Part shown: in pieces, positions 1-52,707 of the stretch
Layout: each line of letters opens with the position of its first letter
Numbering within the stretch: the stretch's first letter is position 1
Source of the DNA: Gammaproteobacteria bacterium
GTDB taxonomy: Bacteria; Pseudomonadota; Gammaproteobacteria; Pseudomonadales; Azotimanducaceae
DNA length: 52,707 nucleotides
Reading direction: 5' to 3'
NCBI GenBank assembly: GCA_027297435.1
Contig: JAPUIA010000200.1
Location: 1-52,707, forward strand
Notes under the pieces: model-generated
The model's database searches: none
What the model was told of the DNA's origin: nothing
What the model saw: only the letters and a program-made list of their open reading frames with translations
Translations under genes and position numbers: made by a program

Positions 1-22
1 AACGCGTGACCCAAATACGCAT
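1..22 (-). CDS. hemD: Uroporphyrinogen-III synthase, first codons only
   Basis: Seven codons on the minus strand read MRIWVTR and run off the left edge. They begin five bases after the hemC stop codon. The N-terminus of HemD is normally of the MRxxVTRP type, and hemD follows hemC in most Gammaproteobacteria, so the assignment rests on this short match plus position. HemD would cyclise hydroxymethylbilane, the HemC product, to uroporphyrinogen III. Too little is present to judge whether the gene is intact. Confidence 0.6.
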
Positions 23-27
23 GACGG

Positions 28-939
28 CTAGACGACGAGTTGACTCAGCAGACGATCGGCCCCTTGATCGCGCAGCGCTGCCACCACGGTCTGGCTCAAC
101 GCCGGGCCTTCAGTGCCGCGCGCCTCGGCACGCAGCAGCGTCCGTCCGTCCGGCGATGCGAGCAGCGCGCGAAGATACAGGCTGTCATCCACCAACTCCG
201 CGTAGGCACCCAGGGGCATGCTGCAATCAGCCCCAAGACCAGCGGCGACGGCACGCTCCGTCGCTACGCAACGGTGCACGGCGGCGTCGTTCAACGAACC
301 GACCAGGCTCACCACCCGCGCGTCATTGGCCAGACATTCAATGCCGAGCGCGCCCTGACCCGCGGCTGGCAGACTGACGTCGATGTCGAGATGGTCACTG
401 ATACGATCCTCCAACCCCAGGCGTTTCAAGCCCGCCACCGCCAATACGATCGCATCGAACTCGCCGCTATCGAGTTTCTTGAGCCGGGTGTCGACATTGC
501 CACGAATCGGCAGTACCTCGAGGTCGGGCCGCCGCGCCAACAATTGCGCGCGCCGGCGTAAGCTGGAAGAACCGACCCGAAGACCCGGTGGCGCATCCAC
601 CAGGCTACCGTGCGGGCTGACCCAGGCATCCCGCACGTCTTCTCGGTAGCCGATGGCCGGAAACACGAAGGCTTCCGGCAGGTCTGCGGGAACGTCCTTC
701 ATCGAGTGTACGGCGAGGTCTGCTCGCCCCTCCAATAGCGCCGCCTCCAACTCCTTGATGAACAGGCCCTTGCCGCCTACTTCGTGGAGTGGCGAATTGA
801 GCAACCGATCACCGGCCGTCGACATGGCCACCAATTCGAGTTCGAGCTCTGGATGCAGGCGTTGTAACTCCTTTCGGACAAACTCAGCTTGCCAGAGGGC
901 CAACGGACTCTTGCGCGTGGCTATGCGTAGTGGCGGCAT
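28..939 (-). CDS. hemC: Porphobilinogen deaminase (hydroxymethylbilane synthase)
   Basis: Cytoplasmic enzyme that links four porphobilinogen units into hydroxymethylbilane in tetrapyrrole synthesis. The 303-residue length is normal. The N-terminus (RIATRKSPLALWQAEFV) is the family signature, and Cys239 in GADCSMPLGAY is the expected attachment site of the dipyrromethane cofactor. The substrate-binding segment SSSLRRRAQLL is also present. The gene lies four bases after the stop of the response-regulator gene on the same strand and just before hemD, so kinase, regulator, hemC and hemD probably form one transcript, as around algZ-algR-hemC in Pseudomonas. Nothing looks damaged. Confidence 0.98.
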   Translation of the reverse strand: MPPLRIATRKSPLALWQAEFVRKELQRLHPELELELVAMSTAGDRLLNSPLHEVGGKGLFIKELEAALLEGRADLAVHSMKDVPADLPEAFVFPAIGYREDVRDAWVSPHGSLVDAPPGLRVGSSSLRRRAQLLARRPDLEVLPIRGNVDTRLKKLDSGEFDAIVLAVAGLKRLGLEDRISDHLDIDVSLPAAGQGALGIECLANDARVVSLVGSLNDAAVHRCVATERAVAAGLGADCSMPLGAYAELVDDSLYLRALLASPDGRTLLRAEARGTEGPALSQTVVAALRDQGADRLLSQLVV

Positions 940-942
940 GAT

Positions 943-1677
943 CTACAAGCTTTTGACAAAGCGCCTAATGTTGGGTACGTGACGGCGGCTGATTTCGATA
1001 CGCTCTTCGACGTCGCGTAGACGAATCCGGTAGTAACCGTCGGGCGTACGATCCAGCCCTTCGATATAACGCCCAGCGATCAACGCATTCCTATGTACCC
1101 GGATGAAGCGATCGTCGAATTCCTCCTCTAGCTCGCGCAACGTTTCATCGATGATGATCTCGCCAGTCCCATGTCGAACAGTCACGTATTTTTGATCGGC
1201 TTGAAAGTAGCGAACGTCATCCACTGCAATCAACTCGATGCCTCGGCGCGTACGCGCCGAAATATGTGTACGTCTTTGTTTGTCGGTGTCCGAAAGCGCC
1301 GCGATCTGCGCCTTGTTCAAGCGACGAGCTTGCTCGAGTGCCGCTTGCAGGTTTTCGCGCCGCACTGGCTTTAATAGATAGCCAACCGCTTGCAGGTCAA
1401 ACGCCTCGACGGCATGTTCTTCATACGCCGTGCAGAAGATGACCGCCGGAGGCTCTTCGAAATCGGTAAAGTGGCGCGCAGCTTCCAAGCCGTCCATACC
1501 GGGCATACGGATGTCAAGCAATACCACGTCGGGTTGAGTCTGGTCAGCCAACGCCACCGCTTCGACGCCGTTGCCGGCTTCACCCACCACCTCGTGGGGC
1601 CTCTCCTCCATGGATTGCAGCATCCTCGTCAACCGCTCGCGGGCAAGCTTCTCATCGTCGACGATCAAAATTCTCAT
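943..1677 (-). CDS. algR: AlgR-type response regulator, receiver plus LytTR DNA-binding domain
   Basis: A 244-residue response regulator. The receiver domain (about 1-120) has the acidic pair D7/D8, the phospho-acceptor D55 in LLDIRMPG, T83 and K103. The C-terminal half (about 140-240) is a LytTR domain that binds DNA through beta strands. In Pseudomonas AlgR controls alginate, type IV pili and other surface traits. The regulon here cannot be read from the sequence. The gene sits between the sensor kinase gene (10-base gap) and hemC (3-base gap), the conserved algZ-algR-hemC order. The symbol rests on this context and family, not on proven orthology. Confidence 0.9.
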   Translation of the reverse strand: MRILIVDDEKLARERLTRMLQSMEERPHEVVGEAGNGVEAVALADQTQPDVVLLDIRMPGMDGLEAARHFTDFEEPPAVIFCTAYEEHAVEAFDLQAVGYLLKPVRRENLQAALEQARRLNKAQIAALSDTDKQRRTHISARTRRGIELIAVDDVRYFQADQKYVTVRHGTGEIIIDETLRELEEEFDDRFIRVHRNALIAGRYIEGLDRTPDGYYRIRLRDVEERIEISRRHVPNIRRFVKSL

Positions 1678-1686
1678 GCGCGGTCC

Positions 1687-2784
1687 TCAGCGTACCTCGG
1701 GGTGCAGGCGCTTCTGGTACTCCTGATTCACGGCCTCCTGGTGCAGAGGCTCCTGATTCAGTGGTTCTTCAGTCAACGGCTCCTGGGTGAGTGGATAGTG
1801 CAAGGCAGTGACGTATGCGTTTCCCTCCACGCCGCTCGTCAACATCGCACGCGTGCCGAACAGGACCTGTAAGCGGCTGCGAATGTTGGCGATGGCCATC
1901 TTGTTGCCCGCGCTTTGCTTGCGCCCGCTGGGCGGTGGTAGCGGATTCTCGATGCGCACGTTCACCGTATCCTCCTCGAACCACAGCTTCAAGGAGATCG
2001 TGCCCCCGTCCGGCAACGGCTGAATACCATGATAGATCGCGTTTTCCAACAGCGGCTGCAACGTCAGAAGCGGAATCTTGACCCCCTTCGGCGGCGTTTC
2101 GATATCCCAGTCCATCTGCAGCCGGTCGCCCAGACGCAACGCTTCAATGCGCACATAACGTTCACAGAGGTCGAGCTCGTCTTTGAGCTGCACCTGGTTG
2201 CCCGCGTCGTTCAAGCTCGCGCGAAATAGTTCGGCAAGGTCTTCGACTACCGACTCTGCAGTGTCGGGATCGGTCGCGATCAAACTCGCGATTATATTCA
2301 TGCTGTTGAACAAAAAGTGGGGCCGTATGCGGGATTGCAACGCCTGGATGCGCGACTGCAACTCGGATTGTTCCTGGGCGCGCAGTTGCTCCTGGACGTA
2401 GAAATAGCGCAACGCCAAACCCGTAATGATGCCGGAAATCACCAATTGACCACCGATCGTCACCCAACTCACAGAGACGCTCAGCAAAAGCTCTGAGACG
2501 AGACCGACGGACAGGGTCACCACCATGACGATGGCAAAGGCGAGCATAGAGCCGTTTACCAGCCTCAATCGAGTCAGCCACCGGCGAGTCCAGCACAAGA
2601 TACCTGCGCTGGTGAGCGTGACCCACTGAACGAACAAGGAAGTGAGTGCAAACCGTACCCACGTTGTCGAGCCGCCGGCGAACAACAACACCAGGGCCAG
2701 CAGTTGGCCCACGAGCACCAGCAAGGAAACGGCGGTGACGTTGCACAAGTCGGGAACGACAAATTGCGTTGGGCGGTTACTCAC
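1687..2784 (-). CDS. algZ: AlgZ/FimS-type LytS-family sensor histidine kinase
   Basis: A 365-residue membrane sensor. Four or five hydrophobic segments fill residues 15-130, followed by a short coiled linker and the unorthodox LytS-family kinase core with RPHFLFN (His156) and an ATPase domain containing LLENAIYHG. It is the likely partner of the neighbouring AlgR-type regulator. Like AlgZ it lacks the classical H-box arrangement, so phosphotransfer should be tested rather than assumed. The C-terminus is odd: after the ATPase domain there is a tail of five-residue repeats rich in Glu, Gln, Pro and Leu, coded by a 15-bp tandem repeat (separate entry). The gene diverges from argH. Confidence 0.88.
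   Translation of the reverse strand: MSNRPTQFVVPDLCNVTAVSLLVLVGQLLALVLLFAGGSTTWVRFALTSLFVQWVTLTSAGILCWTRRWLTRLRLVNGSMLAFAIVMVVTLSVGLVSELLLSVSVSWVTIGGQLVISGIITGLALRYFYVQEQLRAQEQSELQSRIQALQSRIRPHFLFNSMNIIASLIATDPDTAESVVEDLAELFRASLNDAGNQVQLKDELDLCERYVRIEALRLGDRLQMDWDIETPPKGVKIPLLTLQPLLENAIYHGIQPLPDGGTISLKLWFEEDTVNVRIENPLPPPSGRKQSAGNKMAIANIRSRLQVLFGTRAMLTSGVEGNAYVTALHYPLTQEPLTEEPLNQEPLHQEAVNQEYQKRLHPEVR
1721..1795 (-). repeat. 15-bp tandem repeat, five degenerate units, coding the kinase tail
   Basis: Five consecutive 15-base units begin at 1721, 1736, 1751, 1766 and 1781; four start with tcctg and one with tcttc. In the kinase frame each unit codes five residues of the type EPLxQ, giving LTQEP, LTEEP, LNQEP, LHQEA and VNQEY. 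The unit length is a multiple of three, so copy-number change would keep the frame. Confidence 0.85.
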
Positions 2785-2843
2785 TTAACTATTTGTTCCA
2801 GGCTTCACCGGGGCTCGAGCGTGATCGACTGTAGGAGGTGGCT

Positions 2844-2849
2844 TATAAT
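2844..2849 (+). promoter_or_regulatory. Perfect -10 hexamer upstream of argH
   Basis: TATAAT lies 31 bases before the argH ATG. No good -35 hexamer stands 16-18 bases upstream, so an activator or an upstream element may help. It is the only obvious sigma-70 signal in the algZ-argH divergent region. Confidence 0.5.
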
Positions 2850-2879
2850 CCACGCCCAATTGCAGCCAACCATGCGTTC

Positions 2880-4262
2880 ATGAGTAAAGATCCTAACCTG
2901 ATACGTGGCCGGTTTACGGAAGCCACCGACGCGTTCGTGGAAGCCTTCACCGCTTCCGTGACGTTCGACCAGCGCCTATATCGGCACGATATCCGAGGCT
3001 CGATCGCGCACTGTCGTATGCTCGGGCACGTCGGCGTCGTGGAGGCCTCCGAGGTCGAACGCATCGTAGCTGGATTGCAGCAGATTCACAAAGAGATAGA
3101 CGACGGCGACTTCGACTGGAGCGTCGGCTTTGAAGACGTCCATATGAACATCGAGCACCGGCTTATCGAAGCGATCGGCGAGGTGGGCAAGAAACTGCAC
3201 ACCGGGCGCTCTCGCAACGATCAGGTGGCAACGGACATGCGTCTCTACCTACGCGAAGAGATCGACGTTTTGCTATACGTCGAGACCGATTTGTTGAAGG
3301 TGCTTTTGGATCTCGCCGAGCAACACACCGGTACGATCATGCCCGGCTTCACGCATTTGCAGGCTGCGCAACCGGTGACGTTTGGTCACCACGTCTTGGC
3401 ATGGTTCGAGATGTTGTCGCGCGATCGCGACCGTCTCGGCGACTGTCGAAAACGCGTCAACGTACTGCCGCTGGGTAGTGCAGCACTCGCCGGAACCACC
3501 TTTCCCATCGACCGTGAGTTTGTCGCAGCGGAGCTTGGCTTCGACGCGATATCAACCAACTCGCTCGATGCGGTCAGCGACCGCGACTTTGCCATCGAAT
3601 TCTGCTCGTGCGCGGCGATGACGATGATGCATCTATCCAGGTGGTGCGAAGAGTTGGTGTTATGGACTTCGCAGCGATTCGATTTCGTGACGCTACCCGA
3701 CCGTTTTTGCACCGGATCGAGCATCATGCCGCAGAAGAAGAATCCCGACGTACCGGAGTTGATCCGGGGCAAGTCGGGCCGCGTGTTCGGCCAGTTGGTA
3801 GCCCTGTTGACGCTCATGAAGAGCCAGCCGCTCGCGTACAACAAAGACAATCAAGAAGACAAAGAGCCGTTATTTGACGCTGTCGACACGTTGAGGGATT
3901 GTTTGACGGCCATGGTGGGTCTCGTACCGAACATCGAACCCAACGTAGACACCATGCGTGCTGCCACCCTCGACGGTTACATCACCGCAACCGACCTTGC
4001 CGACTACTTGGTGCGCAACTCGGTGCCATTTCGCGACGCTCACCGCATCGTCGGACAAGTGGTCGGCTACGCGATCGAACACGACAAACCACTCGATGCC
4101 CTGACGCTCGAGGAATTGCAGGCATTCGGCGGCGACGCCATCCACGAAAACGTTTTTCGAAGCTTGAGCATAGAGGGCTCGGTCGCCGCGCGTCACCATC
4201 TCGGCGGTACCGCGCCGGCCGCAGTCATTCAAGCCATCGCGGCCGCACGCAGGCGCCTCTAA
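2880..4262 (+). CDS. argH: Argininosuccinate lyase
   Basis: Last enzyme of arginine synthesis, splitting argininosuccinate into arginine and fumarate in the cytoplasm. The ATG at 2880 gives 460 residues starting [20 protein letters not shown], the usual length and N-terminus; a GTG 42 bases upstream overlaps the -10 sequence and is unlikely. The fumarase/aspartase-superfamily signature [15 protein letters not shown] is at about residues 280-294, and [17 protein letters not shown] is the conserved substrate-binding stretch. The start has no clear Shine-Dalgarno sequence. It diverges from the algZ-algR-hemC operon, as in Pseudomonas. Confidence 0.98.
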
Positions 4263-4286
4263 AGAAGCTGCGCGCGCGGACCCGTG

Positions 4287-4292
4287 TATAAT
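4287..4292 (+). promoter_or_regulatory. Perfect -10 hexamer before lptM-lysA-dapF
   Basis: TATAAT lies 25 bases downstream of the argH stop and 32 bases before the small lipoprotein ATG. A start site near 4299 would give a short leader for the lptM-lysA-dapF-DUF484-xerC transcript. The -35 region is weak. Confidence 0.5.
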
Positions 4293-4323
4293 TCGCCGCT
4301 CGGTCAAATCACTAAGCACCCGA

Positions 4324-4452
4324 ATGCGCTGGATACCACTGATCTTGCTGCTGACGATGGCGGCAACTTGCGGTCAGAAAGGGCCTCTCACGCTACCCGA
4401 GGAGAAGCTCGCCAAGCTTGAGGCGTCCTACGCGCCGTTCAAGGTGCGTTAG
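4324..4452 (+). CDS. lptM: Small LptM/LppL-type lipoprotein
   Basis: A 42-residue ORF. It has a positively charged start, a hydrophobic stretch IPLILLLTMAA and a Cys at residue 16, followed by the motif GQKGPLTLP. That motif matches the CGLKGPLYFP start of mature YifL/LptM and Pseudomonas LppL, a tiny outer-membrane lipoprotein assisting LptD maturation in Escherichia coli. The lipobox (AATC) is atypical because Thr precedes the Cys. Gene order supports the call: lppL lies directly before lysA in Pseudomonas and yifL before dapF in E. coli. The stop is one base before the lysA GTG, so the two are translationally linked. Confidence 0.8.
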   Translation: MRWIPLILLLTMAATCGQKGPLTLPEEKLAKLEASYAPFKVR

Positions 4453-4453
4453 C

Positions 4454-5716
4454 GTGCCCTTTACGATGGTCAACGGCGTCATGCACGCCGGCACGGTGTC
4501 GCTCACAGCGATCGCGGAAGCGGTGGGCACGCCGTCGTACGTGTACTCAGCACCAGACATTGCGACTCAATTTCAGCAACTGACAACCGACCTCAAGGGC
4601 TTGAATCACCGAATCTGCTATGCGGTAAAAGCCAACTCGAACTTGAGCGTGCTACGGTCCATCGCCGAGCTAGGCGCCAGTTTCGACATCGTTTCGGGCG
4701 GCGAGCTACAACGCGTGGTGAGCTCAGGTGCGGATCCGCGTTCGGTCGTATTCTCCGGTGTCGGCAAGACCACCGAAGAGATCGACTTCGCGCTCAAGCT
4801 CGAGGTCGGCTGCTTCAACGTGGAGAGCACATCCGAGCTCACACGCCTTGGCGTACGCGCTGCGCTTTTCGACCGTGTGGCCCCCGTCGCCGTTAGAGTC
4901 AACCCGGACGTCGATGCCGAGACGCATCCCTACATCTCGACCGGTTTGAAAGAAAACAAGTTCGGCGTACCAAGCACCGACGCGTTGGCCCTGTACATGA
5001 CCGCTCAGACACACCCAAACTTGCGCGTCTCCGGCGTTGCTTGTCACATCGGGTCGCAGATCCTAAGCATCGAACCGTTCAGTGACGCGTTGGATGGCTT
5101 GTTGAGGTTGGTTGACGAGTTGGATGCGAAGGGTATAGGCGTGGCTCACGTCGACGTCGGAGGCGGCCTCGGGGTTGCCTACCAAGACGAAACTGCTTTG
5201 GATACCGCCGCATACGGAGCGATGCTGCGAAGCAAGATGGCGGGACGATCACAAACGATCGTCATCGAACCGGGACGCTACCTGGTGGCCAACGCCGGCT
5301 TGCTATTGACGCGGGTCGAATACCTGAAACCGGCTAAAGCTCCGGGTTGCAAGAGCTTCGCCGTGGTCGATGCAGCGATGAACGACCTTCTGAGGCCGTC
5401 TCTGTACCAGGCTTGGCATGCCGTGGAGCGTGTGATCGAGGCTTCCAACGATGCTGCCGCATGTGTCTGGGACATCGTCGGCCCGGTGTGTGAGTCCGGT
5501 GACTTTATCGCCCACGAACGTACCCTCTCGCTTGCAGAAGGTGACCTGTTGGCCATACGCTCCGCCGGAGCATACGGCATGGTCCAGAGTTCCAACTACA
5601 ACAGCCGCGGCAGGGCCGCCGAGGTGTTGGTGGACGACGAGGGTTTCAGGGTGGTTCGTAGCCGCGAAAACATCAACGATCAGATGGATCTCGAGCAGAT
5701 CGGGTTGCGGCCGTGA
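4454..5716 (+). CDS. lysA: Diaminopimelate decarboxylase
   Basis: PLP enzyme that decarboxylates meso-diaminopimelate to lysine. The chosen GTG start gives 420 residues and aligns with the usual N-terminus (VSLTAIAEAVGTPSYVY). An ATG at 4466 is a possible alternative, and an upstream ATG at 4418 lies inside lptM. Lys59 in CYAVKAN binds PLP. The glycine-rich HVDVGGGLGV and the C-terminal GAYGMVQSSNYN with the active-site Tyr are intact. It overlaps dapF by four bases (GTGA), so lysA and dapF, consecutive in the pathway in reverse order, are coupled in translation. Confidence 0.97.
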   Translation: MPFTMVNGVMHAGTVSLTAIAEAVGTPSYVYSAPDIATQFQQLTTDLKGLNHRICYAVKANSNLSVLRSIAELGASFDIVSGGELQRVVSSGADPRSVVFSGVGKTTEEIDFALKLEVGCFNVESTSELTRLGVRAALFDRVAPVAVRVNPDVDAETHPYISTGLKENKFGVPSTDALALYMTAQTHPNLRVSGVACHIGSQILSIEPFSDALDGLLRLVDELDAKGIGVAHVDVGGGLGVAYQDETALDTAAYGAMLRSKMAGRSQTIVIEPGRYLVANAGLLLTRVEYLKPAKAPGCKSFAVVDAAMNDLLRPSLYQAWHAVERVIEASNDAAACVWDIVGPVCESGDFIAHERTLSLAEGDLLAIRSAGAYGMVQSSNYNSRGRAAEVLVDDEGFRVVRSRENINDQMDLEQIGLRP

Positions 5717-6546
5717 CGCTAAGTTTGCAGTTCGCCAAAATGCATGGGCTCGGCAACGATTTCATGGTACTTGACCTCGTCACTCAGGAGGCCGAGTTCG
5801 ATGCCGAAACGATTCGATCCTGGTCAGACCGTAAAACGGGTATCGGCTTCGATCAGTTGTTGGTCATCGAGCCTCCCACCGACCCGGAAGCCGATTTTTG
5901 GTATCGCATCTACAATGCCGACGGCAGCGAAGCCCAACAGTGCGGCAATGGTGCGCGCTGCATCGCGACGTTCATCAAGCACACCAACCTCAGCCCCAAA
6001 ACCGAACTCGATTTGCAGACCGCGGGTGGGCCGATCACCACACGACTGATGAATGACAACGTGCAAGTCGATATGGGTATCCCTTCGACGCAACCCGGCG
6101 CCATCGGCTTTTCGGCCGACGTCGAATCCTTGTGCTACCGCCTCGAGAGTGCGACGGGCTGCTTCGAAGTCACGCCAGTGTCTGTCGGGAATCCGCACGG
6201 CGTGTTGTTCGTCGACGACATCACGCTAGCAGACGTTGCCACGATCGGCGGTGCGCTGACCAATCATCCACGCTTTCTCGAAGGTGCCAACATCGGTTTC
6301 TGCCAAGTCGTCGACAGCGGTTTCATACGACTACGGGTATTCGAACGGGGCGTCGGCGAAACTCGCGCCTGCGGTACCGGCGCCTGCGCGGCTGTCGTGG
6401 CCTGCCAGCTTCATAACAAAGTAAAGCAAACCGTAAAGGTTTCGTTACCCGGCGGAAAGGTACGGGTCGACTGGCAGGGCCCAGGGTCCGCGGTTAAAAT
6501 GACCGGACCTAGCGCACTGGTGTATGAGGGCTCCCTCAACCTGTGA
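5713..6546 (+). CDS. dapF: Diaminopimelate epimerase
   Basis: Converts LL- to meso-diaminopimelate for lysine and peptidoglycan synthesis. The GTG start overlaps the lysA stop and the 277-residue length is standard. The two catalytic cysteines are visible: Cys77 in AQQCGNGARC and Cys220 in RACGTGACAA. The N-terminus FAKMHGLGNDFMV is the family signature. It is followed after 26 bases by the DUF484 gene, part of the conserved dapF-DUF484-xerC-HAD string. Confidence 0.98.
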   Translation: MTLSLQFAKMHGLGNDFMVLDLVTQEAEFDAETIRSWSDRKTGIGFDQLLVIEPPTDPEADFWYRIYNADGSEAQQCGNGARCIATFIKHTNLSPKTELDLQTAGGPITTRLMNDNVQVDMGIPSTQPGAIGFSADVESLCYRLESATGCFEVTPVSVGNPHGVLFVDDITLADVATIGGALTNHPRFLEGANIGFCQVVDSGFIRLRVFERGVGETRACGTGACAAVVACQLHNKVKQTVKVSLPGGKVRVDWQGPGSAVKMTGPSALVYEGSLNL

Positions 6547-6572
6547 TTCAGCACCTCAATTGACATGGTCTG

Positions 6573-7235
6573 ATGGCAAAGTCTGAAACCAACGACATCG
6601 ACGATCAGCAGGTGATCGACTTTCTCAGAGCGCACCCCGACTTCTTCCAGTCGTACTCGAATCTACTGTCCGAGCTAGCGTTGCCGCACGAATCCGGCAC
6701 TGCGGTATCGCTCATCGAGCGGCAAGTCGCCGTCTTGCGAGATCGCAACATCCAGATGCGACGGCGCATGAACGATTTACTGAAGGCGGCACGCGACAAC
6801 GACGAACTTTTTTCGAAAACGCGTTCGCTGTCGCTGGCGTTGTTGGACGTGACATGCTGGCATGACCTCAACGAAGTGCTGGCAACCAACATGTTGGTGG
6901 ATTTCAACGCTGACTTCGTTTGTTGTCACGTCCAACATGCACACTTGATCTTCGATCACATTCAGGGCCACGGCGACGACATGCCTCACCAGCAGTTCGT
7001 CAACGGTACGATACCGGTCTGCACGACGTTGCGCGCCGATGAACTAAAATCTCTGTTTCCGATTCAAGACCACACGAGCGACGGTAGCGCGGTACTACTG
7101 CCGCTGGCGATGCGCGAAACACTGGGCTGTCTGGCCGTGGGCAGCCGCGAACCGCAACACTTTTCCGCCGACATGGACACCCTATTCGTCACCTATATCG
7201 GCGACGTACTCAGCCGCATCATCGATAAACTATAG
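6573..7235 (+). CDS. DUF484 family protein (YigA-like)
   Basis: A 220-residue cytoplasmic protein of the DUF484 family, with the typical N-terminal helix IDFLRAHPDFFQSYSNLL and a C-terminal GAF-like domain. Its biochemical role is unknown. The family is almost always found between dapF and xerC, as here: 26 bases after dapF, and one base before the xerC GTG. No catalytic residues can be proposed from the sequence. Confidence 0.9.
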   Translation: MAKSETNDIDDQQVIDFLRAHPDFFQSYSNLLSELALPHESGTAVSLIERQVAVLRDRNIQMRRRMNDLLKAARDNDELFSKTRSLSLALLDVTCWHDLNEVLATNMLVDFNADFVCCHVQHAHLIFDHIQGHGDDMPHQQFVNGTIPVCTTLRADELKSLFPIQDHTSDGSAVLLPLAMRETLGCLAVGSREPQHFSADMDTLFVTYIGDVLSRIIDKL

Positions 7236-7236
7236 A

Positions 7237-8112
7237 GTGAACACCGAGCTACGAGACTTCTTGGACTATCTACGCTTCGAGAAGCGCTACGCCGACAACA
7301 CCCTGATCGCCTATCGGCGCGACCTTGAAGCTCTCGCGGAAGCGATCGATGAGTCGTGGGACCGGGTCAAATCACACCACATCGCCGCGTTCATCGCGAA
7401 GTTGCACGCGCGCGCGTTAGCGCCGCGGAGCTTGCAGCGTACTCTCTCGAGCGTGAGAAGCTTCTTCACCTACCTGGAGAAGCAAGGTGTGGTCGCGCAA
7501 AACCCCGCCGCAACAGTACGAGCACCCAAGGTCAAAAACAAGCTGCCCAACACGCTAGATGCAGACAAGGCGGCTAAATTGTTCGACTTCGAAGCCAAGA
7601 CCAAACTGGACAAACGCGATCTGGCCTTAGTGGAGCTGTTCTACGGTAGCGGGCTACGCTTGAGCGAGGTGGTGAATCTCGACATCCGCGATGTAGACCT
7701 CGATACCGGTTTCGCGACCGCACTCGGAAAAGGCCGTAAAACCCGACAGGTGCCGCTCGGATCCTACTGTATCGCCGCACTGCGTAGCTGGCTGGCGACG
7801 AGAGGCTGCGTCGAACCGACGGCGCCGCTGTTCACGAGCCGCGAGGAACGGCGCATAAGCCCACGTACGGTACAGCAGAGACTGAAAAAACTGTCGATTC
7901 GCCAGCTCGGGAACAACGAGCTGCATCCCCACATGCTGCGCCACAGCTTCGCCAGCCACCTGTTGGAATCCTCGAGCGACCTACGCGCGGTCCAAGAACT
8001 GCTGGGTCACGCGGACATCTCTACCACCCAGATCTACACGCACCTCGATTTTCAACACTTGGCTAAAGTCTACGATGCGGCTCATCCGCGGGCCGACAAG
8101 CAGGACGACTAG
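7237..8112 (+). CDS. xerC: Tyrosine recombinase XerC
   Basis: Site-specific recombinase that with XerD resolves chromosome dimers at dif. The 291-residue length is normal; the GTG start follows the DUF484 stop by one base. The N-terminal SAM-like domain spans about 1-90. The catalytic set is complete: Arg141 (GSGLRLSE), Lys165, His232 and Arg235 (HPHMLRHSF), His258 (LLGHAD) and Tyr267 (TTQIYTHL). The TAG stop lies inside a 30-base hairpin repeat (next entry). Confidence 0.97.
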   Translation: MNTELRDFLDYLRFEKRYADNTLIAYRRDLEALAEAIDESWDRVKSHHIAAFIAKLHARALAPRSLQRTLSSVRSFFTYLEKQGVVAQNPAATVRAPKVKNKLPNTLDADKAAKLFDFEAKTKLDKRDLALVELFYGSGLRLSEVVNLDIRDVDLDTGFATALGKGRKTRQVPLGSYCIAALRSWLATRGCVEPTAPLFTSREERRISPRTVQQRLKKLSIRQLGNNELHPHMLRHSFASHLLESSSDLRAVQELLGHADISTTQIYTHLDFQHLAKVYDAAHPRADKQDD

Positions 8113-8138
8113 CAGCGTGTTGCAAAACATGCTGCTAG
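8109..8138. repeat. Hairpin repeat, CTAGCAG family, at the xerC stop codon
   Basis: Inverted repeat with 13-base arms (CTAGCAGCGTGTT and its near complement, one G/T mismatch) around a GCAA loop. It contains the xerC stop codon. There is no T-run, so it is not a standard terminator; the CTAGCAG end is shared with hairpins at 12014 and 32968. Confidence 0.7.
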
Positions 8139-8229
8139 TGCGAGGCAAGGATGGCGCGCTCGCAAATCGAGCACGCAAGTGCTTGATCTGTCGTGAGCGA
8201 GCCGCAGCGAGCGCCTGGTAGAACGACGC

Positions 8230-8952
8230 ATGCCGCGCATCCGGGTCATTACCTTCGATCTCGACAATACGCTCTGGGACGTAAGAACCGTCATTGGCAA
8301 CGCCGAACATCGAATGCGTGCCTGGTTGGCCGAGCACGTCCCCGAAGTGATCGAGCTTTACGAGGACGGTGCGGTCATCCAACAAATTCGCGACGAACTC
8401 ATCAGCGAGCAGCCAGCGGTGGTGCACGACCTATCGACGCTCAGAGAAGAGGTCGTGTTTCGCGCCGTCCGCCGGTGCGGGCGCAATGAGAACGCTGCAC
8501 GCCAGCTCGCCCAAGGCGCATTTTGCGAGTTTTTCGAAGCCCGCCACGAAGTCGAGTACTTCGACGGCGCTCTGGAGGCGCTCGCAGCACTCAGCAAACG
8601 CTATACCCTTGGCTCGTTGACCAACGGCAACGCCGACGCCAAGAAACTCAGGCTAGATCGGTTTTTCTCGTTCAATTTCACGGCAGCCGGTGTCGGCATC
8701 GGCAAACCGGCGCCCGACATGTTTCAAGCCGCGCTCCGACACAATGGCGTGTCCGCCGACGCTGCCGTCCATATCGGCGACCATCCGGTCGACGACATTC
8801 AAGCGGCCCAAAACGTGGGGATGCATACCGTCTGGACCAACGGCCCGGTTCAGCGGTCGATGCGGAGGAGCGAAGTGGTGATTGAACCGACCGTGGAGAT
8901 CGAAGAGCTCGCCGAGCTGACCGGGGCGATCGAGCAGATCGAGGCGCTTTAG
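8230..8952 (+). CDS. HAD-family hydrolase (YigB-like phosphatase)
   Basis: A 240-residue haloacid-dehalogenase-superfamily enzyme. Motif I is FDLDNTLWD (nucleophile Asp10 and Asp12), motif II lies near SLTNGNAD, and motif IV is HIGDHPVDDIQAA. Position after xerC matches yigB in Escherichia coli, reported there as a flavin mononucleotide phosphatase; that substrate is only an inference here. A 117-base gap holding a hairpin separates it from xerC, so it may be transcribed separately. It converges with thrC with a four-base gap. Confidence 0.9.
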   Translation: MPRIRVITFDLDNTLWDVRTVIGNAEHRMRAWLAEHVPEVIELYEDGAVIQQIRDELISEQPAVVHDLSTLREEVVFRAVRRCGRNENAARQLAQGAFCEFFEARHEVEYFDGALEALAALSKRYTLGSLTNGNADAKKLRLDRFFSFNFTAAGVGIGKPAPDMFQAALRHNGVSADAAVHIGDHPVDDIQAAQNVGMHTVWTNGPVQRSMRRSEVVIEPTVEIEELAELTGAIEQIEAL

Positions 8953-8955
8953 CCT

Positions 8956-10311
8956 CTAGGTATTCGCCACGATATACGACTTGATTGCCTCGACATCTGC
9001 CGGGACCACAGTGCGGCGAGTCGGCAGACCCTTTAGCGCCTCCAGACGTGGGTGTTCCGCGACGTGCTCGCCGACGGCTGCGTCGACGGATTCCGGGAAC
9101 TTGGCGGGGTGTGCCGTCGCGATGCACACGACCGGGCCAGCTATCTTTAGGCGTCGCGCGGCGCTGAGGCCCACGGCGGTGTGCGGATCGGCGAGATAGC
9201 CCGTTTCCTTATGCACCGCGCGAATCACATCCATCGTGTCGGCGGTGTCCACGGCGGTTGCCAGGAATACGTCTTCGCTGGGCGGTTGCTCTAGCCTGGC
9301 TTCACCCGTCGACTGGAAGTCGTCCATGAACGCAACGAGTGCGTTTGAGTCTTCTTCCAGGTGGTAATAGAGAAAGCGCTCGAAGTTGCTCGCGACCTGA
9401 ATATCCATCGCCGGTGTGATCGTAAATTGCACGTCGCCGCGACGATACACGCCGGTCTGGAAAAATACGGACAGAATGTCGTTTTCGTTCGTCGCCACGA
9501 TCAAGCGGTCGATGGGAAAGCCCATGCGTTTCGCAAGGTAGCCGGCAAACACGTTGCCGAAATTTCCGGTCGGTACGCAGAAGGATACCGGCACTTCGCT
9601 TGCCAAACTGGCGTAGCCGTAGTAGACGATCTGCGCTAAGACTCGCGCCCAGTTGACTGAATTGACTGCCGCCATCGACATTCGGTGTTTGAAATCGAGA
9701 TCGTTGAACACCGCCTTCAACAACGCCTGGCAGTCGTCGAAGCTGCCCTCGACGGCTAAACAGTGCACGTTGCGGTCAGGGATCGTGGTCATCTGCAGTT
9801 CTTGCAAGGGGCTCACTCGACCGTAGGGATACATCACGAAGATGTCGATATTCGCTTGTCCCCGGACACCGGCTATGGCCGCACTACCGGTGTCGCCACT
9901 GGTCGCGCAAAGAACATTCAGGTGTGCATCGCGATGCGTGAGAATGTGCTCGAACAACTTGCCGAGCAGCTGCAGCGCCACGTCTTTGAACGCCAACGTC
10001 GGCCCGTGAAACAGTTCGAGGACCTGCACTCCATTTACGCCCTGCAAGCGCACGACGTCGGTTAGGTCAAAATTCTGGTAGGCAGCGTCGATCAACTCGG
10101 ACAGTACGGCGTCGGGAATGTCGTCGACAAAGCGTGGCACGATCGCCTTGGCGAGCTCGACGAAACTCAACCCCTTCAGCGATGCGAGTTCTGGGGTAAC
10201 GTCAGGAATCGTTGCCGGTACGAGCAATCCACCGTCGGGTGCCAGGCCGGTAATGACCGCATCTTGAAACGTTAAGGGCTGCGTTGCCCCGCGGGTGCTG
10301 ACGTAGCGCAT
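8956..10311 (-). CDS. thrC: Threonine synthase
   Basis: PLP enzyme converting O-phosphohomoserine to threonine. The ATG at 10311 gives 451 residues beginning MRYVSTRGATQPLTFQDA, the common N-terminus of the long gammaproteobacterial form; an ATG three codons upstream is less likely. Lys109 in GPTLAFKD binds PLP, and CATSGDTGSAAIAGV and VPTGNFGNVFAGYLA are the phosphate and cofactor loops. hom is not adjacent in this window. No leader peptide rich in Thr/Ile codons was recognised upstream. Confidence 0.97.
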   Translation of the reverse strand: MRYVSTRGATQPLTFQDAVITGLAPDGGLLVPATIPDVTPELASLKGLSFVELAKAIVPRFVDDIPDAVLSELIDAAYQNFDLTDVVRLQGVNGVQVLELFHGPTLAFKDVALQLLGKLFEHILTHRDAHLNVLCATSGDTGSAAIAGVRGQANIDIFVMYPYGRVSPLQELQMTTIPDRNVHCLAVEGSFDDCQALLKAVFNDLDFKHRMSMAAVNSVNWARVLAQIVYYGYASLASEVPVSFCVPTGNFGNVFAGYLAKRMGFPIDRLIVATNENDILSVFFQTGVYRRGDVQFTITPAMDIQVASNFERFLYYHLEEDSNALVAFMDDFQSTGEARLEQPPSEDVFLATAVDTADTMDVIRAVHKETGYLADPHTAVGLSAARRLKIAGPVVCIATAHPAKFPESVDAAVGEHVAEHPRLEALKGLPTRRTVVPADVEAIKSYIVANT

Positions 10312-10363
10312 CACGCGCATTCTACGGCGTTGAAAAGGCAGGTTCTACAACGACCGTAAGGGC

Positions 10364-10398
10364 CAGGGCACCGGCCGCGTAGCGCGGCCAGTGCCCTG
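10364..10398 (-). terminator. Strong hairpin ending the torF-glnK operon
   Basis: Arms CAGGGCAC/GTGCCCTG enclose a second stem GGCCGCG/CGCGGCC with a three-base loop, fifteen pairs with one mismatch. It lies 22 bases after the Amt-remnant stop on the minus strand and before the thrC start region. There is only a weak U-rich tract after it (GGCCCTT), so it could stop RNA polymerase or protect the 3' end. Confidence 0.55.
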
Positions 10399-10419
10399 GG
10401 TTGGGGTTGAATCGAGCTA

Positions 10420-10554
10420 TTAGCCTTTGGCGAACTCGGGGTACGCTTCGATGCCGGTTTCGGAAAGGTCCGCGCCGTCGTACTCGTCCTGCTCGGAGAT
10501 GCGAATGCCCATCAGCTTCTTGAGGCCGTAGTTGGTTTGAATCAGATCTTCCAC
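10420..10554 (-). pseudogene. amtB: Remnant of ammonium transporter gene: start region joined to C-terminal tail
   Basis: A 44-codon frame from GTG 10554 reads VEDLIQTNYGLKKLMGIRIS and continues EQDEYDGADL...TGIEAYPEFAKG. The second part is recognisable as the cytoplasmic C-terminal tail of Amt proteins (consensus GLRVSEEEE..GLD...HGE.AYPEF). The transporter core of eleven membrane helices, about 380 residues, is absent. A Shine-Dalgarno-like AGGGAG lies nine bases before the GTG, placed where amtB normally starts after glnK. The first residues could be the original N-terminus, which would mean an in-frame deletion joined the two ends; that is inference. The product, if made, would be a soluble tail that in AmtB contacts GlnK. 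Assembly collapse is an alternative explanation. Confidence 0.65.
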
Positions 10555-10581
10555 AATCTTTGTCTCCCTAATGGGTCGGCG

Positions 10582-11021
<440 letters not shown>

Positions 11022-11029
11022 TCTCCTAA

Positions 11030-11791
11030 TCACAAACTTTTCGATACTGAGATCACGGCGGTGGCGTCGCACAGCTGGGTGTTACCAAAGCAGTCCTTGT
11101 CATCGAGGTCCGTGTCGATGTACTGCAGACCGAAATCGAGGCCGTACCTGGAGGTGGAAACCCCAATGCTCCAATCGGCGTAGCTGTCTTCCGTGCCTCT
11201 CAAGCACTCGCCGTTCGCCGCGAAGGCACTACATCGACCAATTCCGAAGTCCGCGCCGATTTCTTCGTCATCAAACAGATTCAGTCCATAGTGGAAATCG
11301 AGCGACCAGTCGTCGTTGATGGCATAGGAGTAATCTCCATAGAGATAGATGTAGGAATCGGTCTCGTAGAAGTAGTCGGGGGAGTAGGCGAGTCCTACCG
11401 TGGCGTCCATGAACGACAGGCTGCCGTAGATCTCGACGAAGTCGAGATCTCGATCGCCGATCCCATCGAGATCGACCGCGTCGTCCTCGGGGTAGTTGTA
11501 CCAGAGGAGGCCAACGTCGGCCGCCACGTCCTCGTTGATGTCCCACGCGTAACCGCCGTAGTAGTCGACCTCGATGGCGGCTCCGGAAAAGGTGACGTTC
11601 GATGCCCAGGTACCAAGGTAGGCGCCGTTTTCGAATTCGATGTCGAAGCCACCTTGCAACGCCTGAGAACGGTCACCCTGCGAGATGCCCCGGAACCGGT
11701 AGTCCGTTGTGTATGTGACGTTGCCTGAAAATTCTGCTGCCGAGGCGCATCCAGCGCCGAAGATCAGCAAACACGCGATTACTCTCTTCAT
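11030..11791 (-). CDS. TorF family putative outer-membrane porin
   Basis: A 253-residue protein with a signal peptide (KRVIACLLIFGAGCASA, cleavage near residue 19). The mature part is rich in Tyr, Asp and Gly, and alternating strands such as NVTYTTDYRFRGISQGD are the hallmark of the TorF / conserved hypothetical TIGR02001 family, predicted outer-membrane beta-barrels. The C-terminus AVISVSKSL is strand-like although it does not end in Phe. Family members often sit beside glnK-amtB, and the gene is preceded by a sigma-54 promoter with NtrC-like sites. A role in passage of a nitrogen compound is therefore a fair inference, but no substrate is known. AGGGG lies six bases before the ATG. Confidence 0.88.
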   Translation of the reverse strand: MKRVIACLLIFGAGCASAAEFSGNVTYTTDYRFRGISQGDRSQALQGGFDIEFENGAYLGTWASNVTFSGAAIEVDYYGGYAWDINEDVAADVGLLWYNYPEDDAVDLDGIGDRDLDFVEIYGSLSFMDATVGLAYSPDYFYETDSYIYLYGDYSYAINDDWSLDFHYGLNLFDDEEIGADFGIGRCSAFAANGECLRGTEDSYADWSIGVSTSRYGLDFGLQYIDTDLDDKDCFGNTQLCDATAVISVSKSL

Positions 11792-11864
11792 TTCAACCCC
11801 TATCTAGTTTGTTGTCGGATTGCGCCGAGCATTCTCCACTCACGGCGCACCTGACCTTCATGAC

Positions 11865-11879
11865 GCACCATTCGTGCCA
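11865..11879 (-). promoter_or_regulatory. Sigma-54 (-24/-12) promoter of the torF-glnK operon
   Basis: On the minus strand the sequence is TGGCAC-N5-GTGC, against the consensus TGGCAC-N5-TTGC: one mismatch, correct GG/GC spacing. A start site near 11853 gives a leader of about 60 bases before the porin ATG. An AT-rich stretch at about 11883-11900, upstream of it, could allow IHF bending. Confidence 0.78.
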
Positions 11880-11943
11880 GGTCTATTTATTCTATTATTT
11901 CAAGGGGTTATGGGCTTTTCGCAGCGGTCTATCGAACCCCAAC

Positions 11944-11981
11944 GCACCAACACTGTGCAGCGTTTAGCACCAATAGGGTGC
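11944..11981. promoter_or_regulatory. Two NtrC-like enhancer sites
   Basis: Site 1 (11967-11981) is GCACC-N5-GGTGC, a perfect match to the NtrC palindrome core. Site 2 (11944-11958) is GCACC-N5-TGTGC, one mismatch. Centres are 23 bp apart, about two helical turns, and about 98 and 121 bp upstream of the predicted sigma-54 start, the usual enhancer distance. Confidence 0.75.
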
Positions 11982-12013
11982 ACGAGTTTGGAGCACGTCA
12001 GGTTGGGCTGGTC

Positions 12014-12050
12014 GTCCCTGAAAAAGCCCCGGACGGACTTTTTCAGGGAC
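12014..12050. repeat. Hairpin repeat with 13-bp perfect arms in the torF-ubiK gap
   Basis: Left arm GTCCCTGAAAAAG (12014-12026) and right arm (12038-12050) are perfect complements around an 11-base loop. Read on the minus strand it begins CTAGCAGTCCCTG, sharing the CTAGCAG start with the hairpins at 8109 and 32968. The rest of the 364-base gap 11792-12155 holds only the sigma-54 promoter and NtrC sites. Confidence 0.7.
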
Positions 12051-12155
12051 TGCTAGGCCAAAGCCGCACAGACCGATCAGTCGTCGACGCGTGGAGTTGT
12101 CGCGCGTGCGTCGTTACCATCGGCGTTTCATTGATGCGCCAGCGTGGCGGCTAAC

Positions 12156-12389
12156 ATGACCCAACAACCACCCATCGATGCGCTACTCGAACGCATCCGC
12201 GATCTGTTCGACGGGTCCGCTACAGCGGCCACCAACGACCAGCTACAGCGCGTCGTCGAGGGATTCTTCAAGCAGTTCCAGCTAGTCCCCAAGCGCGAGT
12301 TCGACGGCCATGTGGTAGCACTTCAGCACCTCGAAGCGACCGTAGCGCAGTTGGAAGAGCGCATCAGAGAACTCGAGACGAACCGTTAG
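12156..12389 (+). CDS. ubiK: UbiK accessory factor (BMFP family, YqiC-like)
   Basis: A 77-residue helical protein: an N-terminal amphipathic helix (IDALLERIRDLFDG) and a C-terminal coiled coil ending LEERIRELETNR. Members form trimers and assist the ubiquinone biosynthesis complex with UbiJ in Escherichia coli and Salmonella. Start chosen at the ATG 12156 with GGCGG before it; a GTG at 12144 is possible. The next gene, comM, begins 12 bases downstream, and this glnK-ubiK-comM neighbourhood is common in Gammaproteobacteria. Confidence 0.88.
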   Translation: MTQQPPIDALLERIRDLFDGSATAATNDQLQRVVEGFFKQFQLVPKREFDGHVVALQHLEATVAQLEERIRELETNR

Positions 12390-12401
12390 CGGCGGCGCAA
12401 G

Positions 12402-13913
12402 TTGCACCGTTTCGCTGTTCACACGCGCGCGCAACTTGGTATGGAGTCGCCCCAGGTAACCGTGGAAGCCGACGTCGGCAGCGGTCTGCCGTGCTTCACG
12501 ATCGTCGGACTACCGGAGACGGTGGTCCGAGAATCGCGCGATCGCGTCAAGAGCGCGCTCGTCAACAACCATTTCGACTTTCCGAGCGGGCGCGTGATCG
12601 TCAACCTCGCACCGGCAGATCTCGCCAAGCAGGGCGCCCGCTTCGATCTAGCCATTGCGATTAGTTTGTTGGCGCACACCGAGCAAATTCCATCCGAAGC
12701 ACTAGCCGGTTTCGAGTTCCTGGGCGAGCTCGGCCTCTACGGAGCCCTGCGTCGAATTCCCGGCGTGTTGCCGGCGGCGCTGGCACTCGAGTCCAACAGG
12801 CTATTGGTGGTGCCGGAGGCTAATCGGGCGGAAGCCGATCTGGTCAGCAACCGGACCTTGGTCCCCTGCGCACATCTCCTGGATGTCGTGCGCCTGATCC
12901 GCGAACCGGAGACGGCCGTCCCCGCCCACCGCCAAGCGGCGGTCGTGCGCTTGCCATCCACGAGCAATCTCCTTGCCCAAGTGCGCGGCCAACGCGCCGC
13001 CAAGCGCGCCTTACAAGTCGCAGCCGCCGGAAGACATCACTTCCTCATGGTTGGTCCGCCGGGCACCGGCAAGACCATGCTGGCTCGCGGCATCGTCGAG
13101 TTGCTACCCCGATTGACCGAGCAAGCGATGCTGGAAGTAGCGGCGGTTTATTCCAGCGCGGGCTTGCTGCGCGCAGCGTACGATCAGGCACCATTTCGCG
13201 ATCCCCACCACTCGGCCACCGCGCCAGCCCTCATCGGCGGCGGTAGCACTCCAACACCCGGCGAAGCCTCGCTTGCCCACCATGGCGTCTTGTTTCTCGA
13301 CGAGTTGCCACACTTCAAGCCGAGCGTCCTGAATCTGTTGCGCGAGCCCTTGGAAAGCCAACGTGCCACCATTTCACGCGCCCGTTACCGCGCGGCCTTT
13401 CCAGCCAACTTTCAACTGATCGCAGCAATGAACCCTTGTCCCATCGGGCGCGTTTGCGCCGAGGGCATGTGCCGATGCAGTCCCAGACAAGTACAGACCT
13501 ATCAGTCTCGTGTGTCAGGGCCCTTATTGGACCGAATCGATATGCAGCTGTGGCTACCCAATCTGCCGAAAGAATTGCTAGCCGATTTCTCGACGCCAAC
13601 CAACAACACTCAACGGCTGGCTGCCGATGTGCGCAAGGCGCGTAACCGCCAACTGGAACGGCAGGGGTGTTTGAACGGCAACCTGGCCGGGCCTTTGGCG
13701 GCCAAGCAAGCGCCGATCGAACCGGCCGCGGCCAAGCTGTTGACCCAGGCGATCGATCGCTACCGTTTATCCGCACGGAGCTTCCACAAAGTCATCAAGG
13801 TGGCCTGGACGATCGGTGACCTGGAGGGTGCCACGCATATCGAAGCACCCCACGCGCTGGAAGCGCTCGGCTATCGAGCGATCGATTGGGAAAGGATGGC
13901 GGGACCCGGATGA
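12402..13913 (+). CDS. comM: ComM/YifB Mg-chelatase-like AAA+ ATPase
   Basis: A 503-residue hexameric helicase of the YifB/ComM family, which drives branch migration during natural transformation. The TTG start gives HRFAVHTRAQLGMESP, matching the family N-terminus. An N-terminal Lon-like fold contains GLPCFTIVGLPETVVRES. The Walker A motif GPPGTGKTM lies near residue 217, Walker B is VLFLDELPHF, and the Mg-chelatase C-terminal domain ends LEALGYRAIDWE. A cysteine group (PCPIGRVCAEGMCRC) forms the usual zinc-binding insertion. It is translationally close to ubiK. Confidence 0.95.
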   Translation: MHRFAVHTRAQLGMESPQVTVEADVGSGLPCFTIVGLPETVVRESRDRVKSALVNNHFDFPSGRVIVNLAPADLAKQGARFDLAIAISLLAHTEQIPSEALAGFEFLGELGLYGALRRIPGVLPAALALESNRLLVVPEANRAEADLVSNRTLVPCAHLLDVVRLIREPETAVPAHRQAAVVRLPSTSNLLAQVRGQRAAKRALQVAAAGRHHFLMVGPPGTGKTMLARGIVELLPRLTEQAMLEVAAVYSSAGLLRAAYDQAPFRDPHHSATAPALIGGGSTPTPGEASLAHHGVLFLDELPHFKPSVLNLLREPLESQRATISRARYRAAFPANFQLIAAMNPCPIGRVCAEGMCRCSPRQVQTYQSRVSGPLLDRIDMQLWLPNLPKELLADFSTPTNNTQRLAADVRKARNRQLERQGCLNGNLAGPLAAKQAPIEPAAAKLLTQAIDRYRLSARSFHKVIKVAWTIGDLEGATHIEAPHALEALGYRAIDWERMAGPG

Positions 13914-13924
13914 GCCTCGAGCAA

Positions 13925-14356
13925 CTACAGGGCGTTGTCGATCATGTATTGCACGGCGCCGCGCATTTCAGCTTCCGAGCAACTCATGCAAGCACCCATG
14001 GGCGGCATCAGGTTGAAACCCTCGAGCGACGTTGCCACCAACGCATCGACTCCCTTGTCGATGCGCGGTTGCCACTGCTCCAGGTCACCGAACAGCGGTG
14101 CCTGGCTAACGCCGGTTGCGTGACAAAGAAAACAGAATTGATCATAGACCAGTTGGCCGGATAGTCCTCCACCGTCGGCGCTTGTCGATGTAGAGCCGCC
14201 GCCGCAGGCCTCGCCCGCGCGGCATACTTGGCCAAAGGGGGTCAGCCGGTCGCGAATCTCAATTGCCGTACCTGGCGGCAAGGCTTGCGCCGTTAGGGCG
14301 ATGAGCGCGAGCGCCGTCGTGGCCGCTTTCAGTACCGGCGTTAACGCGCGATTCAA
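13925..14356 (-). CDS. Cytochrome c5-type protein
   Basis: A 143-residue periplasmic c-type cytochrome. A TTG start (14356) follows GGGAGAAG. The signal segment is LKAATTALALIALTAQA. Heme attaches at C75-F-L-C78-H79, and the distal Met is in NLMPPMG (Met117 or Met120). The C-terminal GACMSCSEAEM is the extra cysteine pair typical of cytochrome c5, which may form a disulfide. A linker of Gly/Ser/Thr (about 52-66) separates an N-terminal extension from the heme domain. It carries electrons between respiratory complexes; the partner is unknown. Confidence 0.9.
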   Translation of the reverse strand: MNRALTPVLKAATTALALIALTAQALPPGTAIEIRDRLTPFGQVCRAGEACGGGSTSTSADGGGLSGQLVYDQFCFLCHATGVSQAPLFGDLEQWQPRIDKGVDALVATSLEGFNLMPPMGACMSCSEAEMRGAVQYMIDNAL

Positions 14357-14397
14357 GATTGTTCTTCTCCCGGGCAGGCCGCCAAAATCGGCGCGCG

Positions 14398-14426
14398 ATT
14401 ATATCCGGCCTACGACGTTGCGTCGA
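14398..14426 (-). promoter_or_regulatory. Sigma-70 promoter of the cytochrome gene
   Basis: On the minus strand TCGACG (14421-14426), a 17-base spacer and TATAAT (14398-14403). It overlaps the end of the acyl-CoA dehydrogenase gene and gives a start near 14391. Confidence 0.6.
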
Positions 14427-15567
14427 AGAGTTCCCGGCCGATGAGCATGCGGCGAATCTCGCTGGTGCCGGCCCCAATCTCGTAGAGCTTGGCATCGCGT
14501 AGCAATCGGCCCGCAGGAAACTCGTTGACGTAACCGTTGGCACCTAGGGCTTGAATGGCTTGGGACGCCATCCACGTCGCCTTCTCGGCAGCAAACAAGA
14601 TACATCCCGCTGCATCAAATCGCGTGGTGCGCCCTGCGTCGCAGGCCTGTGCGACGGCGTAGACGTAAGCTCGACACGCGTTCATGGTGGTGTACATATC
14701 GGCCAGCTTGCCCTGCATCAGTTGAAAGGTGCCGATGGGTTGACCAAATTGCTGGCGGTCGTGCGTGTACGGCAGTACCAAATCCATACAGCTTTGCATA
14801 ATGCCGAGCGGCCCCGCAGCGAGGACGACCCGCTCAAAGTCGAGGCCACTCATGAGAATTTCGGCTCCCTGGCCAACCTTGCCGAGCACCTGAGATTTAG
14901 GCACCGCGCAATCGTCGAACACCAGCTCTGAGGTGTCGGAGCCGCGCATGCCTAACTTGTCGAGTTTCTGTTGAGTGCTGAACCCGGGCATAGCTTTCTC
15001 GATGAGGAACGCCGTGAGTCCTTTCGCACCCGCGCCCGGATCGACGGTTCCGTACACGACGAGCACGTCGGCGCCGGGGCCGTTGGTAATCCACATCTTG
15101 TGGCCGCTCAGTCTGTACACGTCGCCGTCTTCGACCGCTTTGAGTTTCATGCTCATCACATCCGACCCGGCACCCGTCTCACTCATGGCGAGCGCCCCGA
15201 GGTATTCCCCGGAAACGAGCTTCGGCAAGTAGGTTTGTTTTTGCACATCGTTCGCAAAGCGACGAATCTGGTTCACGCACAGATTGGAATGTGCACCGTA
15301 TGACAGGCCAATGGCACCGGACGCCCGGCTGATCTCCTCCATGGCAACACAGTGGGCGAGATAGCCCAGACCGGCGCCACCGTATTGCTCCTCGACCGTG
15401 ATACCGAGCACGCCCAGCTCACCCAATTTCGGCCATAAATCGCGCGGAAACTCATTGGACTGGTCTACCTTGGCAGCCAGTGGTGCTATCTCGTCGCGGG
15501 CAAATTGCTGAATGCTCGCGCGCAGCATGTCGAGCGTTTGCCCCAGGCCAAAATCAAAGTCCAACAT
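14410..15567 (-). CDS. ivd: Isovaleryl-CoA dehydrogenase
   Basis: A 385-residue FAD acyl-CoA dehydrogenase. The stretch [17 protein letters not shown] (88-104) and the catalytic Glu245 in [10 protein letters not shown], placed on helix G, distinguish isovaleryl-CoA dehydrogenases from straight-chain enzymes. It oxidises isovaleryl-CoA from leucine to 3-methylcrotonyl-CoA. The carboxylase genes that usually follow are not in the window. Instead it lies nine bases downstream of the indolepyruvate oxidoreductase gene on the same strand, suggesting a shared amino-acid catabolic transcript. The C-terminus ([15 protein letters not shown]) is complete. Confidence 0.93.
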
Positions 15568-15576
15568 AGTGTGCTC

Positions 15577-18500
15577 TTAAGCGGCGTGGCGACCTAGTTT
15601 GGGGTCGAACAGGGTAACCGGGGAAGATGGCCGATGAAACTCTTCCAATAGCGTCCCCTCAGCGTCGAGCAGCTCAGCAATCGCGCGGGCTTTGACGTGG
15701 CCGTAACCCTTGGCCTCGAGCCCCAACCTAGCAACGCGTGCCGCAATGTCGAGGTTTTGCCCATCGAGGCCGGCCAACAAGGTATCCACAAGTCCTTCGA
15801 AATAGCGCAACAACCATTGGTCTTGCCGACGATCGCGTGTGTACGCGAATGGGTCGAGCCACGTACCTCTCAAGGGTTTGAGTTTGGCGAGCAGCTTGAA
15901 ACCAATGCCCATCCAGGCGCCGAAGCGACGTTTTTTCGATCCGAGCAAAGGCGGCGCCAGCAGGTACGACACTGTAAAATCCCCCTCGAACTGGCCGGCG
16001 AGCTTGGCTTGCCAGCGCCCGTCGGTGTACAAGCGCGCCACTTCGTACTCGTCCTTGACCGCCAGCAACTTGGCATAGGTTTCCGCGACGGCGCGCGTCA
16101 ACTGTTCAGAGCCCACCTTCGCATGCTGTTCCCGCTCGGACACGCGCTCGACTAATTTCCGGTAGCGCATCGCGAGCCGTGCATCCTGATAGCGCACAAG
16201 CAGCGCGCTGCGCTCGGCAATCGTTGTGGCCAAGTCTTTAGCGCGCTTGGGATCCATCACCGACGTCGCCGGTCGCCGCGTCACCTCGGGCAGTCGTGAC
16301 GCATCGTGAGCCGCGAGCCGGCCATAGTGGAACGCCTTCAAGTTTTGTTCCACCGCCACCCCGTTCAATTCGATCGCTCGTTCGATGGCCCCGATACTCA
16401 AGGGAATTGTCCCTTGCTGGTAGCCAAAGCCTAGCAGGAATACGTTGGTCTGTGCGGTATCACCCAGCAGCAATCTCGTCAAGCGATCGGCATCGACCTT
16501 CTCCACACGACCGCTAAAAAACGCAATGCGCCGCAACCGCTGGTGCAGCTGCACATCGCTTTGCTGATGCAGCACAAAGTCGGCCGTGGGCGCCACGTCG
16601 GTGTTGACGATCGCAATCGCGTCTTCCTGCAGCAGCGCCAGTGCTTCTTGGCTGGCCCCGGTCACCATATCGCAGGCCAGCATGAGCTGTGCCTTGCCGT
16701 TCGCCAAGCGCGTTGCGTGCAACGCCGTCTGGTCGTGGGCGATTTGCACGTGGCTCATGACAGCGCCGCCTTTCTGCGCGAGACCCGTCATGTCCAACGT
16801 CGATACGGCTTTGCCGTCAATGTGTGCAGCCATGCCGAGTAGCGCACTCAACGTGACGATGCCGGTCCCGCCGACTCCGGTCACGAGAATCGTCGCCGGT
16901 TCGACTGCGTCCGGGGCGCCGACTGGCGTGGGGAGGGGTGCTAACCCCCGAACCTCATCGAGGCACATGTCCACGCCGGTTTGTTTGCGTAGCTCTCCAC
17001 CTTTGACGATGACGAAGGCCGGGCAAAAACCTTTCAGGCAACTCAAGTCCTTGTTGCACGCGGTTTGGTTGATGCTGCGTTTGACACCAAACTCGGTTTC
17101 AATCGGCTCTACCGCAACGCAGTTGGACTGCACCGAACAATCGCCACAACCCTCACACACCGCATCGTTGATCACTACCCGAACATCGGGATCTTCGATG
17201 AGTCCACGCTTGCGCTTACGCCGCAACTCGGTCGCGCAGGCTTGCTGATAAATGATGGCGCTACAGCCAGTCACGTCACGGTGTTGTCGCTGGACCTCAT
17301 CCAACTGGTCGCGATGGTGTACCGGCACATCCAAGGCGCGATGCGCAAGTGGCGCGTCGCTCACCACACTGACCAACCCCACCCCCTCGGCTTTTAGTTG
17401 GGCGACGACAGCGGCCACGGTAAGCGACCCGTCGGTCGGCTGGCCGCCCGTCATGGCTACGGCGTCGTTGAAGAGAATCTTGTACGTGACGTTCACACCG
17501 GCAGCCACGGCCTGGCGAATAGCCAACAATCCCGAATGGAAGTAAGTGCCATCGCCCAAGTTGACGAAGATGTGTTGCTCGTCGGTGAACGGCGCTTGGC
17601 CCACCCAGTTCGCGCCCTCGCCACCCATCTGGGTAAATGTGTGGGTCTCGCGGTCCATCCATTGCGCCATGTAGTGGCAGCCGATGCCAGCCGAAGCGCG
17701 ACTGCCCTCCGGCACACGGGTCGACATGTTGTGGGGGCAACCCGCACAAAACAGAGGCGTGCGTTCGGTCTTGGCGCGGGCCGTGACGTCCTGTAGCGCC
17801 GCCTCGCGGCGCGCTATCGAATCCAGGTAACTTATGTTCGGCACCCCGTTGACGTAGGTAGCCAACGTCTGCGCTATCGTCGCGACATCGATCTCGCCGT
17901 GCTGCGGAAACAGGCTGCGGCCCTGCTCGTCACGCTTGCCCACTATCCTCGGCGCATTGGCCGTGCCGTAAAGGAACTCTTTGAATTCCGCCTCAATGAA
18001 GCTGCGTTTTTCTTCGACCACGAGTATTCGTGGCACGTCGCGTGCAAAATCCTGCACGAGGCGTCGATCCAAGGGCCAGCTCATGCCGAGCCGCAAGATC
18101 CTTATGCCTGCGTCCGTCAGGCTCCGCTCATCCTGGAATCCGAGTTCGAAGAGCGCTTGGCGTACGTCGAGGTAGGCGCGTCCGGTGGTCACGATGCCGA
18201 GTTGCGTTTTGCCCGTCGCGCCGATGGTCCGGTTGACGCCATTGGCACGCGCGAACGTCACCGCCAACGGTAACTTGACGTCATGAAGCCGTTGTTCCTG
18301 GTCGAGCGGTTCGTCGTTCAGCCGGATATGCACGTCGTAATCGTGAGGCGGCGCCACGAAGTCAGGCCGAGGCAATGCGACGGTTGCCGAACTGTCCATG
18401 GTGTCGGCGAGGGCTACCAAGCCAGACCAGCAACCCGCGTACCGCGACAACGCCCAACCGAAGAGGGACAAATCGAGAACGTCCTGCACGTCGGCCGGAT

Positions 18501-19014
18501 TGAGGACGGGAATGCCTAAGTCTTTTAAGGCCAGCTCGGAGTGGCTGGGCAAGGTCGATGATTTACATCCGTGGTCATCGCCGACCACGAGTAAAGCGCC
18601 ACCGTGCGGCGAGGTGCCGGCGAAGTTGGCATGCCGAATAGCGTCGCTAGCCCGGTCGAGGCCTGGTGCCTTGCCATACCACAGTCCAAACACACCATCA
18701 TACTTCGCGCTCGCAAACAGATTGCTTTGCTGGCTGCCCCAAACGGCTGTCGCAGCAAGCTCCTCGTTGACGCCGGGTTGAAAATGCAGATTGAGCGCGT
18801 CGAGTCTTGTCTGTTGGTCCCACAGTGCTTTATCCAGACCGGCTAACGGAGAACCGCGATATCCGGAAACGAACCCGGCCGTCTGAAGCCCACGCTCGGT
18901 ATCCAGACGATGCTGCTCCATGAGCGCACGAACCAAGGCATGAATACCACTTAGGAAGACGATCCCGCTCTGCTTAGCGTACCGATCATCCAGGGAGAGG
19001 TTGGCGTGCTGCAT
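15577..19014 (-). CDS. Indolepyruvate ferredoxin oxidoreductase, fused alpha/gamma-type subunits
   Basis: A 1145-residue fusion enzyme that decarboxylates aryl- or branched 2-oxo acids to acyl-CoA. The pyrimidine-binding part comes first, then a TPP domain with GDGTYFHSGLLAIRQ near residue 487, preceded by FCAGCPHN near 423. An iron-sulfur motif CEGCGDCSVQSNC lies near 619-632, with CNKDLSCLKGFCP after it. The gamma-type domain ITVxGxGGTGxxT is seen as VTGVGGTGIVT, and a C-terminal DUF6537-like part follows. The fused form occurs in Proteobacteria. It probably handles 2-oxo acids from aromatic or branched amino acids, in line with ivd downstream and an Lrp regulator divergent from it. Confidence 0.93.
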   Translation of the reverse strand: MQHANLSLDDRYAKQSGIVFLSGIHALVRALMEQHRLDTERGLQTAGFVSGYRGSPLAGLDKALWDQQTRLDALNLHFQPGVNEELAATAVWGSQQSNLFASAKYDGVFGLWYGKAPGLDRASDAIRHANFAGTSPHGGALLVVGDDHGCKSSTLPSHSELALKDLGIPVLNPADVQDVLDLSLFGWALSRYAGCWSGLVALADTMDSSATVALPRPDFVAPPHDYDVHIRLNDEPLDQEQRLHDVKLPLAVTFARANGVNRTIGATGKTQLGIVTTGRAYLDVRQALFELGFQDERSLTDAGIRILRLGMSWPLDRRLVQDFARDVPRILVVEEKRSFIEAEFKEFLYGTANAPRIVGKRDEQGRSLFPQHGEIDVATIAQTLATYVNGVPNISYLDSIARREAALQDVTARAKTERTPLFCAGCPHNMSTRVPEGSRASAGIGCHYMAQWMDRETHTFTQMGGEGANWVGQAPFTDEQHIFVNLGDGTYFHSGLLAIRQAVAAGVNVTYKILFNDAVAMTGGQPTDGSLTVAAVVAQLKAEGVGLVSVVSDAPLAHRALDVPVHHRDQLDEVQRQHRDVTGCSAIIYQQACATELRRKRKRGLIEDPDVRVVINDAVCEGCGDCSVQSNCVAVEPIETEFGVKRSINQTACNKDLSCLKGFCPAFVIVKGGELRKQTGVDMCLDEVRGLAPLPTPVGAPDAVEPATILVTGVGGTGIVTLSALLGMAAHIDGKAVSTLDMTGLAQKGGAVMSHVQIAHDQTALHATRLANGKAQLMLACDMVTGASQEALALLQEDAIAIVNTDVAPTADFVLHQQSDVQLHQRLRRIAFFSGRVEKVDADRLTRLLLGDTAQTNVFLLGFGYQQGTIPLSIGAIERAIELNGVAVEQNLKAFHYGRLAAHDASRLPEVTRRPATSVMDPKRAKDLATTIAERSALLVRYQDARLAMRYRKLVERVSEREQHAKVGSEQLTRAVAETYAKLLAVKDEYEVARLYTDGRWQAKLAGQFEGDFTVSYLLAPPLLGSKKRRFGAWMGIGFKLLAKLKPLRGTWLDPFAYTRDRRQDQWLLRYFEGLVDTLLAGLDGQNLDIAARVARLGLEAKGYGHVKARAIAELLDAEGTLLEEFHRPSSPVTLFDPKLGRHAA

Positions 19015-19064
19015 CGTCTTTCCGGTTGCACGGGTCAGGAGGCACTATCGTAACGCCCAACCCC

Positions 19065-19119
19065 TAGGATGAAGTTGTTTTTTTGCTTATAGTCCCTATA
19101 TTATCGTAATCTCATCCTA
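19065..19119 (+). promoter_or_regulatory. Promoter and inverted repeat of the first Lrp gene
   Basis: TTGTTT (19075-19080), a 16-base spacer and TATATT (19097-19102) form a likely sigma-70 promoter. It is enclosed by the inverted repeat TAGGATGA (19065-19072) and TCATCCTA (19112-19119). The region divides this regulator gene from the divergent indolepyruvate oxidoreductase gene, so the repeat may be its operator. Confidence 0.5.
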
Positions 19120-19139
19120 CGTTTACGGGGTTAATTAGG

Positions 19140-19604
19140 ATGGAAAATCTAGACTCTTTCGACTTGAAGATTCTCCGAGAACTGCAGAACAATGCCGACC
19201 TGTCCATGCAGGACCTCGGCGAGAGGGTCGGGTTGTCCCATACCCCTTGCTGGCGGCGGATCAAACGCCTCGAAAAGCAAGGCATCATCAAGCGTAAGGT
19301 GACGTTGCTCGATGCCGAGCAGTTGAACCTAAGCGTCAACGTCTTCGTGCAGGTGAGCCTGAGGCATCATCGAGAAAACGCGCTGAACCGTTTCGAAGAC
19401 GCGGTTCTCGATGTGGATGAGATCGTCGAGTGTTACACCGTATCCGGCGAGAAAGACTTCCTGCTCCGCGTCGTGGTCGCCGACGTCACCGCGTACGAAC
19501 ACTTGTTGAAACATACCTTGGTGCATCTACCCGAGGTGGGCAACCTGAGTTCCACGTTTGCTCTGCGACAGGTCAAGTACACGACAAAGCTGCCTTTGCA
19601 CTGA
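19140..19604 (+). CDS. Lrp/AsnC family transcriptional regulator
   Basis: A 154-residue regulator with an N-terminal winged HTH (about 4-60; DLGERVGLSHTPCWRRIKRL is the recognition part) and a C-terminal RAM/AsnC ligand-binding domain with ECYTVSGEKDFLLRVV. It diverges from the indolepyruvate oxidoreductase gene and converges with the aminotransferase gene, so it is a plausible local regulator of amino-acid catabolism. It differs clearly from the second Lrp protein at 22269. The ligand is not predictable. Confidence 0.93.
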   Translation: MENLDSFDLKILRELQNNADLSMQDLGERVGLSHTPCWRRIKRLEKQGIIKRKVTLLDAEQLNLSVNVFVQVSLRHHRENALNRFEDAVLDVDEIVECYTVSGEKDFLLRVVVADVTAYEHLLKHTLVHLPEVGNLSSTFALRQVKYTTKLPLH

Positions 19605-19627
19605 GCGCGCCTCTAGAGGTCGTGCCC

Positions 19628-21013
19628 TCAACCCACCCAGTTCAACGTCTCGTCCAAGGCGAGTTGAAACTTCGAGATCAACTCGTCGATCTGATCCTCG
19701 GTGATGATGAGCGGCGGGCAAAACGCCATGCTGTCGCCTAGGTTGCGCAGCAGCAGCCCATGCGCTTCGCAGCGGCCGGTACAGAAGGCGCCGACGCCCT
19801 GACTCTGAGGAAACGCTGCTTTCGTGTCCTTGTCGGCCACCATCTCGATCGCACCCAGCAATCCGACGCCGCGAACATTGCCTACCAACGGGTGATCGGC
19901 AAATCCTTGGAGGCGCTCTTGAAACACGTCGCCCACCGCCGCTGCGTGGGCAAAAATGTTGCGTTCCTCCATCAACTCCAAGTTCCTGAGCCCCACAGCC
20001 GCACAAACCGGGTGTCCGGAATAGGTGAAACCGTGACCGAAGTTGCCGACTTCGGCACTCTGTTCGATGAACGGTTCGTACATGAACTCCGGGATGATCA
20101 CGGCAGACAACGGCAAGTAGGCAGAGCTTAGGGCTTTCGCCAGGCTCATCGTGGTGGGTGAGATGCCCATCGTCTGTGCGCCGAACGGATTCCCCGTGCG
20201 ACCAAAACCACAAATGACCTCGTCATCGATAAACAAGATGTCGTGTTGTTCGAGCAGCGCCTGCACCTTCTCGTAATAACCAACCGGCGGCACGATGACA
20301 CCGCCGGCACCAAGCACGGGCTCGGCGATGAACGCGGCTATCGTTTCCGGACCCTCGCGTCTGATGAGATCCGCCAAGTTACCGACGATCCGATCGCAAA
20401 ACGCCGCCTCGGTCTCCGTACCTTCAGCATCGCGGTAGAAGAATGGCCTATCGGTGTGCAGTACCTGTGGAATCGGCAGGTCGAAGTGCTTGTGGAACGG
20501 CGGCAACCCGGTTAACGAACCCGATGCAAGCGTCACGCCATGGTAGCCGCCGATGCGACTGATGATCTTCTTCTTTTCGGGCTTACCGATGGCGTTGTGG
20601 TAGTACCACATCAGCTTTATTTGCGTGTCATTGGCGTCGCTGCCAGACAGGCCGAAAAACACGCGACCGGCGTCCATAGGAACCATCGACTTCAGTTTCT
20701 CGGCAAGCAAGATACTCGGTTCGTTGGTTTTACCCGCAAACAGTTGCGAGTAGCTGAGCTCTCTGAGCTGTTCGGCAGCTACATTGACAAGCTCTTCCTC
20801 ACCATAGCCGAGCGCCGTACACCACAATCCAGACATGCCTTCCAGGTACTGTTTGCCGTGATTGTCCCAAAGGTAGATGCCCTTGGCTTTCACGTGAACG
20901 CTTGGGCCTTTCTCGTGGTGCAGTTTCAGGTTGGTGGTCGGATGCAAAAGGTGCTCGAGATCCTTTGCTTCCAACGACCCTGGCGGAAATTCGTTGTGCA
21001 GCGGGTCGGCCAT
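19628..21013 (-). CDS. Class III omega-aminotransferase
   Basis: A 461-residue PLP aminotransferase of the beta-alanine/putrescine:pyruvate type. Lys293 ([16 protein letters not shown]) binds PLP; Asp264 in [14 protein letters not shown] pairs with the cofactor nitrogen. The motif [11 protein letters not shown] and the phosphate-binding [12 protein letters not shown] are present. ATG 21013 gives the start [15 protein letters not shown]; an upstream ATG is less likely. It lies 41 bases after alanine dehydrogenase on the same strand. That fits a scheme where amino groups passed to pyruvate give alanine, which Ald then deaminates. The amine donor is not predictable. Confidence 0.92.
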
Positions 21014-21054
21014 CGGTCGGTTGCTCCCCAAAATCGTGGTCTGGTCTTGGTAAT

Positions 21055-22155
21055 TTATGCCGCGGACGCTATTGCATGCAAGCCTAGTGCCTCAGCCACC
21101 TTGGCGTGACGAATGACCCCTTCGTGCACATTCAAGCCTTCACCGAAGTGTGGGTCCTGCCTGAACGCTTCGCGCCAACCGAGATCCGCCAGCGCTTTGA
21201 CGTAGGGCAGCGTCACGTTGTTGAGTGCCAACGTCGATGTTCGCGCTACCGCACCGGGCATGTTCGTCACACAGTAGTGCACGACACCCTCTTCAACGTA
21301 TGTTGGATCATCATGGTTCGTCGGTCGGCTCGTCTCAAAGCAGCCCCCCTGATCGATCGAGATATCGACCATGGCCGCACCGTCGTTCATTGCGCGGACC
21401 ATGTCTCGATTGACCAGTTTCGGCGCCGCCGCGCCCGGTATGAGCACCGCGCCGATCACGAGATCTGCAGAAAGCACGGCATCGAGAACATTCTGACGAG
21501 ACGCCATCAATACCCGCGCTTCGCCCCCGAAGTGATCGTTCAACCAACGCAAGCGGCTGACCGACTTGTCCAAAATGGTGACGTCCGCTTGCAAACCGAC
21601 CGCCATCATGGCGGCGTTGGTACCGGCGATACCGCCGCCCAAAATCACGACTCGACCCGGTGCTACGCCAGGCACGCCACCGAGCAAGGTACCGCGTCCG
21701 CCGCTGGCTTTCTGCAGCGCATAGGCGCCTACCTGGATAGACATGCGACCCGCCACTTCGCTCATCGGCGTCAACAGGGGCAGTCCTCCCTCGACCGTCG
21801 TCACGGTTTCGTATGCGATTGCCGTGACGCCGGCCTTGATCAGCGCGAGCGCTTGGGGTTTATCGGCCGCGAGGTGCAAGTACGTGAAGAGCACCTGTCC
21901 GCGTTTCAGCCGCGCGCATTCGTGCAGTAACGGCTCTTTTACCTTGACGACCAAATCGGCCGAGAACGCATCCTCAAGGCTGCCGATACGGGCCCCCGCT
22001 CGGCGATAGTCCGCATCGTCAAAGCCAATACCCAGACCCGCCCCGGCTTCGACGACGACCGAGTGACCAGCCTCGGTCAGCTCGGCGACAGAGTCCGGCG
22101 TCAAGCCCACTCGATATTCATGGACCTTGATCTCCTTCGGTATCCCTACGTGCAT
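21055..22155 (-). CDS. ald: Alanine dehydrogenase
   Basis: NAD-dependent enzyme converting L-alanine to pyruvate and ammonia. The ATG at 22155 gives 366 residues beginning [20 protein letters not shown], the family N-terminus; upstream codons would extend through the promoter and are rejected. Lys73 (KVKEP) and His94 (YLHLA) are the substrate residues, and the NAD site is [16 protein letters not shown]. The gene diverges from an Lrp/AsnC gene, the classic arrangement for ald control, and is followed by the aminotransferase gene. Alanine racemase lies 2 kb further on. Confidence 0.96.
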
Positions 22156-22256
22156 GACGCGCTCTGGTGATTCATGTCCAAACACTCTACGCGAAACGCC
22201 AAGACGAAGTATTGCTTTCTTGTGGTAAATCCAGTAGTTACTGCAATATTCTGTGT

Positions 22257-22293
22257 TATAATCGGTAAATGGCACAATATTATTCGAATATTG
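22257..22293 (+). promoter_or_regulatory. -10 box and palindromic operator at the start of the second Lrp gene
   Basis: TATAAT (22257-22262) ends six bases before the ATG at 22269, so a normal start site falls on or beside the ATG and the mRNA would be leaderless. Just inside the coding region CAATATT (22275-22281) and AATATTG (22287-22293) form a 19-base palindrome. Lrp-type proteins often autoregulate, and this AT-rich site also faces the divergent ald gene. Confidence 0.55.
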
Positions 22294-22751
22294 ACCGTTT
22301 AGACCGCCGAATTCTTCACGAAATACAGGTCGACGGTAAGCTCTCAAATACGGCACTTGCCGACAGGGTCAACCTATCCGAGTCGGCCTGCCTCAGGCGT
22401 GTGCGAAGGCTTGAAGAGAGCGGCATGCTGCGTGGCTATGTGGCCTTGGTCGATCAAACGAGCGCCGGTTATCCCGACAACGTGTTCGTCCAGATCACCC
22501 TGACCAGTCAACAACAGGACGACCTGGCATCTTTCGAAGAGGCCGTGCGCGAACTGCCCGAGGTGATGGAGTGTTATCTGATGTCCGGGGATGCAGACTA
22601 CTTACTGCGTGTGATCGTCAACGACGCGCGCGACTATGAACGCATTCACAGCCAGTACCTGACCAGCCTGCCGGGCGTCGATCGCGTGCACTCGAGCTTC
22701 GCCCTCAGAACCGTCACGAAAAAGACCGAGGTTCCGATTCGTGAAGCTTAG
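22269..22751 (+). CDS. Lrp/AsnC family regulator divergent from ald
   Basis: A 160-residue regulator: winged HTH (about 10-60, NTALADRVNLSESACLRRVRRL) plus AsnC/RAM effector domain (ECYLMSGDADYLLRVIV). Position opposite ald suggests it is the alanine-responsive activator of ald, as AldR/BkdR-like regulators are elsewhere; this is inference. No Shine-Dalgarno precedes the ATG, in agreement with a leaderless transcript. It converges with the downstream SDR gene with a 10-base gap. Confidence 0.93.
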   Translation: MAQYYSNIDRLDRRILHEIQVDGKLSNTALADRVNLSESACLRRVRRLEESGMLRGYVALVDQTSAGYPDNVFVQITLTSQQQDDLASFEEAVRELPEVMECYLMSGDADYLLRVIVNDARDYERIHSQYLTSLPGVDRVHSSFALRTVTKKTEVPIREA

Positions 22752-22761
22752 ATAGTCGGCC

Positions 22762-23571
22762 CTAGATCAGGTCGGCAGGCTCCAGCCCAAACTCCTCGAC
22801 CACCTTGTCGGCATAGTCGATCCGTCCGGTGAGCTCAACGGGATCACCATGACATAACCGCAAACACGCTTCCGCCATGACTTCCACCGGCATGACCAGG
22901 TCTTGGTTCGATTCGTTGATGAGTTTGTGGTGCATGACGCCAGGGGTAGCCACTAAACCGGGAGAGATAACATTGACGGCAATGTTTTCATCGTAGAGTT
23001 CCTGCGCAAGTCCGGTGGTAAAGCGTTCGAGTGCAGCCTTACACATCCCGTATACCGTTCCCCCTCTACCGGGCAGAGTTTTCTGCGGATGAATAGCTGC
23101 GCCCGAGGAAACATTTAGTATCCAACCGCTGCCACGTTCGCGCATGCCGGGCAACACCAACTGCGCAAGCTCGAACGGCGCCCAAACCTGCACCTCCAGC
23201 ATGAGACGGAAGCGCTTCTCGGAAAACTCGCTAACTGGGATGAAGTAGGTGATCGCCGCATTGTTGACAAGAATGTCCACCGGACCGAACGCCGCTTGAG
23301 TTGCTTTGATCAGGTTATGGCGATCGTCCCGGTCTGCTAGATCCGCGCGCACGGCGATAGCCTCACCACCGGCCGCATTGATGCGCTCGGCCGTTTCACT
23401 AATCGTACCGGGCAGATAATGGTCCGCCTCGTTCACCGTTCGAGCCGAGACGACGACACGCGCCCCCTCCATTGCATAACGCTTCGCGAGCGCCTCGCCG
23501 ATACCGCGGCTGGCACCGGTCACCACGGCGACCCGGCCGGCCAACACGCCGTTACTGTTTACTTCTGGCAC
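22762..23571 (-). CDS. SDR family oxidoreductase
   Basis: A 269-residue classical short-chain dehydrogenase. The cofactor motif TGASRGIGEALAK is at about 18-30, NNAAI is intact, and the catalytic Ser/Tyr/Lys appear in LNVSSGAA and YGMCKAALE. The GTG start follows GGGAGG by eight bases. Substrate unknown; HPQKTLPGRGGT before the active Tyr is a longer loop than usual. The C-terminal part (GRIDYADKVVEEFGL) suits the many alcohol or hydroxyacyl dehydrogenases of this superfamily. Confidence 0.9.
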   Translation of the reverse strand: MPEVNSNGVLAGRVAVVTGASRGIGEALAKRYAMEGARVVVSARTVNEADHYLPGTISETAERINAAGGEAIAVRADLADRDDRHNLIKATQAAFGPVDILVNNAAITYFIPVSEFSEKRFRLMLEVQVWAPFELAQLVLPGMRERGSGWILNVSSGAAIHPQKTLPGRGGTVYGMCKAALERFTTGLAQELYDENIAVNVISPGLVATPGVMHHKLINESNQDLVMPVEVMAEACLRLCHGDPVELTGRIDYADKVVEEFGLEPADLI

Positions 23572-23650
23572 TTAGGTTTCCTCCCTTATTATCCCGACGA
23601 GTTTACTCTCGTTAGCTTGTGTCCGGTGAAAGCCCGAGTAGACTTTATGG

Positions 23651-24217
23651 ATGTCTCCCGCCCTTGCCGCCCTGTTGCTGTTTTGGAGCGCCGAAGTCGC
23701 AGCGCCCGGTGCCGATCGCCTACCACCGCCTGATATATTTCCCAGTATCGAGTTCGACCCGGAGAGTTGCCATCGCTTGGCGAACGCCGGCCAAGATGAC
23801 GTGGCGATCTGCGACAGACTACTCACCCGCTCAGGCATCAGCGCCGAGGTCCAGGCCGAGCTGTTAGCCAGCCGAGCGCGCCTGCATCAGAATGCGAACC
23901 GGTTGGAAGCGGCAGAAGCGGATCTGACCACGGCTCTAAACCTAGCGCCCCAACAAAGCCGTCTGTATATCAATCGTGGCAACCTACGACTGTTGCAAGG
24001 CCGAGCCCTGGGCGCGCTGTCCGATTACAACCTTGCCATCGACTTGACGTTTGCCCGTGAACCGCGGGCATTTTACAACCGTGCATTCGCCCACCGAGCG
24101 CTCGGCAACCTGCAAGCTGCAATGGACGACTTTGATACCGCCCGGATCGTCGCAGAGTTTCAGTTGCGCCCGCTCAATCCTCGAATACCCGAAGCACGCG
24201 AGATCCGATTCCGGTAA
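23651..24217 (+). CDS. Exported TPR-repeat protein
   Basis: A 188-residue protein with a short signal-like segment (LAALLLFWSAEVAA), a linker, and three tetratricopeptide repeats covering about 65-165, for example RLYINRGNLRLLQGRALGAL and AFYNRAFAHRALGNLQAA. TPRs bind other proteins; no partner is evident. The last 44 bases overlap the 3' end of alanine racemase on the other strand, so both transcripts are complementary there. Function is not known. Confidence 0.75.
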   Translation: MSPALAALLLFWSAEVAAPGADRLPPPDIFPSIEFDPESCHRLANAGQDDVAICDRLLTRSGISAEVQAELLASRARLHQNANRLEAAEADLTTALNLAPQQSRLYINRGNLRLLQGRALGALSDYNLAIDLTFAREPRAFYNRAFAHRALGNLQAAMDDFDTARIVAEFQLRPLNPRIPEAREIRFR

Positions 24218-25208
24218 GCACCTCGTAGGCAATCGTATCGGCTAGCGCGGCAACCTCGTCAACCAGCAACGTCGAGCCGAACACCTCGACCCAATCACCC
24301 ACCGAAGCATCGACGTCACTAATATCCACGTCGGTGAGATCCATAGAGATGCGTCCCACGATGGGACAGCGCTGCCCGCTTACCACGACTTCTCCCTTAT
24401 TCGACAGGGTGCGCGGCAAACCGTCTGCATAGCCCAGTCCGAGCACGGCGATGCGCCGGTCATGATCGGCGCTATTGGTCGCGCCATAGCCCACCGGAGC
24501 GCCCGCAGGAACCTCGCGAGTCTGCACGATGCGGGCCTCTAGAGTGGCCACCGGCTGCATGGGATTGGGCGCATCCTCGAACGGATTGCCCCCGTACAAC
24601 CCGATACCTGCTCGAGTCAGATCACCCTGAAATTCAGGTCCTGACAAGGCCCCCGCGGAGTTGCCGATACTCGTCTTCACGCCATTGAAACGTCGCGCGA
24701 CAGCCGCGAACCGGTCGAGCTGGGCGCCGTTCTCGGGCCGGGATGGTGCATCTGCACAGGCTAAGTGTGTCATCAACAAACAAACGTCAAAGCCGTCGAA
24801 CTGGCTGACCCTGAGATCCGACGAAAAACCGAGTCGGTGCATGCCGGTATCGACATGGACCGCGACGGGTCGTCGACGCTGGGGGCGCCAGGTGGCGAGT
24901 TGGGCCTCGTGATTGATCACCGGCGTGAGGTCGGCGTCGACCAACGCCTCTGCGGTGCCGGGCCACACCCCTTCGAACACGAAGATCTCCGCGTCCGCGA
25001 GCATCCGGCGCACCATCAGTCCTTCGGCGGCCTGGGCGACGAAGAAATGGCGGCAACCCAGCTCTGCGAACACCTGGCAGACGTCAGTCAGGCCGACGCC
25101 ATAGGCATCGGCCTTGACCACCGCGCCGACCTCCCCGTCGACCCGGTTCTGAAATAGCCGGTAGTTTTGCGCTAGCGCCGAGCGATTGATGCGAAGCCGT
25201 GCTGTCAT
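24174..25208 (-). CDS. alr: Alanine racemase
   Basis: A 344-residue PLP racemase interconverting L- and D-alanine for peptidoglycan or for D-alanine catabolism. Lys32 in AVVKADAYGVG binds PLP, and the C-terminal barrel has the second catalytic Tyr region (GYGATNS) and GRISMDLTDVD. Placed near ald and an Lrp regulator it may serve catabolism, like DadX, but the gene order does not decide this. Its 3' end overlaps the TPR gene by 44 bases. Confidence 0.95.
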   Translation of the reverse strand: MTARLRINRSALAQNYRLFQNRVDGEVGAVVKADAYGVGLTDVCQVFAELGCRHFFVAQAAEGLMVRRMLADAEIFVFEGVWPGTAEALVDADLTPVINHEAQLATWRPQRRRPVAVHVDTGMHRLGFSSDLRVSQFDGFDVCLLMTHLACADAPSRPENGAQLDRFAAVARRFNGVKTSIGNSAGALSGPEFQGDLTRAGIGLYGGNPFEDAPNPMQPVATLEARIVQTREVPAGAPVGYGATNSADHDRRIAVLGLGYADGLPRTLSNKGEVVVSGQRCPIVGRISMDLTDVDISDVDASVGDWVEVFGSTLLVDEVAALADTIAYEVLTGIGSRVLRVFED

Positions 25209-25271
25209 GGCGAGTCGAGCGTGTGGCGGTGAGCCGCTATCGCGTGGAACACTGCAAAGGGGGTTGGGGTT

Positions 25272-25514
25272 TTAGTCTTTCTGCCAGAAGGCGTACCAAG
25301 CGCGTGGGTTTCCATCCGTGCGCCGGTTTTTTCGCCCACGTCTGTCCGACACGATGCCTTCTCGACGGGCACGCACCTCGAAGAGTCCTTTGCTACTGCG
25401 TCGACGTTGCAGCTCTGCGCGGCGCTCCGCGCCAGAGCGGCGCCCCTCCCCATCGTGAGGATCAGGGCCTGTCGGTTTCACAGTTACGGCCTCGATATCC
25501 GTTTCTGTATTCAT
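25272..25514 (-). CDS. Small basic hypothetical protein
   Basis: An 80-residue protein with an acidic N-terminus and a strongly basic middle (RRSGAERRAELQRRR, RREGIVSDRRGRKNRR) ending AWYAFWQKD. The RRSGxxRR / DRRGRKNRR pattern resembles short basic repeats of unknown role seen in other proteobacterial proteins. No Shine-Dalgarno is obvious. It sits upstream of alr on the same strand (63-base gap) and downstream of the coiled-coil gene. It may be a real small gene, and nothing can be said of its function. Confidence 0.5.
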   Translation of the reverse strand: MNTETDIEAVTVKPTGPDPHDGEGRRSGAERRAELQRRRSSKGLFEVRARREGIVSDRRGRKNRRTDGNPRAWYAFWQKD

Positions 25515-25620
25515 AGCAAACCGTCACTCGTAAGAGTGCTCATCACTATAGCGACTCGTCGTAGCAATGCCCAGAAAGTTCTGCAGGCCCCTACTTTAGC
25601 GGGCTGGGGAGTGGTGGCTT

Positions 25621-27960
25621 TTAGGAGGCCAGTTTGGCCGCCTGCGCGATCCACCTATCGCGATTGATTCGCGTTCGGTGGGAATACAGTGGATGTTCCT
25701 CGTTCTCGATGTCGTCTAGGCTCAGATCCGCAATCGAAGCAAAACTCGTATAGCCCAGTTCGCTCAGCTGTTTTGCCAACTTCGGACCAATTCCCTTCAT
25801 CCTAGTCAGGTCATCGGCGGGGCTAGCGCTCGCGGAGCGCGCGCCCCGGTCCAAGCCCTTCAACTCCTTGAGGAGGCGATCGTTGTCGGCGCGAGCTTCG
25901 TTCAACTGCTGGTTGAGTATCACCAGCATCTTGCCGGAGTCATCACCACCCTTCGAATCGTTAGCCGCCATCTCCTCACGCCACCGGTGCTGGTTGAGCT
26001 CATCGGTCCGCTCTCGCACCGTTGCTTCCAACTGTGTGATGGTGCGTTGCAGCTCCAGTGCGTTCTCGTTGCCTGGCAAAGCTTCCAGCTCTTTGACCCG
26101 GGTTTCAGATTGATTCAGTTCTTCAATGTAGTCGGCGAGCTGGCTGTGCAATGCCTCGAGTTCGGTGCTGTGATCCGGTTCTCGCGCACCCTTGGTCTGC
26201 TTCTTCGATTTCGATTCTTTCGCCTTGTTGAGAGACTGCTGCAGGGTGTTCATGCGCTTCTCGAATTCCGCCGCCTGCTCCTCGAAAAGACCGTTCCTCT
26301 TGGTAAGTTCTTCGCGTAGCCCACCAAGTTCGTTTTCCTTGCCGGCAAATTGCGCGCGCGATTGCTTCGCCTCGGCCTCATACTCCTCGCGGGTTTCGAC
26401 CAACTCTACTTCGAGCTGCTGCATGAGTTCCTTCTGACGTTCCAACCTGCCGTCGAGCTGCGTAATGTGTTCGGCATGCTCACCGGCGTGGCGTTCCGCC
26501 TTGTGTCTGGCTTCGAGAACGACCTTGTGTTCGTTCTTCGCCCCTTCAAGCATGGCGTTCAAATGCTGCTTTTCTTCTTCCAACGTCACCGCGAACTCGG
26601 AACGTTCTTGCAGCTGTGTTTCCAACTGCCGCGCGCGGGTTTCGGCATCCGCCAGAGTTTCCGATAGTCGACGACGTTCGTCTTCTCGTTGGGTTATGGC
26701 TTCTTCGGCATGACACACGACTTCCTCGAGGCGCTTGAGTTCGTTTGTCTGTTGCTCTTGCTCGCCGTGCAGACGTTCGATCTCGGTGTCTTTTTCTTGT
26801 ATGACTTGTCGAAGGGATTCGCTCGAACCGAGCCGCTCTTCGAATTCGCGTTCCTTCTCGGCAAGGCGTTCGATCCATTCGTTGTCTTTCGTTACAAGTT
26901 CCGCCTCCAGCTCACTAAGGCGCGCGCTGGCTTTTTCCATATCTTCAGCGTGCTCCTCAACGAGGCGTTGCTCGAGAGCCTGCATCTCCTTCTGTTGCAT
27001 CTCTTGGTGCTCACAGGACAATGCATCCGCCTGTTGGGTCAACACCGACTCATGAGCCTCTTTGAGCGCCTGCATCTGCGCCAGCAAATCATCTTGGTCC
27101 CGGGTAAGCCGTTCGTTGTCTTGTTCGAGGCGTGTACACGCATCGGTCTTCTGTTTGATCTCGCTCTCGAGGTTGCCGATTTCGTTCTTGTCCGTGTCCA
27201 CCTGTTGTTCGGCTTGCAAGGCGCGCGCTTCAAAATCGTTCGCACGTGCGTTCAGTGCTTGCATTTCGAGCGTAACGTCTTGTTCCGACCCGGAAAGCTC
27301 ACCGATCCGAGCGTCCTTGGCTCTTAGCTGTTCGCGCAAATTGCTGAGGTTGTCACCAAGCGACTCGATCTGGCGGTTGGCAAGTTCTATCGTTTCGTTG
27401 AGATTGCCGTTGCGCGCGGTCAGCTCATCGAGCTCGATCTGCAGCTCTGCCAACGACCGCTCGCTGGCGGCAGTGGCGTCGGCCAACGCCTGTTCGCTGG
27501 CTTCGCGAATCTGCGCGAGCTCTTGTTTCTTGGCGGTTGCAAGCTCTGACTGCGTATCCAAGGACTGCGTGACCGAGTGCCACTTGTCCTTCCACGAAGC
27601 AACCTCGGCTTCGAGGTCTTTACCGGTGAGATCGCGAGCGTGCAACTCGCCCTGCAAATCACGGTGTTTAGCCGTGAGATCTTTGACCTTGGCTTCGAGC
27701 TCGGTTATCAGCTCGTCGCGAACTTTGACGCCCGCATCGGAAACCGTGTCTGCCTCGACGGCGTCGGAGCCTCCCGCCTTGAGCCTCTCTACCTCATTGG
27801 TACGTTCTTTCAGGGCAGCCGCCAACTTTGGCACCCGCTCCTGCCATTTTGCGAGTTCCTGTTTGACCGAGTCGAGCTCCGAGTCATGGGCACCCACAGG
27901 TCTACCTTCCTCGTCCATAGGCACGGTGTCGCTTGCCTGTTTCTGCATCCGTGTATCCAT
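25621..27960 (-). CDS. Large coiled-coil protein with C-terminal helix-hairpin-helix domain
   Basis: A 779-residue protein. Residues about 25-690 are almost continuous heptad-rich coiled coil, high in Glu, Gln, Leu, Arg and Ala, with no membrane segment or signal peptide. After a short linker (RGARSASASPADD) the last 65 residues form a helix-hairpin-helix domain (LTRMKGIGPKLAKQLSELGY), then IADLSLDDIE and a basic HRTRINRDRWIAQAAKLA. Such domains bind DNA or protein and terminate several otherwise unrelated bacterial proteins. The shape recalls SMC-like or cell-architecture proteins, but there is no ATPase domain. Function unknown. It diverges from the esterase gene; the 230-base gap shows no strong signal. 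Confidence 0.8.
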   Translation of the reverse strand: MDTRMQKQASDTVPMDEEGRPVGAHDSELDSVKQELAKWQERVPKLAAALKERTNEVERLKAGGSDAVEADTVSDAGVKVRDELITELEAKVKDLTAKHRDLQGELHARDLTGKDLEAEVASWKDKWHSVTQSLDTQSELATAKKQELAQIREASEQALADATAASERSLAELQIELDELTARNGNLNETIELANRQIESLGDNLSNLREQLRAKDARIGELSGSEQDVTLEMQALNARANDFEARALQAEQQVDTDKNEIGNLESEIKQKTDACTRLEQDNERLTRDQDDLLAQMQALKEAHESVLTQQADALSCEHQEMQQKEMQALEQRLVEEHAEDMEKASARLSELEAELVTKDNEWIERLAEKEREFEERLGSSESLRQVIQEKDTEIERLHGEQEQQTNELKRLEEVVCHAEEAITQREDERRRLSETLADAETRARQLETQLQERSEFAVTLEEEKQHLNAMLEGAKNEHKVVLEARHKAERHAGEHAEHITQLDGRLERQKELMQQLEVELVETREEYEAEAKQSRAQFAGKENELGGLREELTKRNGLFEEQAAEFEKRMNTLQQSLNKAKESKSKKQTKGAREPDHSTELEALHSQLADYIEELNQSETRVKELEALPGNENALELQRTITQLEATVRERTDELNQHRWREEMAANDSKGGDDSGKMLVILNQQLNEARADNDRLLKELKGLDRGARSASASPADDLTRMKGIGPKLAKQLSELGYTSFASIADLSLDDIENEEHPLYSHRTRINRDRWIAQAAKLAS

Positions 27961-28190
27961 CCACTAAACAGAGATTGCGCCATCGCTAAACCTACTAGAT
28001 AGCGCGCGCGCGTTGTGTGGCCTGTGTGGAAATTGAGAACCGCATCACGATGGTTCAACGCAATCCCGCGACTTGTGTCACGTTGCGTTCGTGAGTCCTG
28101 ATCACCGCATGTTTCGCTTCAGCCGGACAATTCGCCTCGCAGAACACGTCCGGTTAGCATGCTTATTAACGACCATCGGGAGGATCCAGC

Positions 28191-29285
28191 ATGGCTTTGA
28201 AACGTCCAACCTGGGCGGACGGACAGCTCATCGTGCTCGAGCATCGGTCAAAGGTTTTAGCAGACAACCCCTTGGGCGACCCATTTGAGCGCCAACTACC
28301 CGTATGGCTACCCCCGCAATACCATGCATCAACTCGCAAACGTTTTCCGGTGCTCTTCGACCTGGTCGGATATACCGGTTCTGGGAAATCCCATACCAAT
28401 TGGCAGAACTTCGCCGAGAACCTGCCGGAGCGCTTGGCGCGGCTCAACGCCGAGGGCCGCATGGGCCCGTGCATCGTCGTGTTTCCCGATTGCTTCACGG
28501 CTCTTGGCGGCAACCAGTACATCAATTCCAGCGCCGTCGGCCGCTATGCCGACTACCTCACCAAAGAGCTGATTGCCTTCGTCGATGGGACCTTGCGCAC
28601 GCTGGCCCACCGCGACCATCGAGGCTGCTTCGGTAAGTCGTCCGGCGGTTACGGCGCCATCGTCCACGCCATGCGCTACCCGGAAGCCTGGGGGGCTGTC
28701 GCCGATCATTCTGGAGACGCGTACTTCGACTTCGTTTACCGCTCAGATTGGCCAAACACCTTGAACGAGTTAGCCAAGTATCGTGCTCGTCCACGTAAAG
28801 CGGGGCGCTACAACGTCAAATTCGAAACCGAACGCCTCAAAGCGGGCCTCGATGACGGCCGCGTGCAACGCTTTCTCGCCAGTGTCTGGGAACGGGAAAA
28901 GCTGGCCTCGGGCGAAGTGATGGCGTTGATGAACCTCGCCATGGCAGCCAGTTACGACCCGTCCAAGAGGGCACCCAATGGCTTTCGCCTACCGTTCAAT
29001 CTGGAGACCGGAGAACTCATCGAGCGGCGCTGGCAAGCGTGGTTGAAGCACGACCCGATACACATGGTAAAGGAGCACCGTAAAGCACTGGCTACTCTCA
29101 AAGGCATCTACATCGATTGCGGTTGGCGTGATCAATTTCATATCCACTACGGCTGTCGGCAACTGTCGCAAGCACTGCGCCGCCATCATATCGACCACGT
29201 GTACGAAGAATTCGACGATACCCATTCGAGCATTGACTACCGCATGGATCAGAGCTTGCCGTATCTGTATCGTAAGTTACGATGA
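28191..29285 (+). CDS. Esterase, alpha/beta hydrolase (esterase D/enterochelin-esterase type)
   Basis: A 364-residue cytoplasmic protein with GGGAGG six to seven bases before the ATG. The nucleophile elbow is GKSSGGYGA (Ser150), and the acid and base are probably Asp in DCGWRDQFH and His in [28 protein letters not shown] forms the oxyanion region typical of the putative esterase family PF00756. Substrate unknown. It has no signal peptide, unlike the following hydrolase gene, which begins 41 bases later on the same strand and may be co-transcribed. Confidence 0.85.
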
Positions 29286-29326
29286 TCATCGATTCGTTTT
29301 ACCTTTTGTTCGACCGGAGGGGAGCC

Positions 29327-30229
29327 ATGAAGAGCTTTGCAAGCATCCTGTTATTGCTGTCGGCCAACGTTGCTAGCGCCGACATCTCGTCAGAGGTGCA
29401 ACACCGTTATGCAGACAACGACGGCGTCAAGATCCATTACGCCATCGCTGGTTCAGGACCCCTGGTGGTGATGATTCACGGCTTTCCCGACTATTGGTAT
29501 TCCTGGCGGCACCAGATGAATGCGCTCAAGGATCGATTCACCGTCGCCGCGGTCGACCAACGCGGCTACAACCTGAGCGACAAACCCAAGGGTGTGGACA
29601 GCTACGCGATGCCGAACCTAGTCAACGACGTCGCCGCGGTGATCGCTGCCGAGGGACAACAGCGCGCGATCATCGTCGGTCACGACTGGGGTGGGGCGGT
29701 TGCTTGGAACATTGCGATCAGCCGCCCCGAGCTGGTCGACTTGTTGGTCATCTTGAACCTGCCACACCCCAACGGCTTGTCGCGGGAGCTTCGCGACAAC
29801 CCGCAACAGCAGGCCAACAGCCAGTATGCGCGCAACTTTCAAAAGGCCGACGCCCACAACGCTTTGACGGCCGAGGGCCTGGCCCGGTGGGTGGCCGACG
29901 ACGACGCGCGCAATCACTACGTTGCCGCCTTTGAGCGGTCGGATTTCGAAGCCATGCTGAACTACTACAAGGCCAACTACCCGCCCGCCATTCCCGATGG
30001 CGAAGCGCCACCACCGACTCTACCTCCCAAGGTCACCATGCCGGTACTCATGTTTCATGGATTGAACGACCAGGCATTGCTACCCAGCGGTTTGAACGAC
30101 ACTTGGCAGTGGTTGGAAAAAGACCTGACGCTGGTCACCGTGCCCGGCGCCGGCCACTTCGTTCAGCAGGACGCGGCCGAGCTCGTGTCGAACACCCTGC
30201 GTGGATGGTTGTTGCAGCGTCGCGGTTGA
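29327..30229 (+). CDS. Exported alpha/beta hydrolase, epoxide-hydrolase-like
   Basis: A 300-residue protein. The start at 29327 follows GGAGGGGA and creates a clean signal peptide ([17 protein letters not shown]); an ATG at 29282 overlapping the previous stop would bury it. [13 protein letters not shown] is the HGxP oxyanion motif, and the nucleophile Asp120 in [11 protein letters not shown] is as in epoxide hydrolases and haloalkane dehalogenases rather than Ser. His lies in [10 protein letters not shown] Tyr-rich cap domain follows. It is probably a periplasmic epoxide hydrolase; the substrate is open. Confidence 0.87.
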
Positions 30230-30245
30230 CTTTGAGGCATCGCGG

Positions 30246-31154
30246 CTATTCTCGAATATCGGCGTCTGCCAGACAGCGGTTCAGCATATCCTCTAACGGC
30301 GTGAGCGATAGACTCAACGCGCGCGCTGCCGAGTGCGCGTCAACTCGATCGTCGTGGTCCAACACGCCGAGCATCGCGCGAGTGATCGGAGGATTAGGCA
30401 ACCACTCCAGAACTCGAGCGATCGCCATGCCTGCACCGATGGGTAAGGACAGCACCCGGGTTGTGCGCCCTAAACAAGCTGCTGCACGTTCGGTGAGTTC
30501 ACGACGAGTGAGCGCCTCGGGGCCTGCGAGCTCCAGGGTACGATTTTCGAACCGCGCCGCGTCGATGAGTCTCCGTATCGCCTCGACCACGTCACCAGCA
30601 TAGATCGGCTGCTCCAGACTCGCGGCTCGAAACACGATATTGAAACCGCTCGACGCACGGCGTTTCAACGCGTAGCTCGCATAATCGCCCTCGCCGAGCA
30701 CCATCGGTACCCGAATGACGGTCGCGGGAACCGGGCAGGCCAACAACATCGCGTCGGCTCGCCCTTTCGAGCTCAAGCACGCATTGGAACTGTCCGGCGT
30801 CGACCCGACGATGCTGAGACTGACCAACCGCCGCACGCCTGCGGCGGCAGCTGCTTGCGCCAACGTCTGACTCGTTTGCTCGTGGGCAACCTCGTAACGA
30901 CTGTTAGCCGACTGTTTGATGATGCCGACGAGATGCACCACGCTGGCGGCCCCCGCCAGAACGTCAGCCATTGCCCCTTGATCTAGGTAGTCGACGATCC
31001 TGACGTCGAGCCCGGGATGGTCGGTCTCGAGTAGGCTAGCGGCCGCTTCACGACGCACCACCGCGCGCACCGCGTCTACGCCTCCGTCGCGCAGGAGGGC
31101 GCGCACAAGCCTTTGGCCCAAGTTACCGTTGGCACCTGTGATGACCAGCGTCAC
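30246..31154 (-). CDS. NAD(P)-binding protein, NDUFA9-like atypical SDR
   Basis: A 302-residue extended SDR. TGANGNLGQRLVRALL near the N-terminus binds NAD(P), and VVHLVGIIKQ is the motif of the complex-I NDUFA9-subunit-like group. The usual Tyr-xxx-Lys pair is replaced by SSKGRADAML, where only the Lys is kept, so redox activity is doubtful. The group may act in quinone or lipid metabolism. It diverges from a CDP-alcohol phosphatidyltransferase gene with a 64-base gap. Confidence 0.85.
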   Translation of the reverse strand: MTLVITGANGNLGQRLVRALLRDGGVDAVRAVVRREAAASLLETDHPGLDVRIVDYLDQGAMADVLAGAASVVHLVGIIKQSANSRYEVAHEQTSQTLAQAAAAAGVRRLVSLSIVGSTPDSSNACLSSKGRADAMLLACPVPATVIRVPMVLGEGDYASYALKRRASSGFNIVFRAASLEQPIYAGDVVEAIRRLIDAARFENRTLELAGPEALTRRELTERAAACLGRTTRVLSLPIGAGMAIARVLEWLPNPPITRAMLGVLDHDDRVDAHSAARALSLSLTPLEDMLNRCLADADIRE

Positions 31155-31218
31155 TCGTCACTTCCAAACGATCCGAGGCGTTATCCTAACGCACCATCGC
31201 TGCTAACATGCGCCTCAA

Positions 31219-31740
31219 ATGACCTGGGCTAATTTCCTCACGTTTCTGCGTCTCGTCGCGGCCCCGCTGTGCGCGTTCTCTGTTATAGGCGGACATTGGT
31301 ACGGTGCTTGTGCGTTGTTCTTTTTCGCCGTCGCCACCGACATGTTAGACGGAGTGCTCGCGCGTCGCTTCGATCAGGCGTCGGCGTTCGGGGGGTTGTT
31401 CGATCACGCAACCGACGCCGTATTCGTGACCGTCACCCTGGCGAGCTTAGCGCTCATCGGGTGGGTGCCCTGGCTGCTGGTCGTGCTGATTCCAAGCGCG
31501 TTCGTGCAATACACTTTGGATTCCCAAGCCCTCGCCGGACAAACGTTGCGTACCACGCGAATCGGCAAGAGCAACGGCGTTCTTTATTTCGTGCTGGCGG
31601 GCACGATCATCGTACGTCAAACCATCGACGCAGAGTGGTTGCCCACGATCCTGATCACCGTATTCGCATGGTTTTTGGTTGCCAGTACCCTGGCCTCGAT
31701 GTTCGATCGATTGATAACCTGGCGCAGAACGACAAGTTAA
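31219..31740 (+). CDS. CDP-alcohol phosphatidyltransferase family protein
   Basis: A 173-residue membrane enzyme with about five to six hydrophobic segments. The signature D44-G-x2-A-R-x8-G58-x3-D62-x3-D66 is complete (DGVLARRF...GGLFDHATD), so a Mg-dependent transfer of a CDP-linked head group or phosphatidyl unit is expected at the inner membrane. The acceptor (glycerol phosphate, inositol or another) is not clear. The TAA stop spans the edge of the MITE-like element, so the last codons may have changed on insertion. Confidence 0.88.
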   Translation: MTWANFLTFLRLVAAPLCAFSVIGGHWYGACALFFFAVATDMLDGVLARRFDQASAFGGLFDHATDAVFVTVTLASLALIGWVPWLLVVLIPSAFVQYTLDSQALAGQTLRTTRIGKSNGVLYFVLAGTIIVRQTIDAEWLPTILITVFAWFLVASTLASMFDRLITWRRTTS

Positions 31741-31952
31741 CCCTAATTCGACATAAATGTGCGAGCGCAGACGTTCTAGAACATGCAAGATGCGTGCTCG
31801 CACAGGTTTTCGCGAGGGAGCGTACCCAACCGTACGTGACCTGAGCGAAAGACCGCGCGAGTTCGCTATGCGAACTCGCCAAGTGCGTAGGTTGCCTGTT
31901 ATAGAACGAACCGAAGGCGGTGTGCGCCGTAGCTTTATGTCGAATTAGGGTT
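31739..31952. mobile_element. MITE-like element with 19-bp perfect terminal inverted repeats
   Basis: The ends are AACCCTAATTCGACATAAA (31739-31757) and its exact complement (31934-31952), bounding 214 bases with no plausible gene. Inside are a subterminal pair TGTGCGAGC/GCTCGCACA (31758-31766 and 31796-31804), and a perfect 10-bp hairpin GCGAGTTCGC at 31857-31879. Flanks TTAA and TTGA next to the CCC/GGG ends could be an imperfect target duplication. Size and structure fit a non-autonomous transposable element; no transposase is present. Both neighbouring genes end inside the terminal repeats. Confidence 0.75.
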
Positions 31953-32943
31953 GACCTTCGCCAAACAACTCTTTGTTGGCTTTCGGCAGAAAGATGACCC
32001 CAACGATTGCATTCAATAGAACAAAAACCGTGTGCATGACCAAGCTGAACGCTCCGACTTCGGGGTAGTCCGGAAACAGCACCGTCCACAACAGTAACGC
32101 GCCGGCGTGGAAGGGCAACGGCAACGCCGCGGCCAGGAATATCACCGGTAGGAAGGCGAGCATCTGAGCCAAACTCACGTCGACGTTGAAGAGATCCAGC
32201 GCCACGGTGTAGACCACGATGGCACCGAGCAGGTTCGGCGCTTTCCACAGCACTATCTTCAGATAGTGAAGCGGCTGCGCCTGGCGAAAGGCGTGCAGTA
32301 GACTCTTGTTCTTGAGTTCGCTGTTGGGAAACAAACCGCCGGAGAAATACCAGATGTGCAAGGGCAGATAGATCAGCGCGCCGACAAACACCGAGGGCAA
32401 AATGACGTCCAGCGGAAGCAATGTCGACGCATCTTGCACCACGTCGTAACGCAGAAACACGCCTACCGCCGAGAACATGAGCAACTGGTATATCTCCATG
32501 AGGCCCAAGATGATCATCGTTGATATGGCTTGCCAGCCAGGCACGCTGTAGCGCCGATAGAGGTAAAGCGACATCGCGCCCTTGCCCACCTGCTCGTTCA
32601 CCAACGACAAGATGTAGGCGCTCGCGCGGATCGGCAACACGTTGCTGAATTTGAGGTCCGGTGCGTTGAACCAACGTATGCAACGCCAGGTCACATTCGT
32701 GTCGACCACGATGAAAAACAGCGAATACGGGATCACCAGGGCCAACCAAGCGAGCCAGTTAGCCTCGCCGAAGAAACGTGCCAGGTATTCCACCACGGTC
32801 ATGCTGTCTTGGGCAGCAGCGGCCTCCATGCGGGTGTAGACGAGGTAGAAGCAGCCAATCGCCAGCAACCAGGTGACGGCCCTGAAGAGAAGACTGGTTT
32901 TGCGCTTGCCCTCGGGGGCTTCGTTCAGCGTTTCGTCCGACAT
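31945..32943 (-). CDS. Multi-pass membrane protein, LPG-synthase-TM/flippase-like
   Basis: A 332-residue protein with about eight hydrophobic helices. The stretch SLVNEQVGKGAMSLYLYRRY matches the conserved Gln/Gly/Lys-Arg region of the lysylphosphatidylglycerol synthase transmembrane (UPF0104) family, proposed to flip or transfer lipids. No cytosolic synthase domain is present. Its final codons CAA-CCC-TAA are part of the MITE terminal repeat, so the native C-terminus may have been replaced. Function unknown. Confidence 0.75.
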   Translation of the reverse strand: MSDETLNEAPEGKRKTSLLFRAVTWLLAIGCFYLVYTRMEAAAAQDSMTVVEYLARFFGEANWLAWLALVIPYSLFFIVVDTNVTWRCIRWFNAPDLKFSNVLPIRASAYILSLVNEQVGKGAMSLYLYRRYSVPGWQAISTMIILGLMEIYQLLMFSAVGVFLRYDVVQDASTLLPLDVILPSVFVGALIYLPLHIWYFSGGLFPNSELKNKSLLHAFRQAQPLHYLKIVLWKAPNLLGAIVVYTVALDLFNVDVSLAQMLAFLPVIFLAAALPLPFHAGALLLWTVLFPDYPEVGAFSLVMHTVFVLLNAIVGVIFLPKANKELFGEGQP

Positions 32944-32967
32944 GCTTCCATGTTACCCATAATCGCT

Positions 32968-32998
32968 CGTGCTAGCAGTCTGTCGGACTGCTAGCACG
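32968..32998. repeat. Hairpin repeat, 13-bp perfect arms, at a hydrolase stop codon
   Basis: CGTGCTAGCAGTC (32968-32980) is the exact complement of 32986-32998, around TGTCG. The minus-strand stop codon of the serine hydrolase (32991-32993) is inside it. CTAGCAG links it to the hairpins at 8109 and 12014. No T-run follows on either strand. Confidence 0.75.
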
Positions 32999-34145
32999 CC
33001 AGCTCGTAGGCGAACTTCTTGAAATCGTGGCTGAACGGGTGCCAAAAGCCCGGCATCCGCTGGGTCATGCACATGCCGGTCAGATCGGCTTCGGGGGCCA
33101 TCCACGCGTGGGTCCCGGCCATTCCGCCCCAGTGGTACTCGTCCTGCGCGCCCGGGGGATCGTCGGGCCCAAGTTCCTCTTTCAAGGCGAAACCGAGACC
33201 GAACACGGTCCCTGGCATGCTCCACATGGGGAAGTTGACCCCGACACCCGGCGCCAGTTGATTGGACCGCATGCGTTGCAGTGTTTCGGGCTGCAAGAAA
33301 CGCACACCGGCCCATTCTCCGCCGGACACGAGCATCCGTATGAACGTGAGATAGTCGGCCACCGTCGAGACCAGCCCGCCACCGCCAGACAACAGCGTCC
33401 GCGGCTGGTTGTAGGTACCCTCTCGAGTGTCGTCGGCTTTGACCAAGCCACCCGCCATGGGCTTCAGCACATCTTCGGGCGCATACAGGGTCACGAAGCG
33501 TTCGACTTTGTCTTCGGCGACCCAAAAGTCGGTATCGACCATCCCGAGTGGATCGAAGATCCTCGATCTTAGGAACGCATCGAATCCCAGACCTGAGATG
33601 ACTTCGATGAGGCGCGCGACCACGTCGGTGGCATAGCTATACCGCCAGAACGTTCCCGGGTGGTATGCGAGCGGCATCGTTGCCAGCGTATCGCACAAGC
33701 CCTCCAGCGTGATGTTCCAACGGTCCAAAGCGTTGAGGTCACCTGCGGCGTAGGCCTTGTCGACGAGCGAGTCCGGTTCGATGAAACCGTAGGAAAATCC
33801 GGCGCTGTGGCTGAGCACCTGGCGGATGATGATCTCGGAGCGCGCCGGTTCGACGTCATCGACCGATTGAGCATCCGCCTTCAACACCATCGGTTCCGCA
33901 AACCCCGGCAGGTAGTCGGACAAGCAATCGTCAAGCCCTATGCGTGCCTCTTCGAACAACATCATCAGAGCGACCGAGGTGATCAGCTTGGTACTCGAGT
34001 ACATTCGATAGATGGCGTCTTCCCTGAGCGGCTCTTTGGATTCGAGATCCATATAGCCAAACGTCTTGAAGTCGAGAACGTCGGTGCCGCGCATAACAAG
34101 CGTGTTACAACAGGACAAGATATTCTGATCCACATACCACTGCAT
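32991..34145 (-). CDS. Serine hydrolase of the beta-lactamase/class C family
   Basis: A 384-residue protein of the penicillin-binding-protein/EstB-type family PF00144. The active-site motif S50-S-T-K53 lies in MYSSTKLITSV, and YSYATD is in the position of the Tyr-x-Asn/Ser motif. GGMAGTHAWM may replace the C-terminal KTG. It is probably an esterase or D-stereospecific amidase. No signal peptide is seen. The frame is open upstream of the ATG with no other start codon up to the GST gene, so about 15 N-terminal residues common in the family may be missing. It is 62 bases after the GST gene. Confidence 0.87.
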   Translation of the reverse strand: MQWYVDQNILSCCNTLVMRGTDVLDFKTFGYMDLESKEPLREDAIYRMYSSTKLITSVALMMLFEEARIGLDDCLSDYLPGFAEPMVLKADAQSVDDVEPARSEIIIRQVLSHSAGFSYGFIEPDSLVDKAYAAGDLNALDRWNITLEGLCDTLATMPLAYHPGTFWRYSYATDVVARLIEVISGLGFDAFLRSRIFDPLGMVDTDFWVAEDKVERFVTLYAPEDVLKPMAGGLVKADDTREGTYNQPRTLLSGGGGLVSTVADYLTFIRMLVSGGEWAGVRFLQPETLQRMRSNQLAPGVGVNFPMWSMPGTVFGLGFALKEELGPDDPPGAQDEYHWGGMAGTHAWMAPEADLTGMCMTQRMPGFWHPFSHDFKKFAYELAC

Positions 34146-34207
34146 GCGCTCGTGCAGAGGCGAAAAATCTATCTCGGAAGATACGACGTTAACGATGTCT
34201 GCAACCC

Positions 34208-34858
34208 TTAGGGGTTCATCGACGCCAGCCAGTCCTGCTCTTGTTTGAATCGCGCTTTGACCAGGGTTGAGCCGAAGGCGCGCTCCAAATAGCCGGCAAG
34301 CTTCGGGTACGCGTCGGCGTCGACCTGATAGTCGGCATAACTAGATGCCATGAACGCCGAAGTGATGCCGATGTCGGCGACGGTGAGGTGCTCGTGGTTG
34401 AAAAAACCGTCTTCCTGAGCCGCGGATTCAAGATAGGCGAGCACCGGCGGCAAGGTGTCGTTGAGTATCGTACTGACCACATCGTCATCGGTTGGCTTTT
34501 GAAACAGATTCGGATTGAGAAACTTTTCCCGAAACAAACCGGCACAGCAGTCCATCAACTTGGTGTCCGCGTATTCTTCGAGAAAACAGGCGGTTGCCTG
34601 CTGCTGCGGATCTTCCGGGTACAGGGGCTTGTCGGGAAACCGGGCCTCGAGGTACCGCAGGATGATGCTGGAGTCGGGCACCGTAAACCCATCGTCCTCG
34701 AGCACCGGAATCTTGTTCAGCGGCGAAATCGCCGCGAAAGCTTCCGAATCATCCCCCGGGAACACCGGAATCTGCTCGTAGGCAATTTCCTTGTGCTCGA
34801 GCCCAAACAGCACCTTGCGTGCGAACGGTGATAGCGAAACGCCGTGAACGGTAATCAT
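34208..34858 (-). CDS. Glutathione S-transferase family protein
   Basis: A 216-residue cytosolic protein with a thioredoxin-like N-terminal domain (ITVHGVSLSPFARKVLFGLE) and a helical C-terminal domain. Ser in SPFARKV takes the catalytic place, and IPVLEDDGFTVPDSSIILRYLE holds the cis-Pro and the gamma-Glu binding Asp-Ser. It resembles bacterial GSTs acting on hydrophobic electrophiles; the substrate is unknown. It diverges from the MFS gene; the gap contains TATGAT near 34923. Confidence 0.92.
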   Translation of the reverse strand: MITVHGVSLSPFARKVLFGLEHKEIAYEQIPVFPGDDSEAFAAISPLNKIPVLEDDGFTVPDSSIILRYLEARFPDKPLYPEDPQQQATACFLEEYADTKLMDCCAGLFREKFLNPNLFQKPTDDDVVSTILNDTLPPVLAYLESAAQEDGFFNHEHLTVADIGITSAFMASSYADYQVDADAYPKLAGYLERAFGSTLVKARFKQEQDWLASMNP

Positions 34859-34987
34859 GGCATCGTCCTTTCAGTGAAACGACCAGTTTAAGGGGAAATT
34901 CGCTTAGCCGATACGTGCCGGGTATGATGGTCATCCTGGGATTCTCGACAATCCTGCACCTTCCTCTTAAGAGCCCTCGGAGTTCTC

Positions 34988-36277
34988 TTGGCCGAACCGC
35001 ACATCGACCGCGTTGCAGAACCGGTCGTTGACCGATCTCTGTTCGCGTCCCTAAAGGTGCCGGACTACACCTACCTGTGGGTGGGCATGCTCGGTGCTGC
35101 GTTTGCGATGAACATGCAACTCGTGGCGCAAGGCTGGCTCGTCTACGAGATGACGGTCTCGGCCATGAACCTCGCGTGGGTAACCATCGCCTTCATGCTG
35201 CCGCAGGTGGTGTTCTCGCTGGTCGGCGGAGTGCTCGCTGACAGATTGCCGAAAAAGCCGGTCATCATGTGGGCACAGGCATTGAACGGCGTTGTCACGT
35301 TGTTCATGGCGGTCATCGTGATCAACGGCAACGTGACCTTTTGGGATTTCATCTGGGTCGGCTTCCTCAACGGTTCGGTACTCGCACTATCGATTCCGGC
35401 ACGCACCGCCTTCATACCGGAAATCGTCGGCGAGGCGCTCATGTTCAACGCCATGGCGTTCAACACCGCGTCTTGGAACCTCTCGCGCATATTGGGTCCG
35501 GCCTTCGCCGGGTTTCTAATCGCGATGTTCGGGGCTGGGGACACAACCTCCGAGTTCGGCGTCGGGCTCGTGTATTTCGTGCTGTCCGGCCTTTACTTCG
35601 TATCTTCCGTCACGGTGCTACTGATCAAGCACGACGGCAAGCCGACCAAGCGCAAAACCGGCGGGCCGCTAGACGACATCAAGGAAGGCCTGGACTACGT
35701 CATACACTCACCGATCGTCGGCGGATTGATCCTACTGTCCATCGTGCCCTTTCTGTTCGGTCTTTCGATCAACACCTTGTTACCGGCGTTCAACACCGAC
35801 GTGTTGACCGGTGGCCCAGACGACCTCGGTTTGCTGATGACCGGCATGGGTGCAGGCGCCATCATCGGCTCGCTAGCGCTCGCCAAGATGGGCGGTGTCC
35901 GGCACAAAGGTTTTTGGCTGTTCGCGAGCAGCACCGGTTGGGGCTTGGGGCTCGCGTGGTTCGCCAATACCAACGTGGCATTGTGGTCGATGTTTGCCGT
36001 GGCGTTCGTCGGTTTCATTTCTGCCGTCAACATGTCGATGAACCGCAGCCTCGTACAGCTGCAAGTCGCTCAGAACATGCGCGGACGCATCATGAGCATC
36101 GACATGATGTCGCACGGACTCATGCCACTGGGCATCCTGCCGGTCAGCTGGGTCGCCGAACATTACGGGGTGCAGGCAGGTCTGACGGTCAGCGGTGGTT
36201 TGTTGGCGCTGCTCACGTTATTGCTATGGGCAACGTTGCCGAAAGTGCGACGCATCGATAAGGGTTTCGAGACGTAA
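34988..36277 (+). CDS. MFS transporter, EntS-like
   Basis: A 429-residue inner-membrane carrier with about twelve helices. A TTG start is required, because no ATG stands before the first helix. The loop between helices 2 and 3 contains GGVLADRLPKKPVI, the MFS motif A. Helix 5/6 and the central cytosolic loop (KPTKRKTGGPLDDIKEGL) match MFS_3/enterobactin-exporter-like proteins. Export of a small molecule or siderophore is likely but the substrate is open. It converges with the RND gene (17-base gap). Confidence 0.9.
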   Translation: MAEPHIDRVAEPVVDRSLFASLKVPDYTYLWVGMLGAAFAMNMQLVAQGWLVYEMTVSAMNLAWVTIAFMLPQVVFSLVGGVLADRLPKKPVIMWAQALNGVVTLFMAVIVINGNVTFWDFIWVGFLNGSVLALSIPARTAFIPEIVGEALMFNAMAFNTASWNLSRILGPAFAGFLIAMFGAGDTTSEFGVGLVYFVLSGLYFVSSVTVLLIKHDGKPTKRKTGGPLDDIKEGLDYVIHSPIVGGLILLSIVPFLFGLSINTLLPAFNTDVLTGGPDDLGLLMTGMGAGAIIGSLALAKMGGVRHKGFWLFASSTGWGLGLAWFANTNVALWSMFAVAFVGFISAVNMSMNRSLVQLQVAQNMRGRIMSIDMMSHGLMPLGILPVSWVAEHYGVQAGLTVSGGLLALLTLLLWATLPKVRRIDKGFET

Positions 36278-36294
36278 CCCGGCCATCGAATGGG

Positions 36295-38778
36295 TTAGGC
36301 GCGATCCTTAACGAACAGTACGAGCAGACTCGGCAGCAGCGTCAAGTTCGCCAACAGCGCAAGTGCCATTGCCACCGCCGTCAAAAGCCCAAACAGGATC
36401 GTTGGCACGAAATTGGAAAAGCACAGCACCGAGAAGCCAATGATGATCGTCAATCCGGTGAAATAGAGCGCCCGGCCAATGCTGGCGTGGCTCCAAGCAA
36501 TCGCGACGCGCACGTCGCCCCACTTCGCAAGCTCGATGCGGAATCTATGCAGATAGTGGATCGCATTGTCGACACCAATGCCGATGCTTATCGCGGCGAT
36601 GGTGATCGTCATCATATCGAGCGGTATGCCCGCATAGCCCATGAACGCAATCACGGTGGCCGCGGCTAAGATGTTGGGGATGAGACCCAGCAACGCGTAC
36701 AAAAACGACCGCAACAAGATGACAAACATAGCGAAGGCCGCAAGCAGAACGTAGGCCAACGTGTCGACTTGGGACGAGTACAACTGCTGCAGCATGCTGT
36801 TGAACAGAACCAGCATCCCCGAAACGACGACTTGATGCTCATCAAGATTCAGCTCGTTCCTGGTGAACGTCAATATCTCCGACACCAGGGCACCGCGGTC
36901 GAAGTGCGGGCCGCTTTCGATCACCCGAGCCGATAGTCGAACCTCGCCGGTAGCCGGCGACCCGTAAGGGCGTATCAACTCGTTCTTGAGATCCAAAGGC
37001 AACGCACCGAGGACCGCGGCGATCTGTACGTTGTTGAGCGGTTGCCCATCGTTCAACTGCGTGGCCAACTCATCAAGCGAGGCCAGCGATACCACCTTAC
37101 CGACCTCATCGCGCGCCTCGAGATAGCGATGCACCGTCCGTATGCGATCCAATTTGTCACGCGTGTACCAGTAGCGTTCCGGAAAGGCGTCTGCTTCCAC
37201 ATCACCGAATAGGTCATCCTCCTCATCGAACAGATCATCTTCTTCGCCAAGATCCTCGAACGGCTCGAATTTCAACACGACGTCGAACGGCACCGTACCG
37301 CCGAGGTGCTTATCGATGTACGCCATGCCCTGGCTGATATCGGTATCGTCTTGAAAATAGTCGACAAACCGGTTGTCGAGTGACACGCGGCTTATGCCAA
37401 AGATCGCGGCCGCCGACCAAACCAGGGCGATGATCAGGATCGCATTCGATTGCCAGCGTGCCAGGTGGCTCAGCACTCGCGTCACGCCGAGTTCCTTGCC
37501 GAAATCTATGACGGGTTCCGCGCGACCCATCAGCAAGAGCGCGGACGGGAAAAAGGTGAATGTCACGACAAAGGCGATGCCGATACCCAGACACATCATC
37601 CAACCAAAATCTTCCACCGGCACGATGTCGCTGACGGTAAGTGATCCGAAAGCCGCGATCGTCGTCACTGCCGTGTACAGGCAAGGTGCAAACTTGCTCG
37701 TCATGGTGATTTCCACGAGGTCTTCCGAGTCCAACCCGTCGCTGACTTGCAGCAGCTCGCGGTAACGAACGATGAGATGAATCGTCAGCGAGATGGTAGT
37801 GATCGCCAACAGCGAGACGAAGTTGGACGATATGACGGTCGCCGGTTTGTCCAGAAAACCGAGCACGCCCATCGTCAGGATGATCGTCACCCCGGCGGCC
37901 GCTATCGGCAACAGTACCCACCGGACGCTGCCGAAGAACAGGTACAAGATGATCATGATCAGCACCACCACGGTGCCACCAAAGACGATCAGGTCGTTCT
38001 TGACGAACTGAATCATGTCAGCGGCGATCATGGGTACGCCACCGAGGTGCAGCAAACCAAACTCCGAATATTCCGCTCGTACCTGCCGTACCTCGCTGAT
38101 GAGTTGCGCACGATCGCTCAAGAACCGCTGCCGGTCTTCACGGTAACGCGTATCGAGCGACTCGAGTTCATCGGCTTCGGCGGCGTTGAGTTGCACCTGA
38201 TCCTTGAGGGTTGCACGTCGCGCCTTGAGATCGTTCAACTCAGAATCTTCGGCGATATCCAGCCGCATCGCCGTCGTGCGTCCATCGTTTGAGATGAGCA
38301 ACTCTCGAAACAAGGGACTTTGACGCAACTCTTCGACAGCGAGCGCCATGTCGACATCGGGCGAAGTCAGCGTACGAAATCCGTTTGCCAGTTGATCGAG
38401 TGGTATGGGTGGGCTGCTCAACAACGGTGCATCCAACAGCGAAAACACCGACGTCACACCTTCAATCGCAAGCACACGGTCCCGGAGACGCTGCAAATGG
38501 CCCAAGTTGGCGGGCGACAACGAGTCGCCGTCGTGAGGCGCAAATGTCAGCAGCAGGAACGCATCGCCACCAAACGTCTCCGACACCCGCTCATAAGCGG
38601 CCAGATCCGGGTCGCCCTTGACGACGAGGGTTTCCGAAGAGGCATCAAAGCTGAAACGCGTGGCGAAAAAACCACCGAGCGCCAGCAAACCTGCCACCAC
38701 AAAGAGTAGCCACTTCGGGTGGGCCAGCAGCCGCAAATAGCCCTGTTCCACCCAACGCAATCGATTGGTATTGCCCAT
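36295..38778 (-). CDS. RND-superfamily exporter (MMPL/HpnN-like)
   Basis: An 827-residue membrane protein with the RND layout: one N-terminal helix, a large periplasmic loop (about 45-245), five helices with a sterol-sensing-like region, a second loop (about 440-650), and five more helices. It belongs to the hydrophobe/lipid exporters of about 800 residues and lacks AcrB-type docking domains. Conserved charged residues in the membrane are hard to place by eye. A very acidic segment EDLGEEDDLFDEEDDLFGDV near 506-525 in the second loop is odd. No membrane-fusion or outer-membrane partner is adjacent. Confidence 0.88.
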   Translation of the reverse strand: MGNTNRLRWVEQGYLRLLAHPKWLLFVVAGLLALGGFFATRFSFDASSETLVVKGDPDLAAYERVSETFGGDAFLLLTFAPHDGDSLSPANLGHLQRLRDRVLAIEGVTSVFSLLDAPLLSSPPIPLDQLANGFRTLTSPDVDMALAVEELRQSPLFRELLISNDGRTTAMRLDIAEDSELNDLKARRATLKDQVQLNAAEADELESLDTRYREDRQRFLSDRAQLISEVRQVRAEYSEFGLLHLGGVPMIAADMIQFVKNDLIVFGGTVVVLIMIILYLFFGSVRWVLLPIAAAGVTIILTMGVLGFLDKPATVISSNFVSLLAITTISLTIHLIVRYRELLQVSDGLDSEDLVEITMTSKFAPCLYTAVTTIAAFGSLTVSDIVPVEDFGWMMCLGIGIAFVVTFTFFPSALLLMGRAEPVIDFGKELGVTRVLSHLARWQSNAILIIALVWSAAAIFGISRVSLDNRFVDYFQDDTDISQGMAYIDKHLGGTVPFDVVLKFEPFEDLGEEDDLFDEEDDLFGDVEADAFPERYWYTRDKLDRIRTVHRYLEARDEVGKVVSLASLDELATQLNDGQPLNNVQIAAVLGALPLDLKNELIRPYGSPATGEVRLSARVIESGPHFDRGALVSEILTFTRNELNLDEHQVVVSGMLVLFNSMLQQLYSSQVDTLAYVLLAAFAMFVILLRSFLYALLGLIPNILAAATVIAFMGYAGIPLDMMTITIAAISIGIGVDNAIHYLHRFRIELAKWGDVRVAIAWSHASIGRALYFTGLTIIIGFSVLCFSNFVPTILFGLLTAVAMALALLANLTLLPSLLVLFVKDRA

Positions 38779-38939
38779 GCAACTCGAGGTTTTGTTTGTA
38801 AAAGACTAATCGAATCCGCACATCAGCACACTAACCGCGAGCGTTAAACGCGGAATGCGTACGGCTCTAGACCTCAAGGGTCACATCGACCCGCAGGCGG
38901 TACAATGTCACCGTTGCCGAACGACCAGGTAGAGCGGGC

Positions 38940-39173
38940 ATGCGACGACCACCGACGGATCTCGAAATTCTAAAAGAGATCCATCGCTCATACGCAAGCG
39001 AATATGCAAACTACGATCGAACAGAACCCAACGCGAAGCTCCAAGGTTTTCGTACCCATCGACATCGATGCCATCGCTAACCAGTTCGGGTCTGATCCGG
39101 ATTCGATACTCGGATGACTGTTGTTCGATCTCGACCGACACTGCGGATACAAAATGGACGACGATAGCGTCGT
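38940..39173 (+). pseudogene. Decayed small conserved gene: one frameshift and one in-frame stop
   Basis: From ATG 38940 the frame reads MRRPPTDLEILKEIHRSYAS and continues to RTEP. Removing one A from the AA at 39030-39031 joins it to TRSSKVFVPIDIDAIANQF, then GSDPDSILG, a TGA at 39115-39117, and LLFDLDRHCGYKMDDDSVVH in the same frame. The pieces look like consecutive parts of a small hypothetical-protein family with a VPIDI..IA....D.DI.FGRLYYHL..KYGY pattern, which I recall but cannot name. After VVH the sequence loses resemblance. It fills the 466-base gap 38779-39244, which otherwise shows nothing strong. Confidence 0.5.
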
Positions 39174-39244
39174 GCATGATCACGGCCCTGGTCTTAGCCA
39201 TACTCGGGTACTTGCGAGATGCCTACTAAAATCGGAAGTGGTGG

Positions 39245-41017
39245 TTGAGTAAGCCGCCGCCCCTGAAGGCGGCGCCTTTCCGCACGCTTGCGGCCTTGTG
39301 CCTCGTCTGGGTGGGCACCGGTTGCTCCAAGCTGCCAGAGTCCGCCGACCGCGCACCCGACACCGTCTATTTCAACGGCGACATCATCACCATGAACGAC
39401 AGATTGCCGACCGTCGAGGCGGTGGCTGTGACCGACGGAAAGATTTCATGGGTAGGCGATGTCGAGGCAGTTGCGGCCGCTGGAGGAGGCCACACCCGAT
39501 GGGTGGATCTTCAGGGCAACACCTTGATGCCCGGCTTTTTCGATTCGCACAGCCACCTCGCGTTGACCGCCGCCAAGCTGGCCGCGGTGAACACCGACCC
39601 GCCACCCGCTGGACCGGCAGACAGTATCGCAAGCATTCAGCGGTTGCTGCGGGAGCGTCTCTCGAACCAACCACCCGCTCCCGGGGACTGGCTGGTGGGT
39701 TGGGGCTACGACCACGCCATGCTCGCCGAGGGTCGGCATCCAACCCGAACGGACCTCGACGCAGTGAGCGCGGAGGTGCCCATCATGCTGATCCATTTTT
39801 CCAGCCACCAGATCGTCGTCAACAGTGCGGGGCTTGAGCGATCCGGCATCACAGCACAGACACAGGACCCGCAGGGAGGGCGAATCCTTCGCGCGCCGGA
39901 CGGGTTGGAACCCAACGGCATCCTGCAGGAGAACGCCATGTATCCGGTGGCGTTGCCAATTCTCAACGCCTTGATGACCGGTGGCGCCGACACCGCAGCG
40001 GGCGATCCTCCCACCGAGAGCGCGCTGCAGCGGATGGACGACGCCTTGCAGGAGTACGCGTCCCGGGGTTTCACCACGGTGACCGAGATGGGGGCGACGC
40101 AACTCTCGATCAACGTGCTGCGGGAGATGTCGCGACAAAGGCGGCTCACTCTCGACGTCGTCGCGACGGGCATCAGCAAGGCGTTCACCGTCGAACAGAT
40201 CGCGGCGCTGTATTCCGCGGGCTATCGCGATCGGCTGCGAGTGGGCGGCCTGAAAATCGTGCTCGACGGCGGCTCCCCCGGCCGCTCGGCATATCTGTCG
40301 GCACCCTATCACCGGCAACTCTCGAGCGAGCAAGGTTATCGTGGTTTCCCCCAGTTCGAGGACGCATCGGAATTGAACGATTTGGTCGCCTCGAGCTACC
40401 GCGCGCATGTCCCCGTATACATCCACGCACTGGGCGATGCCGCCGTCGAGCAAGCAACCGCGACAATCGAGCACGCTCACGCCGCAGCGCCCGGCGAGGA
40501 TCGCCGCACCCAACTGATCCACGTGCAGCAAGCGCGCGAGGAGCAGTTGGACAAAATCGCCGAAATCGGCGCCACGATCACCTTCCAGGTCGCGCACAAC
40601 TACTACTTTGGCGACTTCCATGAGAAGTTCATCTACGGGCCTCGGCGTACCGCGCGGCTCAACCCCGCAAGGTCAGCGCTGGACCGTGGCATCTCGGTTT
40701 CCATTCATCACGACTCTCCCGTTCATCCGGTTGACCAGATGATGCTGATCTGGGCCACAGTCAATCGCGTCACGCGAAGCGGCCGGGTGATAGGTCACGA
40801 ACAACGCATCGACGTCATGGATGCCTTGAAGGCCAGCACGATCAACGCCGCGTTTCAGTTTTTCGAGGATGACGTGAAAGGCTCGATAGAGCCGGGAAAA
40901 TCTGCGGACCTCGTGGTGCTTTCTTCGAACCCGCTGAAGGTCGACCCGCTCGCCATCAAAGACATTCAGATCATCGAAACAATCAAGGATGGCGCGTCCA
41001 TCTATCGCAAGCAGTGA
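39245..41017 (+). CDS. Lipoprotein amidohydrolase, YtcJ-like
   Basis: A 590-residue metal-dependent hydrolase of the amidohydrolase_3 family. The TTG start follows a GA-rich stretch. The signal LAALCLVWVGTGC has a lipobox-like VGTGC (Cys27), so the enzyme is probably membrane-anchored in the periplasm. The metal-binding HxH is in FDSHSHLALTA, further His lie in YIHALGDAA and SIHHDSPVHP, and the C-terminal KSADLVVLSSNPL is typical. Substrate unknown. A cupin gene starts 16 bases downstream or overlaps it, depending on start choice. Confidence 0.9.
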   Translation: MSKPPPLKAAPFRTLAALCLVWVGTGCSKLPESADRAPDTVYFNGDIITMNDRLPTVEAVAVTDGKISWVGDVEAVAAAGGGHTRWVDLQGNTLMPGFFDSHSHLALTAAKLAAVNTDPPPAGPADSIASIQRLLRERLSNQPPAPGDWLVGWGYDHAMLAEGRHPTRTDLDAVSAEVPIMLIHFSSHQIVVNSAGLERSGITAQTQDPQGGRILRAPDGLEPNGILQENAMYPVALPILNALMTGGADTAAGDPPTESALQRMDDALQEYASRGFTTVTEMGATQLSINVLREMSRQRRLTLDVVATGISKAFTVEQIAALYSAGYRDRLRVGGLKIVLDGGSPGRSAYLSAPYHRQLSSEQGYRGFPQFEDASELNDLVASSYRAHVPVYIHALGDAAVEQATATIEHAHAAAPGEDRRTQLIHVQQAREEQLDKIAEIGATITFQVAHNYYFGDFHEKFIYGPRRTARLNPARSALDRGISVSIHHDSPVHPVDQMMLIWATVNRVTRSGRVIGHEQRIDVMDALKASTINAAFQFFEDDVKGSIEPGKSADLVVLSSNPLKVDPLAIKDIQIIETIKDGASIYRKQ

Positions 41018-41033
41018 CAATAGGGTTCAACGC

Positions 41034-41357
41034 GTGATCGAATCGATTAAGAGAAGCGGTTGGGATCCCATTCCTCGCGACGGTGTAGTGGGCGTGACCG
41101 GCAATGTGCTACTGATACGCGAAGGCTTGCTGATCGCACACCTCAAGTTTGAAGAGCACGCGACGATCGACGAACATTCCGCGCCCTATGAGATCGACGT
41201 CATCTGCTTGGCAGGCAGGGGCCATATGTCAATCGGTAACCAGCGTTTCGAGTTCAAGCAGGACGAGCGGGCGGTGTGGCCGCGGGGCATCGACCATCGA
41301 CTGTGGACCGAAGATACGACGATGGAAACCTTGATGGTGGAGAGGTACGAAAGCTAA
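41034..41357 (+). CDS. Small cupin-domain protein
   Basis: About 107 residues with a single cupin barrel. HATIDEHSAPYEIDVICLAGRG carries the first-motif His residues and Glu/Asp, and PRGIDHRLWTEDT the second-motif His. A GTG at 41034 with AGGG upstream is chosen; an ATG at 40989 inside the amidohydrolase gene is the alternative (122 residues). It may bind metal; the activity is unknown. It is likely co-transcribed with the amidohydrolase. Its 3' end overlaps glpV by four bases tail to tail. Confidence 0.75.
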   Translation: MIESIKRSGWDPIPRDGVVGVTGNVLLIREGLLIAHLKFEEHATIDEHSAPYEIDVICLAGRGHMSIGNQRFEFKQDERAVWPRGIDHRLWTEDTTMETLMVERYES

Positions 41358-43102
41358 CTCGCCCTACCTTCTCGCCAGGCAGCGATAAGTTGATCATAGG
41401 GCACGGTCTTGCCTGGCGGTTTCTCATCGGCGAGTTGCGCCTTCGGCGAGCCGGGTCTGGCGAGCCACTCCTCAGGGTCGATTTCCGGGTTGAGCTTTGG
41501 CCCGCACTCACCCTGAATGCCGATCCGCTGCAGACGACTCATCACCGCATCGGTTTGCTCAGCCAATGCGTCCATGGCGGCTTGCGGGGTCACCTCACCA
41601 CTGACCGCATTGGCAACGTTTGGCCACCAAAGTTGAGCGAGCTTCGGGTAGTCGGGCACATTGGTACCGGTAGGGGTCCAAGCGACGCGCGCCGGACTGC
41701 GATAGAACTCGACTAAGCCCCCTAGCCGCGGCGCGGCTTCCGTCATGGCGGCCGAGCGCAAGTCCGAGTCGCGAATGGGTGTCAGCCCCACGAGCGTTTT
41801 CTTTAACGAGACCGTCTTTGCCACAACGAATTGAGCATACAGCCAGGCCGCCTTGCGACGCTCGAGCGGCGTGCTCTTGAGCAGCGTCCAAGAACCCGCG
41901 TCCTGATAGCCGAGCTTCATCCCCTCGCTCCAATAGGGCCCGTGGGGTGAAGGTGCCATGCGCCATTTGGGCGTCCCGTCGGCATTGACCACTTCGAGTC
42001 CTGGTTCGATCATATTGGCAGTGAAGGTCGTGTACCAAAAAATCTGCTGGGCAATGTGGCCTTGGGCCGGCACCGGGCCCGCTTCGGAGAAGGTCATGCC
42101 TTGCGCCTCCGGCGGCGCATAGCGTTTCAGCCATTCAATGTACTTACGCAACGCATACACGGCCGCAGGGCCATTGGCTGCACCACCGCGGCTGGTCGAG
42201 GCGCCGACCGGTCGGCAACCCTCGACCCGAATGCCCCACTCGTCGACCGGTATGCCGTTGGGAATGCCCGCATCGCCGGCCCCCGCCATCGACAACCACG
42301 CATCCGTGAAACGCCAGCCAAGGGAAGGGTCTTTCTTACCGTAGTCCATGTGGCCGTAGACCCTTTCGCCATCGAGGGTTTCGACACTCTCGCTGAAGAA
42401 CTGCGCGATGTCCTCGTAGGCGGACCAATTCACCGGTACGCCTAACTCGTAGCCGTATTCTTCGCGAAACCGAGCGCGCAGGTCTTCACGCTGAAACCAG
42501 TCGTAACGAAACCAATAGAGGTTGGCGAATTGCTGATCCGGCAGTTGATACAGCTTGCCGTCCGGTCCCGTGGTGAAGCTCTTGCCGATGAAATCGTCGA
42601 TGTCGAGCGTCGGCAAGGTCACCGCAGCGCCTTCACCCGCCATGAAATCCGACAGCGGCACGACGTATCCGTAGCGAGAATGGGTACCGATCAGATCAGA
42701 GTCGTTGACGTAGGCATCGTACACATTCCGCCCGGACTGCATCTGGGTTTGCAGCTTCTCGATAACGTCGCCTTCTTGAATCAAGTCGTGGGTGACGTGA
42801 ATGCCCGTGATGTCTTCGAAAGCGCTAGCGAGCACAACGGACTCGTACTCGTGGGTGGTTAGGGTCTCGGATACGACGCTGATACGCATGCCGCGAAACG
42901 GTGCGGCCGCTTCGGTAAACCAGGCAAGTTCATCGAGCTGTTCGGCACGCGACAGCGTCGACGGTTGAAACTCCTCGTCTACCCAACGCGCCGCGTTCGC
43001 GCCGTAGTCGGTACCCGCATCCGACGCCTCTTGATCGTTAGAACAAGCCCCTACGAGCAAGACACCAAAAACCAGTACATAGAGGGACGCGAACCGAAAC
43101 AT
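41354..43102 (-). CDS. glpV: Glycerol-type ABC transporter substrate-binding lipoprotein
   Basis: A 582-residue extracellular solute-binding protein, longer than most sugar-binding proteins and the size of rhizobial GlpV. The signal peptide ends at the lipobox VGAC (Cys20), so it is lipid-anchored. VPLSDFMAGEG, YGHMDYGKKDPSLGWRFTD and the C-terminal DEKPPGKTVPYDQLIAAW are typical of this glycerol/polyol group. It is the last gene of a six-gene minus-strand operon with the exact glpS-T-P-Q-U-V order. Glycerol is the expected ligand by family; related polyols cannot be excluded. Confidence 0.9.
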   Translation of the reverse strand: MFRFASLYVLVFGVLLVGACSNDQEASDAGTDYGANAARWVDEEFQPSTLSRAEQLDELAWFTEAAAPFRGMRISVVSETLTTHEYESVVLASAFEDITGIHVTHDLIQEGDVIEKLQTQMQSGRNVYDAYVNDSDLIGTHSRYGYVVPLSDFMAGEGAAVTLPTLDIDDFIGKSFTTGPDGKLYQLPDQQFANLYWFRYDWFQREDLRARFREEYGYELGVPVNWSAYEDIAQFFSESVETLDGERVYGHMDYGKKDPSLGWRFTDAWLSMAGAGDAGIPNGIPVDEWGIRVEGCRPVGASTSRGGAANGPAAVYALRKYIEWLKRYAPPEAQGMTFSEAGPVPAQGHIAQQIFWYTTFTANMIEPGLEVVNADGTPKWRMAPSPHGPYWSEGMKLGYQDAGSWTLLKSTPLERRKAAWLYAQFVVAKTVSLKKTLVGLTPIRDSDLRSAAMTEAAPRLGGLVEFYRSPARVAWTPTGTNVPDYPKLAQLWWPNVANAVSGEVTPQAAMDALAEQTDAVMSRLQRIGIQGECGPKLNPEIDPEEWLARPGSPKAQLADEKPPGKTVPYDQLIAAWREGRAS

Positions 43103-43118
43103 GACCGTAGTATAGGAA

Positions 43119-43391
43119 CTAACCCCTACTCATCACCAGCAAAGCGTAGACAAGGCTCAAGACGCTGGCGACCAAGACGTGGACATCGGTTACGGCTAGC
43201 CACAGGATGTGGATGAACGCGCTGCCGAGCAGGCTGATGAAAAAGCGGTCACCGCGGGTGGTGACCAGCGGCAACCAGCCCTTGCGCGGTACCGTTGGCC
43301 AGCGCAGCTCGACCAGGGTCATCGTGATGAGTGCGGCGAAAATGCTGCAGAAAAACGCTGCGGTAGGCCATGTCCACGCCATCCAACTCAT
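43119..43391 (-). CDS. glpU: Small DUF2160 membrane protein of the glycerol transporter
   Basis: A 90-residue protein with three hydrophobic helices and a basic loop (ELRWPTVPRKGWLPLVTTRG). The DUF2160 family is found in glycerol ABC operons between the second permease and the binding protein, as here; its role is not known. The start overlaps the glpQ stop (TAATG) at 43391, which rules out the longer in-frame start upstream, where the sequence is only glpQ in another frame. It is 16 bases ahead of glpV. Confidence 0.87.
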   Translation of the reverse strand: MSWMAWTWPTAAFFCSIFAALITMTLVELRWPTVPRKGWLPLVTTRGDRFFISLLGSAFIHILWLAVTDVHVLVASVLSLVYALLVMSRG

Positions 43392-44209
43392 TACACGCGT
43401 CCCATGGCGAAACCACGCACCAAGTGCCGCCGCACAAACCATACGACCGCCAGTCCGGGCACGATGGTCAGTACGCCGGCCGCTGCCAACACACCCCAAT
43501 CGAGCCCGGATGCACTTACCGTGCGGGTCATCACGACGACGATCGGTTTGGCCTCGCTCGCCGTCAGGGTGCGAGCGATCAACAGCTCCACCCAACTGAA
43601 CATGAAGCAGAAAAACACGGTGACGCCAATGCCGCCCCGAATCACCGGGATGAAGAGCCGAAAAAAGAAGTAGCCGAACGAATGACCGTCGACTTGTGCC
43701 ATCTCGTCGAGCTCACGCGGCACAGACGACATGAAACCCTCGAGAATCCAGACTGCAAGCGGCACCGTGAACAAGCAGTGCGCCACCGCTACAGCGATGG
43801 ACGTGTCGAAAAGACCGACGGCCGAGTACAGCTGAAAGAAAGGCAACAGGAATACCGCCGGTGGCGCCATGCGATTGGTTAGCAACCAGAAGAACAGTTG
43901 ACGATCACCCAGAAACCGATAACGCGAAAACGCATACGCTGCCGGCAGCGCGACCGCCACCGACAAGATCGTGTTGATGGTCACGTACGTCAACGAATTG
44001 CCGAACGCTTGGTACCAAACTGGATTCGTGAAGATCTCGGCGAAGTTGGCGAGTGTCGGATTGCCGGGCACCACTTCGAACTTGCCGACGATGTCTTGGT
44101 TGGTCTTGAGCGCCATGCCCACCAGCCAATACAACGGTAATAGCAGGTACACACAGTAGACGTACAGACTCCAATGCGCCTTGCGCCTGTCGTCGACGGG
44201 ATCAACCAT
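43391..44209 (-). CDS. glpQ: Glycerol-type ABC transporter permease, second subunit
   Basis: A 272-residue permease of the MalG type with six helices. The EAA loop, which docks on the ATPase, is ELDEMAQVDGHSFGYFFFRL. Start ATG 44209 overlaps the glpP stop by eight bases, and its stop overlaps glpU. It forms the membrane channel with GlpP. Confidence 0.93.
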   Translation of the reverse strand: MVDPVDDRRKAHWSLYVYCVYLLLPLYWLVGMALKTNQDIVGKFEVVPGNPTLANFAEIFTNPVWYQAFGNSLTYVTINTILSVAVALPAAYAFSRYRFLGDRQLFFWLLTNRMAPPAVFLLPFFQLYSAVGLFDTSIAVAVAHCLFTVPLAVWILEGFMSSVPRELDEMAQVDGHSFGYFFFRLFIPVIRGGIGVTVFFCFMFSWVELLIARTLTASEAKPIVVVMTRTVSASGLDWGVLAAAGVLTIVPGLAVVWFVRRHLVRGFAMGRV

Positions 44210-45071
44210 CGGCTTCGGACCGCATCACGCTGGTATAGAACAACCAACAAAGCAGCACGATCAGTAGAAAGTAGAGCACCGAGAACGCGGCCGCCGGACC
44301 CAGATCGAACTGGCCCACCGCCATGCTGGTCAGGTACTGGCTCAAAAACGTGGTGCTGTTGCCCGGCCCGCCGCCGGTCAGCACGAACGGTTCGGTATAG
44401 ATCATCAGACTGTCCATGACCCTCAGCAACACGGCTATCGTCAATACCGATTTGAGGCGCGGCAGTTCCACATATCGAAACACCTGCCAAGTGCTGGCGC
44501 CGTCGAGCATGGCGGCTTGATAGCAGGGGCTCGGAATCGATGCCAGGCCTGCGAACGCCAATAGCGCGACCAGCGACGTCCAATGCCAGATGTCCATGAG
44601 AATAAGCGTGATCCACGCATCCACGGAGCTACCCGTGTAGTTGAACGAGATGCCCAGAGCCGCGACGCTTACGCCCAACAAGCCGATATCGGGCCGTGCA
44701 AAAATTTGCCAGATGGTGCCGACGACGTTCCAAGGTATGAGCAACGGTATCGCCAACAGAATGAGAAAAGCGCTAGTGGCCCTGGAATCGCGAGGCAACG
44801 CTCGCGCGATCCAGATACCGAGCGGCACCTCGATGACCAGTACCGTCGCGCTGAAGGTGACTTGCCGCAGCAAGGCGTCGATAAAGCGCGGATCACGCAA
44901 CGTCTCGCGGTACCAATCCAAGCCAACGAAAAGCCTCGTGTCGACGTCGAAGATGTCTTGCACGGAATAGTTGACGACCGTCATGAGCGGCACGACCGCA
45001 CTGAAAGCAACGACCAATACGACGGGCACCACGGCCAGCCAGGCACGGTTGTTCGACACACCTTTAATCAT
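44202..45071 (-). CDS. glpP: Glycerol-type ABC transporter permease, first subunit
   Basis: A 289-residue permease of the MalF type with six helices and the EAA-type loop CYQAAMLDGASTWQVFRYVE. The ATG at 45071 overlaps the glpT stop by eight bases; a TTG two codons upstream is possible. Like rhizobial GlpP it has a short first periplasmic loop. It pairs with GlpQ. Confidence 0.93.
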   Translation of the reverse strand: MIKGVSNNRAWLAVVPVVLVVAFSAVVPLMTVVNYSVQDIFDVDTRLFVGLDWYRETLRDPRFIDALLRQVTFSATVLVIEVPLGIWIARALPRDSRATSAFLILLAIPLLIPWNVVGTIWQIFARPDIGLLGVSVAALGISFNYTGSSVDAWITLILMDIWHWTSLVALLAFAGLASIPSPCYQAAMLDGASTWQVFRYVELPRLKSVLTIAVLLRVMDSLMIYTEPFVLTGGGPGNSTTFLSQYLTSMAVGQFDLGPAAAFSVLYFLLIVLLCWLFYTSVMRSEADG

Positions 45072-46108
45072 GGTCAAACCGGTGTTGGTCGCGAAACACG
45101 ATCAAACGATCGGCGTCGATGCGAAGTCTCGCGTCGTGGTCAAGCGAGCCGCCCAATACCTGGCGCGTATAGACCACCTGATCACCGAGATGTGCCGCCA
45201 CCAAACCCACGGCAACCCCTTCCTCGGTTCCCGTGACGCGCGTGGATTGCACGGTAACCGGAATACCCACCTCGCCGATTTCGGCCCACTCCGGACGAAA
45301 CCCCAGCACGCAGGGACCCGGCGCCGCGCTCACCGGACCTACCGATATGTCACCCACGTGTAACGCGCCCGCGCTGACGTGCGCATCGATGAGGTTCATC
45401 CCCGGAGAGCCGATGAAGTGAGCGACGATCTGGTGGGCCGGTCGTTCGTAAAACTCGAGCGGGGTACCCGTCTGGAGCACGCGGCCCTCGTGCAACATCG
45501 TGATCTTGTCGGCAAAGGTCAACGCCTCGGTTTGATCATGGGTGACGTATACCATCGTGAGGCCCAATTCCGTCTGCACGGTCTTCAGCGCTCGTCGCAA
45601 CCGCCACTTGGTGGCGGGTTCGACGGCGGTGAGCGGTTCATCGAGCAGAACTACGGCGACATCCGGTCGTACCAAGGCTCGACCAATCGCGATGAGTTGT
45701 TTCTCGAACAGCGACAGACCCGCCGGCTGGCGATCGAGCAATGCTTCGAGGTCCAGCAAGCGAGCCACTTCCAAGACCCGGGTCCGCGCAGCCTGGCGAC
45801 TCCAACCCCGGTTGCGCAACGGAAACTCGAGGTTGCCGGTAACGTCGAGCGACGGGTAGAGCACTGGAAATTGAAATACCTGAGCGACGTTGCGTTGTGC
45901 ACCCGACAATCCGGTGACGTCGCGACCATCGAACTTTATGGATCCGCGCTCCGGGACCAACAGGCCCGCTAACAGGTTGAGCAACGTTGTCTTGCCGGTG
46001 CCGGATCCCCCGAGTATGGCGTGGGCTTCTCCATCGGCGAGTTGCAGATCGATACCATCGAGCGTCAACTCCTTTGCACCGGGATACCGGTGACTTAAGT
46101 CCCTGACC

Positions 46109-46122
<14 letters not shown>
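45064..46122 (-). CDS. glpT: Glycerol-type ABC transporter ATP-binding subunit GlpT
   Basis: An ATPase of about 352 residues, chosen from a GTG at 46122 with GGAGG before it and overlapping the glpS stop. Walker A is GGSGTGKTT (38-46), Walker B LLDEP (E162) and the switch His195 is in VTHDQTEA. The ABC signature is LSLFEKQ (136-142) instead of LSGGQ, and the D-loop TAVEP is also degenerate. Related GlpT proteins share a degenerate signature. The C-terminal MalK-like TOBE part includes VLGFRPEW. It would complete its active ATP site with the LSGGQ of GlpS. Confidence 0.92.
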
Positions 46123-47068
<946 letters not shown>

Positions 47069-47193
47069 ACCGCGCTATTTAACAAGCAACCCCTCCAGAA
47101 AGCATGCATTCAAAGGACCGCCGAAAACCAACAGGCTTGACGGTTTTCTCCCGGCCTGCCAGGCTGCTTCTCTTCGCCAAAGGGAACACTACG

Positions 47194-48606
47194 ATGACTG
47201 CACCATTTCCGAACGACCCGTTCCTGCAAGGATACTTCGCGCCGATGGGCATGGAGTGCGACGCCCCCGATCTCGTCGTCGAGGGTGAAATACCCAGCGA
47301 CTTGGCGGGCACCTATTACCGCAACGGTCCGGATCCGCTGCATCCCCCGCGCGAAGGCGACGCATACCATTGGTTTGACGGCGACGGCATGATTCAAGCT
47401 TTTCACATCGAGGACGGCCACGTCTCTTGGCGCAACCGCTGGGTCCGCTCCGAGAAGTACAAGGTGGAACGTGAAGCGGGCCAGTCGCTGTTTGGCGTGT
47501 TCAACAACCCGATGACCGGAGATGCGTCTGTCGCCGATGTCGAATACAACACTGCCAACACCCACATCGTGCACCACCACGGCAAGCTGCTGGCGCTCAT
47601 GGAAGGTGCGCTGCCAACGGAGATCGAACACCGCACTCTGGAGACGAAGGGCACGGTCAGTTTCGGCGGGCAGATCGACGGTCCGGTCACCGCCCATCCC
47701 AAGTTCGATCCGGTGACCGGCGACATGGTGTTCTTCGGCTACTCGGCAAAGGGTCCCGGTTCGTCGGCGTTGCGTTACAGCGTCTGCGACAAAGCCGGCA
47801 ACCTCACCAAGAACCTGTTCTTGGAAGCGCCGTTTCCGTCCATGGTGCACGACTTCTTCGTGACACAGACGCACGTGATCTTCCCCATATTCCCGTTGAC
47901 GACTAGCATAGAAAGAGCGATGGCCGGGGGACCGATGCTGGCGTGGGAGCCGGACAAGGGTACGCATTTCGGCGTGTTGCCCCGGGACGGAGAAGCCGAG
48001 GACGTACGCTGGTTCAACATGGAAGCGCGCTTCATGTTCCATATGATGAACGCCTGGACAGACGGGACCAAGCTGCACGCCGACGTGACCGGGTCGAACG
48101 CGACTCAGTTCGCGCCGCAACTCGACGGCAAACTGGCTTCAGATGACGACGGCATCAACCCAACCTTGCGCCGTTGGACCATGGACTTGGCCGACAACAC
48201 CAACAGCATTAGCGAAGAGTTGTTGGACGACATGACGTGCGAGTTCCCCCGCACCAACGACGACTTCATGACGGTCGGCTATCGACACGGTTGGGCCGTG
48301 GGAACCAAGGATTCCGGGTTCACCGCGTTCAACGAACTGATTCACTACGACACCGAAACCGGGGAGCGTAAAACCTATTCCCTCGGGGCCGACAAAATGG
48401 GCGGTGAAGCGGTGTTTGCGCCCCGTGTCGGGGCGTCCGACGAAGCCGACGGATACCTCGTCATGCTGTCTTACGACGCACCGGCAAATCTATCCGAACT
48501 GCTCGTTTTCGAGGCGCTGAATATCGAACAAGGCCCATTGGCAACCGCGAAATTGCCAGTGCGGATACCCGCCGGGTTTCACGGGACTTTTGTTCCGAGC
48601 CATTAA
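47194..48606 (+). CDS. Carotenoid oxygenase (RPE65/CCD family)
   Basis: A 470-residue non-heme iron dioxygenase. The four iron-binding His are at 168 (TAHPKFDP), 219 (MVHDFF), 283 (FMFHMMNA) and 463 (GFHGTF), and the second-shell acids are in the usual segments. The start at 47194 follows AGGGAAC; an upstream in-frame ATG lacks support. Members cleave carotenoids, apocarotenals or stilbenes; no carotenoid synthesis genes are nearby, so an imported or lignin-derived substrate is as likely. It diverges from the glp operon. Confidence 0.92.
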   Translation: MTAPFPNDPFLQGYFAPMGMECDAPDLVVEGEIPSDLAGTYYRNGPDPLHPPREGDAYHWFDGDGMIQAFHIEDGHVSWRNRWVRSEKYKVEREAGQSLFGVFNNPMTGDASVADVEYNTANTHIVHHHGKLLALMEGALPTEIEHRTLETKGTVSFGGQIDGPVTAHPKFDPVTGDMVFFGYSAKGPGSSALRYSVCDKAGNLTKNLFLEAPFPSMVHDFFVTQTHVIFPIFPLTTSIERAMAGGPMLAWEPDKGTHFGVLPRDGEAEDVRWFNMEARFMFHMMNAWTDGTKLHADVTGSNATQFAPQLDGKLASDDDGINPTLRRWTMDLADNTNSISEELLDDMTCEFPRTNDDFMTVGYRHGWAVGTKDSGFTAFNELIHYDTETGERKTYSLGADKMGGEAVFAPRVGASDEADGYLVMLSYDAPANLSELLVFEALNIEQGPLATAKLPVRIPAGFHGTFVPSH

Positions 48607-48627
48607 GCGGCGATTCAGGGTTGAGGA

Positions 48628-48660
48628 TATAATCTCGGGTCCGATGATCATCGGACCCGA
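48628..48660 (+). promoter_or_regulatory. -10 box and 26-bp perfect palindrome upstream of a secreted protein gene
   Basis: TATAAT at 48628-48633 is followed two bases later by a perfect palindrome with arms TCGGGTCCGATGA and its complement (48635-48660), 12 bases before the next ATG. The expected start site lies within it. It could be an operator or a 5' hairpin; it may also end the carotenoid oxygenase transcript, although there is no T-run. Confidence 0.6.
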
Positions 48661-48671
48661 AGGTTCGGAAT

Positions 48672-49211
48672 ATGGCTAGAACACTTTGCTGGGCGCTCGC
48701 CTGTTGTGGGTTGGCCTGGGCGTCGCCGGCTATAGGCAAAACGCCGAAGCTCGTCGGTAATTGGACCGTCAACATCGAACTCTCCCAAGCGGTACAGCCT
48801 AAAAACGCCAATGCCCGCTGGTACGAGGGCTTGGGCGGCAATTTCAGCACGAGCGTGTCGGTTGGCGGCATACCCGTGCCGGTCGGCGGCAACGATCCGC
48901 AGCCGGAGGGTGGCGGCGGCATTCCCAACCCGGACATGCTGCGTTGCCAGTCGTTCACCATCGAGATAACGGGTGACGACATGCTGTTGACCTACGCCGA
49001 GGTGGGCACTGAGCGTTTACGTCAGGGATACTATCGTGGTCGGCGCAACAAGTGGACCAGCACGCACCTGTCGACCGACTATGAATCTACGTCGCGCAAA
49101 GTTACCCGCACGCTGGAGATTCAAAAGGACGGGCGTTTGCTGATGAGCGTCAAGATCAACCCGAAAAAAGGCAAGACGCGCCGGTTCAAGCGCGTATTCG
49201 ATCGAACCTAG
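48672..49211 (+). CDS. Secreted hypothetical protein
   Basis: A 179-residue protein with a signal peptide (RTLCWALACCGLAWASPA, cleavage near residue 22). The mature part begins GNWTVNIELSQ, has a glycine/proline-rich loop (about 65-82, including VGGNDPQPEGGGGIPN) and beta-strand-like stretches such as TRTLEIQKDGRLLMSVKI. The C-terminus is very basic (KKGKTRRFKRVFDR). The fold may be lipocalin-like, but I do not recognise a family. Confidence 0.75.
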   Translation: MARTLCWALACCGLAWASPAIGKTPKLVGNWTVNIELSQAVQPKNANARWYEGLGGNFSTSVSVGGIPVPVGGNDPQPEGGGGIPNPDMLRCQSFTIEITGDDMLLTYAEVGTERLRQGYYRGRRNKWTSTHLSTDYESTSRKVTRTLEIQKDGRLLMSVKINPKKGKTRRFKRVFDRT

Positions 49212-49213
49212 TT

Positions 49214-50764
49214 TTAGGGTTCCATTGAGCGTAAAAACCGCGTTGTCGGAAACGCACCACGCTGCTGCTCGAAAAGCGTAGCAACGTCGATCAGCAGTCG
49301 TTCGGTGTACGGCCTACCGATGAACGCGATGGCGACCGGCAGACCTTTGATCAATGCCGATGGCACCACCACGCTGGGGTAACCGCTGACGGCGGCGATC
49401 GACGAACTACCCAGACTGAAAGTGTCGCCGAGCACCCAGTCGGTCTTCCACGCCGGCGCGTTCACCGGTGCAATCAGGATGTCCAGGTCATGCGCGTCCA
49501 TCACGCCAGCGACGAGACCCCGCATCTTCGTAACACTTCCCGCGACCGCCTCGCGGTAGGCGTCGGTAGCGAGCCCGCCGGTCGCTTCAGCGGCGATGAA
49601 GATCTCCTGGCCAAAAACCGGCATCACCGACTCGGCGTGCGCGTCGTTGAAGGCGATGAGTTCGGCGAGCGTGGTAAATCCCGCGCGGTGTTCGTGAAGA
49701 TAGCGGTTCAGGCCATCCTTGAACTCGTAGAGCAGCACCTGGTAGCCCGCGGCACTCATGTCTCGGTCCAACCCCACCTCAATGGGGTCGACCAGTTCGC
49801 CGCCCAATGCGGTCAAGCGCGCCGCCGCCGCTTCGAACGCGGCGTCCGTCGGTGCGTGACTGCCGGCGCCGAAGTAGTCGCGCACCATGCCGAAGCGCAC
49901 GCCCTCGAGGTTCGCTTGATCCAATCCCTTGGGCAAGGTGGGTGGCGCGAGCAGCGTGGCGTCATCGTCTTCATCGGGTCCCGACATCACGTCCAGCAGC
50001 AACGCCGCACCCTGTACCGTAGTGGCCATGGGTCCCGCCGTGTCTTGGCTTGCCGCTATCGGAACGATGCCGTGCCGGCTGACGAGTCCGACCGTAGGCT
50101 TGATGCCGACCACGCCATTGATGCCGGCCGGGCACACGACCGAACCATTGGTTTCGGTGCCAACCGCTAGCGGAGCCAGCCCCGCCGCCACCGCCACCGC
50201 CGAACCGCTCGACGACCCGCAGGGGTTCCGATCCAGCACATACGCATTCTTGGTCTGACCACCGACGCTGCTCCAACCGCTCACCGATTCGGTGGAACGG
50301 AAGTTGGCCCACTCGCTCAAATTGGCCTTACCCAGGATGATGGCGCCTGCGGCTCTGAGCTTTGCTACGAGGTGGGCATCTTCGGCGGCCCGGTGGTCGG
50401 CCAACGCCAACGAACCGGCACTGGTCACCATGCTGTCCCCGGTATCGATGTTGGCCTTCAGGATGACCGGCAATCCGTGCAAGGGCCCGACTGGGCCGGA
50501 CTCGGCGAAAGCGGCATCCAGCGCGCCGGCGATCTCGAGCGCGGCCGGATTGGTTTCGATGATCGCGTTGGTTGCCGGCCCGTTCACGTCCACGGTTTCG
50601 ATTCGCTCGAGGTAGGCGGTGACGATCTCGGTCGCCGACAACGAGCCCTCGGCGATGGCCGCCTGCAGCTCGGCGACGTTGAGCTCCGTGGTCGCCGCGT
50701 GGGTCGTCCACGCGCACGTCACCAAGCACCACAGCGCTAATGGTTTCGAGAATCTAGGCTTCAC
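49214..50764 (-). CDS. Exported amidase (amidase signature family)
   Basis: A 516-residue hydrolase with a signal peptide ([15 protein letters not shown]). The Ser-cisSer-Lys triad is Lys103 (LKANIDTGD), cis-Ser in [15 protein letters not shown] (183-187) and nucleophile Ser208 in [12 protein letters not shown]. It probably cleaves amides or peptides in the periplasm. The ATG overlaps the end of tesB by 11 bases on the same strand, so the two are likely co-transcribed although their functions look unrelated. Confidence 0.93.
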
Positions 50765-51572
50765 GTTTGCGCATCAATCCTTCCTGCATGGTCGTAGCAA
50801 CGAGTTGGCCATCCGCGGTGAATATCGAACCGCGATTGTAGCCTCGCGCACCGGCCGCCGCCGGGCTATCGAGCGCGTACAACAACCACTGATCGGCACG
50901 CGCCGGGTGATGGAACCACATGGCGTGATCGAGGCTCGCCATCTGCATCTGCGCACGTACGAAGTTGCCGCGATGCGGCAGTCGTGCGGTGGAGAGCAGT
51001 GAATTGTCCGACTCGAACACGATCAGCGCGGCATGCAGGTTCGCGTCGTCGCCGAGTTTGCCGTTGGCCTTGAACCAAAGGAGCTGTTCCGGGGGTTGCG
51101 GGGTATCGGAACTCAGTCTTTTGTGATCGTGGCGCCAACCGAGAAACGCGGAATTCTTGAGTTCGTCCGGCACCATGTCGTCCGTCGGTACCGAGGCGTT
51201 CTGCGGAAAAACGGCCGCATGCTCAAAGCCCCGCTCGCGGCGCTGGAACGACACGTCCATGTTGAAGATGGCCTTGCCGTGCTGGATGACGACCACTCGG
51301 CGAGTAGTAAAGGATTGACCGTCGCGAATCCGTTCGACGTCGATCAGCGCCGGTATCGAGGGATCTCCTGGGCGCAGGAAGTAGCCGTGCAGCGAGTGGG
51401 GCGGACGGTCAGCGTCGACGACGGTCCGCGCTGCCGCGATCAGGCTCTGGGCTATGATCTGTCCGCCATACAGCCGACGTTGGCGATCAGGCGGATGGTA
51501 GGCGCGAAACATGTTGAGCTCGATCTGCTCGAGATCGAGCAGTTCGACCAAATCTGCCAGCGCCTCCCCCAC
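50754..51572 (-). CDS. tesB: Acyl-CoA thioesterase II
   Basis: A 272-residue double hot-dog thioesterase. LYGGQIIAQSLIAA and LHGYFLRPGD are signature stretches, and the catalytic Asp/Thr/Gln set lies in ASLDHAMWFHHP and GYNRGSIFT. The GTG start (51572) is three bases after the stop of the TIR fragment, with GGGGG before it. No AUG is available, and length 272 is slightly short of the usual 285 because the N-terminus is brief. Confidence 0.93.
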   Translation of the reverse strand: MGEALADLVELLDLEQIELNMFRAYHPPDRQRRLYGGQIIAQSLIAAARTVVDADRPPHSLHGYFLRPGDPSIPALIDVERIRDGQSFTTRRVVVIQHGKAIFNMDVSFQRRERGFEHAAVFPQNASVPTDDMVPDELKNSAFLGWRHDHKRLSSDTPQPPEQLLWFKANGKLGDDANLHAALIVFESDNSLLSTARLPHRGNFVRAQMQMASLDHAMWFHHPARADQWLLYALDSPAAAGARGYNRGSIFTADGQLVATTMQEGLMRKREA

Positions 51573-51575
51573 GAC

Positions 51576-51854
51576 TTACCCCCGGACGACTACGGACCTG
51601 ACCTCGTTGCGGCAATTCTGCGACTCGACCGATGCCGGTGTGACGAAGAAGATGAAGAGCCTGGCCCCTTCGATCGCGCCGGCCAACGCCTCGGTCCACC
51701 CGATACTCGCCTCGGTGCCCTCGTCGAACCAAACGTTGAAGCCTGTTTCCTGCCTCCAACGCAATTGGGGGTGCACGCGCGCCGTTTCTTTGTGCGAATA
51801 GCTCACGAAGACGTAGGGTTCATCGCCTTTGTAGGAAGCGTGCGGCCGATCCAT
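51576..51854 (-). pseudogene. Truncated TIR domain
   Basis: A 92-residue frame starting MDRPHASYKGDEPYVFVSYS. DEPYVFVSYSHKE is the TIR box 1, VWFDEGTEAS the BB-loop region and LFIFFVTPASVESQNCRNEV the alphaC region whose Glu84 corresponds to the catalytic Glu of NAD-cleaving TIRs. The frame then ends RSVVVRG and meets tesB directly, so about 40 residues of the domain and any effector domain are missing. It looks like the 5' end of a larger TIR gene left by a rearrangement. No Shine-Dalgarno is seen. Confidence 0.65.
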
Positions 51855-51902
51855 AGAGATTTATTGTTCTGCGGTCTCTCAAGGCTGCACGGATCGGCAG
51901 AT

Positions 51903-52103
51903 CTAATCAAGCCGGCCAGCATGTCCAACGCTACCGATCCGGCGCCGCTCCGCCGCTATGAAGCGGTGCAGATCCTCGCGCATGCGGTGGCGGTGGTACA
52001 CCTCGACGCGCGAGACGCGGCTGTCGACCACCTGGCGCCAGCGTTCGCGCAACATCACAAGCCCAAATCCGCCGATCGTCAATAGGCTCATCGCAATTTC
52101 CAT
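51903..52103 (-). CDS. Possible small membrane protein
   Basis: A 66-residue frame with a GGAAG five bases before the ATG, a hydrophobic N-terminus (EIAMSLLTIGGFGLVML) and a basic rest (RERWRQVVDSRVSRVEVYHR). It lies just upstream of the TIR fragment on the same strand. No family is recognised. Apart from it, nothing was seen in the 367-base gap 51855-52221. Confidence 0.35.
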   Translation of the reverse strand: MEIAMSLLTIGGFGLVMLRERWRQVVDSRVSRVEVYHRHRMREDLHRFIAAERRRIGSVGHAGRLD

Positions 52104-52221
52104 GGTTGCTTCCGTCCAAGGCTTTCAACCTTAGGTGGCGGGGCGGCGGCTATGGGTTCAATCCATTTCGCCGCCTCGATTGCTGTAGCTCGCCCGTAGA
52201 CCACTTGGTTAGAATCGTCCG

Positions 52222-52497
52222 ATGCACCTCCCCGCAGACAGTCTGAGTTTCCAATTCGTGCGCTCGAGCGGCCCCGGCGGACAACACGTCAACAAGGTCG
52301 CCTCCGCCGTGCAGCTGCGTCTGGATCTCGCCAAGTCCGGGCTGCCGCAACCCGTACGCGACCGCCTGGTGCGCCTCGCGGGTAAACGCGCCACGACTAA
52401 CGATGAAATCATCATCGTCGCCGAGCGTTTCCGCTCGCAACATCGCAATCGGGCCGATGCCCTCGAACGACTGCAGGCCTTGGTGGATAGTGCCTAG
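52222..52497 (+). CDS. arfB: ArfB peptidyl-tRNA hydrolase domain, ended by an in-frame amber codon
   Basis: ArfB rescues stalled ribosomes by hydrolysing peptidyl-tRNA. Residues 1-91 are its catalytic domain, with the GGQ motif (19-21) in RSSGPGGQHVNK and the later VAERFRSQHRNR. A TAG at 52495-52497 (codon 92) then interrupts the frame, and the basic tail continues in the same frame to a TAA at 52617, giving 131 codons in all, near the usual 135-140. As read, the product lacks the tail that inserts into the empty mRNA channel, known to be needed for activity in E. coli. Recent mutation, sequencing error or UAG read-through are all possible. Confidence 0.85.
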   Translation: MHLPADSLSFQFVRSSGPGGQHVNKVASAVQLRLDLAKSGLPQPVRDRLVRLAGKRATTNDEIIIVAERFRSQHRNRADALERLQALVDSA

Positions 52498-52617
52498 CAC
52501 CGGCCCAAGCGGCGCATCAAGACCAAGCCTTCGAAGTCGGCAAGAATGCGCAGGCTCGATACCAAGAAGCTGCACGGTCATAAAAAGCGTTTGCGTAAAT
52601 CCCCGCCGGCTGAATAA
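52498..52617 (+). other. arfB: ArfB C-terminal tail codons after the amber stop
   Basis: Thirty-nine codons in frame with arfB begin HRPKRRIKTKPSKSARMRRL and end KKRLRKSPPAE before TAA. The Lys/Arg spacing matches the ArfB tail (E. coli RPTRPTRASKERRL). Conservation of the tail beyond the stop argues that the interruption is recent or read through. Confidence 0.8.
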
Positions 52618-52643
52618 CATCTAGAGCGACCCCAAAGGGCACC

Positions 52644-52707
52644 ATGATGCTCACGACCGACCAGCACGAGACCTATCGGCGCGACGGCTACCTCATCTTG
52701 AGAAGCT
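52644..52707 (+). CDS. N-terminus of a phytanoyl-CoA dioxygenase-like protein (partial)
   Basis: A frame from ATG 52644 or 52647 starts MLTTDQHETYRRDGYLIL and runs off the right edge. The pattern LTxxQxxxYxRDGYLxL is the common N-terminus of PhyH-family Fe(II)/2-oxoglutarate oxygenases. AAAGGG precedes it. Only 21 codons are present, so the call is provisional. Confidence 0.6.
   Translation, partial: MMLTTDQHETYRRDGYLILRS

Follow-up and report, generated by a model that had tools for sequence, protein, structure and literature searches.

RF2 is encoded with an in-frame UGA and a frameshift, and is autoregulated. ArfA, another factor that responds to the process it serves, is translated from an mRNA without a stop codon and is reported to be repressed by trans-translation (PMC10107115). 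ArfB (YaeJ, ICT1) is a codon-independent peptidyl-tRNA hydrolase of alternative ribosome rescue, of which the C-terminal tail is reported to hold most of the essential residues and to occupy the vacant mRNA entry channel (PMC7427801). The gene is far from universal: a survey of 15,259 genomes gives arfB in 58% of them, smpB in 97% and ssrA in 96% (PMC11633108), and in Caulobacter arfB is described as essential once trans-translation is missing (PMC8012679). A study of an E. coli strain lacking RF1 reports action of tmRNA, ArfA and ArfB alike at UAG codons (PMC6207430).

The window, that is, the whole stretch of 52,707 bases analysed here, is one entire contig, C114. The draft genome to which it belongs comprises 311 contigs and 4.2 Mb, with a completeness of 97.78% and a contamination of 2.56%. 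Translation places an arfB gene near the right end of the window, on the plus strand at 52222-52617. ArfB is otherwise read from one continuous frame through head and tail; here the frame is cut in the linker by a TAG, so that the normal product would lack the tail. The features of the region are the following.

50754 to 51572, minus strand: acyl-CoA thioesterase gene (TesB-like), divergent from arfB (Pfam PF02551, 2.4e-35)
51576 to 51854, minus strand: remnant, 92 codons long, of a gene for a TIR domain, between tesB and arfB (Pfam TIR_2, profile positions 1-75 of 122)
52222 to 52494, plus strand: arfB catalytic (RF-1/GGQ) domain, 91 codons (translation, Pfam PF00472, NCBIfam NF006718)
52495 to 52497, plus strand: in-frame TAG, codon 92, without counterpart in the relatives compared (translation, alignment, profile searches)
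52498 to 52614, plus strand: end of the arfB linker and Lys/Arg-rich C-terminal tail, 39 codons (translation, profile of relatives)
52615 to 52617, plus strand: normal arfB stop, TAA (translation)

The first-pass annotation had described a GGQ domain and a Lys/Arg-rich tail in one frame, parted only by TAG at codon 92, and both translation and a profile built from 36 intact relatives bear this out. The 91-residue head contains GPGGQHVNK, with the GGQ intact, and is by itself recognised as ArfB by NCBIfam NF006718 (115.5 bits, for a cut-off of 100) and as RF-1 by Pfam PF00472 (5.7e-19); the 39-residue tail, searched alone against Pfam, matched no family. The 36-relative profile spans head, TAG and tail in a single match (positions 2-130 of 132, E 6.7e-55, one TAG inside), which indicates that head and tail are one gene rather than chance neighbours. 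Its best solved match is the E. coli-type ArfB/YaeJ, chain AY of 4v95. The five tail columns that are invariant in the 36 relatives, R98, R111, K115, K122 and R125 (numbered after the first relative of the alignment, the tail of the window being compared by eye), are all kept in the tail that the DNA encodes. R98 aligns with Arg105 of ArfB/YaeJ in 4v95, a residue whose change to alanine is said to cut ArfB activity by 80% (PMC8012679, citing Kogure 2014). The gene is single-copy in this genome, and neither a second copy nor an overlapping contig with another allele was found among the contigs of the draft. An antisense ORF of 156 codons (52150-52620, minus strand) spans all of arfB; it has probably arisen by chance, the frame being GC-rich.

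Whether the stop is shared by relatives was asked by alignment and by profile. At the column of the TAG, a variable linker position, all 109 aligned arfB loci have a sense codon and none a stop. These loci comprise the best 80 from named genomes, where 547 stretches were found to code for a relative, plus 29 others drawn from 45 further matching genomes of the nearest 57, the 30th place fetched being the window itself; a few sequences, such as L049 and L101, occur in both collections. Two wider profile searches, one class-wide (369 genomes) and one within the family (200 genomes), read through stops and counted them: among the 150 matches listed in each, weaker ones lying outside these figures, the window is the only one with an internal stop. 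A search with the head alone as query cannot bear on codon 92 and was left out of this evidence. The other genomes of the same genus that were searched have an intact arfB in eight cases out of eight. The first-pass annotation had asked for a conserved stop in close relatives and held that a sense codon there would refute its idea of a read-through device; no relative compared has the stop. As a side observation, arfB comes in two kinds within the genus. The window pairs with one other genome (G004), their heads being 64% identical; the heads of the other seven are 47-52% identical to that of the window, and these seven cluster apart, together with L009, in a group that is starred in the tree (comparison of L084 with L099, L102-L106 and L112). 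Within the genus, arfB may have been transferred or replaced.

Several properties of the tail bear on the age of the change. Its synonymous codon usage is gene-like, since 37.5% of 39-codon segments from long ORFs score as low, and 4.9% of out-of-frame segments score as high. When pairs of equal head identity are compared, the tail of the window is as close to its relatives as the tails of other pairs are to each other, or slightly less so; the difference stays within one standard deviation in each of the five bins, and this comparison gives no positive sign of decay. In the arfB tree, which was built by a quick method and has good support at few of its forks, the end branch of the window measures 0.28, for a median of 0.52, and its sister branch has a support of 88 and is not starred. 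Such a short end branch gives no sign of long decay in this arfB. Together with the short branch, the codon usage of the tail and the residues it has kept point to a recent stop. The letters of the tail suggest that it was under selection until recently, which would be expected alike of a fresh nonsense change, of a sequencing error and of a rare read-through that works.

Loss of ArfB may well be tolerated here. The genome has SmpB and a full tmRNA, the latter confirmed by ARAGORN. Within the family, 42 of 200 genomes gave no match better than 1e-8, the remaining hits being read as RF1 and RF2 only and some of the genomes being incomplete, so that arfB seems to be absent from about a fifth of those sampled. 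Together with the published survey, this makes the absence of arfB a common situation. Since trans-translation is present, and since arfB is seemingly missing from so many relatives, the gene looks dispensable in this organism. Two points go the other way: ArfA was searched for in this genome and not found, so that of ArfA and ArfB only the latter would have been on hand, and in Caulobacter the loss of trans-translation makes arfB essential (PMC8012679).

We therefore favour, with a probability of about 0.62, a single, recent nonsense change in arfB that is private to this lineage. Ribosomes would halt at UAG codon 92, read by RF1, and release a 91-residue GGQ domain devoid of the tail that senses the empty mRNA channel. 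Because the essential residues of ArfB lie mostly in that tail, set in the mRNA entry channel, the tail-less product should not rescue ribosomes and is most likely inactive; tmRNA-SmpB would be left to do the rescue. That the downstream tail is still intact would follow from the youth of the change. The locus resembles the nonsense type of bacterial pseudogene or allele in having one private stop, a dispensable-looking gene and an otherwise undamaged frame, and we saw no difference from that type. Three points of this account are inferences: the organism truly carries the change, the change arose recently, and its product is inactive.

The DNA upstream of arfB also seems to have been rearranged in this genome. 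The TIR remnant directly abuts tesB, and no TIR match was found in 118 relative loci (some of them repeats, with flanks of 3 kb or less); the fragment may be what is left of a private insertion. The possibility that the TIR fragment and tesB are a second split gene, with an in-frame stop between them, was discarded, as Pfam shows two unrelated genes. A tesB gene lies beside arfB in only two of the 118 loci. The thioesterase is 70.6% identical to that of L092, where the pair is likewise divergent (genome G026) and closer together, the tesB match ending at 1336 and arfB starting at 1495; it is 68.2% identical to that of L006, where the two genes are adjacent but convergent. A rearrangement upstream fits with arfB falling out of use, without being proof of it.

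A less likely explanation, yet one to be taken seriously, is that the TAG is an error of consensus or assembly, either a wrong base near a contig end or the allele of a minority strain, the arfB of the organism being intact. The contig, part of a fragmented draft, ends 210 bases past the stop, and its last 808 bases are matched by no other contig of the draft. The intact genes of the relatives compared and a tail without decay would also be expected in that case. However, coverage usually drops within about one short read of contig ends, and 210 bases exceed that length. Nonsense errors are also not widespread in this genome, as none of its 54 ABC_tran matches contains a stop. In our estimate, a real change is about twice as likely as an error. 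A scan by codon score for other split genes found nothing and missed arfB itself; a second one returned 54 unspecific pairs, arfB included. Neither scan was of use. Elsewhere in the draft, three contigs break at tRNA genes (the end of C146, the start of C168 and the end of C113, all of G000), with two tRNA-Gly CCC and one tRNA-Trp, as if assembly broke at near-identical tRNA copies.

The remaining explanations suppose that UAG can be passed. The first-pass annotation had offered, beside a fresh nonsense change, a device that completes ArfB only when termination fails. Spelled out, UAG has RF1 as its sole reader; a failure of RF1 or of termination would let ribosomes through to the tail, and the finished ArfB would release those that are stalled. 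Of these two proposals, the absence of the stop from all relatives compared favours the former, and we consider the device very improbable. What supports it here is the layout and the intact tail, and only these: the tail is in frame, its residues are kept and its codons gene-like, and the logic fits, rescue at UAG having been reported in E. coli without RF1 (PMC6207430). The likeness to RF2 and ArfA would be that ArfB, a rescue factor, is made in full only where termination fails, but in contrast with these the stop of arfB is conserved in none of the relatives compared, same genus included, and no cis-acting signal was found. The RNA between 52470 and 52600 does not fold beyond chance after the stop (z +0.67, 146 of 200 shuffles folding at least as well), and the context of the arfB stop had no match in the viral contigs scanned. 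The C that follows the TAG, proposed earlier as a weak termination context, is indeed present, but it is ordinary: TAG is followed by C at 11 of 44 TAG ends in a looser ORF set, so this context does not single out the arfB stop. No tRNA with a CUA anticodon was seen among 32 tRNA hits, in a fragmented draft where some tRNAs may be missing. Production of the tail alone by a translation re-start was rejected as well: the first in-frame ATG, GTG or TTG past the TAG is at 52546, and a start there would lose 16 of the 39 codons. Finally, for TAG to be a sense codon in this genome, arfB being simply intact, nothing speaks beyond the split gene itself. Such a reassignment, hardly credible, is contradicted by the use of TAG as a stop: over 300 kb (the window and 14 other stretches), 79 long ORFs were called with confidence, and 19 of them end in TAG. 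Of the TAG ends that could be followed, none out of 18 is continued by at least 40 coding-like codons, just as with TAA and TGA. Both release factors are full-length, prfA (RF1) on contig C239 (541.5 bits, cut-off 423) and prfB (RF2) on contig C19 (496.9 bits, cut-off 370), and the tRNA hits again lack CUA.

If the private nonsense change is what it appears to be, its meaning is ordinary: this would be one more case in which a back-up gene for rescue decays while trans-translation still works, in keeping with the seeming lack of arfB in about a fifth of the family genomes sampled. A more speculative prospect, and an exceedingly improbable one, is that the UAG serves as an RF1 sensor private to one lineage, with a trickle of full-length ArfB that would rise as RF1 activity falls, a young recoding switch at the level of the species. 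In the titles and abstract openings of the literature searched, no ArfB under termination feedback is reported, and a working UAG sensor would, if true, be the first known to us.
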